From Bryoerythrophyllum caledonicum (Eukaryota; Streptophyta; Bryopsida; Pottiales; Pottiaceae), in NCBI GenBank assembly GCA_963971425.1, contig OZ020517.1, positions 1,304,501-1,368,500 of the forward strand: a stretch of 64,000 bases of DNA, given 5' to 3'. This document shows, in pieces, positions 1-64,000 of the stretch (position 1 is its first letter; each line of letters starts with the position of its first letter). The position numbers and the translations under genes were made by a program. The notes under the pieces were generated by a model that made no database searches, was not told the origin of the DNA, and saw only the letters and a list, made by a program, of their open reading frames with translations.

Positions 1-923
1 ATAAATGCATTAAAACCATCAATCACTCTTTTTATCTCCCCATGAATGTCGTGGCTTCCCGCATTGTCCATGATAATGCAAATCTTCCTCCCTTTCAATG
101 CCATCCGCCGGTTTTCACCTTTCATCCAATGGGTGAAGATATCACCGTTCATCCATGTTGTACTATTAGAGTAATAGTGAACAACATTGGCTGGATCAAA
201 CTGACAAGGAAAACACCTTGGACGCGCTGACTTGTGAATAAAGACAATCTTCAACCGCTCTTTGCCTAAGATATTAGTGCAAAGACCTAGAGTGACACGG
301 TCTTTTTTCTTCTTACTTCCTTTAACTTTTCCAATGTTCAATGTCTTGCAAGGAGTGGCTCTATAGTACAAACCTGTCTCATCAAAGTTGAAGACATCCT
401 CGGGGTCATAATCCTTCAAAATAGAGGGCATCTTTGCCATAGCTAGTGTCACTTCAGCTGCATCCGCATCTCTAGATTTGCCATGTAAATAATGACAAGC
501 AATTCCATGCCGAACTTTAAAGTTTTGCAACCACCCATGAGAAATCTTAAAGTCGTTGTCAGAAATCCCAAATGATTTTGTCAACTCATCAGCCTTACGA
601 ACAAGCACATCATCTCTAACCAATCCCCTCCGCGCTCGAACTTGGCCAAACCACAACACCAAAGCCTTCTCAAGCTGTGGCCATTTTCCATCTCGAGCCC
701 GATGTACATTGCCTTCACGCACACCCGCACCTACATTGAGCCACTTCTCTTTAGCACGTAAAATCTTTGTGATTATTGTACGACCTACAAGCTTGAATCC
801 ATGCTGACTCACCATGTATTGAGCAAGTTCTTCATGTTTCAAAGCCGGTTGAGCTTTGTGAACTTCACAAATCTTCTTTTTGTCAGCAGCTGATAAATCC
901 ACCCGTTGTCGTTTACTTGCCAT
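1..923 (-). CDS. pogo/Tigger-like transposase, N-terminal 307 codons (runs off window)
   Basis: The minus strand is open without a stop from an ATG at 923 to the window edge. The product would bind the element's ends and catalyse cut-and-paste transposition in the nucleus. Residues about 10-60 look like the first helix-turn-helix (SAADKKKICEVHKAQPALKH). Residues about 78-142 match a CENP-B-type helix-turn-helix (GKWPQLEKALVLWFGQ, then ISHGWLQNFKVRHGI). The DDE_1 catalytic core follows: the first Asp is D181 in FNFDETGLYYRA and the second is D286 in ICIIMDNAGSHD, the usual spacing. The third acidic residue would lie beyond the window. No frameshift or stop is seen, unlike the other transposases here, so the copy may be recent or functional. 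The start is the first Met after upstream stops and precedes a basic segment (ASKRQR). A domesticated host gene is possible, but the element end at 1952 argues for a transposon. Confidence 0.9.
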   Translation of the reverse strand, partial: MASKRQRVDLSAADKKKICEVHKAQPALKHEELAQYMVSQHGFKLVGRTIITKILRAKEKWLNVGAGVREGNVHRARDGKWPQLEKALVLWFGQVRARRGLVRDDVLVRKADELTKSFGISDNDFKISHGWLQNFKVRHGIACHYLHGKSRDADAAEVTLAMAKMPSILKDYDPEDVFNFDETGLYYRATPCKTLNIGKVKGSKKKKDRVTLGLCTNILGKERLKIVFIHKSARPRCFPCQFDPANVVHYYSNSTTWMNGDIFTHWMKGENRRMALKGRKICIIMDNAGSHDIHGEIKRVIDGFNAF

Positions 924-1952
924 TGCAAGCACCTCCTTCTATTTAACCATTCAACAAAATCTTAAACCTAAACTCACCAATTCTCACAAAATTGAAGGGT
1001 AATTTTCAACAAGATACAATTCACTAGAGAACACTCACAAGCGCCCTACCTTACTCCACGCAAAAAACACATCAATAGATGTTGGGCATGAAGGAATTGC
1101 TTGTACAACAAACATTTAATTGGGCATTTTTGAAAAATTATAAGCAGGTTTGATAAGAAAGAGACGGTTTCATGGGCACATGGTTCAATACGAGAGAAGA
1201 GCGGCTATTGGTTCCCGAGAAGGGCCCAGGAACTGAGCGCTGTAGCATGCAACATCAAACAGGGACAAGGGTCGAGCCAACATGGATGAGGGAGGCTGCA
1301 CTACGATACCAACTGCAATTGATATTCCTCGCGAATACAACAGCATCTCGCAACGTGTAGAACTTCTGCGACCTCCTTGAAAGCCCTTCAATCTGTCGTC
1401 GCGACCTCCTGCAGTGACCCAACGACCTGCTGCACACCTTAACGACCTGTTGCAACAACCTCCTCCACACTCCAAGGACTTGCGACCCAACCTGCGGACT
1501 TGATTGCGACCCCACCTTTACAAACCAGCACAGCTTGCACAAACCCCCGGAACAATGCCACCGCAAGGAAACTCTCGGGAAAACGGCCGCCACAAGGAAA
1601 CCCTCATTTTCTCCACAGTCGTGTTGGTCCGAGCTCGAAACCCTCGCACTTCCCAGAACTCTCATCCTCACCAATATCTACGATTTGCCCACATTCTACA
1701 TCCACAAATCACCCTCACTTGTACATACAGTACAACATTCTAACGAGATAGGACATTATCTATGCTTATTCATCCATCCATTTTTTATATTGTCACACTT
1801 ACACTACAGATTTTGAAAAAAAAATGTGATGTTATCAAGGGTGATAGTGAAATTAATAAGGTAGTTTTACACTAAGAAAATCCATTTCAAGGTTTTGGGT
1901 GACAATATCAAGGTGTTATATTAACAAGTGTGATATTATCCAGGTTAGACTG
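1..1952 (-). mobile_element. pogo/Tigger DNA transposon, 5' part with terminal inverted repeat
   Basis: The element end lies at 1952. Read on the minus strand it begins CAGTCTAACCTGGATAATAT, the CAGT-start and 'CCTGGATAAT' style typical of pogo/Tigger ends, and it is flanked outside by TA (1953-1954), the Tc1/mariner-superfamily target duplication. Between about 1805 and 1952 the terminal motif recurs in degenerate form (variants of TAATATCACAC, GATATTGTCACC, GATAACATCACA), giving subterminal repeats that may be transposase sites. About 1 kb separates this end from the transposase ATG. It is GC-richer, with repeated CGACCT/GCGACC words at 1365-1515, and codes for nothing recognisable; promoter or untranslated leader is likely. 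The other end lies outside the window. Confidence 0.8.
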
Positions 1953-2008
1953 TATACGTTACACCTGCCAGATTACTTGTAACATATAAGTAAAGGTGGC
2001 CTTAAGTT

Positions 2009-2140
2009 ATGAAATCAACTGAAGCAGGAATTGGGATTGGAGAGGTTGCCGCTTCATCTGGACCTGCTGCTGGAGATGCTACAGTTCGTAATATCAATGG
2101 ATTGCTTCATGCAAATCTTTCTTTTAAATCTTTCTTTTAA
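2009..2140 (+). other. possible exon relic (Gly/Ala-rich 43-residue frame)
   Basis: A short frame opens at an ATG (2009) with an Ala/Gly/Ser-rich start (GEVAASSGPAAGDATVRN) unlike the AT-rich surroundings and stops at 2138-2140. About 1.1 kb downstream, at 3230-3253, a pyrimidine-rich stretch ends TTGTTGCAG like a splice acceptor, and at 3543-3640 sequence ends in AACAAGGTAACA like a donor. These may be remains of a host gene now interrupted by the elements at 2198-3103 and 3254-3540. The product is not recognised and the link between the parts is inference. Confidence 0.2.
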
Positions 2141-2197
2141 AACCAAAAATAATTTTATTATTCCGGTGATTATACTGTCAATATGGATAAGGTGGAG

Positions 2198-3103
2198 AAA
2201 AGTTTCATTTAGTGTAGTGACACGAATAGTGTACTTACCATAGTACACTAATTGTAAACAAGTTTACAAAGTGTACTAATTGCAAACAAGTGTACTTTCT
2301 CAAAAGATTATTTGATCAAAATTTACTTTATCAAAGATTACTTTATCGGAGTACACTACATGGAAATTTAATTTTTTTAAAGCTTACTTTCTCAAGAGAT
2401 TACTTTTTCAAATTTTACTTTTTCAAAAGTTTACTTTTTCAAAACAATATTTTTTCAAACATTTACTTTTTCGAAATCTTACTTTTTTAAAACTTTACTT
2501 TTTCAAAAAAATACTTTTTTCCAAGTTTACTTTTCAAAAGTTCACTTTTCCAAATTTTACTTTCTCAAAAGTTTACTTTTCAAACGTTTACTTTTTCAAA
2601 TCTTTACTTTTGGAAAAGCTTTTTTTTGCAAAAGTTTACCTTTTCAAAAGGTAAATTGTCTTTTTTCCCCAAATTGATGTTTTTCCCTAGTTCTTGTTTT
2701 TTTCAAAAATGTTGTTTTTTCCTAACCTAATTGTTGTTTTCACAGAAATGTTGTTTTTTCCTATTTGTTGTTTTCACAGAAATGTTGTTTTTTCCTATTT
2801 GTTGTATTCCCAAAATGTTGTTTTTTCCTAATTGTTGTTTTTTCCCAATTGTTGATTTTTCCAATTTTTTCTTTGTAAGTTTGATTTTTTCTCTTCTTCA
2901 CCTTTTTGTACACATAATTCTCTTCTACTTTCGATACACTAAACGCGCACGAGTTAAAAAGTTAATATTCCAATCTTTACAAAAGTACACTAATAGTGTA
3001 GTAGTTCACATTTAGTGTATTGTTTTGTCACTACACTAATTGCGTAGTTGACAATTAGTGTATGGGTTCGTATTTAGTGTCCACTACACTAAATGAAACT
3101 TTT
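2198..3103. mobile_element. non-autonomous DNA transposon, 'TAGTGTA' family, copy 1
   Basis: A perfect 22-base inverted repeat lies at 2198-2219 and 3082-3103 (core CATTTAGTGTAGTG). Inside both ends the word TAGTGTA or its complement recurs many times (2215-2290 and 2935-3110). No coding sequence is present. Related copies lie at about 45716-46514 and 54754-54974, sharing the subterminal words in the same order. The outer border may extend some 15 bases further on the right (AGTGTACCCTAACC). The superfamily is not clear. Confidence 0.7.
2290..2870. repeat. degenerate T-rich tandem repeats inside the TAGTGTA element
   Basis: From 2290 to about 2660 a unit close to TTTACTTTTTCAAAA repeats roughly every 15-20 bases with many variants. 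From 2690 to 2870 it gives way to units close to TTGTTGTTTTTTCCTAA. They form the interior of the element at 2198-3103. The matching interior of the copy at 45.7-46.5 kb is also T-rich but less regular, so the array probably expanded after the copies separated. Confidence 0.7.
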
Positions 3104-3253
3104 AGTGTACCCTAACCTGGTAATATTGGATAGCATCAATTTTGTAACTTAAAGCAATTATATGCTACACCTAAAGGAGAAAGGAAGAGTTATTAACGTC
3201 CAGAAGAAAATACTAATTGGAACGTGCACTTTCCATTGTTGCAGGATTAGCAG

Positions 3254-3540
3254 GGATCTCCTTATTGACCCTGGTCGAGCGTTGCACCAAACCTCAGCCT
3301 TAGGTGGGTGACGGGTTCATTTTTCTGGCCCTGTCCGTTTTAGGATCCTAAAGGTTTTTTTTGGAATTTTTTTTGCCAAAATTGGAGCTTGTGGCCCCAA
3401 ATTACCTGATGGGCTCCCCTCAAGGATCAAATAGGGCCCCACTCCAACACCAAAATAGGAGCAGGTTTTGTCCCACCCCTCCCACGCCCTGCCGAGCTTG
3501 TGGGTCTGCTCAACGCTCGACCAGGGTCGATAGGCAAATC
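3254..3540. mobile_element. MULE-like MITE, copy 1
   Basis: The ends are inverted repeats: GACCCTGGTCGAGCGTTG at 3267-3284 is perfectly complementary to 3511-3528, and the similarity continues outward to GGATCTCC at 3254 and AAATC at 3540. Flanking decamers 3244-3253 and 3541-3550 agree at 7 of 10 positions (shared GATTAG). A second copy with a perfect 10-base duplication lies at 45175-45451. About 30-base ends and a 9-10 base duplication suit a non-autonomous Mutator-like element. The interior is non-coding. Confidence 0.7.
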
Positions 3541-3547
3541 TGATTAG

Positions 3548-4199
3548 AACAATCATCAAGACAATGAAAAACACTCCCAAATGCAAAAGATGATATCTGA
3601 GGATGATTCCACTCTACTTGACAGTTTGTAACAAGGTAACAACAATCTTTTATAAAACATAGAGTTTTTTGTTTTTTTTTTTGTTTTTTTTTTTGTTTTT
3701 TTTTTTGTTTTTTTTTCTATGTGTACGACCTAATTCAAAAATTATTATTAACCTTTTTTTTGCCTATTTTCATTGTAAAAAGATTTACCTTGGCAAAAAA
3801 AATTACCATTGAAAAGATTGACCTTGGCAAAAATAAAATATTTTGATAACTTAGTTTTGTATATATCACTTTCTTTATTTAGTTTGTAAATGGTACATCA
3901 ATCGTTGACATTTAATTTTTTTTATAAAAGTAACTGACATATTAACCTCCTTTAAAATTATCAAAGAAAATCAATTGTATAGTGCAAAGAATTCATTTCC
4001 TGTGTAATTCAAGTGGATTACTGCAAGGTTCCAAAAGAATTCTTTTCACCTCAAATCCCTTTATCTATTAGTTAGTATGATCAAAAATTCAAAACTATAA
4101 TATATTTAATTTTCCATCATTCTATTTAAAATCCCACATATGAGTTGAATCAAGGAAAAATAACTTTAAATTGATTTCTTTCTTTACATTAAAATAAGA
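3548..4199. other. AT-rich non-coding stretch with a poly-T run
   Basis: A low-complexity run of T tracts spaced by single G residues lies at about 3667-3717. The rest is AT-rich with no frame, RNA gene or clear repeat that I could recognise. Confidence 0.5.
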
Positions 4200-4930
4200 A
4201 TTTCAATTTAAATACAAGAAATCAAACTTGAAATTTAGTAGTTAATTAACTTCTAAATTTTCTTGTCAATTTCACAGGCAAAACACTTCAAAATTGTTAA
4301 TTAATTCTAGTGCAAATTGTTAATGAGTAAGGAAGGAAATCAAAATTTGTATTTCAAGTTTTAACCGTAAGATCTCATTAAACACTTGATAAATAAAATA
4401 CTCACAAACTTTCATCAACTTTGACCTCACAGATTGAAAGATTATAATAGTGTTTGAAGTAGAAAAAATGGTTCATTTTCATCTATGTGTTGAGTGAATC
4501 AACAGACTTTGAGTTCACTTGGTCTCAAAGTTTTGCACTACACAAGGTCTAAATTTGATGTCATCATGTTGACCATGATGTCAACTCCTTGTACACCAAT
4601 TTTTAGAGGTAGGGAAGGAATGTAGCATATTGAAAAAATTGTGCAAGGAGTGGAGGTTCAAAAAGTGCCAATTCATGTTTTAATATTTTGGGAAGAAACA
4701 TGTTTTAGAATGATAATCCACACGATCAAGAAGGTTCACACTACTTCTTGTAGTTGAAAAAATAAAAAGTAAAAAATTTGAAGATCCCAAAGTTTTATGT
4801 AGAATTTTTTTTTTTTTAATTTGGTTCCTTGCCCGACAATGTGTGACAATGTGTAAAAATCTTTGACTTGGGATAAAATGCATTTTTTCACTAAAGACAA
4901 GAAATGGGTTTTTGACAATATGAAAGGAAA
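4200..4930 (+). repeat. dispersed AT-rich repeat family R1, copy 1
   Basis: This stretch can be aligned by eye with 18540-19300 (same orientation) and, in part, with 51810-52160 (reverse orientation). Shared landmarks are AACACTTCAAAA, TTTTAACCGTAAGATCT, AGATTATAATAG with AGTAGAAAAAATGGTTCATT, TTGCACTACACAAGGTCTAAA and a block around CCTTGCCCGA. No coding capacity is visible. Terminal repeats were not found, so the class is unknown. Sequence of similar character continues to about 5220. Confidence 0.55.
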
Positions 4931-5291
4931 TAATATTACTTACTAGTATTGAAATTTTCAAATTTTCTAGAGTGTCCTAGCAAAAGTTTTTTGAGTTGCA
5001 TGATGTGCCCAAAGTCGACAATTTTTCTATAAGATGGCATTACTTTCTTTCTACAAGTTTGATGAGAATAAAAATTATACTGCCCGTACCTCCTATCTTC
5101 TTGCATCTCTATACAAAATTTCAAGAATTGCATATATAAATAGCAACCATGGGAAGTTGAAACATGCCCAAGATTTGCAAAAGCCCACCTCAAGACCTTT
5201 TTCATTTAGGGGATAACTAGACCGTTCGTCTATAATCTATCATGCAAATTTATTGCAACCCATATATGTAGAAATAACTTATTCAATGTGC

Positions 5292-5856
5292 CATGGGGTG
5301 AAAGCACACTACGGTCTACCCCCTTTTACATCTCAATGTCCCACTTAAGGAACTCATTTATTTGAAGTGTACATAAATGAGGAAAATTACATACATAAAT
5401 CTAGTATAATGATTGACATTACCTATGTATTCTAGGGTCCAATGGCAATTTGCCGTATCTAATTAATATTAAGTTTTATCCACTAAAATTCACAAAAAAT
5501 GGAGAATTTAATAAAGAATTGAAAATAAAGTTTTTAATACTTTGGTTGGTTGGTGGAGGAAGAAAACAAGATTCTACAAGAGGGCCTTATTTTTTATCAT
5601 TTAATTCTTCTTTGTAATAATTCTAAACTTAGGTTTAGTCAAAGTTCTAGAAAAAAATTGTACCCCCTCTCATGTTTAGTTTTTCTAAAAATATATTGTA
5701 AAAGGAATTAAATAATCAAAAATTAGGCCCACTTGTAGAATCTTGTTAGCTTTCTCCACCAACCAACCAAGGTTTTTAAAACTTTATTTTTAGTCTTTTA
5801 TTGATATCCCTATTTTTGCCCAAAATGGGTAGACCATAGTGTGCTTTGACCCCATG
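5292..5856. mobile_element. MITE with long inverted arms (565 bases)
   Basis: The outermost inverted repeat is CATGGGGTGAAAGCACACTA (5292 on) against its complement ending at 5856, with about two mismatches in 30. A second, longer pair of arms lies inside: 5527-5615 and 5685-5775 are complementary over roughly 90 bases (shared landmarks GGTTGGTTGGTGGA and AACAAGATTCTACAAG). The transcript could fold into a long hairpin. No convincing target duplication is visible. A non-autonomous DNA transposon is the best reading. Confidence 0.65.
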
Positions 5857-5959
5857 ATACAAAGTTATATGTCAAAAATTACATCCCATATTAGCAATTT
5901 GCTATGAATTAGAAAATTTGACTTGTTGCTATTAGGAAAACAAAATATTACATCCAAAG

Positions 5960-6062
5960 AGTTATATTAGACTAGAATGCAAGCCTAACCCATGCCCTCT
6001 AGATATAGGCTCAATGGTGGAACAAACATACACTTTATTCACGTCAGCCTCGTTTGGAGGCC
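5960..6062 (+). mobile_element. LINE 3'-end fragment
   Basis: The segment around 6010-6055 (TGGTGGAACAAACATACACTT, then TATTCACGTCAGCCTCGTTTGGAGGCC) matches the 3' terminal part of the LINE copies at 9708-10468 and 20323-21540, including the CACTTTATTCACG motif and the short hairpin of GGTCTCC type. Only the tail end of the 3' untranslated region is present. It could alternatively be a SINE that shares the LINE tail. Confidence 0.5.
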
Positions 6063-6325
6063 AAACCTCTTTTTTTCCAAAACGCAAGGTATTTCTTGCA
6101 AACCCTAAGGTTGATCCCCTTTTTAATTTTGGCCAAATCCCCAAAACCCTTGCAAATTTCATTTGAGGAAGATTACGACACCTCCAATTCCATCTCTTTC
6201 TCCATACAAACACATGAGCTTCTTTATCATGCGTCATTACACATAACCGGGGCGTGTATCAAAATTTGAATTGTTCCACGGTGTTTCTCAAGGTCCATCC
6301 CCCCTGGTCACAAATGGTAGAGGGT

Positions 6326-6555
6326 TTAAAAACATTTAATCCCGAAAGTTCTAATGCAATTTAAAGGGATCTTTACTCTCCTTTGATTGAAAATTACCAA
6401 GACAAACTTTTTGAGAACGTAACCATAGTATCTTCTCCTGAATTTATATGAGATGATGTGATTAAATTTTTAGACCGTACTGATTGAAAGATAATTGCAA
6501 TCAAAGCGAAAAACTTTGTCCCTCGAATGGACATTTGGTCATTTGGGGGTTAATT
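6326..6555. mobile_element. MITE, 'TTAACCCCTAAAGGACC' family, copy 1
   Basis: The interior (AACGTAACCATAGTATCTTC, then TATATGAGATGATGTG) aligns along its length with 51582-51807, whose ends are clear inverted repeats beginning TTAACCCCTAAAGGACC. The ends here are more decayed (TTTAATCCCGAAAG and its near-complement GGGGGTTAATTT). Non-coding. Confidence 0.55.
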
Positions 6556-6845
6556 TAGATCTATTCGGTTTTGTCATGTTGATTGTACAAACGGGTACAT
6601 TGAATGTGGCCACCGTTGGGGCATGTGCTGGGCCAGGTGCATGCATCTGGGGTTTTCACCCAAAAAAATTCAAACTGTGAAGGAGAGTCAAATAATATAA
6701 ATTGTTTACCCTAGTCTACATGCCTACGGACAGTCTCTTTTTATTACAAATCATATGCCCACAACCGAATCGCAGTTTCACCTATGAAATAAAACTTCAC
6801 CGTAGCTACACTTTAGTGACGTACTATCTAAGCAACTAGGATTGA

Positions 6846-7330
6846 GTGCATATACATACCATTATGTGGGTGAAACCACCCCATGACATTAAACCATATT
6901 ATGTACAACACGGTGACATTCAAATTGGCGTTTTTGCAATTTCAGGGACAATGTCCATAGTGCTGCCAACTTTGATGCCCTCCACATGGCTGAAAATTTA
7001 TCAGTTTACTATGAAAGTTTTGAGAATTTTTTATTTTCCTATGGGATTTTTGGAATGAGACCATCTCTATGTTGATTACCTCTGTGAAAATTTTCAAGTC
7101 CAAAAGATCTACACAAAAATACATATTCCAAATCTACCAACATGTGTAGTTGTGAGAAACAATGGGGAAAGTTTTTCACTACTTCCAACTTCGACAATCT
7201 CCATAGGGTTGAAAATTCCTTGATTTAAGATGAAGTTTTTGGCACAAGATCATCTCTATGGTGATAACATGTGGAAAAAATTTCAAGGCCAACATATATA
7301 GAAATTGTAAGACATGAGATATTCTAATGA
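6846..7330 (-). repeat. inverted copy of the ~185-base tandem repeat family
   Basis: Read on the minus strand this matches the array at 15340-16340: the units share TGTTGGTAGATTTGGAATA, TCAACATAGAGATGGTCTC and GTCAAAGTTGG. The unique shoulder (minus strand CCAATTTGAATGTCACC, running on to the GTGGTTTCACC block at 6850-6900) matches 16150-16340. About two units are present here against four to five at 15.3 kb, so the copy is shorter but has the same border. Non-coding. Confidence 0.65.
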
Positions 7331-7562
7331 AACTCTAAGACAATCTTGGGGTTCAAATTTCAGTGATTAGAGTAATTATAGTAAACCTGTATAATAAAAT
7401 ATGTGTGTAGGGGTAACAAACTAAATTGTAATAAGAGGGATCATTGTCTGATTTTTGTAAGGCTAATTGCAACAATGAACTAAGTAACTCGGAGAAGAGA
7501 GGAATTGATATTGATGAGAAACTAGGAACAATTTAGAGGAGGTGTAAGAATCGTAATGTTCT

Positions 7563-8228
7563 CTACATCATGTCTTTGACTTGGGCCGACAATTGGTCTT
7601 CTGATAACTCTTTGGGATGTCCAAGAAGCCAGCGATTATGACCCCAATGTGTTGCTCCCTCCTGTGGTGGTATTGGATTGGCGATGAAGCCCCAAAGTTG
7701 GTCGTGATTGAGTCCTTCATGTGTTGCTTCGAAGTAACAAATTGGTCCTTCAGCTTCAATCCGCCCTATCCAAAGAAAATGGCCCAATACTCGTGCTTGA
7801 CAGCGAATGAGATCTCCAATGAATCGTACATGAGCTCTATTAGTTGCAGAAGGTTCGGGTCTCTCTGGTACGCGAGTGGGTAAAGGAGGATAAATCGGAG
7901 GTCCTTGACAAAGAGGGGCTCTACCAGGACAACCAAAGTTTGGAGGGCCATTGAGTCTCGGTCATTGAGAAGGAGGTTCTAAAACTAAGTCAGTAAGAGG
8001 TGGACATATGCAATGTCGACTTTGAGGAGAGGGTGGTTGTGTGAGAGGAAGATTGTGATCTAGGAGATCAGAAAATCAGAGCTCTTGCTCGGCGTGTATA
8101 GTTTGAGATACTAACATCGGTTGGTAATTTGTTTCAACAGAGGGTTGAGTATTGACATCTAGAGGGTTATCAGAACTCGATGAGCAATACCATATGGTGT
8201 TCGACATGGTGGTATTGGACATACTAGA
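7563..8228 (-). pseudogene. unrecognised decayed reading frame, about 220 codons
   Basis: A single frame runs from an ATG near 8220 to a TAG at 7563, interrupted by two in-frame stops but otherwise of coding character. The N-terminal half is Pro/Ser-rich (GRAPLCQGPPIYPPLPTR). The C-terminal half looks globular (ARVLGHFLWIGRIEAEG, then THWGHNRWLLGHPKELSEDQ). I do not recognise the family. It lies 380 bases downstream of the LINE endonuclease in the same orientation, so it may be an element-encoded frame or an unrelated gene relic. Confidence 0.4.
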
Positions 8229-8609
8229 TGATGGGTGCTACTGATGTGGCTCTAAGTAGAGATGGTTGAGGGTTTCAGGGGTGTCGTTTTAATATGGAAT
8301 GGTGGGTGGCAAGAGAGATATTTTAGTCTGCACCCGATTCAATCTTCGTGTCAGAGTGATACATATGTCAATATATGTGTGGACCGTATAACTTTTGAGC
8401 ATGATTGGTGTGACGGTGGTTTTGTCTGTGTGTACACAATGTGGTAAGCATGAATTACGTGTTGGTTAATTTAGACACAAATTATTTGTCAAGTGGGCCT
8501 TGTTTGTGATGGGTTTTTTAAATCATGAGAGTTTGTCCTTTAGCAGAATATTGGTAATATAGCATCAACTAATAATATGATGGTGTTTTGGAGGATTTAG
8601 TATAAATGA

Positions 8610-9322
8610 CTATGGGGGATCGTGGATTGTGGGTATTGGTTGGTTATTTTCAATGCGTCTTTTGTGTAGTAATATAGACATGGCATGGTGGATGGCGATG
8701 GGGATAATATTTTTAAATGTGTGTTTAATGTTGGTGATGGGGAGTTTAAATCTCTCGGCAAGTGTTGTTATTGGTGGGGTATGCAATGTGGCTCAAGCCC
8801 CAGCTGTGACAATGATGATAGGATTGACTTTCCAACCATGGCTAATTATACTATCAAGCAGCGGTTGATATTTAATGGTTTTGTTTAGAATTGTTTGAGT
8901 TGAAAATCGGTCATTATAATATGCAAATTCAATAAATTGTGTTGTTAAATTTGGGTTTATATTGGTGGAAGAGTTGGAGGGCCTCGTATATCAAGCCTAA
9001 ATTGAGCGTTACACTAGCAACGGGGAAGGAGGCATGTGCATGGAAGGAGCCATGGGAGGATGGTATTTTCCGGTGGGTTATTATTGTAGGTGCCTGCATT
9101 CATGAAGGTGTAACAACGGGATTTATTGGAGGAAATTAAAAAAATTCTAAGTTCCCATGCAGCTTTGTTATGTCGTTTGGTGATTAGTGCGTGGATGTGA
9201 GGATGTTGACATTTTAACAAAAGATGATGCCATGTGTCAGGATCAGTGGAGTTGCATATGGAGCACGTTATAGTGGGAGATTTGATATGTCCAAAGAATA
9301 GTTGTTTTCGGGCGTTTCCCAT
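8610..9322 (-). pseudogene. LINE B: CCHC zinc finger and restriction-like endonuclease (RLE)
   Basis: The finger reads CSICNSTDPDTWHHLLLKC, preceded by MGNARKQLFFG. The endonuclease follows in other frames: ISHGWKVNPIIIVTAGA and FKNIIPIAIHHAMSILLHKR align with the better preserved RLE of LINE C (20.9-21.3 kb: LKPDI, IQFIEFTYCNDRFS, KINKYQPLIDDI, PLIVIRAGARATT). PD, then D/E, then K..KY is the RLE signature of R2/R4-type LINEs; this domain nicks the target for reverse-transcription priming. The frame is interrupted by stops, and the KPDI part is poorly preserved in this copy. Confidence 0.65.
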
Positions 9323-9539
9323 GTATTGTCCAGTTCGGAATTTAATGAGGCAAGTAATTTGGGCTTCAGTGATGGTTGAGTCATTCCAAAAGTCAGTTGA
9401 AAGTTTTGTATCAATGTCAGTGTTATTAAGCCATTTTTCTATGTTGGAAAATTGTGTTGCTATAATTTCTAAGTTACGAATTCTATCATATTTTAGTAAA
9501 TATTTATCTAAAAATCGTATTGGGCCATTGTCTGGGGAA

Positions 9540-9692
9540 TTGGGGAATTTGTCATGTTAGGCCATTGGTCTTGGTGATAATAGTATGAGGTGGGATGTGC
9601 AAATTCATGTAGTTTGGAAGCATATTTATAAGGTTTATTAGTGCCTTCTTTGGCCAGTTTGTCGGCTTGTTCATTGCCCATTATATTGGTGT
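9540..9692 (-). pseudogene. LINE B: RNase H, C-terminal piece
   Basis: The frame reads KVKAHTNIMGNEQADKLAKE, the classical RNase H1 end (VKAH..I.GNE.AD.LAKEG) holding the last catalytic Asp. It continues directly from the N-terminal piece at 10484-10880; the 15-base duplication GGGCTTTAACTTTGA marks the point where LINE A separated the two. Confidence 0.75.
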
Positions 9693-9707
9693 GGGCTTTA
9701 ACTTTGA

Positions 9708-10468
9708 AGAAGAAGAAGAAGAAGAACGCCGGTCTCCAAAGGAGACCGGCGTGAATAAAGTGTCTGTTCGTTCCACTACTAAGACCAAGCCCACTGGACA
9801 AGGAATTAGTAAGCTGGGACTACTTCCCTCTCTCGAGGGTACACTATGTACCAAGTAGCCAAAGAACCCCAAACCAACCAACCGTCCAACAAATCACAAA
9901 CTAAGCAACTTTAACACAAAGGATGTCCGGTTTGAGCCTAGCGTTGCAATGACATCTTTGGGTCATACATGAGCATGGGGGTAGCCAAGGGGGGACCGTA
10001 TTTTCTTGTGGATTGTTATTATCAGTGCCGGCGTTCATTAGTATAAAACATCTCGATTTATTGTAGGAGGTGATTAGTTTTCGGACTTCCCATGCCGCTT
10101 TATTATGTCTTTTAACAATTAGAGAGTGTGTGTGGTGGTTTTGGCATTTGAGTAGAACATGAAGCCATGTGTCGGGATCCGTTGAGGGGCATATGGGGCA
10201 TGTTATGGATGGGAATCTTTCTATTCCAAAGAAGAGTTGTTTGCGAGCATTTCCCATATACTGACCAGTACGGAATTTGATGAGGCATGTTATTTGTGAG
10301 TCTGAGATGATGGGGTTTTTCCAAAAGTTTCTAGAGAGTTCATTGTCTATGTCATTATTGTTAGTCCATTTTTCTATGTTAGGAATGTTTTCTGAGATTG
10401 TGTCAAGGTTGTTGTAGAGGTCTTGTTTCTTGAGATATTTGCCCAAGAATCTGATTGGGCCTTTGTCA
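9708..10468 (-). mobile_element. LINE A: short 5'-truncated LINE inserted into LINE B
   Basis: Insertion borders are fixed by the 15-base direct repeat GGGCTTTAACTTTGA at 9693-9707 and 10469-10483. On the minus strand the element starts in the region upstream of the CCHC finger (GPIRFLGKYLKKQDLYNN), contains an open frame at 10446-9901 with CPICPSTDPDTWLHVLLKC, and ends after LKPDILCVKVA. The RLE present in LINE C is absent, about 480 bases being deleted. The 3' end has the family's CACTTTATTCACGCCGG motif, a hairpin (GGTCTCCTTTGGAGACC) and a (TTC)n tail at 9708-9725. It transposed by target-primed reverse transcription with help from elsewhere, as it encodes no polymerase. Confidence 0.85.
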
Positions 10469-10483
10469 GGGCTTTAACTTTGA

Positions 10484-10880
10484 GTAGTATAGTGGGGTGT
10501 GTTCTTCTGAGTAGGAGATGAATTATTGAAGTTAAGAGGATTTGGTCCGGATGGTTATTATGAGATGTTGGATGTTTGATGTGGGTATTGAAAAGATAAA
10601 GGATATTAAGGCAATCTGTGAAGATATATGCTAGTTCATTTGGGAATTGTTTAAGAATAATTTTCAAAGTTTTATGAAGAGCAATCATTTCAGCTCGTAG
10701 AATGTTTTGTAGGCCAGGTAATCGATTGGAGATGTTTAATTTCTTTTTACAGTTGTGGATACCATATCTGGCAGCTTCGTTTTTCCATATGTCAAGACTA
10801 GTTTCAATAGGTTTTGTGAAGGATCCATCTGTATAGTAACAAAATTCCGGGTTGAATTTTCAGAGGCTTGTGTTATAATG
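10484..10880 (-). pseudogene. LINE B: RNase H, N-terminal piece
   Basis: Catalytic motifs in order: CYYTDGSFTKPIETS (first Asp), ILRAEMIALHKTL (Glu) and NELAYIFTDCLNILYLF (second Asp), ending in LLKVKA at the insertion point of LINE A. A stop separates it from the preceding domain. RNase H would remove the RNA strand after first-strand synthesis. Confidence 0.75.
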
Positions 10881-12150
10881 TGGGTGAGGTGGGAGAAGAT
10901 GAGTATTACTATAATGAGAACGGGGATAAGGGAGGGTGGACCAGAGTTTTTTCTGATTGATTTTGATTTGGAATGGGGCCGGTGGTGCTGGGTTAGTGTA
11001 AATATAGTCAATGCCTAGGGATTGTATTGTTGTGTGGATTAAAGCTAATTGTTCAACAGTACATATGATATAGGATTTGTGATGTATACATAAAATTTGT
11101 AGAGTAGATGGTTCGATGTATTTTTTGTTAGATGTAGTACTAATAATGGGTACGGTATATGTGATGGTATCGACATCAAAGAGTGTAATGATGTGTGTAT
11201 CAGGGAATGGTCCTGTAAATGGTGTAGGATTTTTACACCAATTTGTGTCTGGTGCAATTATGAAAGTTATATAATTTGGGTGTTGTTGTGCGGCTAATTT
11301 GACCCAATGTATGGCTTGTTGGACATCTTTATTGGTGTGTGGATGTGCAAGTCCTATGCCATGCCATTTGAAATCAAATGCTTTCCCTAGTGAACCAAAG
11401 ACTTTGTCTCGGTCAAAAGGTGAAAAAAATTTATTTAGAGCTGTAGGGCAAGTTATTGGTGATGAGAAGTATGTATGTTGTATGTCAAATACCTTTGTTA
11501 GAGAGTGAAGGATTTCAGTTGATAAAGTATATTTTGCCAATTTAAGGGGGAGTTTGTTGAAGAGTTGGGGTTTATATCGTTGGTATAGCCAGATTATTTC
11601 AGTTTCAAAGGATTGGGTACGTGGAGTGATGTCAATAAGATTGTGGTTAGATTGGTGGTATTGTTTCCATAACCATTTCAATCGTGTAGTGGGTATGGTG
11701 GTAAGGTGATATCCATTGTGTTCATAGAGGTGAGCGTTTTCATTTTGGATTATTATTGTCGGTGTGGAGATGTTAATATCGGTTTCTGGGTTACATTCTG
11801 TGGTAGAAATTGAAAGGAGTGGGACGTTTGTAAGGGGGTGGACATAGCCGGTATCAGCGGTTTGTATGTGGGGATGGTGGGTCGCTATGATATTGGCATA
11901 GTGGTTGAATTGTTGTTGTTGGAAGTAATGGATGAGGAGTGAGATGTTGTGGTTAATAACGGTTGTGTTATTCCATGGAAATAGATGGCGTTGAGGTTGC
12001 CATTTCATATATTGTGTGTTGTTATTGAGTATCCATTGACAGAGAAATGTTTTGTCATTTTTTACAATGTTATTAATATTGGTGTATTTCCATGTGCGAT
12101 GGTGTACTATCTTGAAAATAGGATATGTAGAAGGCTTTTTAAGTATCTGT
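10880..12150 (-). pseudogene. LINE B: domain resembling PCIF1-type adenosine methyltransferase
   Basis: A long open frame (12008-10860, extending upstream to about 12150) lies between the reverse transcriptase and RNase H. Its core reads NKFFSPFDRDKVFGSLGKAF, then DFKWHGIGLAHPHTNKDVQQ, then NYITFIIAPDTNWCKNPTPF and PSTLQILCIHHKSY. The spacing recalls the PCIF1 cap-methyltransferase fold as I remember it: FGS.G...DF, a turn with NPPF, then a FIVFIPEW..PPTP strand. The catalytic NPPF is not present (AHPH stands there), so activity is doubtful even in an intact parent. An upstream helical part (WLWKQYHQSNHNLID, EIIWLYQRYKPQLF) precedes it. The assignment is from memory of the family and is not verified. 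Confidence 0.45.
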
Positions 12151-13920
12151 GAGGGAGGGTGTGAGATTGATGTTATTATGTAGCAAGGAGGGGTCAGGGG
12201 TTGGTGTGGTTGGCGTTGTACTATTGTTGTTTATGGTAATGTATAGGTGTTTTAACGTATGTGGTGGGTAATGTAGGGTGCATATCGTAGGACATTGTTT
12301 GGTACATGTGGGTTGACAGAACAGTTGTGTGGCAATGTAAAGTGTTGTTTTGATTAGTTTTATGGGGGTGTTGTAAGAGAGTTTGAAATCATTGTGGTCC
12401 ATCAAGCGTGTCTCGTTAGGTAGAGTAATATGTTGGAGTTTTGTAATTTTATATGTATGAAGTTTTTGTAGTAATTTGTTTAAGAGTGCGTTATTTAAGT
12501 TGGGTAATAGTTCGGTTTCGTTGTTCCAAATTTGTTCAAGTGGTGATGGTTTTAGTAAGAATTGTTCAAGAGTGCTACAAAGATGAATGCCCGCGTAGGT
12601 TTTTAATAGGAATATAGTACGGGTGATGGGAGAACGGATGCAGTTTGATTCTTTGAGGCATGTGAGGAGTTGAGATCCGCCGTATTTAGCAAGAATAAAT
12701 TTTAGAAGACCTTTATATATAATTCCAAGTTTTCCTTTGTCATTCAATGCTTTAATTAATTGGTCTCCTATACAACAGAAGTATGCATTTTTTAGTGAGA
12801 AGGCATCCATGCCATATAAATTTATTGGAAGTTGGGTAATAATATTGGACATGTATTTGGAAAGACCACAAATGGTTTTATGGAGTGCGATGATTTTCTT
12901 GTCTAGTTTTTTGATAGCAGGCATAGAATATGGTACTGAGTAAAAGTTGTATGCTATGCCTGCTCTTATTATAGTATCAGCCATATGGATTTTTTGTTTC
13001 ATTGTACATGGGCATGTTATAAAGTCACTGCTGCATTGTTTGATTAATTTGGTAGTTGTGGTCTGTATTTGTATCTTCCATTTTAAAGAAGCTACAAGCT
13101 GAAGTCCAAGGTAGGGATATGGTTTATTTGGATGTAAAGTGGGTATGGATTGTCCACAAAAAATAATATTTGCTACTTGTAAATGGGCTTTGAATGTGGT
13201 TGGGTTTAGTTTTGATTTGTTAAGGCTACCTATTAGTGCGCACTTGGATACTCCAAGGTCCATACCGGTCCAATGACAGAATCTGTCAAGTTTATCAAGT
13301 TGAATTTGTATGGATTGTAGTTGGGCGGTTAGAGCTGCTAGGTCATCAGCATATGCAACAAAATTAACGGTGGTGTTAGATGTTTGGAAAGTATAGCCAT
13401 TATCACCACGTTGTAGCCACCTAAGTAATGGTTCGAGGAAAATGATGAAAAGATATGGACTTAGTGTATCCCCTTGGATAGTTCCTCGTTGAATGGGAAT
13501 TGGACATGTTTGTCCAAAGTGTTTGCCTATATATGTAGATTGGATTTAGAGTATATGTCTCCAATAAGAGCAACGGCTTCTAAAGGGTATCATAAATCAT
13601 GCATGATGGCAAGTAGACGAGCATGATCAATGGATCCAAAAGCATTTTTGAAGTCTATGTACAAAATGTAGATGTCTTGATTTGTATATTTGGCATCTTC
13701 GAGGGCGGAAATGATGGTTTGGAGTTGTCTGGCTGTACCTCTTTATGCTCTAAAACCCTCTTGACTGTCGTGAAGAATGCGGTGTTTTTCACCGTAGGTG
13801 GATAAAATGGATGTTAATGTACTCGTAAATGGTTTATATATTGTATTTGCCAGTGCAATTGGTCGGTGGTTGGGGAGATAAGATGGATCACCTTTTTTAT
13901 AGAGAAGAATTGTTAAAGAT
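12139..13920 (-). pseudogene. LINE B: reverse transcriptase
   Basis: The minus strand encodes LINE-type RT motifs: LYKKGDPSYLPNHRPIALAN, then IYILYIDFKNAFGSIDHARL (first catalytic Asp), PIQRGTIQGDTLSPYLFIIF and TVNFVAYADDLAALTAQL (YADD box). A long open stretch (13263-12139) carries the thumb and linker. Three stops lie between 13750 and 13540; the rest is open. The frame begins close to the first RT motifs, so the finger region and anything N-terminal are lost. Confidence 0.85.
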
Positions 13921-13925
13921 TCACA

Positions 13926-14340
13926 ATGGACATATAGGCTGATTCACAATAGGCATAAGGTTGAGTGATTCATTGGTATGTATGGTCATTCACATATATT
14001 GCCATTTGAGGGCATTCACGTTTTTGTTCATTTATGGACTGAGTAATTCATTCATAGGTTTTGTTTTTCACAAGAATTGATTATACATATGGGCATTTGG
14101 TTATTTACATGATCATATGGACTATTTTATTCACATGAGTTGATTAATTTACATGGGCAGAGTGATGCATGTGGGACAAGACACATGGACTGAGTGACAC
14201 ATGAGTGCTCGCTAACGAGAGTTTAGGATCGCATTAGCATTGTAAAAAAAGAGTACATGATGGTAATTTCACTTGAAATTTGTGCTCGCATTATAGGTAT
14301 GAGTGAAAGAAAGAGTACATAAGTTCAAATTGTAGTCACT
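13926..14340. repeat. degenerate short-period repeats between LINE B and a Tc1 relic
   Basis: Words such as GATTCAC, ATGGACTGAGTGA, CATATGGAC and TTCACATG recur irregularly from 13926 to 14205, suggesting an old tandem array. No coding sequence is seen. Confidence 0.4.
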
Positions 14341-14349
14341 ATCAAATTT

Positions 14350-15262
14350 TCTGTTAGAACAGTTCAAAGGTTAGTGATTTTTTTTTTAAAAGATAAATTT
14401 TACAAGTGCAAACCTTGCTGTAGAAATCACGTTAAAAACATAGTGATAAAGATGTTCATAGTATTTTGCGTTACACAAAAAGTGATCATTGCTCATTTTC
14501 AGAGATTACTAATATATACCCTATTCGAGTGTGTATACGTACTATTTGAGGCTCTTACGTAGGCATGCCATTTTAGTCGAATTGCAGTCAAAAAATCTTT
14601 TTTGACACCTTGTCACATGTCTCAGCAATTAACTTTTGCTCAGAAGTACTGTGGATGGAGTGCAGAAGAGTGGGAACATATTGTTTTTATACAAATGAAT
14701 CTATCTTTGAAATTGAAAAAAATTCTAGACAAATTTATATTTTGAGAAGTGCATATGAGCGCTTTTACCAAGTTGTATAGTTCCTACTTTTAAAAGTGGA
14801 CGGACTTCTTTAATGATTTGGGGCGCATTTGCTAGAGGACAAAAGTCAGAACTTGTCATTATGCCTAAAAATTTAGGTTTTGCTAAGGATTATATAGAAA
14901 TGGTCTACAACGGCAAATTGGTTTATTTCATGAATCAAGTTCCACCATCAGTGCTTATAGAAGAAAGCGCACCCGTCCATTGCAACAAGATATGTGAAGA
15001 ATGGAGTCAAGCACACGTTTTTGAGAAGCTCAATTGGCCTACAAACTCTCCTAATCTCAATCCGATTGGGAGCCTCTGGACGATGCTAAAAGATGTTGTG
15101 CAATATGGCAAGGCATGACCTAGAAACTTAGATGCATTGAAGGTAGTTCTAGAAAGCGAGTAGAAGTCAGTTAATGGTACAAAGCTCCTTCAACTATGTC
15201 ATTCTTTGCCCTCTAGGTTACAAGCAGTGATTGACGCTAATCGAAGACATACTCGTTGGTAG
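14350..15262 (+). pseudogene. Tc1-like transposase relic 1
   Basis: Frames on the plus strand match a Tc1 transposase: VRTVQRLV (DNA-binding part, about 14352-14380), QQLTFAQKYCGWSAEEWEHI then VFTNESIFEI (usually FSDESKF), SLMIWGAFARGQKSEL, then LIEESAPVHCNK (usually MQDNAPIH) and NWPTNSPNLNPIGSLWTMLK (usually NLNPIENLW), ending RRHTRW at 15262. The first two Asp positions read N and E here and the final Glu reads G, and several stops and shifts occur, so it is inactive. The unusual residues may reflect decay. Terminal repeats were not found. Confidence 0.75.
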
Positions 15263-15339
15263 ATTTGGATTTATTTTTTATGTAGATATTTTGGACTTTT
15301 AATTTTCACACATTTAATCAACATAGAGCCGTTCTTATG

Positions 15340-16340
15340 CCAAAAATTTCATGGTCAAATAAAAAAAATCAATCTTTAGGAGGGTGTCAAAGTTGGCAGC
15401 CATGAAACTATTCTCACAGCTACCCCATGTTTGTAAATTTTGAATATCTTTTTTTTTATTCATCTCCTGGCCTTGAAATTTGGCACACATGTTTCTCATA
15501 AAGAAATCATTCTTTTCCAAAAATTTCATGGTGAACTAGCAATTTTGAGCCTTAGAGTGGGTGTCAAAGTTGGAAGTAGTAAAAAGCTTTCCCCTCTATA
15601 TCTCACAACTACACATGTTGGTAGATTTTGAATACATTTTTTTGAATACATCTTTTGGCCTTTAATTTTTTTCTACATGTTATCAACATAGAAATGATCT
15701 TGTACCAAAAACTTCATCCTAAATCAACAAATTTTCAAACCTAGGGAGGTTGTCGAAGTTGGAAGTAGTGAAAAGCTTTTCCCATTGTTTCTCACAACTA
15801 CACATGTTGGTAGATTTGGAATATGTATATTTTTGTAGATCTTTTGGACTCAAAAAATTTCACACATGTAATCAACATAGAGATGGTCTCACGCCAAAAA
15901 TCCCATGCCCAAATCAAATTTCTCAATCTTTGGGACGGTGTCAAAGTTGGTAGCAGTGAAACTTTTTTCACTGCTACCCCATGTTGGTAGAATTTGAATA
16001 CATTTCTTGGACTTGAAATTTGGCACACATATTTTCAACATAGAAATTATCTTTAGCTCAAAATATCATGGTAAACTAACAATTTTTCAGCCCTATGGAG
16101 GGCGTCAAAGTTGGGAGCAGTGTCGACACTATCCCTGAATTTGCAAAAACTCCAATTTGAATGTCACCCTATTGTATAACCCCTTTGTATTAATGTATAA
16201 ATGTAGCTGCACATTGCATAGCTCATCATCTTAGGTTACAAAACATACAACATGCACTTATAAGCTACCTTCTTGCTATAGAATGAAAGGAGGTTGTATA
16301 TTATACAATTTTATGCCATGTGGTGGTTTCACAACAACCA
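15340..16340 (+). repeat. tandem array, four to five ~185-base units, with unique shoulder
   Basis: Units begin near 15345, 15520, 15709, 15896 and 16060 and share AAATTTCATGGTNAA, GTCAAAGTTGGNAGNAGTGAA, CACATGTTGGTAGATTT and ATCAACATAGAAATGATC. The array starts about 80 bases after the stop of the Tc1 relic. The right shoulder (16150-16340) also occurs in the inverted copy at 6846-7330, so array and shoulder belong to one mobile unit. Confidence 0.7.
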
Positions 16341-17255
16341 ACCATAGACTTGAACATTGGGCTGAATATCTCATTTAAGTTGAGTATACCAAATATTTAG
16401 ATATATGAACTAAAAATTCCATATTTGTTAGAGATAGAGAGGTATTTGCAAAGTAGCTCTCAATTTGGCTCCAAGTTATGTTTTTTAATTTGGTTGAATA
16501 ATAATAACACTCAATTGTCCCAATTCCAAGATAAAATCTCAAAAGATTCAAGACATTGTAAACATTACATCTATAATTAAAAATTCAATCAAACAAATCA
16601 AAATTATAATATATATTTAAATTACATAATATTAAAATTATAACTACTTTAAATTATAGCATATTTAAATAAATTACAATAAATTAAATTACAAAAAATT
16701 AGAATCGTAATTGTTATTTTGAGACCTTATCAAATTCTCAAAAAGGCCCTTTTTGAAATGTTTGTAAAGACATACATCTACTTAGAACATATGTTGTTTT
16801 TGAAGTATGATATATAAACCAATTAAAAGTGTGTTTTGCAAGAAGTTTATATTGCTGGAGGTCTTGGGAGTACAATATTCATTACTATAGAAAGTTTAGT
16901 GCCTTTCAAAGTAACTTTTGAAATGCATGTCAAGCTAAATGCATGTTACTTGTAGGTAAATATATATATATTGCAATTTATTCCTCATCTATTAAAAAAT
17001 GTTCATTAAATTGGGAGGCAAATAATTTTATCACCTACTATTTATGAAATTGTAATATGGTGAATAGAGAGAGTGTATATTATATAATTTTAAATTTCAA
17101 TGGAGTTAAATGAATTTTAACATAATCAAAATTTATCTATAGTGAAACAATTCCATAGTGAGGTAATTTATCTATAATAGTGAGGTAATCTTTGGAATCC
17201 AAAGTATTCATATGATTGTGCTAAAGTTGTTAAGGTTGATATTTTTTTTCCTTTT
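16341..17255. other. AT-rich non-coding DNA
   Basis: I see no gene, RNA or defined element. Imperfect A/T words (TAAATTACA and similar) dominate 16560-16700. Confidence 0.5.
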
Positions 17256-18021
17256 GGATGAGTGAGTACCTAGTCATTGTTTGTAAGAAGGCTTGTTGAG
17301 AGTGAGAAATTTACTTATGTTGCCCTATATGAATTATGGTTGTGGCATTCATTGCTCTAGCGGCGTGGTATTGCCATTGACGATTAATCACGCATGCATC
17401 TTGTTTTTTTTCACTATTGTCTACTCTTGTGCTAGTCTATGGTTAGTTATGGCCGTCTTCAATATTTCGAATGCACAATTGAACATACACCAAATGGTGA
17501 AAATGTAGGTAAGAATTTACTCTCTACTTATTAGCAGAGATAAATTGTAGCCTTTAAAAATAATTTGAGATAATCTTCAAAATCCAATGTATTCTTGTGT
17601 TTGTTTTAAAGGGCTGATGTATTTTCCTTTCTTTCTTGAGGTGAAAATGCCCTCTTATGAAAGTTGTTGTGATTGAGGAAATTTCCTTCGAGTAAAATTG
17701 CAGTGGTTGTAGAAATGCTCTTGTTATGGTATTGCCCTTTTAGTGAAAATAGCCTCATTGTAGAAATACCATGTAATGAGAATCTCCTTGTAGTTGAAAT
17801 GCCTTCGCAGTGCACATGCCATAGTAGTGAAAATGCTCTTGTAGTAAACGTGCCATGCTAGTGAGAATGCCATGGTAGTGAAAGTGTCCTCGTAGTGAAA
17901 TTGCTCTCGTAGATGAAAATGCCCTTGTAGTGAGAATGTTATGGTAGTGAAAATGCCCTCGTAGTGAAATTGCTCTCGTAGGTTATTGAGTACTCAGTCG
18001 TTGCTTGTAAGAAGGCTCGTT
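17256..18021 (+). repeat. ~18-base minisatellite with flanking direct repeats
   Basis: From about 17640 to 17985 a unit near GTAGTGAAAATGCCCTC repeats some 18-20 times with variants (GTAGTGAAATTGCTCTC, GTAGTGAGAATGCCATG). A direct repeat containing TTGTAAGAAGGCT and GTTG lies on both sides, at about 17267-17299 and 17987-18021. The left flank also carries a diverged direct repeat pair (17165-17250 against 17510-17635, sharing GAGNTAATCTT and TCCAANGTATTC). Non-coding. Confidence 0.65.
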
Positions 18022-18539
18022 GTCTTACTTTAAAATTGATGTTTAGAACTTATCAAATATTATGATTTTAGTAAGATCTCATCACAAAAATCTCTAGCCT
18101 TTTGACCAATACAATCTTCATATGAAAACAATATAATTGAGAAGCTTCTTGGCTTCATTCATACAAAGAATATTGTTTACAATACGAATAACTTACGATA
18201 TTGTTATTGTATGGTGATTTTACGATACAAACTAGAGAGAACTTGAATCAATATTGTTTATGGTCTGCTTTGTTTTAAAACCAAATATCATATGAAATCA
18301 ACAATAGTATATATTTCATATTGATTTCATATTGTTTTCATGCTCAATCGAGAGCGGGGGGTCTCTAACGCTTTATCATATATAATTAAATATATTTCAA
18401 ACATACAATGAGTTAATCTTAAATAAAAACATTTGAAATTTGAAAATTTATTTTTAATATTTGATAAATTAAAATAAAATTCAAATTAACCAAAAGATCA
18501 ATAATTCAAATACTTATACTTGATTAAATTAGCTTCACT
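18022..18539. other. AT-rich non-coding DNA
   Basis: No gene or clear repeat was found. Short self-similar words (CAATATTGTTTA, TTTCATATTG) occur at 18110-18340. Confidence 0.4.
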
Positions 18540-19300
18540 TCATATAAATTATTTAAGGAGTTTCACATCTTTCACAAATTTGATAGAATGTCTGCCAATG
18601 AGTTTTTATAAATGATTTAACCCCTAAAATTCTTTGCGATTTTCTTGTCAAAAACACTTCAAAACTACATATTCTAGTAAACGAGAAGGTAAGAGTAAAA
18701 AAAATCTTCCATTACTATTTTTAACCGTAAGATCTTAATTTAGAATATGACAAAAACAAGTGGTAATTTTCTCAAATTTTTTCACCATATGAATTAGAAG
18801 ATTATAGTATTTGAAATGAAAAACATAGTCATTTTGGGACCATTCAAAACAGGATCAGCACACTATGTTTCCTCATGAAAAAATATCTCTTGCATCTTTT
18901 CTTTTGAGGAGATTTTACCAAATAAAAATAGACCATATAAGCTATACTTTCCCCAAATTTCAAATGAAATAATAGTGTGTAGCATTCTCAAAGTAGTATT
19001 GCAAGTAGAAGGGATTTAAAACTTGCTAATTTGCATTTTATTTTTTTGTAAATTGTGGATCTTGAAAATTCAAAATCCAAACGGTGAAATCGAAGTTTCA
19101 TACTCCTTTTCAAAGTAGAAAAAATTGAAAGTACAAAAAAACATAATCTCTATCTTTTATATGGCAAAGAAGAATTTTTTTTGGCACCTTGCCCGAAAAG
19201 GTGTGAGAACTTTGATTCTCTTTTAAAAAAAGACAAAAATTCCAAAAGTAGTTTTTTTTTCAAAATCACCGAATAGTATAATATTAGCTTCTTGTAAAAA
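18540..19300 (+). repeat. dispersed AT-rich repeat family R1, copy 2
   Basis: Alignable by eye with 4200-4930 in the same order: CACTTCAAAACTACA, TTTTTAACCGTAAGATCTTAATT, AGAAGATTATAGTATTTGAA, TGTAGCATTCTCAAAGTAGTA and the CCTTGCCCGA block. Weaker similarity may continue to about 19560, where TTGTCTTTTAGGGGTTAA resembles the end motif of other repeats in the window. Confidence 0.5.
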
Positions 19301-20244
19301 AAAAATCAGAAATAATGGAGTGTTTTTGCTATGTTGCCCGAGGTGCCCGACGAGTAGGAATTTTTACTTTGGGCATCATATCTTTTTTTTCCAATGTCCA
19401 AATGATGAATAAATTAGATCCCCATGAAGCTCTAACATTACCACACCTTCAAAAAAAGTTTCAATAAAATATATCTAAAATTGACATCATAGGAACCTGC
19501 CCAAATTCTCAAAAAACCCGTTTTGGGACAATTGTCTTTTAGGGGTTAAAAAAATAAAATTCCTATTTATTATGGTCTTAAAAAATACTTCTATAACATT
19601 TGATTTATAGTTGATCATATTCTTTGTAAATGTATACAATTTCCATTGTTTTTTGTATTAAAAATATACCATATACATGTATTCAAACATATGCTTATTT
19701 ATTCAATATGGAATGAAATAAACAAGAGAACTTTGGAATTTGAAATATACATTTGGTGATGTCATATGGAGTTGAAAACTTAATACTGACGGATTTAAGA
19801 AAACCAATTTGATTTTACATGATTTAACCATGGATAAAATTACAATGTACTGAAGTAAAAATCATAAAAATCTTGAACAAATACAAAGAATACGGTTATG
19901 AAGGTCAAGTTTTAAAAATGTGAACTTAGTATAATACAATCATTGAAGTGAATCTAGTCCAGGGAATAATAAATTTCTAATCTTTTGTATAACAAAGTAA
20001 CTAATATATCTATAAATTGTATAAAGAATGATTTCATTTTCTTGAAATCCAAAACTAAGAGCGGTTAAAAAGATTAACCATACATGTAACTATAAATATC
20101 TTTAAAAAAAAAGTAACCTTATCCAAAAATGAATAAGATATTTAATTATAAATACAATTTATGACATCATATGAGGCTAGAACGATAAATGTTACATTAA
20201 AATTTAAGAGAATTTCTAGACGAGGAATGCTTGTTCAAGTGAAA
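19301..20244. other. AT-rich non-coding DNA
   Basis: Apart from the possible end of repeat R1 near 19560, nothing recognisable is present. Confidence 0.4.
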
Positions 20245-20322
20245 ACAATGCAAGTTGCCAAGAGCTTTTTACACTACTCCCCGTCTCAAAAAAAGTGCAA
20301 TTGTCAACTCTACAGTGCTAAC

Positions 20323-21268
20323 TCCCAATAAAAGCCCGGTTAGGTTCTTGAGCAAATACCTCAAAAAACAAGATCTATATAACAACATGGACACAATTTT
20401 AGATAACTTTCCTAACATAGAAAAGTGGACTAGTAACTACAACACAGACAATGAACTCTCTACAAATTTCTGGAACAACCCCATCATCACCGACTCACAA
20501 ATAACATGCCTTATCAAATTTCGTACCGGACAATACATGGGAAACGCCCAAAAACAACTCTTCTTTGGAATAGAAAGATTTCCATCCATAACATGGCCAA
20601 TATGCACTTCCATGGATCACGACACATGGCTACATGTTTTATTTTAATGTCATAACCACCACATATACTCCCTAATTGTCAAAAGACATAACAAAGCCGT
20701 ATGGGAAATCCGTACATTAATCACCTCCCACAACAAATAGAGATGTATTATCCTTATGAATGCCGACACCTTTAATAACAACCCACAAGAAAACACGGCT
20801 CCACCATGGCTACTCCCATGTACATGTGAAACTCAACAATGCCACTGCAATGCTCGACTCAAACCGGACATACTCTCCGTTAGAAGCCTACCATACAACG
20901 ACCCCTCACCCGACCACACAAACCAAGACTACACCATTCAATTCATCGAATTTACATACTGTAATGACAGATTCTCCCCAGAAACAATCAAAAACAAAAT
21001 CAATAAATACCAACCCCTTATTGATGACATCACTACCCTCGGATGGAAAGCGGACCCCCTTATTGTAATCAGAGCCGGCGCTCGCGCCACCACCTTTATC
21101 CCATCTATAAAAACCCTAGAAGATACCTTCAAAATTCCTATTGATACAATCACAAACACTTTAAAAAATATTAACATCATTGCCACACAACATGCTATGT
21201 CCATCCTTCTACATGAACGCAAAATTGAAAACAACCAAGCCCTTCCCGATACACAAGACCCCCCATAA
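20323..21268 (+). pseudogene. LINE C: C-terminal polyprotein part (CCHC finger and RLE)
   Basis: One frame reads VRFLSKYLKKQDLYNNMD, then FRTGQYMGNAQKQLFFG, then a finger-like CTSMDHDTWLHVLF that has lost its final Cys to a stop at about 20645; a second stop lies near 20740. From 20756 it is open to the natural stop at 21268: CHCNARLKPDI, YTIQFIEFTYCNDRFSPE, KINKYQPLIDDITTLGWKAD, PLIVIRAGARATTFIPSI, ATQHAMSILLHERKIENN. This is the best preserved RLE in the window: the KPD, then E, then K..KY spacing is intact. Inactive because of the stops and the missing reverse transcriptase. Confidence 0.75.
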
Positions 21269-21540
21269 AATTTCCCCTTTATTCTATTTTTAGTCCCTGA
21301 CATTGCGAAAAACACACCCTCCTCTCCATTTTTCTCTTCTCTCTCTCTCTCCTCCCCCCTCCCTCCTTCCTTGTTACTCTTTTGCTTGGTTGGTTTTGTG
21401 GTTTTTTGGCTACTTGTTACATAGTGTTTACCCTCGAAAGGGGGAAGTAGTTCCAGCTTACTAATTCCTTGTCCGGTGGAAATGGTCTTAGTAGTGGAAC
21501 AAATAGACACTTTATTCACGCCGGCCTCTTCTTCTTCTTC
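20323..21540 (+). mobile_element. LINE C: 5'-truncated LINE inserted in repeat R2
   Basis: The element is bounded by TCTACAGTGCTA at 20309-20320 and 21539-21550, a target duplication whose first two bases may belong to the tail. It starts only a few bases upstream of where LINE A starts, carries the CCHC finger and full RLE, then a 3' untranslated part with CACTTTATTCACGCCGG and a (TTC)n tail at 21527-21540. It shares the 3' end with LINE A (GGAAGTAGTTCCAGCTTACT here, GGAAGTAGTCCCAGCTTACT there). Confidence 0.85.
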
Positions 21541-21770
21541 TACAGTGCTACTATTCATCTCTACAGTAACTTGCCCGACTACAAAAAAGTCGAGCTTTTT
21601 ATGCATGAAGCACCATAACCTTTTCCCAGTAAGCCCAAAAATAGAAAGAAAAAATTCCCCGCAAAGTTAACCTGTAGTCCTATTTCTCACTAAAAATTTC
21701 AAGAAGCTATCTTCAAAAATGGACTTTTAGGAGCCTGCAGGAACAAATGGTCCTTTAGTGGTTAAATGCG

Positions 21771-23216
21771 CCAAGAGAGCCTCAGGGAACGCCACGGGAA
21801 CTGACCCTAGGGAACGCCTTTGGAACATTCACTGCACCGGGTCGGGAATCCGGAGACTGCGCTGTGAAAGTTCGGCGCCTTCAAAACGCTCATCGAACTC
21901 ACACTTGAAACATTCTGTGCCGCACGCTCACTTTCTTCTTCGTTGGAACTCCATCTCTTCGAGCCTAGACGTGAGTTGTGAGTACAAGTTTGAAGTTTCG
22001 TTCCGTGGAACTAGCTTTACTGCTGATCTAGAGGTATTTTGCCAGCTCGTAGATCGATCAGCTGCCTGCTACCTTTTTTTCTGGAAACCTTTGATGAGAT
22101 ATCATGATTTTTAGGAGAATCTGCTGAATTTGAGGGTAGTTTTGGTTGAGTTCTTGCAGTAATGTTTCCTAGTTTCATTTCGGTGGTAGAACTTGATAGT
22201 CCAGGTGATGAGTTGGGGTTCCGGATATATTGTAAAGCAAGTTGGGGAGAGTCGTGTTGTAGCCGGATCATGACGAACTTACCTCTGTGACTGGTTCAAA
22301 TGATATTTGCAGTGTTATCAGTGCAACATTTTCAGTGAAGGAGGTGGAATTAGCAGCCTTGCAACTGGTCGAGTGGGAGTGCTCCTACTCAGGTTTGTGC
22401 CTGCAACTAATTTCCACTGGTTTTTGGAGCTTGTAATTTGTAATTTGTCAGCAGGGAGGGCCGGTTATGCAAGGAGGTGCAAGAGATGGAACATCACCTC
22501 TTGAAGCAGCTTGCATGACCGTCTCTTCCTGCAGATTAAGTACTGCGGAACATGAATTTATTTTAGGAGTGGTTGCAGTTTGGTGTTGGTGAAGTCATCT
22601 GAAGTTCCGAAAGATATCCCCTCTTTTTACTACCTTTTGTCCACTTCAATGGTTCGGACACAATGGAAATCACCTAGGTATTACACGAGTATTGCCCAGA
22701 TATTAGAAAGGTACGACCTTGGCATCACATGGGTATCACCTGAGACAGATATTTTATATTTTCCAAAGAATTTAGACAGTCTCCATTTGGAATGAATAAT
22801 GTATGAACTAGATAGACACGTAGGGTAGTTATCAGATTAATATATGAAAGAGCTTGGTGGTCTTTATAATCTCCCTTTGGAAAGGATTATAGTTACCTTG
22901 GACCAGCTCATGTGCTCGTATGTGCTCGAACTGTAGGGGATCGTCCTATCATGGTGACGGTGTCTGGTCAAGCACAACGAAGAGTTGAGAAATCACAAGG
23001 TCATTGTGACCATCCACTGAGATGACACTGAACCAGCTGCAACTTCGAATAGTGAGTCTGGTTATTTGCATGGATGCTCATCACGGTCATATTCTGATCA
23101 AGCACTGCAAAGAGTCGCTTCAATTAGTAATCGCTTCAAGGTCACATTGTCAGCAGGTCAAGTTTTCTTCCAAGTGAAAGCTCAAATTTCTCCTGATGAT
23201 TGTCGGTTGTGTGCAG
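21771..23216 (+). promoter_or_regulatory. presumed promoter, 5' UTR and leader intron of the SHMT gene
   Basis: Composition shifts to GC-richer DNA at 21770. No coding exon is recognisable. A plausible leader exon lies around 21800-21970, ending CTAGAC before GTGAGTTG (donor-like), and TTGTGTGCAG ends at 23216 directly before the coding exon (acceptor-like). Segments at 22600-22870 (AAGATATCCCCTCTTTTTACT, AGAGCTTGGTGGTCT) match the small transposon found in the kelch introns, so part of the putative leader intron is transposon-derived. The transcription start cannot be fixed. Confidence 0.4.
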
Positions 23217-23228
23217 GTAGAGACGGCC

Positions 23229-24993
23229 ATGCAGGTTACCAGCTCCAGATCAGATCATGGTGCCACACACGAGCAGTTTCTTCTGCACAACAGCAACAAT
23301 GTCACCGGCGCTCAGACGCTGAAGCGGATCTTCAACTCTCCTCTCCAAAGTGGTCAGTTCCGGACTCCAACCAACCAAATGGCGGGTCGAAGCAATCCTC
23401 CATCTCCTCAACAATCTCAAGTCACTTATCAACAGCCATCTCGACCTGCGTCGCAGTTGGCCGTCAACCCTGCAGCGCACGGCGCGTTCCGCGCCATCAT
23501 CTCACCGCCAGAATATAGAGGTCAGGAGTGTGGATCCCGGAAGCGCGCAGTCCAGAACTGGGGTAACCGTCCTCTTTCAGAATGCGACCCGGACCTGTGG
23601 GAGATCATGCAGAAGGAGAAGCTGCGGCAGCACCGCGGCATCGAGCTGATCGCGTCGGAGAATTTCACGTCGCTGGCGGTCTTCGAGGCGCTCGGCAGCC
23701 ACCTGACGAACAAATACTCCGAGGGCCTGCCCGGCAGCCGCTACTACAAGGGCAACGAGCACATCGACCAGATCGAGTCGCTCTGCATCTCGCGCGCGCT
23801 CACCGCGTTCCACCTCGACGCCAAGTCGTGGGGCGTGAACGTGCAGCCCTACTCGTGCTCCTCGGCAAATTTCGCCGTGTACACCGCGCTCCTGCAGCCG
23901 AACGACCGCATCATGGGGCTCGGCGTCCTCTCCGGGGGGCATCTCAGCCACGGCTACCACACGCACAGCGGGAAGAAGATCCCCGCCGCGTCCATCTTCT
24001 TCCAAACGCTCCCGTTCAAGGTAGACTCCGACACCGGCCTCATCGACTACGACAACATGGAAGAAATCGCGCTTCTGTACCGTCCCAAGATCCTCATCTG
24101 CGGCGGGAGCTCCTACCCCAGAGAATGGAACTACGCGCGCTTCAGGGCTGTCGCTGACAAGATCAACGCGGTGCTTATGTGCGACATGGCACACATCAGT
24201 GGTCTGGTCGCGGCCCAGGCGTGTGTGAGTCCGTTCGAGTATTGCGACGTGGTCACCACCACCACGCACAAGTCGCTGCGCGGGCCGCGCGGCGGGATGG
24301 TGTTCTACCGGAGGGGGCTGAAGAAAGATCAGTCCGCGTACTCGTTTGAGAAAGAGATCAACATGGCGGTGCACCCCACGGTCCAAGGCGGGCCGCATAA
24401 CAATCACATCGCGGCGCTCGCTGTAGCGTTGAAGCAGGTATCGTCACAGACCAGTTCCTCTCTTCTTTCTACTTTCTCTCTCCTTCACTAACCAAGATCA
24501 CGCCCATCAGGTTTCCTCCAGTGTATACAAGGAGTACATCCACCAGGTGAAGAGAAACGCACAAGCGCTCGCTGAGGGACTGAAGCGCCGCGGATACAAG
24601 CTCGTCACCGACGGCACAGACAACCATCTACTTCTATGGGACCTGCGTCCGCTTGGAATTGCCACCAATCTCTTCGAGGAGGTCTGCGAGGCGTGCTGTA
24701 TCACGGTGAACAAGAGCGCGGTTTACGGCGACAGCAGCTCGTTCCAGCCCGGCGGGGTGCGCGTGGGCACCCCGGCCATGACGTCGCGCGGGTGCGTCGA
24801 GGCGGACTTTGAGGTCGTGGCGGAGTTTTTGCACCACGCGGTGGTGATCACGCAGGGGTTGCAGAGGGAGAACGCGAAGCAGCCGCAGCGCCTGGGGTGT
24901 GGCAATGCGAACTCGGAGATCATCGCGTTAAGGGCGAAGGCGGAGGAGTTCGCTTCCAGGTTCGAAATGCCAGGGTTCGAAGTCAAGCAGTAG
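23229..24993 (+). CDS. SHM6/7-like: serine hydroxymethyltransferase, SHM6/7 class
   Basis: Two exons, 23229-24437 and 24511-24993 (563 residues), with a 73-base GT-AG intron after VALKQ; phases agree. The enzyme class interconverts serine plus tetrahydrofolate with glycine plus 5,10-methylene-tetrahydrofolate using PLP. Visible motifs: [54 protein letters not shown], the PLP lysine K348 in [34 protein letters not shown] and [29 protein letters not shown] and [14 protein letters not shown] resemble Arabidopsis SHM6/SHM7 rather than the mitochondrial or main cytosolic forms. SHM7 (MSA1) is nuclear and affects S-adenosylmethionine supply, so a similar role is possible. The first ~110 residues are a low-complexity extension without an obvious transit peptide. 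An in-frame ATG at 23196 lies before the likely acceptor at 23216, so 23229 is preferred. Confidence 0.9.
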
Positions 24994-25262
24994 TTGAGAT
25001 TTACAGAAAACTTTGTACAGACAGGATTTGGTTTATACCATGCATTACGAATCAGATGCGATGAATGTCATTGCAGAAAAGAAGAGATTGGTACTTACCA
25101 ACTCAATCTCCAGGAGAGTGCAACCGGAGGAGAAAATTACCTGCATAGAGAATTACTCAATAGAGAAAAATGGTATACCATACCCAGAACACGAGGGGTA
25201 ATTCTATAAATAAATCTTTCAAATTATCTGAACTTGTAACTCTTTCATACTATTCAGTAAAC
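24994..25262. terminator. shared 3' interval of convergent SHMT and pyruvate kinase genes
   Basis: Only 269 bases separate the two stop codons. ATAAATAAATC at 25205-25216 could serve as a polyadenylation signal for SHMT. The 3' untranslated regions probably overlap or nearly so, which could give natural antisense transcripts. Confidence 0.4.
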
Positions 25263-27643
25263 CTAAGGGATTCTCCGGACTTGGATGGACTGAAACATAT
25301 CAGCTGAGGGAATGTCCGACACGGCCACGATGAGGTCGCCGCTCTTCATCATGCCGCGCGCCTTGAGAAGCGCGAACGTCCGACGCAGGTTACTCTCCAT
25401 GTCGCCGGAGAAGTCGAGCCGGAACGGGATCAGGCCCCACTGCAAGTTCAGCCGTTGCCGCACGGATTTCGTGTCGGTGAAGGCGAAGATGGGGCAGTCG
25501 GGCCTCGACCGCGACAAAAGCGACGCCATGTAGCCGCGCTGTGTGTACACGAAGATGGCGTCCACTCCGAGCTTGTTGGCTGCACATGATATCCCTTTCT
25601 TACATCAGAAAAATCCTTAGTTCAAAGCTCAGTATGAATGCAAAGACTATGAATCTGAACTTGTATGTCTGTAAGATTTACACAAGTTCAAATAGCCTGG
25701 ATTGAACTAGCATTTTGAAATTGCATCCAGGTGCATCAAATACGTACCCATTTGGGAGGCGGCGTTGCAAATATTCTCTGAGATGCGGTCCTGAAGCACG
25801 GATGAGAGCTCCGGAAGTCGATCAGTTGCATGCTGCTTATTCTCCCGGCACCACGACTCCATTCGGAGACTCACAGTGCGCAACACACTCAGCGCCTTCT
25901 CTGGGAACAGGCCCATGGCCGACTCTCCGGACAACATCAAGGCGTCCGCTCGTTGCCTCACAGCCTCTGATACATCCGCCACCTGCATCACACCTCTAAA
26001 ATCAGAATCCAACCAGAACACCATAAATTCCAGGCTTACAAACAGGCAACAGTGAGCATACCTCTGCTCGAGTTGGTGTGGGATACTCAATCATGGACTC
26101 CAGGAGCTGTGAAGCGACAATGACTGGCTTGTTGAGCTCCCGGCATAAATCCACAATGCCCTGCTGAACCGAAGGCACTTGCTCCAGAGGGATCTGAGCA
26201 CCGAGATCGCCTCGGGCCACCATAGCTCCGTCCGACACGCGAATGATGTCCTCTAGGTTCTTCAAAGAGTCACTGCTCTCAATCTTGGCGAACACTCCAA
26301 TCGATCTGCTCGGAGATACATAGTAAGAAAAGACTCGTAATATTCAACACTGATAAGAAAAGAGAAGAAGCCGTTCATACCCGTTGGGCGCTCTTGCACG
26401 AATGTAACTCTTGAGATGCTTGACGACCTCAGCCGTCCTCACAAACGAGATGGCGATGAAATCCACTTCTTCCGCGATCCCGAAATCGATGTCAATCCAA
26501 TCCTGCAAAAGAAAACGACCAATTCAGAAAACGAACAACTACTTGAAATCAAACCGCACGGTTGAATAATGCTTCCTCACCTTGGACGAAATAGTCGGCA
26601 GCATCGCATTGCGCTCACGGACGAGCCGGCCTTCACTCCAGAACGTTAGATTCGCACGAGGAAGCAACAGACCCGGATCAGTGCACTTGCACTTGACATC
26701 CGGACCGATCCTCTCAATCACCTCAAAACGAACCATCCCTCCATCCACCAGCAACTCATCTCCAACGCGAACATCTGCCAAACATCAACAACACCACACA
26801 ATCAAGCAATCACCAACGCAAACATCTCCAAAACATCTTCCCGATTGAAGAAACCAGCAAGATACCTTCAGCGAATCCGTCGTAGTTCACGACGGTGGTG
26901 CGCTCCGGCAAGCTCTCTAACTGGCGCACCGTGAAGTTCCACTCCTCACCATCCTGCGGGAGAATCAGAAACTTCAGAAATTGGAAACTGTAGAAGAATC
27001 AGAATCAGAAGAGGGATGAGAACTATGGAGGAATCGGAGGCGAAGGAGGAGGAGGAAGAAGAGACGGACATCTCGAGAGGCATGGAGATGAACCGACCTC
27101 GGCTTTGACGGATGCGGCGCCATTGAAGTCGCCGAGATGGATTTCGCTGCCCTCGGTGTCCATCATGATCGCAACCGAGTAGCCCTTCTCGGAATTCAAT
27201 CTGCGCACACTACGAATGACCTGCGTGTGCCACTCGCGCGTGCCGTGGCACATGTTAAGTCTCGCCACATTCATGCCGCCCATGGCGAGCGCCTCCAGGT
27301 GCTCGGGCGCGCACGTCGCCGGCCCGATGGTGCAGATGAGCTTGGTCCGCCTCGTGCTGCGGAACCCGTTCTCCTTCAATTCCGCCTCCGTCACGGCGTC
27401 CACCTCCATCGCCGGCCGCTGCCGCTGCTGCTGCACCTCCTGCTTCACATCCTTCTCAAGCTCTATCACGGCGCTCGTCGTCACCCACTTCCTCCCTCGC
27501 AACGACAACGCTGGTGTGTTGTTCCTCACACGGAAGGAAACCGAGGCAACGCGCGATGACGACGCTAACCCCGCAACGTCACCGCGGAGAGACGCTGCTA
27601 CACACGGCTGCTGCTGCGCGCGCATCATCGCTCCGGGCGTCAT
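25263..27643 (-). CDS. PKP1-like: plastidial pyruvate kinase, alpha-type subunit
   Basis: Seven exons on the minus strand: 27643-27098, 26953-26866, 26774-26581, 26502-26381, 26305-26062, 25982-25748, 25579-25263. All junctions are GT-AG and phases sum to 581 residues, close to the plant family length. Pyruvate kinase converts phosphoenolpyruvate and ADP to pyruvate and ATP; the plastid form feeds fatty-acid synthesis. Residues 1 to about 60 are rich in Ser, Arg and Ala, as in a plastid transit peptide. Motifs: [50 protein letters not shown] (K324, E326), [12 protein letters not shown] (345-356), [20 protein letters not shown] and C-terminal [11 protein letters not shown]. The glutamine in GAQIP and serine in LSGES stand where standard pyruvate kinases have Glu and Thr; the Arabidopsis alpha subunit shows the same pattern as I recall it and works with a beta partner. 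No plastid beta subunit is in the window. Confidence 0.95.
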
Positions 27644-28191
27644 CTCTTCGAGCTCTCGACGTGAAACGGGAAGCGCCCTCCGAGAGAGGGGTTATGCAGG
27701 GCTTTCCGGAAATTTTCTGACGGCGATGATGACGAAGTTGTTGTTGAAGTTGGACGGCTTGCGGTCGTTGGGGAATCTCGGAATCTGAAGCTGGAACATG
27801 CTTCATCTATGAGTGGAGTAGATTGACGAAGTTTTTGCGACAGATGTCGGAGTTTTCCTTTTTCTCTTTGGGAAAGCAGTGTCATAGTTTGTGGCGGGCC
27901 AGGCGTGAGCTGGAGAATCGAGGGTCGACGCGGAGATCTGGTCGTGTGGGACGTTTGGTCAATTCTGGAATCAGGAAGGTTTGAAGGTTGAGACCCGCAA
28001 TGGTTTGTTGCGAGGTTGGGTTGGTGAGCGGTTGGAGGTTGAAGTGAGTAGGGTTCGGTAGATTTGCGCCGAGGTTGTGAGGTTTTTGGAGGTTGTTGGG
28101 TTGGAGAGTTTTGGACTACAATTTGGGGATTGGCTGGCTCCGAGGTTGCGAGCTTGGGAGTTTTGATTCCGGCTGCTGGCCTGTTTCGACG
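27644..28191. promoter_or_regulatory. divergent promoter interval, pyruvate kinase / kelch gene
   Basis: The start codons of the two genes point away from each other across 548 bases. The interval is GC-rich near the pyruvate kinase side and repeats GGTTG/GAGGTTG words towards the kelch side (27970-28150). No TATA box was clear on either side. Shared regulation is possible but not shown. Confidence 0.5.
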
Positions 28192-31100
28192 ATGAAATGG
28201 GTGCAGTGTGGGCCGGGCGATTTTGCAGGGGATCCGCCATCCGACCGGAGGTCCGCTTCTTCCTTGAAGTTTTGGATTAGGTGTAGCAGTGTTTGGCGTT
28301 GGGTTGTGTTTTTGTTTCCGAGGTTACGTCGTGAGCCATAAAGATGGTGTTGCGATTTGGGAGTAGGATTTACGTGAATCGACTGGTTTTTGGCAATGAA
28401 TTATGTTTTGAGTCTGAGGTTACGTTGCGATTTTGAAGATGGTGCCGTGATTTGGAGTTTTGTCTTCGAGGTTTAGGATCAGCGAGGTTTGAATTAGGTC
28501 TAGCTGTGTTTGGCATTGGTTTTCGTTTTGTTTTTCGAGGTTAGGTTGCAAACCATGAAGACGGTGTTGTGATTGGGAGCAGTGTGGTTTGGATTAGGTC
28601 TAGCTCGAGTTGTGTCTGGTATTGAATCGAGGCTACGCTCCGATTATGAAGATGGTGTAATGGTTTGGGAGCATTGAAGTCCTGGATTTGGTCTAGCTAT
28701 GTCTGCACTAACTTCTGTTTTGTTTCCAAGGTTACGTTGCAAATTATGAAGTTACTGGGTTACGTTGCAAATTATGAAGTTACTGCCATGATTGATAGGT
28801 CTACCTGTGTTTACCACCGAGATCTGTTTCGTTTCCGAGGCGACACTGCGAACATGGTGTCCTGATTTGATCAGTGAGGTTTAGAATTAGGTCTGATTAT
28901 TTGTGTTTCGTTCGCCGAGTTGACGTTGCAAATTATGAAGATGGCGTCATGAATTTGGAGCAGCGAGGTTTTGGATTAGCTCTACCTGTGTTTAGCACTT
29001 CGTTTCCGAGGTTTATGTTGCAGATTATGCTGTAGTTCGGGAGCAGAAAGGTTTTGGATGAGATCTAGCCTGGTTTGGCGTTGAATTTTGTTTCGTTTCC
29101 TAGGCTACGTTGGGAATCATGGAGATGGTGTCATGATTTTGAAGTAGGTTTAGCCGTGTTTGGCATCGAGTTCTGTTTCGTTTCCAAGGTTACCTTGCAA
29201 ACCATGAACATGGTGCCATGATTTGGTAGCATAATGGTCTCTTTAACATCAGATTCTGTTCCCCTTGGCAGTGGCCACTCCGCCGTGCGCGTGAAGGGCA
29301 ACCGCGTGGTAGTGTTCGGAGGGCTGTACGAGAAGAAATTCCTCCACGACCTTCACGTCCTCGACATAGGTAACCATCCCATCCCCATTTCACCTCATGA
29401 GATAAAGTTGTTTGGCCTGAGCTCTCCTTGCAAATTGGTTTTCCTGGCTTCTGTCCACTCCTTATGAGATGGATTGTTTATTGTTTGTTGTAGAGAAGAA
29501 GCTGTGGTTTCAACCGGAATGCACAGGCATGTCAGCGGAGGAAGGGGGCTTAGTTGGTCCGAGTCCAAGGGCCTTCCATGTTTCTGTTGCTATTGATTGC
29601 AACATGTTCATCTTCGGTGGTCGATTTGGCCGTAAGCGGTTCGATCCCTACCCTTGCTGCTTTGTGGTTCTGAATCCATTTTTTCCTGCTACAATCCAGT
29701 GGTTTGTGAAGCCACCTGAAGGATAATCCTGTTTTTGGATAATCAAAATGATTTCTAAATAGTTCTTATGTCTAAAATCAGCTCAAAGGAGAGATATGCA
29801 GCCGATATCTCATGCAAACTCTTTTTTTACTCTCACTAGAGTTATTTGTAAAGTCACCTGAGATATCTTTTCCCTTTAAGTGAAAAACACCTCTAAATGT
29901 TTCTCAATTAATCTAAACTCAGCTCAAAGAGTTGAAAGGCAGCTGATATTCATGGTTGATCTCATGTAAAGTCTTCACTCTCAATAGGCGGCTAGAACTA
30001 CCTTGACTCAAGTTTAGAGACCACCAACCTCTTTCATACTTTATAAGATGACCAAGCTCTTCACTATGAGTAGTGGGGGAAGATTAGCGTAATGAATCAA
30101 AAGAGGGGGTGCCTTGCTGAAACTCTGGGTGGCTTTACAAATAACTCTAACCTTTCCAAAAACAAGTTTGTGAGGCCTTGTAGACAGAACTTGTATTCGT
30201 CATATCTGAATGAGAATGTGGTGTGGTTGATGTAGACTCGGAGACTTCTGGATGCTCGATACAGGTGAGCTCATGCAACACATAGATGTGAATTTTAGCG
30301 TAGATGCAACATTCAGATGTGAATTTGTATATTTACTGGTTGTCTGATTTTAGAGGATTATGTGAATTGGGGTACATGGGTTGATATTGGTGGCACTTTC
30401 TTTTTTTCTTTTGTTTTTATACAGAGACATGGCAGTGGGTAGAGCTGACAGGCTATGGAGACCTTCCTCCACCAAGAGATTTTGCAGCTGGAGCATCTGT
30501 CGGCAATGGCAAGTTGGTGATGTAAGTCTCGCACAACCCTTGAGAAAGAAAGGCAAACATTTGTTGGACTTCCTCATGACATTTCTACCTTCTGAAATTT
30601 GCAGATATGGAGGCTGGGATGGCACAAAATGGTTATCCGATGTTTACGTTCTTGACACAAGTATGTATATCTAGACGCCTTAAATTAGCTGTGTGCAGTA
30701 ACTAATTTGTTGTGTGCAAAAGTGTCAATCGCTCATTACTAGAAGTTTTTAAGAAGAGCCCAATTGCATACTAATGGAGAATAAAAAGTTTGGCCTATAA
30801 CCTGAAACGGTTTGGATGCAGATAAGAAGCTTCTATTAGTATCTAGAGAGGTTCAAAGTGTCATTTATATTTTTTGCCTCAACACTTTGGGACATGGAGT
30901 AGTTGGATGCACATAGGGAGTTTCTAGTATTATCAATTGAGGTTTGAGGTGTTGTTTCTTTTTTTAATCTTTTCTACTTGTGCACTTAGTTGTTTTCTAA
31001 GCTTTTGCTTAAATTCTTTTACTGCTTTGCTTTCCTCTGCAGTGTCGTTAGAATGGGTGCTGCTGCCCTTGCCAACAGGGCCTGCTCCGGCTCCAAGATG

Positions 31101-34100
31101 TGGCCACAGCGCAACCATGGTGGAGAAGCGAATGCTCATCTTTGGAGGCCGAGGTTGGCACTTCCACATTGCCATGAAATTTGAATAAAGTAACCTTCTT
31201 GATATTGAAACTTGTTCGGAGTAGAGATGCAATGTTTCCCAGTACTACTTGTGCAATGTTTACAAAATTTGGAAAATTTTCAAAATTTTATGATCGTCAA
31301 TTACTTGACTTATTTTTGTTATTTTTTCATTCATCAATTCCAATATGCGTTTCGTATCTAGCATCATGCCCTTGCCCTTTACTTCATTCAAGATTGTTGG
31401 TAGTAATCAGCATTTGGGGCCTTGCAGGAGGTGGTGGGCCGATTATGGGCGACTTATGGGCGCTAAAGGGTCTCTTTGATGAAGGTAGAGCAGCATTTTG
31501 ATTGGGAAATGATATTATTTACCAATCTTCCTATGAGGCAAGAATCTGTAGATCATAGTTACCTATAACCTGTTGATAAAAGTTTCTAGATTTTGACGTT
31601 GTGCATCTTCTGAGGTTTATTTTGGTCGCATTTTGTGGAAGGAAGAACAAGAGCCTCCAGCTTGGACGCAGCTAAAGCTTCCTGGCTCTGGTCCTGCTCC
31701 TCGCTGTGGACATACTACCACTGCTGGTGGATCTCAGGTATGCACAATATCTATAGATCTTTTGCGTTGTTATTGTTATTATTGTTTCAATGGAGGAATT
31801 GGGATGATGTTACTCAGTATCCTGTGTTTTCTATTTTCAACCGTCTCTACACTTAATATGCTCGAAATAGATAATTTTCATATAAGATTTAGCTAAACTC
31901 TACCATTCTCAACCAGCCATGTGATGATTTCGCTCGGTAGCATGTAACTACTGATTCTCCCCGTTTGTTGTAGTGGTGTCGTTCACAGTCATGAAATTTT
32001 TCTCGTTCTGTGGCAAATGCTGATTATTTGTCTGCATTTCTTTATTACAGTTGTTGGTTTTTGGTGGCCATGGAACTGGCGGTTGGCTTACACGTTATGA
32101 CATTTACCATAACGATTGCGTCATTCTAGATCGAGGTACATGGTTCTTCTCAACCTTAGCTCAATCTATCACTTGAAGAGCAATGCATCAGGTATTTGGA
32201 TTCAAGGCGAGGTTCTTCATTCAACAACAAGAATTTCATTTAGCACTCGAAGAAAGAGAGGCTTGAATGCTACCAAAAAAAATAAAGTTTTACCCATTCC
32301 CAAGAAGTTCTAAACTTTTTGCTCAAATTCAATCATTGTTAGCTGAATCCGCCCCATCCTTAGTGTATATTCACAACTGATAAGTTTTCCATGCAGCAAC
32401 TGTGCAGTGGAAGAGGTTATCAGTGAGCAATGAGCCGCCACCAGCGAGGGCGTACCACACCATGACCCGCATTGGTTCCAGGTTTTTACTGATTGGAGGA
32501 TATGACGGCAAAATTACGTTTGGCGACATGTGGTGGCTCGTTAGCGAAGGTCAGATTTCATCAATGCTTTTTACAATTGATCTCCACATCTGATTTCTTA
32601 TTCCTGGTATGTGTGGGAGACATGGATATATCAGTGCGGAGGTATTCATCGAGAGTACTGATCAAATGATTGTAAATTCCGGAGACAAAAGTTGTCCACA
32701 TCTTTTTACTTCATCATTGGAAGCATTAGATTTGGTACAGAGATAATCGAGTTATTTGTAAAGGCACTCAAAGTTTTCATAAGATACCCCCTCTTTTTAC
32801 TTACCATTTGTTCACTCTGAATAGTTACAAGAGCTTGGTGGTCTCTAACTCAAGTCAAAGTAGTTTGAGTCGTCTTGAAGAATGAAGAAAGAGTTTCTAG
32901 CATGAGTATTAGCCGCCTTTCTCCCTTTTGAGCTGATTTTAGATTAATTGAGGACTGCTTTTAAATATAAAAAGGGGGTATTTTATTGAGACTTTTGGAT
33001 GACTTTACAATTTCGTCTAATGCGGGCAACTATTTTTGTTTCCAAGCTGATGGATTCCGCTTGATTGATATATTACAGACGATGAGATTGCAAAGCGTGC
33101 AGTTCTGTCGCCAGCCAGTAGTTTTAAAGCTGCTGGCCCGGACTCCTCTAAAGCACCTCCAGGAAGCTCACCTCTAAAAGACAACAAGGTATGCAAATGC
33201 TGATCTTATGTAGTCTGATCCTCATCTTCACGTTGCCTCCATTGCTCTATTTTGGACTTAGTCTAGAATTAAAACAAAGATAAGATAATCTGCCTAATGG
33301 GAATGGTGTCGACTTATGTTCGGTTCCAGAACCCTGATTATAAGTGAGTAGAAACCGTTTTGAAGCTTCTGAAAAGAAATTCTTATGTTTTTTGTGTTGC
33401 AGAGTGAAGGCAAGAACACAATGTCGCCGCTGAGCGAGCTGCGGCAGCGTCTCGGTCTTCCTGCTGTTGCTGTCGCTCCTGCTCCTCAACTTGGCACCGA
33501 TGATGAGGAGCTTCTTGCTTTAGGGAAAGAGTTGCTCACCGAGAGGGATCCGAATAGTCCAGCCACACCAACTTCACTTCTCAAGGTAACAATCTTGCTC
33601 ACACTCTGCTGTATTCCTGATCACCAATACGCCACGGTAGCATAACAGAATACTCCTGCTACACCTACTTTCACGTCTCAAGGAAAATCTCCACCTTCAC
33701 TTTATATATTATTTTGAAGATATGTTTTTTCTTTGCATCTTTGTAGGCAGTGAGGAAGCATTGGAGTGAGGCAGATGCACATTCCATTCACATTCGGGAG
33801 CTGAGTCCTCTACTTCGTGACTACCGACGTCTTGTGGCCGCATATCAGAGGTTGCTACTTCCTCCATTGATCTCATAATATTGATAACGTATCCTATGTA
33901 AGAAAGGTTTTGCCATTTCCTCCTGCTTGATTGGGGTTATGTGTCTTGCAGGAGTGGAATTCTGAAGTTCGGAAGTGTGGATGGAGACGGCGTTGCAGTG
34001 CAGATTCACCGGCTCTATCACTTGAAGGATGTGAACCAGGTATGGTGGTGCATTTAACCCCAAAGTAAAATTGTTCAATGAAAATATCTTAGTTTTAATT

Positions 34101-34245
34101 CATATCCTGTTAAACCTGAAATGAATCACTAGAAACTTTCAGGAAGGGGCTGAATTAGCAAGTGGGTATTCAGGTACGAATGGACGACGTCTCTGTGTTG
34201 CTGATGGAGTACAAGCAGCTGCTCCACCCGCATCGCACATTTTAA
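28192..34245 (+). CDS. kelch-repeat protein with C-terminal helical region, 16 exons
   Basis: Exons: 28192-28250, 29272-29369, 29494-29638, 30236-30264, 30425-30521, 30605-30660, 31043-31153, 31428-31484, 31646-31737, 32051-32135, 32397-32549, 33079-33188, 33403-33585, 33747-33850, 33952-34039, 34174-34245. Every junction is GT-AG, phases agree throughout, and the product is 512 residues. It begins [20 protein letters not shown], then kelch repeats with double glycines: [120 protein letters not shown]. Together they should form one beta-propeller. A Ser/Pro-rich linker and a helical C-terminal part ([38 protein letters not shown]) follow. It matches a conserved plant family of 'galactose oxidase/kelch' proteins of unknown biochemical role, likely protein-binding. 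Intron 1 holds a minisatellite and two other introns hold small transposons. Confidence 0.9.
28255..29235 (+). repeat. ~98-base minisatellite filling kelch intron 1
   Basis: About ten degenerate units follow one another. Each contains TTTGGATTAGGTCTAGCTGT, a GTTTGGCATTGAGTTCTGTT block, CGTTTCCGAGGTTACGTTGC and AAACCATGAAGATGGTGTCA in that order. Unit landmarks (GGTCTAGC or variants) fall near 28276, 28495, 28593, 28687, 28797, 28885, 28976, 29058 and 29144. The array starts within a few bases of the exon 1 donor and ends about 36 bases before the exon 2 acceptor. It lacks long open frames. Confidence 0.8.
29837..30149. mobile_element. intronic MITE in the kelch gene, copy 1
   Basis: Perfect 17-base inverted repeats TAGAGTTATTTGTAAAG at 29837-29853 and 30133-30149 bound 313 bases within intron 3. 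If the outer TA on each side is the target duplication, the element would belong with Tc1/mariner-type MITEs. A partial direct copy of its left part precedes it at about 29703-29830 (TTTGTGAAGCCACCTGAAGG, CTAAAATCAGCTCAAAGGAG). Spliced out; no coding content. Confidence 0.65.
32749..33017. mobile_element. intronic MITE in the kelch gene, copy 2
   Basis: Inverted ends GAGTTATTTGTAAAG (32749) and CTTTACAATTTCGTC (ending 33017) resemble those of copy 1. The interior shares AGAGCTTGGTGGTCTCTAAC, and TTGAGCTGATTTTAGATTAA in reverse relative to copy 1. It lies in intron 11, ending some 60 bases before the exon 12 acceptor. Confidence 0.6.
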
Positions 34246-35959
34246 CTCTTATTTGCATGCAAACCATGTAAGGTGCAGATTTCATGAACTTGCAATCTTT
34301 GCACTTCAAAAGTCTCAGATCGAAAGTGTTATGGTGTCTAGAAGTCAGCTCGACAGCAGGCCAATCTATGTAGAGTTGAATTTGCTTTTGAAGTCTGACA
34401 ATTGGATTCATCTTTCTGTGAAATAATTAAAGTCCTTTCTTCTCCTTCGTAATTTTTTTAAAGAAATTACTGTCTGGTGTTTTTAATGCTGGTTTTTTAA
34501 GATGAATTAGTTGTTCGGCCATGACAAATTGTATTATGGTTGGTTGTATTTAAATTAGCATTGACTCCATGATCCTCTGTGCAACCATTCTTGAAATCCA
34601 ATTCTACCTATGGCATGCATTCCAAAGCACTAATTTGCTTGTTGTTGGTCACCTTATTATTGGCTGAATTTTGAATCTCAAGTTGGTGGTTTCGAGTTTG
34701 CTCGTGTAGATTTAGGCACTTCAAGATTTGAATATAGGAAGCTAGGTTTTGGAAATGGATTCAAAGTTACTCTGTACTTTTGGATTTTTGTGTAAAATCA
34801 ATAAATGTAGATTACATGTTGTAACCCACGTTTACAATCTTTGCAATTCTTATGAATACATATCTCACATGTGTGTAAAAATAGACCATGACTTCGAGGT
34901 GGAGGAAGATGGGTATCTGTAGAGACTGTCTCCACCGCAATCCGTGCAAGCATTGGCAAACTACAGTGATTTCCGTGAAATAAGTTCGTAGATTTTTGTA
35001 CTGAAATGTACCTCCTGTGTAGATGTCATTCTACATGATCTAGAACACTCGTAGATCAAAATAGGCCTTAAAGGATTTAACCAAAGTGCTCACCAACATT
35101 GTAAAAATTAGCCACCCTCTATGATAGTGTTACATATCACGTATGTTACAGGGTATCTCTTAGGTAACTCCACGTATTTTATGCTCGAGTAGGTTACCAC
35201 ACTCTTTTGAAGTTCCAGTTGATTTTGGATCGTTGATTCACACCATGCATCATTTAGGAGTAGCCCAAAGATCAACCCTACACTAATTACTGAATATATT
35301 GTGGACCATATATTCTACATTGATTGGAGATTTGCATGCAATCAAAAATCAACACACACTTGCTTGAAAATGAATACCCAATCAAATTTTGACATGCATG
35401 TGCTTGATGTAAATTAGTGAGGGTGATCCACATCAATTATGAATCCGCACTATATTCACTGCTCAGTGTAGTGTATTAGATATAAATGCCGACTTAAAAT
35501 CCACACTGTTTACAAGATCAATCATAGAATGTACGAACCGAAAACCGTTACTGCACCTTAGACCCTCAAAATCTACGTTCGTTCAGGTTCGAAATGTCAG
35601 AAAGGCGTGCCAGTTGGCTAATTCGTGTACAAGTGACAGTGGAACTTACTCTTTTTGATGGCTATGTTTATCGACCAATGAATCTAGGAAACCGTAGGAT
35701 ACTGATCCGAGGTGTTTGTTTTGGGAGGTCTTGTTTTTAGCTGAAGTAGACGAGGATGGCGTTGCCATAGCCAGCGTGAAGAGTGAGGATTAGTGGAGTA
35801 GAGGAGCCGGAGAATCGTAGCGGTCCGCATTGCGGTTTGGTTGGAGAGAATCGGTGGAGGATTTCGGAGCGGAGTGAAGGAGAGGCAGGTTTGAGAAGTG
35901 GTGAAGAATTAGTTAGGGAGTTTTTTCTTTGAAGTGTTTTGATTTCGGGAGGGAAGGCA
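34246..35959. other. kelch 3' region and AGPase upstream region
   Basis: No second gene is recognisable in these 1.7 kb. ATCAATAAATG at 34798-34808 may mark kelch polyadenylation, though earlier signals are possible. The last 250 bases before the AGPase ATG become GC-rich, as expected for its promoter and leader. No clear regulatory motif was identified. Confidence 0.45.
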
Positions 35960-38900
35960 ATGGCGGGAGTGGTGAGTGTTTCGTCGGCGCATTGTGCGAT
36001 TGCGCGCAGCCGATCGTTTGCATTGCCGTCGAGTTCTTTTTCTGGTGACTCTGTATCGCCTTTTCGACATGCTGGAATTTGTAGCGGACTTCGCACTTGC
36101 GCTCCGTCGCTGGCGCCGCGGAGGCGCGTTTTGAAGTCGCTAGTGACGGAGTCTGTTCTGTTTGATATTGCCGCGGACAGTCAGGTATGTGACGTTTCTT
36201 GATGCTGCACTTACTATGTTTGCGTGACAGACTGACAGTGTGTGTTTTTAGTATGTCTTGCGGCGGCGTGTGCTCGTTTTCTGGTAGTTGAGATTTATCT
36301 GTTGTTCTGCGAGTCGATCCACATGAAGTGCGAGCTCTGATTTTTGTAGTTTATGGAAGTAGTAGTAGATGACTAGCTTCAGGATTCTCTTCTAGACTTT
36401 CCAAAGTGCGAATTCCAGCAATCATGCTTATGTGTACCTGCGTTTCTGAAGCTCTGTCTGAGTTAGAGATCGTTCGTGTTCAGAAACGTTGCTGAAATGT
36501 CATAGCACGTTCGCACTTGGTCTTGCTAGGCCTTGAAGTGACCCGGTTTCGCAATTGAGAGAAGATCTGGCTGTATGTGCACGAGGTGTCGGAGTATATC
36601 TGGATTAGTTCTTGAAGTCTAGCTGAGATTTGTTTGAATGTATGACCTCGGACGTGTCTGTGATGCTTACCATCTCCTTGATCGATAATTTTTTGCTGAC
36701 AGTTTCCTTGCTAAGTTTTTATGGACAAAGCTACTAGACCTGGAGTCAGTTTTATGAGTATCGAACATAGTTGTGCTTAGAGCACGAATGTTGATTATCT
36801 TCGTTTATTTGGATTTGTAGATACCTGCTGGACCTCTTGCACGTGAAAATACGCCTCGGGAGGAAGCTCGTAAGGTGATATCACTTATTCTCGGGGGAGG
36901 AAAAGGGAGTCGGCTGTATCCTCTAACAAAGGGAAGATCTAAACCAGCTGTAAGTATCAAAAATCTCTTCCTACGCGACGTTATGAGTTTCTGATTTGAA
37001 CTTTCTAGTTAGTTCTATGCTGTGAGTTGTGCGGTCAGCGAAATAACTCTGTGTTTGAAATTCAGTAAACAGTGATTTATATCTGTGGTAAATTCTTTAC
37101 GCCTAACTTATCATTTATGCACAGGTGCCGATTGGGGGAGGCTACCGGCTGATCGATATCCCTATGAGTAACTGCATTAATAGTGGCATCAACAAGATCT
37201 TCGTCCTCACTCAATTCAATTCAACGTCCTTGAACCGGCATATATCCAAATCATATGCCATTGGAAACGGAGTTAATTTTGGGAATGGGAATATCGAGGT
37301 ACGCTGGAAGCAAATGCTTTAAAATGCATCAGCATAATATAAGCTGAATCGCACCCTTTAAGATGTTTCCCTCTGAATCTCATAATAGTGCAAGTGTTTG
37401 GTAATATATTTACAAGAACATGTGGCTACTTTTTCTTTTTTTTCTGCTTAGATAAGTACAGTTGGTTTTCCTTTCGGAGAGACGACTGAAAGGCAGTGAA
37501 ATACTGATCCTCTTGCAAGTTGTGGGTGCATTTCAACCACCTCACAGCGAAGGCGCCTGAGTCTTTTCATTTATGATTCGTTTCTGTGGAAGTGTCGTCA
37601 TGATGAAGTATGAGGGAGCAGGAAGAATGCACCGCATCGGGGATATTGAGAGTATTATTTTTGTTTGTGCAGATATTGGCAGCCACGCAGACACAATCTG
37701 GACAGTATTGGTTCCAGGGTACAGCTGATGCAGTACGGCAATTTATGTGGCTTATCGAAGTACGCATCTGCATTACCTTAAGGAATTTTTTGATGTGTTG
37801 TCATTGTATAATCTCAGTTACGTATCGAAGCTTGGAGGTCGATTTGCAATAAGCTAGGGTAACGAACTCGATTTTCTTGTATGCTCTACTTTTGAACAGG
37901 ATCCAAGGAACAAGGATATGGAGCATGTTCTCATTCTTTCTGGAGATCACTTGTACCGTATGGACTACATGGACTTCGTACAGGTGTGCGTTTCCACTTG
38001 AATTCGTAGTTGTCATTGCTATTCTGCTGCTGATATTTGTCATACAGATATCGGATACACTAATTTTCACTGTAGCTTGATACGAAATAATGCTACACCT
38101 TAGCTTTGGCATACGAGCATAGAACGTCGAAAAAGGATTAGTGCTGTTGGGATGCCTTACACCTGAATGGGGGTTCATTATGTGCTGCAGAAGCACAAGG
38201 ATAGCGGAGCTGATATTACCATCTCATGCGTGCCCATGGATGAAAGGTATGTTGCCATTCGGTATTTCTCAAACTTTCAGCTCTTGAATGTGAAATTTTT
38301 GTGGCCATCAAAGTCTACTTCCATTGTATACTAAAGAATTAGAGGTACTTCTGTTTCTCATTTGGATTAGGAAGACAACTATGAGCATTTTATACAATAT
38401 CTACCTTTCCGTCACCTTATTGAGCACAGCAACCTGATGTAAAAGTTGGTTTACTACTGGGGCTGGTTTGCAGTCGTGCTTCCGATTATGGAATGATGAA
38501 GATCGATGACGAGGGCCGAGTTCTTTACTTCAATGAGAAGCCTAAAGGAGCCAATTTAAAGTCCATGGTATGTCTTCTAACCTTCTTTTCCAGGATGTTA
38601 CTTAGTTCGGTGAGCTGATTTTTCTGTTAAATCGTATTAAAGAGGTAGTTTATGTCCAGTTTTCAGTTATTAAGTTGCAGATGTTTTTCTCTTTTCACAT
38701 ACAAAGCGAATTCACATTACAGTAGCATTTCTGAGCTCACCACATCATTTCTTGAACGGACTTTGTGCTCGCTAATAGAGCGGTGTCAAAATCTAAAACT
38801 CATGAGGGAACTGAAGTTAGGTACAATAGTAAGTTGCAATTGGGTATCTTGAAGATCACTTACTGGAAGTGATGGTAATTGGGATGCAGCAAGTTGACAC

Positions 38901-41052
38901 TTCCGTCCTGGGCCTGTCACCCGAGGAGGCAGAAAAGATGCCTTACATCGCATCCATGGGTATATATGTCTTCAGAAAAGATATCCTTCTGAACCTTCTG
39001 AGGTTAGTGGAGGCTTTTCTTAGCTCTTGTGTTGAAGTTATCCGCATCCGAATAGTTTAAGTAGTATAAAAAATCAGAGGAAATTGACTAACATGTTGGG
39101 GTGGGTCAGTTGGCGGTACCCAACATCCAATGATTTTGGCTCGGAGATTATTCCTGCAGCAGCGAAGGATGGAGAGTATAATGTTCAGGTACCGTCAAAT
39201 CACTGTTTGAGGATTCACAAATAGAGATATCACATCATCTTAAATGTAATTGATCATGTGATAAGCGTGGCTACTACACGTTGTAACTAGTAATGATTTA
39301 TTTGGTTTAATTCAAAGGCGTCGATATTGTTTAAAATTTCAATTCTGTGGCAGGCATACCTATTCAATGATTACTGGGAGGACATTGGAACAATCAAGTC
39401 CTATTTTGATGCTAACCTGGCATTGGCAGCTCAGGTATTAATCTAGATCTTCTTATTAAATCTGATCTCTAAATCAAATAATATCGTTCTCTTTTTTTTT
39501 GTTCGGTCTTTCTGGAAATGACTACCTTTTGGTCTGATCGGTGTATCGATATTTTAAGTATGAGATTATATATGTGTTGATGCGTGGTATTAAGCCGTTT
39601 CCAAGGAACAGTTCGATGTCTGGTGCTGCTCATTGTCCTTCGATTATTTTGGTTTGAGTGGGCTGTAATAACTTCTCGACTTTTTCAGGTTCTTTGTTGT
39701 ATGTGTTACATATTTTCTGGGGTATTGTGATTAAGGATCTCCCCTATTTACTTTCGAATATTAACTGATTACGATTATCTGCGGACTTCTCTCTTTGACA
39801 GCCTCCGAAATTCGAATTTTACGATGCAGCTCAACCAATCTTCACATCACCCCGCTACTTACCACCTTCAAAAGTGGAGCAATGCAGGGTAGGCTGCTAC
39901 TTTATCACTGGTCTATTATTCTGCTTTACAAAAATTTCTCCTGTGGCTCTAGACGTACATTTCACTGATATCTATTAAAATATGGGTAAAGGACTTATGA
40001 TATTGGGGCCCTAGCCCATATTTTGCGTATTTTTCTGCTGGAATATATGTCCAGGTTGGGTGCGTTATCTGTTTGGACGCTGAAGATTATTATTTCTATG
40101 CAGATAATAGAATCAATTGTGTCGCATGGTTGCTTTCTGCGGGATTGCTATGTGGAGCATTCTTTAATTGGACTTCGGTCACGGCTTGAATCTGGTGTCG
40201 AAGTTAAGGTAGAGTTCCTCCATAGTGCATTCTGTGATTCGTGCATGCAAGCTATTTTTATATCGAGTTCCTTTTGCCGAAGAGGTTGTGCAGCTAAAAT
40301 ACTTCCATTTGAGTGACTTCTGATGTTTTCAAGTCAACACGATCTAATTGCATTTTATGGTATTTGATTTGTACAGGATACGATGATAATTGGAGCAGAT
40401 TTCTACGAAACGGATGAGGAACGAGCTGCCATGATTGCTGGTGGGAAAGTGCCCATGGGAATTGGTCAGAACTCAAAAATCAGGTGCGCGGCTTTGACCA
40501 AGTGATGTACCAGTAACAAAGGAAACAAAATCGATTTCGCTACATTCTGTGTAATTAAAGATTGTACAGAGTCTGTTTTTGCATTTATATCGTTCTGCAA
40601 AGTCTCCATAGCGTAGTTCCTATTTCACACCTATTTGCGGCGTCTTATCATTTTCCAGACCTGGTGGCTAATAAATGCTTGCAGGAACTGCATTATCGAC
40701 AAGAATGCGAGGATCGGGAAGAATGTCATTGTCGCCAACACAGATGTACGAAATTCACCTTCTCTTGAAAAGCATGTGTTGTCAATGGTGTTGTATCTTA
40801 AAATATGTGGCAGTACTGGAGATTGTGTTATAGCACTTTTTTGGTCAGAATATTTGATACACATTAATTTTCTTTCAAATTAGATAGTTTTTGACGTTCT
40901 CATAGTTGCTCATTTGAAAATCACAACGAGCCTTCTGTATTCCTTTACAGGGTGTTTTGGAAGCGGACAGACCAGAAGACGGCTTTTGGATTCGCTCTGG
41001 CATTGTTGTATTTCCGAAGAACTCTTACATTAAGGACAACACGGTGATTTGA
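35960..41052 (+). CDS. APL-like: ADP-glucose pyrophosphorylase large subunit, plastidial
   Basis: Exons: 35960-36184, 36821-36949, 37125-37298, 37673-37759, 37900-37983, 38191-38246, 38474-38567, 38890-39002, 39110-39188, 39354-39434, 39802-39888, 40104-40208, 40377-40483, 40685-40745, 40951-41052. All introns are GT-AG and phases close to 527 residues, the usual length. The enzyme makes ADP-glucose and pyrophosphate from glucose-1-phosphate and ATP, the committed step of starch synthesis in plastids; large and small subunits form an L2S2 tetramer. Residues 1 to about 70 form a Ser/Arg-rich transit peptide. The nucleotidyltransferase core shows [78 protein letters not shown] and [20 protein letters not shown]; the C-terminal left-handed beta-helix contains [20 protein letters not shown]. 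The sequence is large-subunit-like throughout. R106 and K116 occupy positions that are Arg and Lys in catalytic subunits, so this large subunit may itself be catalytic. Confidence 0.95.
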
Positions 41053-42124
41053 AGCCATCGCAACAAATTTTGGGAAAGCTAATAAACAGGTGGCCTCGAA
41101 TCTTGTTCTCACCCTCTGCCATCATGCACTATGTAGATTTATTAGCCATGGCATAGGAAAAGGGTATTGGAGAAAAACTTCAGGGCGTTGGATTGAGTGG
41201 AAGGTACGAGATGTTTGAGAATGAGACATTACTAAGTAGAGACATTGGACGCCATCTGCAATGAGTGTGGTGCAACTTTTTTGGTCGTAGAATCGATAGA
41301 AGTGGACTGCAGAATTCTTCGGTGACCTCTTTGTACAGTATAATGAAACATCCATTTTGTATTCTAACTTTTTTGCTATACATCCTGCCCCCAGCAACAA
41401 TCGGACCATCTTGAGTGCTTATCTCAGGAAAATTGCATGAGCCTGTTCATTTGGACATGTTGTGCGCTCTTTATTACGATTAACTAGCTAACTGCTAACT
41501 CCGTTTGCGTTGTTGGCTAATTGTTGCTAGTATTAGGGACGTGGATATGAGCGGAGCAACCAATATCATGATGAGTGCTTCGTTTCGAAGTCATGATCAT
41601 GACGAGACCAGCTTTGGTACATTCCAAGTAATTAGGAGCCATGAATGAACGCTGGCGCAGAATGTCACGATCTGCTCTAGCCGAAGGATGTTTGCAGGGT
41701 GACAGGTAATTTGAAGGTAAGCTATGATCACTTGCACGTCTTATGGATCCCTCTCTTGGCTTTGGCTTTGTAAGTTGATGCCTTCATAGTTGGTAGACCA
41801 CAGCGTTCTCTGTCTGGCCTCCATAGCGAGTTCTGAGCCAGCAAGTGGGAGTTTGGACGAGGTGTTGGAGTGTCTGCAGGGGAGCATCTATTTTGTGCAG
41901 AAGCTCACTGCCTCAAATGTGCCGACTCGCGTCTGATACTCTGCTCCCAGACGCTCGTACCTGATTTCCAACCAACAGTTGTTTGTGAAAAATAATACAG
42001 AGCCTGCCTGAGATTGAAACGATTTGAGATTTTTGATGACTATCTAGCTCATTTATCTAACAGATTCAGCTGGGATTGACATGAATATGGAAAATGCAAC
42101 TTTAGTATGATTCTGCAATTAAGT
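41053..42124. other. AGPase 3' region
   Basis: Likely 3' untranslated and intergenic sequence. GCTAATAAACAGG at 41078-41090 is a possible polyadenylation signal. No gene is recognisable. Confidence 0.45.
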
Positions 42125-42483
42125 ACTAAGGTAAGCCCCCCATAACCAATCAAAAACCCACAGCCAATGCCTGTAAAATTGGGGTATATCCAATCCTCTT
42201 CCATCCCATTACCACTAACTCAGGCTACAAATGGAGGTTTGCTATTAGTCAAGACCCTTACTTTTGGTTGTTACTTACAGGGGGTTACCTATTGTTGGCC
42301 ACCCACTAAACATGAAACATGAAAAATTCATGACTAATTCAATTTTCATCGGAAAAATATGAAATCACTTGGGTTGGAATTGTAATTCTATTGGCTATCA
42401 CTGAAAAATAATAGTATAATAATCTCTTCTCTCCATACATGCACATTCCTTAACTTGGCGGTTTTAGGGGGGCTTACCGTAGT
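42125..42483. mobile_element. MITE with ACTANGGTAAGCCCCCC ends
   Basis: ACTAAGGTAAGCCCCCC at 42125 faces its near-perfect complement GGGGGGCTTACCGTAGT ending at 42483, giving a 359-base non-coding unit about 1.1 kb downstream of the AGPase gene. One mismatch lies inside the 17-base end. No target duplication is clear, so the superfamily is open. Confidence 0.65.
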
Positions 42484-43634
42484 GACAAAGAAGATGTCAC
42501 TAATTTTTAAAGTATACCGGTTATTTAGAAATGTAAGTACATGAAAGACAGTCACACTTCAACAAGTCGTGAGGCTCAAACAAAATTAAAACACTAAAGA
42601 AACAAACATTAGCCATTTCTCAAGTATTACGTCTAGCCATCCTGGTGGCAGAAATGTCCGGCATAAAGCAAGAAGACATGTTTCTAGCCATTTCTAAAAA
42701 AAAATACGTACACATTCTACCTCACCCACAGCCCGAACTGATCGCCACAACATGAAACGCAACCCCGCACAGCTCCCGCAAACTGAAAACGAATACAAAG
42801 TCAATTTAACATCCTTAGAGAGAGTGATGCGCAGATTCCAGGCATCAGCAGGTGGACGCCTGGCGCGCATGGCAAACTCACGTGATGGCAATTCGGAATG
42901 CAGCAAGAACGTCTCCAGAGCGCTGCAGCTGCGACGCGATGAACAAGAAAGCTTGATGACGAATTTATAGCCGCCAAACCAAACCAAAACTTGCAGACGA
43001 AGACCCAAACCCCTTACATGAACTTAAACCCAACGATACCTACTCAAATCCGTTACTGAACCTCAACCCCTGAAGGACTGGGCCTTGTGCTTCACCATAA
43101 CCACCCCAAAACTGCCACTTTGAGATGAGATACTATTAGACATATTCAAATAGTTTTTTTTACTATTTTCGACCGTTGGATCTTCAAGCTAACTACAAGA
43201 GAAAGATACCCTTAGATATTTGTAAACTTGGACTGTGCGGATTGAAAGATATATGCATTTGAAGAGTGCAATATTATTCTTTTCTACTGTGCCCGAACAA
43301 TTTCAACGTCCTTTGACTCAAGGTAATGGCAAATTTTTGCACTACACATTGCATAAATTCAATGGATCTATGTTCTACCTTGTGTTAGGTCATTGCACGC
43401 CAAAATTACTAGTAATGTAGGTGTTTACAATAAGAAAAATGGACGTGCAACGACTAACCTGGGTATAGAAAGTGGCCCTTTGTTTAGGAGAACAATTTTA
43501 TTTTTCAAATAGAGAAATAATTGTTGGGTCTAAAATCCTCACGGTGAATAGAATTAAAATGAGATATTCTAACAATAGGAAAAAAATCCAAAAAAACTAA
43601 AATCCTTAATTTCTATGCATAATTAAGTGAAAAT
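42484..43634. other. non-coding stretch
   Basis: GC-richer sequence at 42720-43000 holds overlapping short frames on both strands without recognisable domains. The rest is AT-rich with nothing identified. Confidence 0.4.
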
Positions 43635-43938
43635 AATGAAGGTTGCTAAGAACTTTCCTTCACTACTACCCGCCTCAAAAAGTGCAATTGTCAACTCTAT
43701 AGTGGCACTATTCATCATTAAAGTACTGTGCCCAACTGCTAAAAGAGCCGAGCTTGTAATGTTTGAAGCACCGTAACTTTTTCCTTATAAGTCCAAAAAA
43801 AATCCCCGCAAAGATAACATGTATTCCTATCCTCACTAAAAATTTCAAGAAGATATCTTCATAAATGAATTTTTAGGAACAAGCCCAAAATCAAATTGTC
43901 TCCTGCAGGGACAAATTGTCCTTTAGGGGTTAATGGTA
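43635..43938 (+). repeat. dispersed repeat R2, copy 2 (uninterrupted)
   Basis: Starts GGTTGCTAAGAACTTTCC, continues AAAGTGCAATTGTCAACTCT, CACTATTCATC, GAAGCACCGTAACTTTTTCC, CACTAAAAATTTCAAGAAG and ends TTGTCCTTTAGGGGTTAA. It is the empty-site relative of the copy at 20245-21770, without the LINE. Confidence 0.7.
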
Positions 43939-44084
43939 GTGTACTCTATCCCTCACAAACAAGAATTCCTCCTCCATTACATAAACTTAAATCCATTAGA
44001 TGAACAAATTATGAGAACGAGAAATCACGTTATTTCTATAAGCAGGAGCTATGTGCAAATTACCAAGACATTTTGCAACTCTTA

Positions 44085-44501
44085 GAGCATCTCCACTCGG
44101 AGACGCTAGCTTGGCCACGATGGAGTAGGAGACGTCCCCATGAAGTGATGTCCGTGACCTACTTGTTGTCCACCACCTCCGGGAACAAAACTGCAACACA
44201 TGGAATAATATGACGTAATCTAACATTGACGTGGGGCCCGAACCTGTAGTACCGGGAACTAAAGTCAAGTACATCTAACGCGAAGTGGGAGCGTCACAAG
44301 CCTCCCGACGATTGGTTGCTGCCTACAACAAAATTTTGCCCTGCATCCGGCAAAGTCATTCAATTCCCCGTCTTGGCTGTAAATTGCCGCTACCCCACTT
44401 GGCCCGGGCGCTATGCCAGGCGGAGCGGTGGGCCGGCACCACCCAAGCGGCTCATCAAGCCGGGGCTTTCTACTGGGGCAGTGGGCCCCGGGGAGATGCT
44501 C
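44085..44501. mobile_element. MITE with GAGCATCTCC ends and TTA duplication
   Basis: GAGCATCTCC at 44085 and its complement GGAGATGCTC ending at 44501 are flanked on both sides by TTA (44082-44084, 44502-44504). A 3-base TTA duplication suits PIF/Harbinger elements. The 417-base interior is GC-rich (up to 44490) and non-coding, in contrast with the AT-rich surroundings, which may mark a recent arrival. Confidence 0.7.
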
Positions 44502-44664
44502 TTACATCTTCAATGATAGAAGCAAGATGTTGGGCAAAAAGTTGGTAGATTTTTATTTGCATGGAGTCGGATGGGTTCTTCTCCCTATGAAACACATTCG
44601 TGAACTCGTTGTTGCTAGATTAAGTGCTTTTCAAATCTACAAATCACTGAAACTCAAATTTAAC

Positions 44665-45095
44665 CCTTAAATGTCATAAGGTGCCACTGGTGACGACAAT
44701 ATTCTACATGAATGGTGTTGTATTTGAACATGATAAGGTTCAAATATTGAAATGACTTCCAAATGAAAGATGTCAGTTGGAGAATCTTTAATCCAAAGTT
44801 GTAAGCCACCTTGCTAAATTTTAATATATTTGTTGTATTCTACAGAGTAAAGTATGTCCATGTGTATACGGTTCCTACTAATCGTTAAACGTCAGAAGGT
44901 GCCACTGATGACCACAATATTCTACACGTATGGTGTTGTATTTGAACATGATAAGATTGAGATATTGAAATGACCTCCAAATAAAATATGTTACTTGAGG
45001 AATCTTCAATCCAAAGGTAGAAGTATTGCTAAACTTTAATACATTTTTGTATTCTACGGAGTAAAGTACATCCATGTATATACGGTTTCAACGCT
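44665..45095 (+). repeat. tandem pair of ~210-base units, repeat family R3
   Basis: Units at about 44668-44880 and 44885-45095 share AAGGTGCCACTG, ACAATATTCTACA, GGTGTTGTATTTGAACATGA, TGAAATGACNTCCAAAT and TATTCTAC(A/G)GAGTAAAGTA. Single copies occur at 52385-52600 (plus) and, in reverse and interrupted, at 45540-45715 and 46515-46545. The unit starts close to TTAACCCTTAAA. Non-coding. Confidence 0.7.
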
Positions 45096-45174
45096 AACCC
45101 TCTTTATACATGCCCAGTATCTGGGCAACAAATATCATGGCACTGTAATCAATTGTTCGGGACTCGGAAATTAC

Positions 45175-45451
45175 GGATCTCTTTATTGACATTGGTCAGG
45201 CGTTGCACCGAACCTTAGCCTCGAGTGGGTCCATTTTTCTGGCCCTGTCCGATTTAGGGTTCTAGAGGCTTTTTTTGGTTTTTTTTTACAAAATTGGGGC
45301 CTACGGCCGCATATTACCCTCGGTGGCCCCCCCTAGGATCAAGTAGGGCCCCCCTCCAACTTAAAAATAGGGGCCGGTTTTGTCCCTATCCTCCCCACCC
45401 TTCCAAGCCTGAGGCTTGATGCAACGCTCGACCAGGATATTTAGGCAAATC
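45175..45451. mobile_element. MULE-like MITE, copy 2
   Basis: Homologous along its length to 3254-3540 (shared TTTTTCTGGCCCTGTCCG, GGATCAANTAGGGCCCC, CAACGCTCGACCAGG). The 10-base flanks CGGAAATTAC at 45165-45174 and 45452-45461 are identical, a clear target duplication of Mutator-like size. Confidence 0.8.
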
Positions 45452-45539
45452 CGGAAATTACCAACGCTTTGTCCAAGCATCAAGACAACAGACTTAGAAA
45501 TTACGAAAGTTAGACTGCAAAGTTTGTCAATAGCATTGT

Positions 45540-46545
45540 TCTTGAGTCCATTTGAACAATATATACTTGCACGTATTTCACTCTGTAGAATATATGGCAA
45601 GAGTGACACCTTTTAAGCTAAAGATTTTTCAACTAATATATTTCATATGGAGGTCATTTCAATATCTAACCCTTATCATGTTCAAATATGACATTGTACA
45701 TATAGTATATTGTGACCACTACACTAATAATTGTATTTTGTGAAGAGGTGTGAATAGTGTACATAACCTAGTGTACTATTTGTGAATAAGCTGACAATTA
45801 GTGTTAGCCGCTAGTGTCATTAATGATACCTCCAGTCAAGCGCCTATTGACCGCCATGCCTTTGTTCTCCCCCGTTGACTTCTCATCCTCATTTCCTTCT
45901 CTTGCATTCTTTGAGTGGCTCTCCCCTAAATTTTTTATTTGCATGTTTTGGAAGCTTACCTTGAGAGGTTTAGTTTCGGTTACCTTGAGAGGCGCATCCC
46001 CAGCAGCCTACTCCTTAGCAGCGTCTCTCATCAGCAGGGTCTTTCTAGTTTTGTTTTCCTTCTATATCTTAGTGCTTCTTCTTTTCAATCTTTTATTGCA
46101 AATGTTTCCTTCTTTTTTGGTTGCAAATTCATTTTCCTTTCAAATCTATATTCTTATTTTTCCAATCTTCTTCTTGCAAATGTTTCATTTTTTTAGTTGC
46201 AAATTCACTTTCCTTCCATATCTACGTTTTATTTTCCCAAAGTTTTTCTTGCAAATGGTTGTTTTTTCTAAATGTACCCAAGATCTTCTCGGCTATTGAT
46301 ACTCAAAATGTACACATGATGTTCTTTTACTTTTGAAACACTAAATGTCCATAAGTGAAAAAAATTATATTGCAATCTTTACTAGAATTGACAAATAGTG
46401 TAGTGGTTGACATTTAGTGTATTGTTCTTGTCACTAAGTAAATGCCTAATTTGCAATTAGTGTACGGGTTTGTGTTTAGTGTATTATACACTAATGCAAT
46501 TTTTAGTGCAGTGGTACCTTCTGACGTTTAAGAATTAAGCCTAAG
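45540..46545 (-). repeat. repeat R3 copy (reverse) interrupted by a TAGTGTA element
   Basis: 45540-45715 read in reverse matches most of the R3 unit (CTACAGAGTGAAATACGTGC, then TTGAACATGATAAGG), and 46515-46545 in reverse supplies its beginning (TTAAACGTCAGAAGGTACCA). The two parts become contiguous when the element at 45716-46514 is set aside. Confidence 0.6.
45716..46514. mobile_element. non-autonomous DNA transposon, 'TAGTGTA' family, copy 2
   Basis: Left end CACTACACTAATAATTG and right end CAATTTTTAGTGCAGTG are imperfect inverted repeats. Subterminal blocks (GAATAGTGTACATAACC; GTTGACATTTAGTGTATTGT; GCAATTAGTGTACGGGTT) match copy 1 at 2198-3103. The interior is T-rich and holds no convincing gene, though 45814-46299 is open by chance in one frame. 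Confidence 0.6.
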
Positions 46546-46809
46546 TTCTCCTGGTTTTTTGGGTTCAAGCACTATGTCCTCAAGATCTGTATTAAATACT
46601 GAAAATAATACCAAGAAGAAGTGATATAGACAAGGAGGCACAAAGATTTTGTGAAAAAAAGTGTTTTGGCTATATACGGTATTGATATATTGACCCCTTG
46701 TCCCCAACGGATAATGTACATTTAGGTACTTGTTAACTAAAAATGTAAAAGTAAAAGTAAAGGCCCTATTCCAAATTAAGTCCACATCTTCATCTTCAAA
46801 AATATTTCC
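46546..46809. other. non-coding sequence before the assembly gap
   Basis: No gene is recognised. Frames that appear to cross the gap are artefacts of the N run. Confidence 0.5.
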
Positions 46810-47009
46810 NNNNNNNNNNNNNNNNNNNNNNNNNNNNNNNNNNNNNNNNNNNNNNNNNNNNNNNNNNNNNNNNNNNNNNNNNNNNNNNNNNNNNNNNNNN
46901 NNNNNNNNNNNNNNNNNNNNNNNNNNNNNNNNNNNNNNNNNNNNNNNNNNNNNNNNNNNNNNNNNNNNNNNNNNNNNNNNNNNNNNNNNNNNNNNNNNNN
47001 NNNNNNNNN
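46810..47009. other. assembly gap, exactly 200 N
   Basis: A round number of N usually marks a gap of unknown size. It lies just upstream of the second Tc1 relic, so that element's left end may be hidden. Confidence 0.95.
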
Positions 47010-47262
47010 AGCGTAGTTGGTGGATTGATAAGAAATTTGCGGATAGCTTTAATGAGTACATCACATGGCAACTAATTAACATTGACTCCCTCAAAATATG
47101 CAACTTGATGAGATTATACATGCAAAAAGCATGAAAAGGTGTGTACAACTAAATATGCACACAAGTTGTGCACACCACAATCTTCTCAATACAAATGAAC
47201 TTGTGGGGCTTTTTGTTTTGGATTTTTTTTATAAGATTTGGAGAGGCCTTTGGTGATTTGTT

Positions 47263-47930
47263 ATGCCTCCTAGATGGTCTAAAAATCAGCGTAGGGTAGT
47301 TTTTGAGATTTATGAGCAAGTCAACTTATATGGCGATATTTCAACACTTTTGGGCCTACCTCAAAGCACTTGTTTTGACATAGTGCGAAGGTTTTGTGAA
47401 AGATAGAGTCTGAAAGACAAAACTTCACCCTATATGTAGACCTAGACTTTTTTTATGAACGTAGTGACGATGACTTTGTAAGGAGGTTAAATGATTGAAA
47501 TACTAGTACAACGGGATATATAGGAAGTGCACTACGATCCGAGGGCATGCAATTGAGTGATGATACACTAAAAAGGAGTCTTTGGAGGCGAGGGTTGAAA
47601 GCATGTGTGAAGACCAAGGAGCCACTTTTGACAAAAAAACATCGAGCACGTTGATTGGAGTGGACAAAGAAGTGCAATCATGCACATCTGAAGTTCTAGG
47701 CTCATGTCATTTTTTTAATGAGTCCAAATTCAATCTTTTTGGCTTAGATGGGCGTCGATATTGTTGGAGAAAGAGTGGAGAACAACTTTTAGAATTGCAT
47801 GTGCAATTTATAGTCAAACATGGGGGAGGAAACATATCGGTTTGGGGTTGTATGAGATGGGAAAGATTTGGCAAGTTTCATTTTATTCAAGAGAAGATGG
47901 ATAAATATGTATACCGCAACATGTGTGACA
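47263..47930 (+). pseudogene. Tc1-like transposase relic 2 (truncated)
   Basis: The start ATG begins MPPRWSKNQRRVVFEIYEQV, followed by DISTLLGLPQSTCFDIVRRF (helix-turn-helix). After several stops and frame changes the catalytic part reads FFNESKFNLFGLDGRRYCWR (usually FSDESKFNLFGSDGRRYVWR; the Asp reads N), then VKHGGGNISVWGCMRWERFG and GKFHFIQEKMDKYVYRNM. Sequence stops matching near 47930, before the second and third catalytic residues. It differs from relic 1 in wording, so two Tc1 families are likely. Confidence 0.8.
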
Positions 47931-47934
47931 AGGG

Positions 47935-48175
47935 GTGGTGGTGCACGTATCAGGATTCCAGGCATGCGACGGTCCTGCGCATGCACGAGTGAATGTACCT
48001 TTGCCGCCAGCAGATGCTCACGCCGCTGGCCAGGAAGTCCAGGTGCCCGCGATTCTTCCTCCTCCGCGGCAGCGACATCAGCCGTGATGTTTTTGTGTGC
48101 CTGTTGGTTTTGCTGGCGTGCTCTGTTGTCGAACGCTTGTATGAGAGGGTACGGTTTGCTGAGAGGCGCAGATGA
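47935..48175 (+). pseudogene. GC-rich fragment, possible host exon with one membrane segment
   Basis: Directly after the Tc1 relic the composition becomes GC-rich. A frame from about 48012 reads MLTPLARKSRCPRFFLLRGS, then DVFVCLLVLLACSVVERLYE, ending RRR at 48175. The hydrophobic stretch could be a membrane segment. TTTGCCGCCAGCAG (ending 48011) resembles a splice acceptor. I do not recognise a family; it could be the last exon of a broken gene, or chance. Confidence 0.25.
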
Positions 48176-48591
48176 CCTTGTGAAGTTGTGATCTGAGAGG
48201 AATCTTGTGTGAGCATGTTTGGATATATATTGTCTTCAGGTTTTGGTTTTGTTGCGGTTCGCTCTGTTGTCGATTCTCACTGTAATGAAACATAAAAACT
48301 CGGTTTCGTTGAGTGGGGTCTCTTTTAGTTGGGAACAAAATATGACTCGAGCTTCCTCTTAACGTGTTTTGCTCTGTTTATTTAATAAGTTTCTCCGAAG
48401 TAGCAGTGGAGTTTGATTATATCATGTACAGTTTCTATGGGGATTTCTCCTGCTATGAAGATTGGTCTGAACATGTGCAGTGTCTGGTAGCAGGGATTGC
48501 GACCGTTCGGATCTTCTTGTTTTGCGGTTCTGCTAGAGTGTTCCCGTTTCTCTAACAGCCTGCAATGACTCTCGGATGGATTAATTTCAGT
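48176..48591. other. non-coding stretch
   Basis: Nothing recognisable; possibly the 3' region of the fragment at 47935-48175. Confidence 0.35.
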
Positions 48592-48735
48592 CACTACAAG
48601 AAAACAGGGTGGTTAGCAACGTTTTGAAAAAGTTCTTAATAACGTCTGGGGAGGTGTTTTTTTAAAAAAACACCTCCCCAGACGTTATTAAGAACTTTTT
48701 CAAAACGTTGCTAACCGCCCTGTTTTCTTGTAGTG
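48592..48735. mobile_element. 144-base palindromic CACTA MITE
   Basis: The two 72-base halves are inverse complements with a single mismatch seen (CAGGGTGG against CCGCCCTG). The ends are CACTACAAGAAAACAG, the classical plant CACTA/EnSpm terminus. AGT flanks both sides (48589-48591, 48736-48738), the expected 3-base duplication. Near-perfect arms mean a recent insertion. A transcript would fold into one long hairpin. Confidence 0.9.
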
Positions 48736-49116
48736 AGTGTCTAGAAGCAGTGAGCGAGGAAGTATTGGATCTTCTTGTTGTGCGTTTGAACTCTGTCGGC
48801 GCTTACCTTGGCCTGTACTGAAGCTGGAATTCATCGTTTGCAGTGTCTATCTAAGGCAGGGGACAAGGAGTCACGAGATCGGCTTAAGTTCAATAATCAC
48901 TGTGATCAGCCTTTAGAAGGCAAGCAGAGGACCTTCCTGTCGTAGACCCAATTAGAAGCCCCGAATGTGGGTGGTTTATGCTGATTTCGTCGGGATCAAG
49001 CCAGATTGCTTGTGTTGGTAAATTAGTGTACTTGGTATGAACATGGTAGGAGGCTTGCGGCTCCAGCAAGTGCACGCACCAGACTCGCAGGAATGGGAGT
49101 GTGAGTCGATCGGTAC
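48736..49116. other. non-coding or upstream remains of the LRR kinase relic
   Basis: Mixed composition; no clear exon is identified. It may include the promoter or N-terminal part of the relic that follows. Confidence 0.35.
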
Positions 49117-50899
49117 ATGAGCGCCTTTGTGGTGCAATTAGGCTTGTCTCTTGCTCGTTGTGCAAGCTTGAAGATCTTTGGTATTCAAGACAATGAGTTT
49201 ATGTCAGTTCGTGGTTATTTTGGACAAAACTCATCATTAGAAGAAGTTTACGCTGTGCGCAACCAATTTGCAGGGCACCTACCACTAGGTCTTGGAGGTA
49301 ATAGCAACTTAACCTACCTAGATTTGAGTGAGAATAGATTCACAGGAGAAATCTCTACACTTGACTTCCCCCATCTCACACAAAAACTATCGGTTTTGCT
49401 ATTGGCCAAGAACAACTTTGGAGGCTAGATCCCTGCTACAATGTCCATGTGCAAGTTGTTGTTTTACATGGACTTGGGATATAATTCCCTCACTGGGGCT
49501 GTTCCTGTAGCACTTGCAAACCTTTCCAACCTACAAAGGCTCCACCTTGAAGGCAATAAGCTCAACATGTTCCATCCAGGCATCTACTTGGGCTTTGCTT
49601 TCAAGTTGATTGACCTCATCCTTGCGTAGAACCCATGGAATGCCCCCATTGCATCAATAATTGGGCCCTTGAGGTTGTTGTGGGTCTTCAACTTGAGCTA
49701 AGGTCACACTGGGCCGATTCCGTCATCTCTTGGACAACTTGCAATGCTAAAGGTTCTTGACCTTTTAGACAACAACCTCATAGGCAAGGTGCCAAGTTTG
49801 TTGGGAGAATTGATGGTTTCTCACCTCTGTAAATATTTCCTTCAACCGCCTCACAGGTCCATTACCGCGCGCATGGATGAAGTTCTTGGTTGCAGACCCG
49901 TCTTCCTTCCGAGGCAACTCAGGCTTGTAATGTAGGGGGTATGTGTCGGCAATGTGCGGATCATGCCAAGACCACACTGGCTCATAAAACCTTCTAGGCC
50001 GAGGTAAAAAGCGTGGGCAAGGCAAGGCATCGGAACTTGGTCACGTTGTTGGGATTGATAAAGTGGGAGAAGGTGGGGCTCCTCTTGTATGATTATGTGC
50101 CAAGGGGGAACCTCCATTCCGCCCTACACATCACCGAGGAAGGCGCAACAAAACTGTATTTGACCTAGAAAGCTAGGCTTCAAATTGCCAACGGTGTCGC
50201 CTAGAGTTTAGCATACCCTCCACCACAATCATGATGCTCTTATAGTGCACCGAGACATCAAGTCGTGCAATGTGCTTCTCGATGATAACTTGGAGGCCCG
50301 CATCTCAGATTTTGGTCTTGCCAAGGTGTTGGATATGAAACAAGGATCGAAGTCGTGGCTATCCTCACATAATGTTGTGGGAACCCTTGGCTACATTCCT
50401 CCGGGTAAGGTTCAAGCTTCTAATGGTGTCATGCAACATAGATGATCATGGATCATGTCACATGGAAACACAATGCTTAGACTAAGATTTAATGTTGTTG
50501 TGGCCATATCCATGACATAATGTATGTGTTCTTTATTATGCGGAGGCATGATTTAGTGTCTAAGCGACGCCACAAGTGGATGTGTTCTCTTGTAGAGTGT
50601 TGTTGCTGGAGCTCTTGACGGGAAAGGAGCCAATCCTTGATCCTAGCTATGGGACAACCTTGCACATTGTTGCATGGGTGAAAGAGAATGTGGAACTCAA
50701 TGGGGGACGAATGTGCCGGTCTATCCTTGACCAATTGCTCTTGTGTCAGGAGGGTGAAGACACACTTGGGTTAGCTTCCGTGGCGCAAATGCTGCCGGTG
50801 CAAGAGATTGCTTTGATGTGCACTGAGAAGAACCCAGTAGATCGGCCAACAATGAGAAATGTTGAGAACATGCTGCAAACCCTGTCCAAACCAATATAG
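49117..50899 (+). pseudogene. LRR receptor-like kinase, decayed
   Basis: The plus strand reads leucine-rich repeats (NSNLTYLDLSENRFTGEIST, LLFYMDLGYNSLTGAVPVAL, LANLSNLQRLHLEGNKLN, LAMLKVLDLLDNNLIGKVPS) to about 49815. After a gap of unrecognisable sequence come kinase motifs: KWEKVGLLLYDYVPRGNLHS, LIVHRDIKSCNVLLDDN (catalytic Asp), ARISDFGLAKVLD and VVGTLGYIPPG. An intron-like break at about 50404 is followed by VDVFSCRVLLLELLTGKEP and NPVDRPTMRNVENMLQTL to a stop at 50899. Stops interrupt the LRR part, frames shift in the N-lobe, no transmembrane segment or Gly-loop was found, and the activation-loop end lacks the usual Glu of PPE. An inactive relic of a plasma-membrane receptor kinase. Confidence 0.8.
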
Positions 50900-51581
50900 A
50901 AGACCCACTTGTTGGCCTGGCAATTGCAAAGGGGATGTGTGATGGATGTCCCATAGGTGGACGACATGTTATTAGATTCATGTGAAAGCATGTCATAACA
51001 TGTTATGACGTACAGAGTATGTCATGTGCTGCAGTTTGCACAACTGCGCGTTTCACGAGGAGACCACAAATGTGCGGCTGTTCTTGTGGTATGATGGGTG
51101 GAGTTTTGCTAGACGAATGAGCTGAAGGTCAGCTGAAGGTGGGAGAGACGCTCAAGTTCACCATGATGGGTGACTCCTAAGTTTGTTGTGTGCATGAGAG
51201 CTATTCAAGAGAGTCAGATTGTATCAAGCTTTAACAAAAAAGAATTTAATGGAAAGCCAAATAGTATCAGAAATATGATTATAAACATGATGTTTTTCTC
51301 CTGAATGACAAAAGTCCCAAGGTGGGCTTTTGCATATCTTGGGCACAAACATGGTTGTAAGTGAAATATTCTATAAAGGTGCAAAAAGACAAGAGGTACA
51401 TGGTTACAAGTATTCTTTTCCGCAACAACATGTGGTGTTAACCTCTTTATTGACCGTTTAGACTATCATTCAAAACCATACTCAATGCTGAGTTAACAAA
51501 ATCTATAACGTGAATTGGCAATTTTTGAACCTTTACTCTTTGCACAATTTTTTGAATATGGTGCATCTTTTCTTTACTTTT
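50900..51581. other. non-coding stretch
   Basis: 3' flank of the kinase relic with a short internal repetition of ATGTTATGACGT-type words near 50990-51025. 51480-51580 may belong to dispersed repeat R1 in reverse (GAATTGGCAATTTTTGAACC). No gene. Confidence 0.4.
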
Positions 51582-51807
51582 TAACCCCTAAAGGACCAAG
51601 GCATTTTAGAGGAAACTATACTCCTTTAATTAAAAACTACCATAATGAACCTTTTGAGAATGTAACCATAGGATCTTCTTTTAAACTTATATGAGATGAT
51701 GTGGTAAAAAATTTGTGAACTTTAACTATACGGATGGAAAGATAATTGCAGTCAAAGTGAAAAATATTGTACCCAATAGGTACACTTGGTCCTTTAGAGG
51801 TCAAAAT
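51582..51807. mobile_element. MITE, 'TTAACCCCTAAAGGACC' family, copy 2
   Basis: TTTAACCCCTAAAGGACCAAG at the left and CTTGGTCCTTTAGAGGTCAAA at the right are inverted repeats around a 226-base unit homologous to 6326-6555. Several other repeats here end in CCTTTAGGGGTTAA (43938, 21770), so this terminus is common. A TTAA at the border would suit piggyBac-type targeting, but that is speculative. Confidence 0.6.
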
Positions 51808-51809
51808 TG

Positions 51810-52160
51810 GTTTACAAGGAATTGATATCATACTTGACATGATGGTAATGAATTTAGACCTTGTGTAGTGCAAAACTTGACACCAAATGAAGTCAAATTC
51901 TACCAATCCACTCATCGTAAGAAAGAAAATGAACCGTTTTCTCTACTTCACATACTATTATCTTTCAAAGCTTGCGGTCAAAAATTTGTGAGTATATTAC
52001 TTAATAATAAGTCTTAATTTAGATCCTATAGTTAAAACTTGAAACAATTTTTTTGTTTCTTTCCTTACTTAATACTCATTGCAATAGAATCAACAATTTT
52101 GAAGTGTTTTTGGAATAAAATTGTCAAAAAGATCTAGGGGTTATACAAGGGTAAAAAAAT
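51810..52160 (-). repeat. dispersed AT-rich repeat family R1, copy 3 (reverse)
   Basis: On the minus strand this matches 4250-4570: CAAGTTTTGCACTACACAAGG, AGTAGAGAAAACGGTTCATT, AAGATAATAGTATGTGAAGT, TTTTAACTATAGGATCT and AAACACTTCAAAATTGTTGA occur in the same order. Confidence 0.55.
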
Positions 52161-52879
52161 TAATCAAATCTAAAATATAGATGAATGTTTGTTCATTAAA
52201 TTGATTCCACTATCTATTAGTGCTCGAACTATTCAAAAAACAATAAAAATCATTTAATAGATTTAAAAAATGCACAAGGCCTTCATCTTTGAATCAAAAT
52301 TCTCACATCGGCTTTTTGTAGTAATTATCCAAGACTTACTTTCTGGGTCACTTCAAACCCCAGAAGATGATGAGTACATTAGACACGTTAACCCTTAAAC
52401 GTCAGATAGGTGCCACTGGTGGCCCCAATATTCTACATATATGGTGCCTTATTTGAAAATGAGAAGGTTCAGATACATTGAAATGACCTTCAAGTGAAAT
52501 ATGTTAGTTAAAGAATCTTCAATACAAAGGTGTACGGTGCAAGTTTGCTAAACTAAATACATTTTCACGAATTTTACAGAGTAAGATAGGTTCAACTCCA
52601 GAAGAGGATGAGTCACGTTAATCCATTAGATAGAATTAGATATTAGGCACACGCTCTAAGTACTTCATCATTAATGGTTTGATTAAGTCTGATTGACGGC
52701 TTAGCGTGTCAACTCAAAAATGATCTTGAATGATCGACATTTATCATGACTGAGACAATCTCCTCCTCTCTCTCTCTCTCTCCTGTGATTCTGAGAGTAA
52801 CACAGCAACAAACTTACGTTTCCTGCAACCGAAGAAAGTAGAAATCACGTCTTTGCTTGAACCTTGACTTGCAAGCATC
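52161..52879. other. repeat R3 single copy and upstream region of the B3 gene
   Basis: 52385-52600 is a single R3 unit (AACCCTTAAACGTCAGATAG, GGTGCCACTGGTGG, TGAAATGACCTTCAAGTGAA). The flanks repeat CCAGAAGANGATGAGT on both sides (about 52361 and 52591). Just upstream of the B3 ATG is a (TC)n run at 52763-52783, a common plant leader or core-promoter feature. Confidence 0.5.
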
Positions 52880-54100
52880 ATGTCAAACTTACCGAAGCTA
52901 GAAAAAGTAGAAGAGGCGGATCTGAGGAGCAAGAGTATGTCGCAGGTGCTGCAAGCCCTTGAGGGAGGTGCCGTGTTCGCAAAGAAGCTGCGCCCTACTC
53001 ATGTACTCAGGCAGAACCACACATGTAACGGTCTGGTATGTTTCTCATACACCTTGTTCAGGTTAGAAGGTTATACATTTTTTGCTTGCCAATTGGCTCT
53101 GGTGAAGTTGAAGCTGCGTCCTTCTCATGTACCGAGGCAAAGCCACACATGCGACGGCCTGGTATGTTTCTCACACGCCTTGTTCAGGTTAGAAGATTGT
53201 ACATTTTTTGCTTGCTGATTTACTCTTTGTTCCAGTCTCTGCCTCGACGGTTCGTGGAGGAGAACATGGCGAGATTACGCAGAGCGGTGGTGCTTCTGAC
53301 GAGGAAAGCGTGGCCTCTGCGGCTCTCTGTGGTTCACTGGGAGCGCGGGTTTCCGGACGTTGTGTTCTGCGGAGGGTGGAGAGCGTTCGCCGCGGCCAAC
53401 GACCTTGCCGAAGGCGACCAGATCGTGTTCAACCTGTCCGCGCCGTCGCAGTTCGATGTCTACATCTTCAACGCTGATGGGACTCCAAAGACGTCACCAA
53501 TCCGCAAGCTGCTAGAATGCCAACAGGAGCATTGCGTCGAAGAGAGCAAACCTTCAGTCAAAGCGTATTTCGCAGCGGAGGAAATCATCCAGGCAATTCT
53601 GGGTGAGGATCTGGAAGAGAGAAAACCTGGATCGTGCGGCATCAAGGAGGAGATTCAAGAAGTCAACAGAGAAAGTGAGTTTTCCAGCAACAAGGATCGA
53701 CGACGGAAACAGCACCGACATCCAAGCTTCTACAAACGACTCACGCTGACCAACTTCAGAGATAACTCCTTGGTAAGATGGTCTTCCCAGAACCCTAAAC
53801 CTAGACTGCAATTAGCTAAACAAAAGTATCGTGCAGGAGATTCCTGGCATGTTCAGCAAGACGTACGGCAACCGGCTGCAGTCCTCGGTGAAGCTGCAGG
53901 GCGTGTCGGAGGCGTCCGCAGAGTACAGCCTGACTTGCAGCTCGAAACAAGCGCCGCGTCGCCGGAGGGTCTTCCTGAATGGGTGTGGATGGAAAGAGTT
54001 CCGGGAGGAAAACATGCTGAAGGTGCAGCAAGAACTTCAATTCTCTCTTGTTTCTGACTCCTACTTCGTCGTCAGGGATTGTCCTAGATCTTCCAGGTGA
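52880..54100 (+). CDS. protein with two B3 DNA-binding domains (REM-like)
   Basis: Exons 52880-53035, 53236-53772 and 53837-54100 give 318 residues with phase-0 GT-AG junctions. B3 domains are plant-specific DNA-binding barrels; the protein should act in the nucleus. The first B3 spans roughly residues 35-130: KLRPTHVLRQ, then SLPRRFVEENMARLRRAVVL, VVHWERGFPDVVFCGGWRAF, AAANDLAEGDQIVFNLSA and FDVYIFN. An acidic linker follows (residues about 140-210). The second B3 spans about 215-316: FYKRLTLTNFRDNSLEIPGM, FSKTYGNRLQSSVKL, VFLNGCGWKEFREENMLKVQ and FSLVSDSYFVVRD. Two in tandem resemble the REM group. A 126-base duplication spans the exon 1 donor and supplies a second in-frame donor at 53162. 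The stop at 54098 lies within AGGTGAAC, so splicing to a further exon cannot be excluded. Confidence 0.85.
52985..53216 (+). repeat. 126-base tandem duplication over the B3 exon 1 donor
   Basis: Unit 1 (52985-53110) and unit 2 (53111-53216, slightly shorter) share AAGCTGCG(C/T)CCT(A/T)CTCATGTAC, CCACACATG and CTGGTATGTTTCTCA, and a TTGTTCAGGTTAGAAG block. Each carries exon end plus intron start. Offset 126 is a multiple of three. Confidence 0.85.
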
Positions 54101-54590
54101 ACCATCGCCCTCTCTATCGACGTCTAGTCATTCACTGCAACTGAAGCGGTAAGAGTTTGCAATCTGTGTCGTCTCTAGAAACGTGATGGAAATCGAAAAG
54201 ATGCATATTACGATAGATAACTTGGACTCTGGAGACGTGTACATGAATGATGAACTACAGCGCTATGTGTTGTTTTCTTCTGCTTTTCGGAACGTGAGAG
54301 TTTCAGTATCAACCGGCTAAAGTTCCTTGTTTCTTCAAGAGCTTCGATTCTCCCTGGTTTCTGGCTCCTTCTTCGTCGCCAGGGATTGTGGACCTAGTTC
54401 TTCCAGGTGAACCATAGCCCTCTATCGTCTAGACATTCACTACGAATGAACCGGTTACTGGTAGAGTTCGCAATCTGAATCGCCTCTAGAAACGTGAAGG
54501 ATCGATAAATGAGCTTGACCTCACGAGACGTTTACTGAGTGGACAACGTTGACGTGAACGATGAACTACAGCGCATGTTCTTTTCTTGTG
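54035..54590 (+). repeat. tandem duplication of the B3 gene's 3' end
   Basis: 54035-54300 and about 54340-54590 repeat the order TTTCTG(A/G)CTCCT, TTCGTCG(T/C)CAGGGATTGT, CTTCCAGGTGAACCAT, GCAATCTG, CCTCTAGAAACGTGA and GATGAACTACAGCGC. The second copy includes the last 20 or so codons of the B3 exon without the rest of the gene. Confidence 0.75.
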
Positions 54591-54753
54591 TATTGGTCGG
54601 GTATCAGTATCAACCGGGTATTGTGAGCTTCGGTATCAACCAGGTATTACAGGGTATCATGCTCGAGTCACAGAGGTATCAGCTGAGAAGTGAACACTTG
54701 TAACTGATTCCTTGTGGTTAAACTAGATCTAGAGGTCATGTGAACTTGACACA

Positions 54754-54974
54754 CTACACTAAAGATGATATTTTGTGTTAACAACACTAATTTGTTTAAA
54801 AGTGCTATAAGTTTTTACTCTTGGTGAATATTTTTACCAACTATGTTAACAATGATCACTCTCTTTAGATAGTATTGATAGATGTGTCCTTCGTAAAATA
54901 AATCTTTGAAAGTAAAAAGTTATTGCACTACCAAAAACATTAGTGTAGTTATACTAAACATCATCTTTAGTGTA
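54754..54974. mobile_element. short TAGTGTA-type MITE
   Basis: Ends CTACACTAAAGATGAT (54754) and ATCATCTTTAGTGTAG (ending 54974) are perfect inverted repeats of 16 bases, and similarity runs inward about 45 bases. The 221-base unit shares the CTACACTAA terminus with the larger elements at 2198 and 45716. Confidence 0.75.
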
Positions 54975-57600
54975 GCAAGCTAATACCCTAAACCTTGAGC
55001 CCTAAACAACTATACTTGTAAGATTTCTTGCGTTTAAACGGGAGATTGAAAGAATCCTCGGATATGATCATGTAAAAGGATAACAGGTTTTACATAAGGA
55101 TAAAATTGATGCACAGTTCTTTGCTGAATCCCTAAATTCTCAAGAGTCCCCTCCGAGGATTTTTGGAGGTGTGGGGATGGACATAACTATAAGCTTTGTG
55201 GGAGTACAATTTTTTCCTAAATGTGACATTTAATGAAAAATCTGATAGTTACATTGCCTACAGTAATTATACAGGGAGGGCGGGCAAACTATACTAAGTA
55301 AGCATCATTTGCTGCCTTGGCAGTACATTTATGATTAGTTCCATTATTGGTTTGGCATTTTCAATTTAAGTTCCATGTAGCAAATGAGAGTGTCACTTAG
55401 AAGGATTACAGTCAATTCTATGAACCAACATTATGCGGTGCACATCATGTATGTTGAATTGTAGGTTTAATAAATGGCTTGTAGATTTCATTTTGTGCTC
55501 TTATTCGGAGATTGAATTGGATTCTAAAGAGTTTGACCATGTATTGGACTTTGTGTAGAAGTGGCTTTTCAAACACTACATTTTGCTAGTATAACACTAC
55601 CACAAAAGCTATATTTGTTATATATTGAACTTGGTGGTTTTTACATGTTGTGTTGTCTTTTTTATCACTCTCTATTTCAGCCTTTATCATGTGAAATTCC
55701 AACATTGATGGAGTCCATATTTGTAGAAGTGGTAACAACCATGTATAAAAATGATAAGGTTATTTGGATCAGCAATTATGGGTTTCTTTGAAGTTATGAT
55801 GTCCTACTCTAGTAACCTTAAATTGAATATTATAAAAGAAATCTAGTAAATTCCAACCGTTGTCAATATCTTGGTATTGTGCATGCACCCTTGACTATAG
55901 AATAAACATATTTGCCTAAAACCACTACAAGTGCAAGAGTGTCGAGTCAACCAATGGAAAGCCAAGCTTAGTATATCTTCATGCGTGTAAATAGATGTCA
56001 TATATTCTGCAATTTTTATGTTGAATACAAATTACAAGTTATTGTAACTCTAGTTTTTCAACAATTGAATATTGAAAACATACTCATAAGAAAGAGCATA
56101 TTTCATAAACACCATGTTTCCACAACAAGAAAAAATTTAGGCCAAATATATGCTTTTGAATTTAATTATATCACATCAATAATCAATTGGCTTTAGGAAA
56201 TGATATCTTAATTATTGTTTTGTCAACATGGGTATTTTATCAGATTTTTTGTACATATGAAAAAAATTTAACATTATATATGTAAAGAGATGGGGGATTT
56301 TTGACATTAAAGCATCTTGGAAAAGAGGAAAAGTAGAGCTAGCAACTTTGTGCAAAGTGCAAGCATTGTCTGGAATCTCCATTTGCGCCATTTTAATTTT
56401 TAATTTAGATTCTTAAATGCAAACATGTCAAAACAACATTGATGGATAATCTAAATCTAGTGGATTTTTAACAAAATAGTGGATTTTTAACAAAATCTGG
56501 AAAAATAATCATTTTGGAAAACTCTGAGTTCATGTAACTTGGCGGCTAGCTAATGGTTCTCCTTATTTATAACTTTTTAAAAATCACTCAAATTTTGTCC
56601 AGATCAAACATATGAGGTGTTTTTTGACATTTGAATTTTTTGTGAATGTTAGAAAACATGTCACATGCCCAATTTGGATGGTATTTTTGTAAGTTATGTT
56701 CTTCAAAAAATTGATAATAAGATAATTTGGCAATCCTTAATAGACCATTGACCATTATTTATGGACTTTTTTTCCAAATTTTGTCAAATATATGTTAGAT
56801 AATCCTACTTCAAAAAGTTGTTTTTAATCAAACCTTATCTATTGTTAATCCATTTTTAACCTTTGCCCGATCTATCAATTTATATTATATATTCTCATGA
56901 TTGATAGTTGAGTTGTTTACTGATGTAAAGTTAATCAAATCCTCAAATTTGCAAAATTTCTAAGGTGAGTTCAAATACATATGAATGGATAGGACATGAA
57001 TTCATAATTTAAATTCTTTTTTACTCATATGAGTTCTTTATCACACTAAATATATGCACTTTCTTTATATGATACTTAGATTATTATATTTTATGCAATT
57101 TCTCCATCATTTTGTAACAATAGCAAGGTTTTGGATCATTAATGCATATCCATGTTTTTTAGATAATCATGTACACTATTTCTTGCCATTTGAAAAACAA
57201 CATCATTGTCTGGTCCATGGTTTTGAGATTTCATATCAAATCCATTAAGTTGTCCTAAAAGGCCTCTAACCTTCAAAACATAAGGCTTCAATCTATAATT
57301 CTTTAATTTGAAATTGCTCAATTTTCTAACCTGTTGTAAGTTTTTTTATAAATGCATGTAAATTGTACAATTTTAATTATTTTTCATAATCTATGAACAT
57401 TTATCTATTTATGTTCTATAATTATACATGAAAATATAACTTAAAGTGATTATTTTATTTTATTGTATAAAAAACCATGGTATCTATAGAGTTTTCAATG
57501 TATAAATAATATAATGTTAAATTTAAATAATGTAAAAAAAATTATCTTTAGATAAATATAAAATAATTATTAAATTATTTGATTTACTAAATTGCAATTT
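54975..57600. other. AT-rich intergenic DNA
   Basis: I see no gene, RNA or defined element in these 2.6 kb. Short frames (for example 55561-55791 and 55981-56196) have no recognisable content. Confidence 0.5.
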
Positions 57601-57604
57601 TGGG

Positions 57605-58532
57605 TTCTTAATACCTCTTTACTAATTAACTTAGCCTCTCCATAAGCAACAAGGAACTTCATACCATACAGCATTGCTGCTTCCAATCCAATAATAAGAG
57701 CTTCATATCTTGCTTGATGAATGTCATATTTGTCACCAATATATTTACTAGTATGGCCAAAATATTGTTTTTGACTTGGTGATGTAAAAACAATTGCAAT
57801 GCCAGTAGGGTCAAAATTTCCTACCGCATATGCACTAAAGTGTAGATGATAAGGAAATGCATAGCTTCCTGTAAATAACTTCTGATGAAATATTAGAAAA
57901 ATTCAATTATAAAGTACTGTGGAAAAAAGACATGTGAAGAAAATGAACATTATTTCATAATATAATTTTTTTAATCTTGTGATAATGATTTGGTTGCCTA
58001 TTCATTTTTACAAAAAAAATCCTTCTAGTTATTTATTTTTGTATATGATTGATAAAAGAATGCTTAATATGTGAAGGGTCCCTATATAGAACATTAAACT
58101 TGAATAGAAAAAAGAGAAACTCTTTTTACCTCCCCACAAACATATGACTTTTGTAAAAGTTTCTAAGAATATAAAATAAAATTCTCTAAATGTTTTGGTA
58201 TCCAAGTCAAATGATTCAAACCATTCTTTGGCTTTTCCAATTATAGCACATATAATAATAGAAAGTTTTTTCTCATCACTTATACACTCTTGACAACACC
58301 ATTTAGCAAAAGTCATAATCCATTCTTTAGACTTATCTTTTGTTTCAATTCCGTGAAAATAACGAATAACATAATGTTGCTTACGCTCTGATACATTCTT
58401 TAAAGGAAAAGATAAACCAAGCTTAGAATAAATGATCTTGTTTAATTCATGACTTAAGTAAATATAATAAGGTTGATCCGAATTACTACAACATTCACAT
58501 TGGGAGGGCCTTTCTATAAAAGAACCATTCAT
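57605..58532 (-). mobile_element. fossil fragment of a Ty3/Gypsy-type LTR retrotransposon
   Basis: The minus strand carries a gag-like segment (about 58500-58030; typical WIMTFAKWCCQ and AKEWFESFDL pattern) and, after a short gap, an RNase H-like segment (about 57880-57610; ARYEALIIGLEAA pattern). Protease, reverse transcriptase and integrase are missing between them and no terminal repeats were found, so this is a broken remnant with large internal loss and looks old. Confidence 0.65.
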
Positions 58533-59935
58533 AATAGAATGAATTTTTTAATCTACACTTTAAATATATAATTCTTCTATTTTATGTTAATAGGTTTTGA
58601 AAACAATGTATCCCAAAATTGCTTCAAACTTAGAGCGAAGAAAATGATCTTCAAGATGAGCTATTGAAAAAAGAATTTTTGTACTCTAAGAAGTTGAAAT
58701 GAAGGAAAATTATAGTTCTTAAGCACAATAAGAGCTATTTTTTTTTTGAGTTGAATATACAGCTTTATCTTCAACTTCAATCTATTTTCAAAAATTAAAT
58801 AAAAAGAAACTGCAACTTTCTTTTCAAGATTTTACTTAATATATTTGTGGATACATCAATTTTTCAAAAATCTTTTATTTTGTAGATTGAATTTAGCTAC
58901 CAATATAGACTAAAACAATATTATACCATTTGATACAATAAATAATATAATTAATATTTCTACTGATGAATAAACAAAATGTTTGATATCATTCTTATAT
59001 CTATAGAATCTAATTCAAAATTCACATGAATAATGTGTAAATTTAATCTTATAATATTATGACAGAGAAGATTGTCTCACATTATTCTAATTTAGGTATT
59101 TTAAAAGAAATACTTGTCTTCAATATCATACAAAGCTAATATTTGTCTTTAGCAATAACTTCTAAAACAATCAATTGAATTTTTTTTAATATTCAATTAT
59201 ACAATTATTTTTCATTATTCTTTACTTAGGTTGATGTTTTTTAGTATGTATTTAAATTATATCACTATTTTTCCCTTTATGGTACCTTTTCATGATTTAT
59301 GTATATGTTGTGTATTACTATTTTTATGATGATCTAGTAATATTTCTTATGATGAACATAGCTAATATAGAATTATAAGAAAAAAAATTCACAATATCGA
59401 CTATTTCATTAATTATATGAAGGGTTAGTACATTACATCAAATTATCTTAAGAATTTTAATGCACAATGATTTGTATCAAATATGAGCTATTGAGTTACA
59501 TGGTGGTTGACTATTGGTACACTTGCCATTGATGCATATACAAATTAAAAAATACTTGAGACAAATGATAAATTTTTTAATAAAAAATATTTTTAGCACT
59601 TCAACATATTATAGTATTTTTGCAACAAACATATTCATTTTACAATGCCTGGCCGTAGATAGTACATACAATTTTGAATGTGTGATTGAATATGTGATTG
59701 AATATGAATAATTATTTAGCTAAGTGATCATTTTATTTTTGAAAATAGTCTTTTGGAATTTTTATAAATAAATCAATTTAATATATGTACAAGTGATAAT
59801 TGTCATCTCTGATTGAGCAAGGAAATCCCGGTGGCATAAAACTTATAAAAATTGAAGAGTCGTTGGAAAATCAAATTGAAAAGGAAATGGGAATATCAAA
59901 GGGCTTTGTTGTAAATATCATTGCGCACTATTTTG
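58533..59935. other. very AT-rich non-coding DNA
   Basis: Nothing recognisable; possibly further remains of the retrotransposon fossil. Confidence 0.45.
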
Positions 59936-60600
59936 TCATCTTGATGTGATTCTCTTTCCAAAAGCACCAAAACATTTTTGGAAGTTGTCGCACGCCAAAA
60001 TACAGCTTACAGTTGTCCATGCAATAAAATGTTTTTGGTTAGATACAAACCAACTTTGATAAACGTTTGTTCTTGTGACGTGTTGATAATCATGGTATAT
60101 ACAAAGTGGAATTGGATATTGTTGTTGACATATTGGAAGAAGTTCAAAGCTCTCAGGTGCCAAAGGAATTTGTGCTATGAATGCAATATATTCTACACGG
60201 TCACCTGTAACGACTTCCGCCTCAAACACTTGTGCCAAGTAGCAGTAGACAATGAATCTAGTGCCATTGCATTGTCCATTTGATGGATCTAAGTGACAGA
60301 AAAGCATCAATGGTGTACCAACTTCAAGTCTAAACTTATGTGGTGGCCGACATCCGCTAACTTCCAGCATATTCAAAAACTTCGATGAAATCACATGGTG
60401 CTATCTTTACACTCCACCTTGATAGCACTTAAGAAAATTTGACATGCCTAAGGCATGATGCCAAGTACAATAGTGTTGATTCTTGCCACGTCTTTGTTGC
60501 GGGCTACATTGGGTGAACAACGGACATAATTCCTTACTGATGTCCAACTTGCCTCCTCCAAGCACCATAATTGATTCCGCAAACATTCAATTTTCTAAGT
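59936..60600 (-). pseudogene. Helitron (PIF1-type) helicase relic
   Basis: The minus strand reads ARNKDVARINTIVLGIMP at about 60515-60455, then FLNMLEVSGCRPPHKFRLEV, GTPLMLFCHLDPSNGQCNGT, RFIVYCYLAQVFEAEVVTGD and FIAQIPLAP, ending at 59936. These follow the order of the Helitron helicase C-terminal part (usually N.DV..IN..VL, FSGLPPHKL.LKVG.P.MLLRN, LDPSNGLCNGTRL). The final motifs (MTINKSQGQT and LYVALSRV) are absent. Upstream frames are shifted. Only a relic of a rolling-circle transposon; its ends were not found. Confidence 0.75.
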
Positions 60601-60664
60601 CAGCAAGCGTTGCAGAGGTTGCAGCAGCACACACATTTTGAAATAACGTGCATACTTCAACGTG

Positions 60665-61233
60665 GCGTCGTGTAATGGAAAATCAATAACCACAAGAGAT
60701 CAAGAGTCCTAACCGACATCAAATAAACGAAAAACACATACTAAAACAAATATACTTAGTACACCCTCAAGGAATAACCAGTAAATTACAAGAGTGGTCA
60801 AGCATCTCGCACTCCACAAAGGAAGAATCAACGAGTGCAAGTACTATAAGAGAATGCGGAGCCTTTACTAATGATAAACAATCACTTATAAGCAAATGTA
60901 ATCACTAAATACTCTCTAACTCACTCACAAAGCTTGACTTGACAAAGACATCAAGTCAAAGACGTGTATGGTGCTATACGCACACATACATAGAATCCTA
61001 AGAGGATGGAAATCATCCACGGATGAATGCGGTGCGCCACCATACGTCCCTAAATCCGTAGATTAGTAACAAACTAATCTACGCTAAGACACAACGATGC
61101 GGAGAGGCCCTCGATGCCACGTCTCATGGCAGCTATCGTGTAAAGAAAAATCGATAACCACAATTGATCAAGAGTCCTAAACAACATAAAAAAACAAAAA
61201 ACATACACTAAAACAAATATACATAGTACACCT
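60665..61233 (+). repeat. direct repeat pair of ~97 bases, 470 bases apart
   Basis: 60668-60766 and 61137-61233 share CGTGTAA, AATCNATAACCACAA, GATCAAGAGTCCTAA and CACTAAAACAAATATAC.TAGTACACC (minor changes). The spacer is non-coding. This could be a segmental duplication or a very short element; the class is unknown. Confidence 0.55.
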
Positions 61234-64000
61234 ACAGGTGCCCCCCAAGCGGATAAAGAGACCCTCTATCCAGCTAGGACTAAACAACACTAATAAGACT
61301 AAATGCCACAGTGATGTCGTTGCAACAACTGTATGCATCCAATCAAAAATGTTGCTTGTCGCCGAATTAATGAGCATATGAAGAAGTATCACCAAAAGGT
61401 AGGTCAAGTGCAATGCGAGCCCCATTTTCAATTGCCTTAGGCAACTTTGTTGTCAGTCCCTTGGTCAATCTTCATATTGCCTATCCCTGAATCAAAACCA
61501 TGAACTCCAACGGAATGGCAACGCTCCACGCATTGACAAGTCCACGAGGAATTCAAGTCGTTTCATCTCGTGAAACTTGGCTTAAAGACCTTGTCGTAGT
61601 CTAGTGGTTTGTAATTCTCAAAGTTAACTGAAATTAACTTTAAGCGAGCCCACCTAACCAGATCATTTCTAGGAATTTTCATCGTGCATCAAACTCTTTA
61701 AATCTTAACAACACTTCACACTTAATACCTCAGCACATCTCGGAGGATGGCTTCCCCGGTACCTTAGTAACCGGTAATAAGTAACCACAAGTGTTTAAGT
61801 TAAACTCTGTTGAGCATTGGAGTAGTTTTCCGGTAAATTTTTACAGTGCGCGGAAAGTCACTGCTCTCCGTTCTTGCACTCTAGAGGCTACAATATCTAC
61901 AATCTAACCCTACACCTTAAAAGAGTTAAAAAGGTTGCAACCGATTTACCGGTCTTCACAATCAACCGAAAATTTGTCCTGGTAAACCGGTCACACAAGT
62001 CCGGGTTCCAACTACAACCACACCCAATGAATCAAAACAAAGAATATACAAGGCTAACAACAAGTTAGTGCTAAGCAAATCATATGAGAAAGATAACCTT
62101 CCCCGGGGATCGTCGGAACTCCTCCACTACAAGAGTAGAAGTCCCGAAATTCTCCGGACTTATGCTTAGCCGGGATCTCTCCCGGTGTACCAAGAGGGGG
62201 GATATCACCCCTCCTCCCCACCAATCCAAACACTTCCTACTTAAGGGAGGCTATCATAAATAGCCGTCGGCTTGCCGGATCCCATCCAATACAACAACTC
62301 TTCCTGGTCCCACCGGTGAAGGATCTAGAGCATAGATCCCGGATCTCACTCCACCTATCTAACCTTGATATCCTACACCCTTGGAAAATCTCTACTCACA
62401 CTCAATCACATAACACACAACAAGTCACAACCTTGCACACCTAGCAAAAACACACTAGGAGGACTCAACTTTCTCCCGGTCTACTCAGACAAGCTCAACA
62501 AAGACTCTAGACACAAGCAATGAAGGCAAGACACGAGCAAATCAACAAAGAGAGGAGTACTTAATACAACAGCCAAAGGCTCCTTAAGTACTCAAAGGCT
62601 ACTAGCTACCCTCTAAAACTAGATCCCCAAAAGGTGAAAATGGCATCTAAAGAGTGCACTAAAGTCAATAGCTACCCTCCAAAAGTAGATTCACAAAAGG
62701 ACAAAATGACATCTAGATCCTATTATCAAGGATAGCCTAGTCACTGGCGGATTACCGGTAAACTGGTAAACCGGAAGACTCCCGGTCTGGGACAGGTGAA
62801 CATTTTCCTAAAAAAAGTAAGAAGCCGGAGAAATCACATAAGTAGTAGTAACCGGGTGTGCAATGGGGCTCCATCAACATCATTACTCACCCTAGTGTTT
62901 AAATTTATCAACTTTTAACAACATCTCACCAAGCGGTGCGATAAATCAACAATACATATAACATATAACAAAGGCTCAACCGAAATTCCCATCCGGAAGA
63001 GTGCAATTATCTCCCAGTAGATCCATAGAAGGATTTCCTCAAAGTTTTCTCCTTTCGCAATCCCTTCCCACTTGTTTGGGTCCATCTTGAAAAGTGTCTA
63101 TATTATCGGTGAAGTCATGTTGTCCGGGATGGACTTACTTCCGGATGTGCCTTGTATTTACACCAATCACCTATTACAAATTATTACAAACTCCGGTCCG
63201 GCCCAGAATACACAAGTCTACTGGTCAACCGGTGTATTACTCTGAAACACTCTGCTAGAATATGTGGATTTAGGTATCTCACGTATCTAACAACACACTT
63301 AACTAAACAATATCACATATGATCATTATAAGGAGAGAACTTAGGAGAACAAGACTTGGAAAGAGATTTTCCCGGTTAATCGGGGAGACAAAAAAAAATG
63401 ATAGAAAATTTGGGCAAGACCTAGAGAGGATAGGAGGATGGAGAAAACCTAAAGGAAAGACTTGACACAAGGCTAAGACAATAGAAAACGAATGGTATGA
63501 CACCAACGTCGACTCACACGAATAAGAAGTTACAATCTAGGACATATATATATGTTTAGATAGAGTCTACTGGGGGACTTTTTCTCTAGACGGGTGATAG
63601 TCAATTAAGGTGGTACAAATAAACTGTCACAAACCGTTTTTTGCCATGTCACAACTGCTCTTTTGCATCACATGCCTTAATTGCTTTTGACTTTAGATGT
63701 TGGTCTACAAAATCTAAGTCCTGACTTCCATGCCATCACACATATTGTAAATTTTCACCAAACCGGTCTGCAGTTCAATGAGAAGAAGTATATTTGTAAT
63801 TACTACATACTTGTCACAGTTTTTAAAATGTAACAAATATACTTCTTGTAGAAGATCAGAAGTTCACAATTCTACAAAACTTTCAGATTACATGCACAAC
63901 ATGTTCTTTTCGGTCATTCCAAACGAAAAATTATGATCTGAGACTTAAATTTGCTTGAAATAGCAAAAAATGGGCTGATTTTCAAAAATGCTTTATATAG
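61234..64000. other. non-coding stretch rich in CCGGT words
   Basis: From about 61730 to 63600 words such as ACCGGT, TACCGGTAA and CCCGGT recur far above their frequency elsewhere in the window. A small tandem pair lies at 62599-62717 (CTAGCTACCCTCTAAAACTA and ATAGCTACCCTCCAAAAGTA). No gene is recognised. It may be a decayed element of unknown class. Confidence 0.4.

Follow-up and report, generated by a model that had tools for sequence, protein, structure and literature searches.

The question raised by this locus is whether one retrotransposon could join a reverse transcriptase (RT), a region resembling the cap methyltransferase PCIF1, RNase H and a restriction-like endonuclease (RLE). Within the window, as the whole stretch of 64,000 nucleotides that was analysed is called here, positions 8610-13920 hold on the minus strand, in 5′ to 3′ order, RT, PCIF1_WW, RNase H and then CCHC with RLE-type motifs, as identified by Pfam profiles and by motifs. 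The RT, with its YADD, matches RVT_1 at 1.1e-12, PCIF1_WW passes Pfam's cut-off at 7.9e-12, and RNase H is recognized in two pieces (8.7e-5 and 1.1e-4) that are both under Pfam's cut-off, as is expected of a domain that has been split; a Pfam scan of the CCHC-RLE pieces gave no match. The initial annotation had taken these domains, all on one strand, for a single LINE; every one of them is present on that strand, but collinearity with a relative, L038, reveals two nested LINE copies and not one element.

The older copy, of family B, is a dead relic that is 5′-truncated, frameshifted and interrupted by a younger copy of family A; all features that follow are on the minus strand. Its 5′ piece (10469-13919), truncated inside the RT fingers, is collinear in blastn, from 13915, with 1865-5314 of L038 at 86.5% DNA identity, with tblastn homology from 13919, and it holds RT, linker, chromo-like segment, PCIF1-like domain and the first part of RNase H. 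The RT with its downstream linker (12160-13919) is recovered by tblastn as pieces in two frames with 2 stops, the frame being broken near 13540 and the YADD lying at about 13350. Next come a weak chromodomain-like segment known by homology to another relative, L009 (11985-12119), the PCIF1-like domain (11253-11633; PF12237, alignment A2), in which AHPH replaces NPPF, and the N-terminal part of RNase H with TDGS, AEM and FTD (10551-10841; the 8.7e-5 match). The 3′ piece (8548-9705; collinear in blastn with L038 5302-6472, 85.8%) holds the end of RNase H with KVKAH..GNEQAD (9640-9705; the 1.1e-4 match, on an ORF piece, within a family-B tblastn piece at 9705-9541), CCHC and a degraded RLE, this CCHC and RLE-type segment (8613-9541) being traced by tblastn through frame changes and stops.

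Between the two pieces is the younger copy (9716-10471), itself 5′-truncated, with 95.0% identity to L009 6124-6686 and 91.6% to L009 7176-7317, which is in the L009 3′ UTR. It consists of a CCHC and RLE-type segment with RHN and KPD (9910-10473; 93.6% amino acid identity to family A, alignment A3), an internal deletion, 3′ UTR and a (TTC)n tail. A 15 bp target-site duplication, TCAAAGTTAAAGCCC, is seen as a repeat at the junctions, its 5′ copy at 10469-10483 and its 3′ copy at 9693-9707. The nested copy splits the RNase H of the old one, which is why the GNEQAD piece is found beyond the insert, and the window has two CCHC-RLE segments because it has two elements. Intact relatives also have an AP endonuclease (APE) and a 2A-like peptide, both missing here since the old copy starts at about 13919.

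With two copies in the window, it has to be asked whether the domains came from different elements and were joined by chance. The answer comes from intact relatives found by profile search of the same 437-Mb genome, where 150 PCIF1_WW matches were scored out of 2614 first-look candidates. All 150 pass the cut-off, and none was found in 14 control genomes, a weak control as those named are prokaryotes. Frames of 3087 amino acids hold 33 of the 150, and L012 and L013 when joined give such a frame; the order within it is 2A-like peptide, APE, RT, PCIF1-like domain, RNase H, CCHC and RLE-type motifs, and the part N-terminal to the 2A-like peptide is low-complexity in intact members. In L009, RVT_1, RNase_H and PCIF1_WW are over Pfam's cut-offs and Exo_endo_phos is just over. 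ExoIII was matched at 0.02 in PDB and, under cut-off, at 0.0036 in NCBIfam. Four further copies scanned all have the order RT, PCIF1, RNase H; two of these (L034 and L036) have APE-type Exo_endo_phos matches, all under cut-off, and the frames of the remaining two begin inside or after the APE domain. APE motifs in the relatives were assigned by eye. In each of the five long frames RNase_H and PCIF1_WW are over cut-off and the domain order is the same within one frame, the RNase H residues D-E-D-H-D being picked by eye from the set given in PMC4640811. LINEs with zf-RVT are also present in this genome. Chance joining, which is what the nesting in the window would suggest, is contradicted for the lineage by that identical order in all five long frames and by PCIF1-like matches inside frames of more than 3000 amino acids in several families, and we regard it as highly improbable. 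The initial annotation's pairing of RNase H with an RLE-type C-terminus in one Dualen/RandI-like LINE holds in the single open frame of the relatives, to which L009 adds its APE match.

Nine of the 33 copies with 3087-amino-acid frames were compared as full copies. At the 5′ end 383-419 nucleotides are identical in all 36 pairs, and the 3′ UTR is identical in eight of the nine, the other being masked. Of the eight copies that could be evaluated, six have flanking repeats of 10-12 nucleotides once TTC units are removed, while repeats of at least 10 occur in 3 of 64 cross pairs; in the other two copies they are 8 and 6 nucleotides, no longer than in cross pairs. Genome-wide, 3463 3′ ends were found at up to 2 mismatches, and the control gave 0. 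The marks of a non-LTR retrotransposon using target-primed reverse transcription (TPRT) are all there, namely target-site duplications, a constant 3′ end and 5′ truncation, along with (TTC)n 3′ tails, and the lineage is best read as a recently active LINE. Two of the nine full copies share an insertion point within a related element. Site-specific targeting was considered and rejected when genome-wide patterns gave two 5′ junctions and a single 3′ junction, the latter read in two overlapping ways, and there is no general target site. By plain count four of the nine lie in antisense orientation within another superfamily copy, three more are flanked on one or both sides by related DNA that mostly resembles the low-complexity 5′ region, and two have no related flanking DNA.

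Three further parts of the frame were also examined. GDIETNPGP, which occurs at 8 distinct places among 69 loci and the window, fits the 2A/StopGo core (D/G/C/N)(V/I)ExNPGP (PMC12846837). The chromo-like segment of L009 matches Pfam Chromo at 0.014, under cut-off; among 18 members none is over cut-off, the best being 0.011 and seven having E<=1, and a genome-wide chromo search listed strong chromodomains only. Foldseek with a low-confidence model of L009 found CHD1 chromodomains (probability 0.89, E 0.35). At the C-terminus alignment A3 displays by eye the features of LINE-type RLEs, a CCHC knuckle, RH, PD (here KPD) and KX2KY, of which RH and KX2KY are among those described in PMC5678591; the knuckle, CX2CX9HX4C, is one residue longer than the CX2-3CX7-8HX4C given in published descriptions. 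No sequence match was found between the C-terminus and solved R2 proteins in PDB and the structure model of this end was unusable (pLDDT 35), so the RLE assignment rests on motifs read by eye.

What the domain between RT and RNase H may do is the central issue. Its PCIF1-like identity is borne out by PF12237 over cut-off in the window and by matches to the PCIF1_WW profile in 18 of 18 members, keeping in mind that PCIF1_WW is described as a misannotated CAPAM-like methyltransferase (PMC7641849). Profile A1 against solved structures placed PCIF1 at chance level (0.36 and 0.61), with two MarR chains ranked ahead of it, and alignment by hhalign to PCIF1 segments gave p 4.7e-5, which is optimistic as the segments were chosen from that very match. 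A structure model of the region was set aside (pLDDT 44; 0 Foldseek matches at E <= 0.001). The best PF12237 match in the genome, 59.2 bits, is itself inside a LINE copy, a hint that the host has no canonical contiguous PCIF1 exon.

PCIF1 is described as binding the cap by a helical domain and as having an NPPF loop (PMC10544176). At the NPPF position 38 of 40 rows have AHPH, one has APPH and one AHLH, and L007 has ADPH; the FxSPxxC and FGSxG blocks common to PCIF1 are retained. The dN/dS of the PCIF1_WW region is 0.200, 0.163 and 0.098 in family-A pairs and 0.17 between families A and B, a comparison in which dS approaches saturation, and the region is under purifying selection (0.10-0.20). 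The alternative that the domain is a working methyltransferase whose catalytic loop has changed (HPH), and that it acts on the cap-proximal adenosine of the element RNA or on another substrate, would accord with this low dN/dS, with the retained blocks and with the strong conservation of AHPH itself in families down to about 50% identity. Disruption of NPPF is reported to reduce PCIF1 activity (PMC6318281), however, and in fly PCIF1 a change of F to H in this motif is described as going with absence of m6Am (PMC9479742), while hhalign alignment to PCIF1 places changes here at both the N and the F; we consider such activity unlikely. The extra enzyme-like domain of the initial annotation is therefore real in the single frame of the relatives, but with NPPF lost an active methyltransferase is doubtful, and the module is probably a non-catalytic cap-methyltransferase fold.

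The domain could instead do no more than connect RT to RNase H as a structural linker, its resemblance to PCIF1 being a fossil. In four of five pairs it evolves faster than RT (0.10-0.20 versus 0.06-0.12 overall), and between L009 and L034 its dN/dS of 0.200 is no lower than that of the linkers (0.16-0.17). Against this, YFSSP..C, FGS.GKAFD and AHPH persist across families and in all five pairs the segment that follows the domain has the higher dN/dS, and a linker appears to us no better a prospect than an active enzyme. The reading that we favor, with reasonable but not full confidence, is of a Dualen-like lineage of dual-endonuclease non-LTR retrotransposons in a plant-like genome, with a PCIF1-derived part that is most likely a non-catalytic binding module. 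One long frame would be translated, and the 2A-like peptide would release the low-complexity N-terminal part during translation. RNase H would remove template RNA and one of the two nucleases would make the second cut. The PCIF1-like module most likely would bind the element's own capped RNA or transcription machinery without catalysis, and such binding would favor use of full-length template.

A conserved, catalytically altered cap-methyltransferase module in a recently active LINE is a candidate for recognition of the RNA 5′ end and would bear on how LINEs select full-length RNA of their own. A bolder and more tentative possibility is a new plant clade of dual-endonuclease LINEs in which a captured cap methyltransferase became a pseudoenzyme that recognizes the element's own RNA by its 5′ cap and selects full-length capped template, with the 2A peptide and chromo-like segment completing a self-contained expression and targeting kit.

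The Dualen group is marked by APE plus RLE (PMC4640811, PMC3636483), and Dualen/RandI is reported from Chlamydomonas (PMC8226300). In common with the published layout, dual endonuclease plus RNase H, the present lineage combines an APE with an RLE-type endonuclease, RT and RNase H in a single element, the APE by the L009 match and the RLE by motifs alone. Set against Dualen/RandI, which is not known to have a PCIF1-like region, it stands out by a 2A-like peptide and by the PCIF1-like and chromo-like segments that separate RT from RNase H, and its host has plant-type genes. The first Dualen, that of Kojima and Fujiwara from 2005, reportedly carries a cysteine protease; neither the L009 frame nor L012 2408-4700 has a Pfam match to one, and so the lineage is called Dualen-like and is not counted among the members. 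The move of LINEs from RLE to APE could be better tested with intact dual-endonuclease copies from a plant-like genome. An open-access literature search on PCIF1 in retroelements found no PCIF1-bearing LINE, and collections of viral and prokaryote contigs had no relatives, which given their content says nothing about spread. From PCIF1/CAPAM, the cap m6Am methyltransferase with which it shares Pfam PCIF1_WW over cut-off, the module differs in having lost NPPF, in being embedded in a retrotransposon, and in giving no WW domain match in Pfam scans of the window, 18 members and the long frames. Among solved proteins the top RT matches are to R2 (9nl2, 4.5e-32), with human L1 (4.7e-21) ahead of R2Bm (9.7e-15); an RT tree built without a Dualen sequence has the lineage as its own clade outside R2 and L1, and p-AU values of 0.177 and 0.454 do not discriminate among orders of the three. 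The order CCHC, RH, KPD, KX2KY is common to R2 and other RLE LINEs, in contrast to which the lineage has APE, RNase H, the CX2CX9HX4C knuckle and an RT outside R2. Plant L1 LINEs carry APE, RT and RNase H, as does this lineage, which is distinguished from them by its separate RT, its RLE-type end and its PCIF1-like domain.

The LINE stretch of the window, in which RT, PCIF1-like, RNase H and CCHC-RLE segments run from 13919 to 8548 on the minus strand, is two elements, not one. The initial annotation had read it as a single LINE at 8610..13920; its domains and strand stand, but at the DNA level L038, a relative of the older copy (family B) elsewhere in the genome, is collinear with the window at 13915-10469 and then at 9705-8548, the two pieces overlapping by 13 bases on L038. 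The nested copy, at 10471-9716, is younger and belongs to another family (family A), with 95.0% DNA identity to its member L009 across 563 bases and then 91.6% to the L009 3′ UTR; it ends 3′ in TTC repeats and TCAAAGTTAAAGCCC (15 bases) is present at both borders. The old copy is no longer intact, having stops and a frame that shifts at least twice; its 5′ start is within the RT fingers and so it is without an AP endonuclease (APE), and comparison of its two ends gave no repeat longer than 7 bases. The plus strand holds a third copy, of family A and 5′-truncated, at 20321-21531, where the duplication is the 12 bases TCTACAGTGCTA. This copy and the nested one are truncated within about 8 bases of each other.

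The old LINE seems to lie within a Tc1/mariner-like element, since it has inverted repeats on either side (6904-7304 and 15255-16176; 67-88% identical, about 8 kb apart) and the interval they enclose also contains what is left of a DDE_3 transposase (14759-15118). Serine hydroxymethyltransferase and B3 domain frames are nearby, a fragment resembling the 3′ tail of the LINE is at 6010-6062 on the plus strand, and minisatellite-like direct repeats with 17-base spacing are at 17682-17998. The assembly also has three sites with frames for the rubisco large subunit; the PDB chains nearest to one such frame include those of tobacco, spinach and rice, which rank before one of Chlamydomonas, and the host is accordingly plant-like.

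Searching the 437-Mb genome with the PF12237 (PCIF1_WW) profile gave 150 scored matches from 2614 candidates, all above cut-off, 33 of which by hand count are in a 3087-aa open frame (read from loci L012 and L013 joined). With the window PCIF1-like region as query, the 100 matches listed of 5954 candidates include frames of 3121, 3124, 3163, 3192 and 3419 aa. L012/L013 has two same-orientation copies, 89.5% identical across 5.4 kb, inside one 19.5-kb stretch. The 2355-aa frame of L009 begins at a 2A-like peptide and has Pfam matches to Exo_endo_phos (2.3e-5; 24.7 bits for a cut-off of 24.5), RVT_1 (4.4e-26), PCIF1_WW (9.9e-12) and RNase_H (4.4e-12). Gathering and profile-searching further copies bore out the domain order initially read, RT, PCIF1_WW and RNase_H following one another in L009 and in all four others scanned (L034, L036, L037 and L038). 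APE-type matches in L034 and L036 are all under cut-off, and the frames of L037 and L038 start inside or downstream of that domain.

Work by Odon in 2013 reportedly found 2A in APE-type LINEs. The 2A-like core GDIETNPGP is at 8 distinct places here (hand count over 69 loci and the window, most too short upstream), and the same search matched two degenerate copies; degenerate additional 2A-bearing segments are 5′ of the intact one at L013 4403, L026 1415 and in L012 upstream of 4622. StopGo is reported to work in plants, with no case found of plant viruses using it naturally (PMC12846837). A chromo-like stretch upstream of the PCIF1-like region is under cut-off in Pfam (best 0.011; 7 of 18 members), matches CBX4 at E 1.1 in a profile search and is similar to CHD1 chromodomains (probability 0.89, E 0.35) in the better portion of a predicted model that is poor overall.

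The region initially called methyltransferase-like matches PCIF1_WW in 18/18 aligned related copies, the window copy included, and that Pfam family is described as no WW domain but in reality a CAPAM-like methyltransferase (PMC7641849). The profile of another alignment found PCIF1 structures at chance level only (0.36, 0.61), below two MarR chains. Aligning the 18 members with two PCIF1 segments by hhalign gave 68% over 115 columns with p = 4.7e-5, an optimistic value because the segments were picked from the previous match. It pairs the PCIF1 ANPPF with the LINE AHPHN, and the catalytic NPPF is replaced, AHPH being present in 38 of 40 aligned rows (L057 counted after separate reading; rows include the window copy, L043, and some identical copies from different places), with APPH in L008, AHLH in L050 and ADPH in the shorter L007. 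NPPF disruption lowers PCIF1 activity (PMC6318281), and m6Am is absent with fly PCIF1 carrying F to H there (PMC9479742). The dN/dS of the region is 0.200 (L009-L034), 0.163 (L009-L037) and 0.098 (L036-L037), and 0.17 to family B with dS near saturation; values elsewhere are 0.06-0.12 for RT, 0.09-0.13 for RNase H and 0.22-0.33 for the segment following PCIF1, with the L009-L034 linkers, at 0.16-0.17, slightly under the region itself. By its low dN/dS the region is retained, and the altered NPPF makes an ordinary m6Am enzyme an improbable role for it.

The element is a LINE, active lately. Nine of the 33 copies with the 3087-aa frame were compared: all 36 pairs are identical for 383 to 419 bases on the 5′ side of a shared anchor, and the 3′ UTR is identical in eight, the ninth being masked. 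With TTC units removed, the flank repeats of the eight evaluable copies are 12, 12, 10, 6, 10, 12, 12 and 8 bases; among 64 cross pairs three reach at least 10 bases and eight at least 8, which puts the two shortest repeats, of 8 and 6 bases, no higher than background. Allowing up to 2 mismatches, there are 3463 occurrences of the 3′ end motif and 0 of its reversed control. Of ten shared flank words, from the eight evaluable copies plus both inserts in the window, nine start with T, the exception, L020/L021, starting with A unless the preceding TTC is counted; this would fit pairing with a UUC tail, bases common to the tail being ambiguous. Four of the nine full-length copies (L022/23, L024/25, L028/29 and L032/33) are antisense within another superfamily copy, two of them at the same insertion point. 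What is shown directly for the lineage is its frame, copies, duplications, tails, truncation and selection.

In its C-terminal alignment C-x2-C-x9-H-x4-C is followed by KRHN and KPD and, in intact rows, IEF and then KIDKY or KINKY. In published LINE RLEs the knuckle is CX2-3CX7-8HX4C, accompanied by an RH pair and by KX2KY, whose first K is catalytic (PMC5678591), and by eye the C-terminus appears to match these. The alignment profile found no R2 protein among solved proteins, and the predicted model was unusable. In an RT tree with R2 (three chains), L1 (a human chain and this genome's own plant L1) and the RTs of two group II introns, the PCIF1-bearing lineage is a separate clade (support 100/100). 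The best tree groups it with R2 at support 48/1; lineage with L1 (p-AU 0.177) and R2 with L1 (p-AU 0.454) are not rejected. The first Dualen reportedly carries a cysteine protease, for which Pfam gave no match in the lineage, and because of this we call the lineage Dualen-like instead of filing it as a Dualen member. RNase H with RLE in one LINE had initially been taken as a Dualen/RandI hallmark, and that likeness holds: the lineage and Dualen have in common a dual endonuclease together with RNase H.
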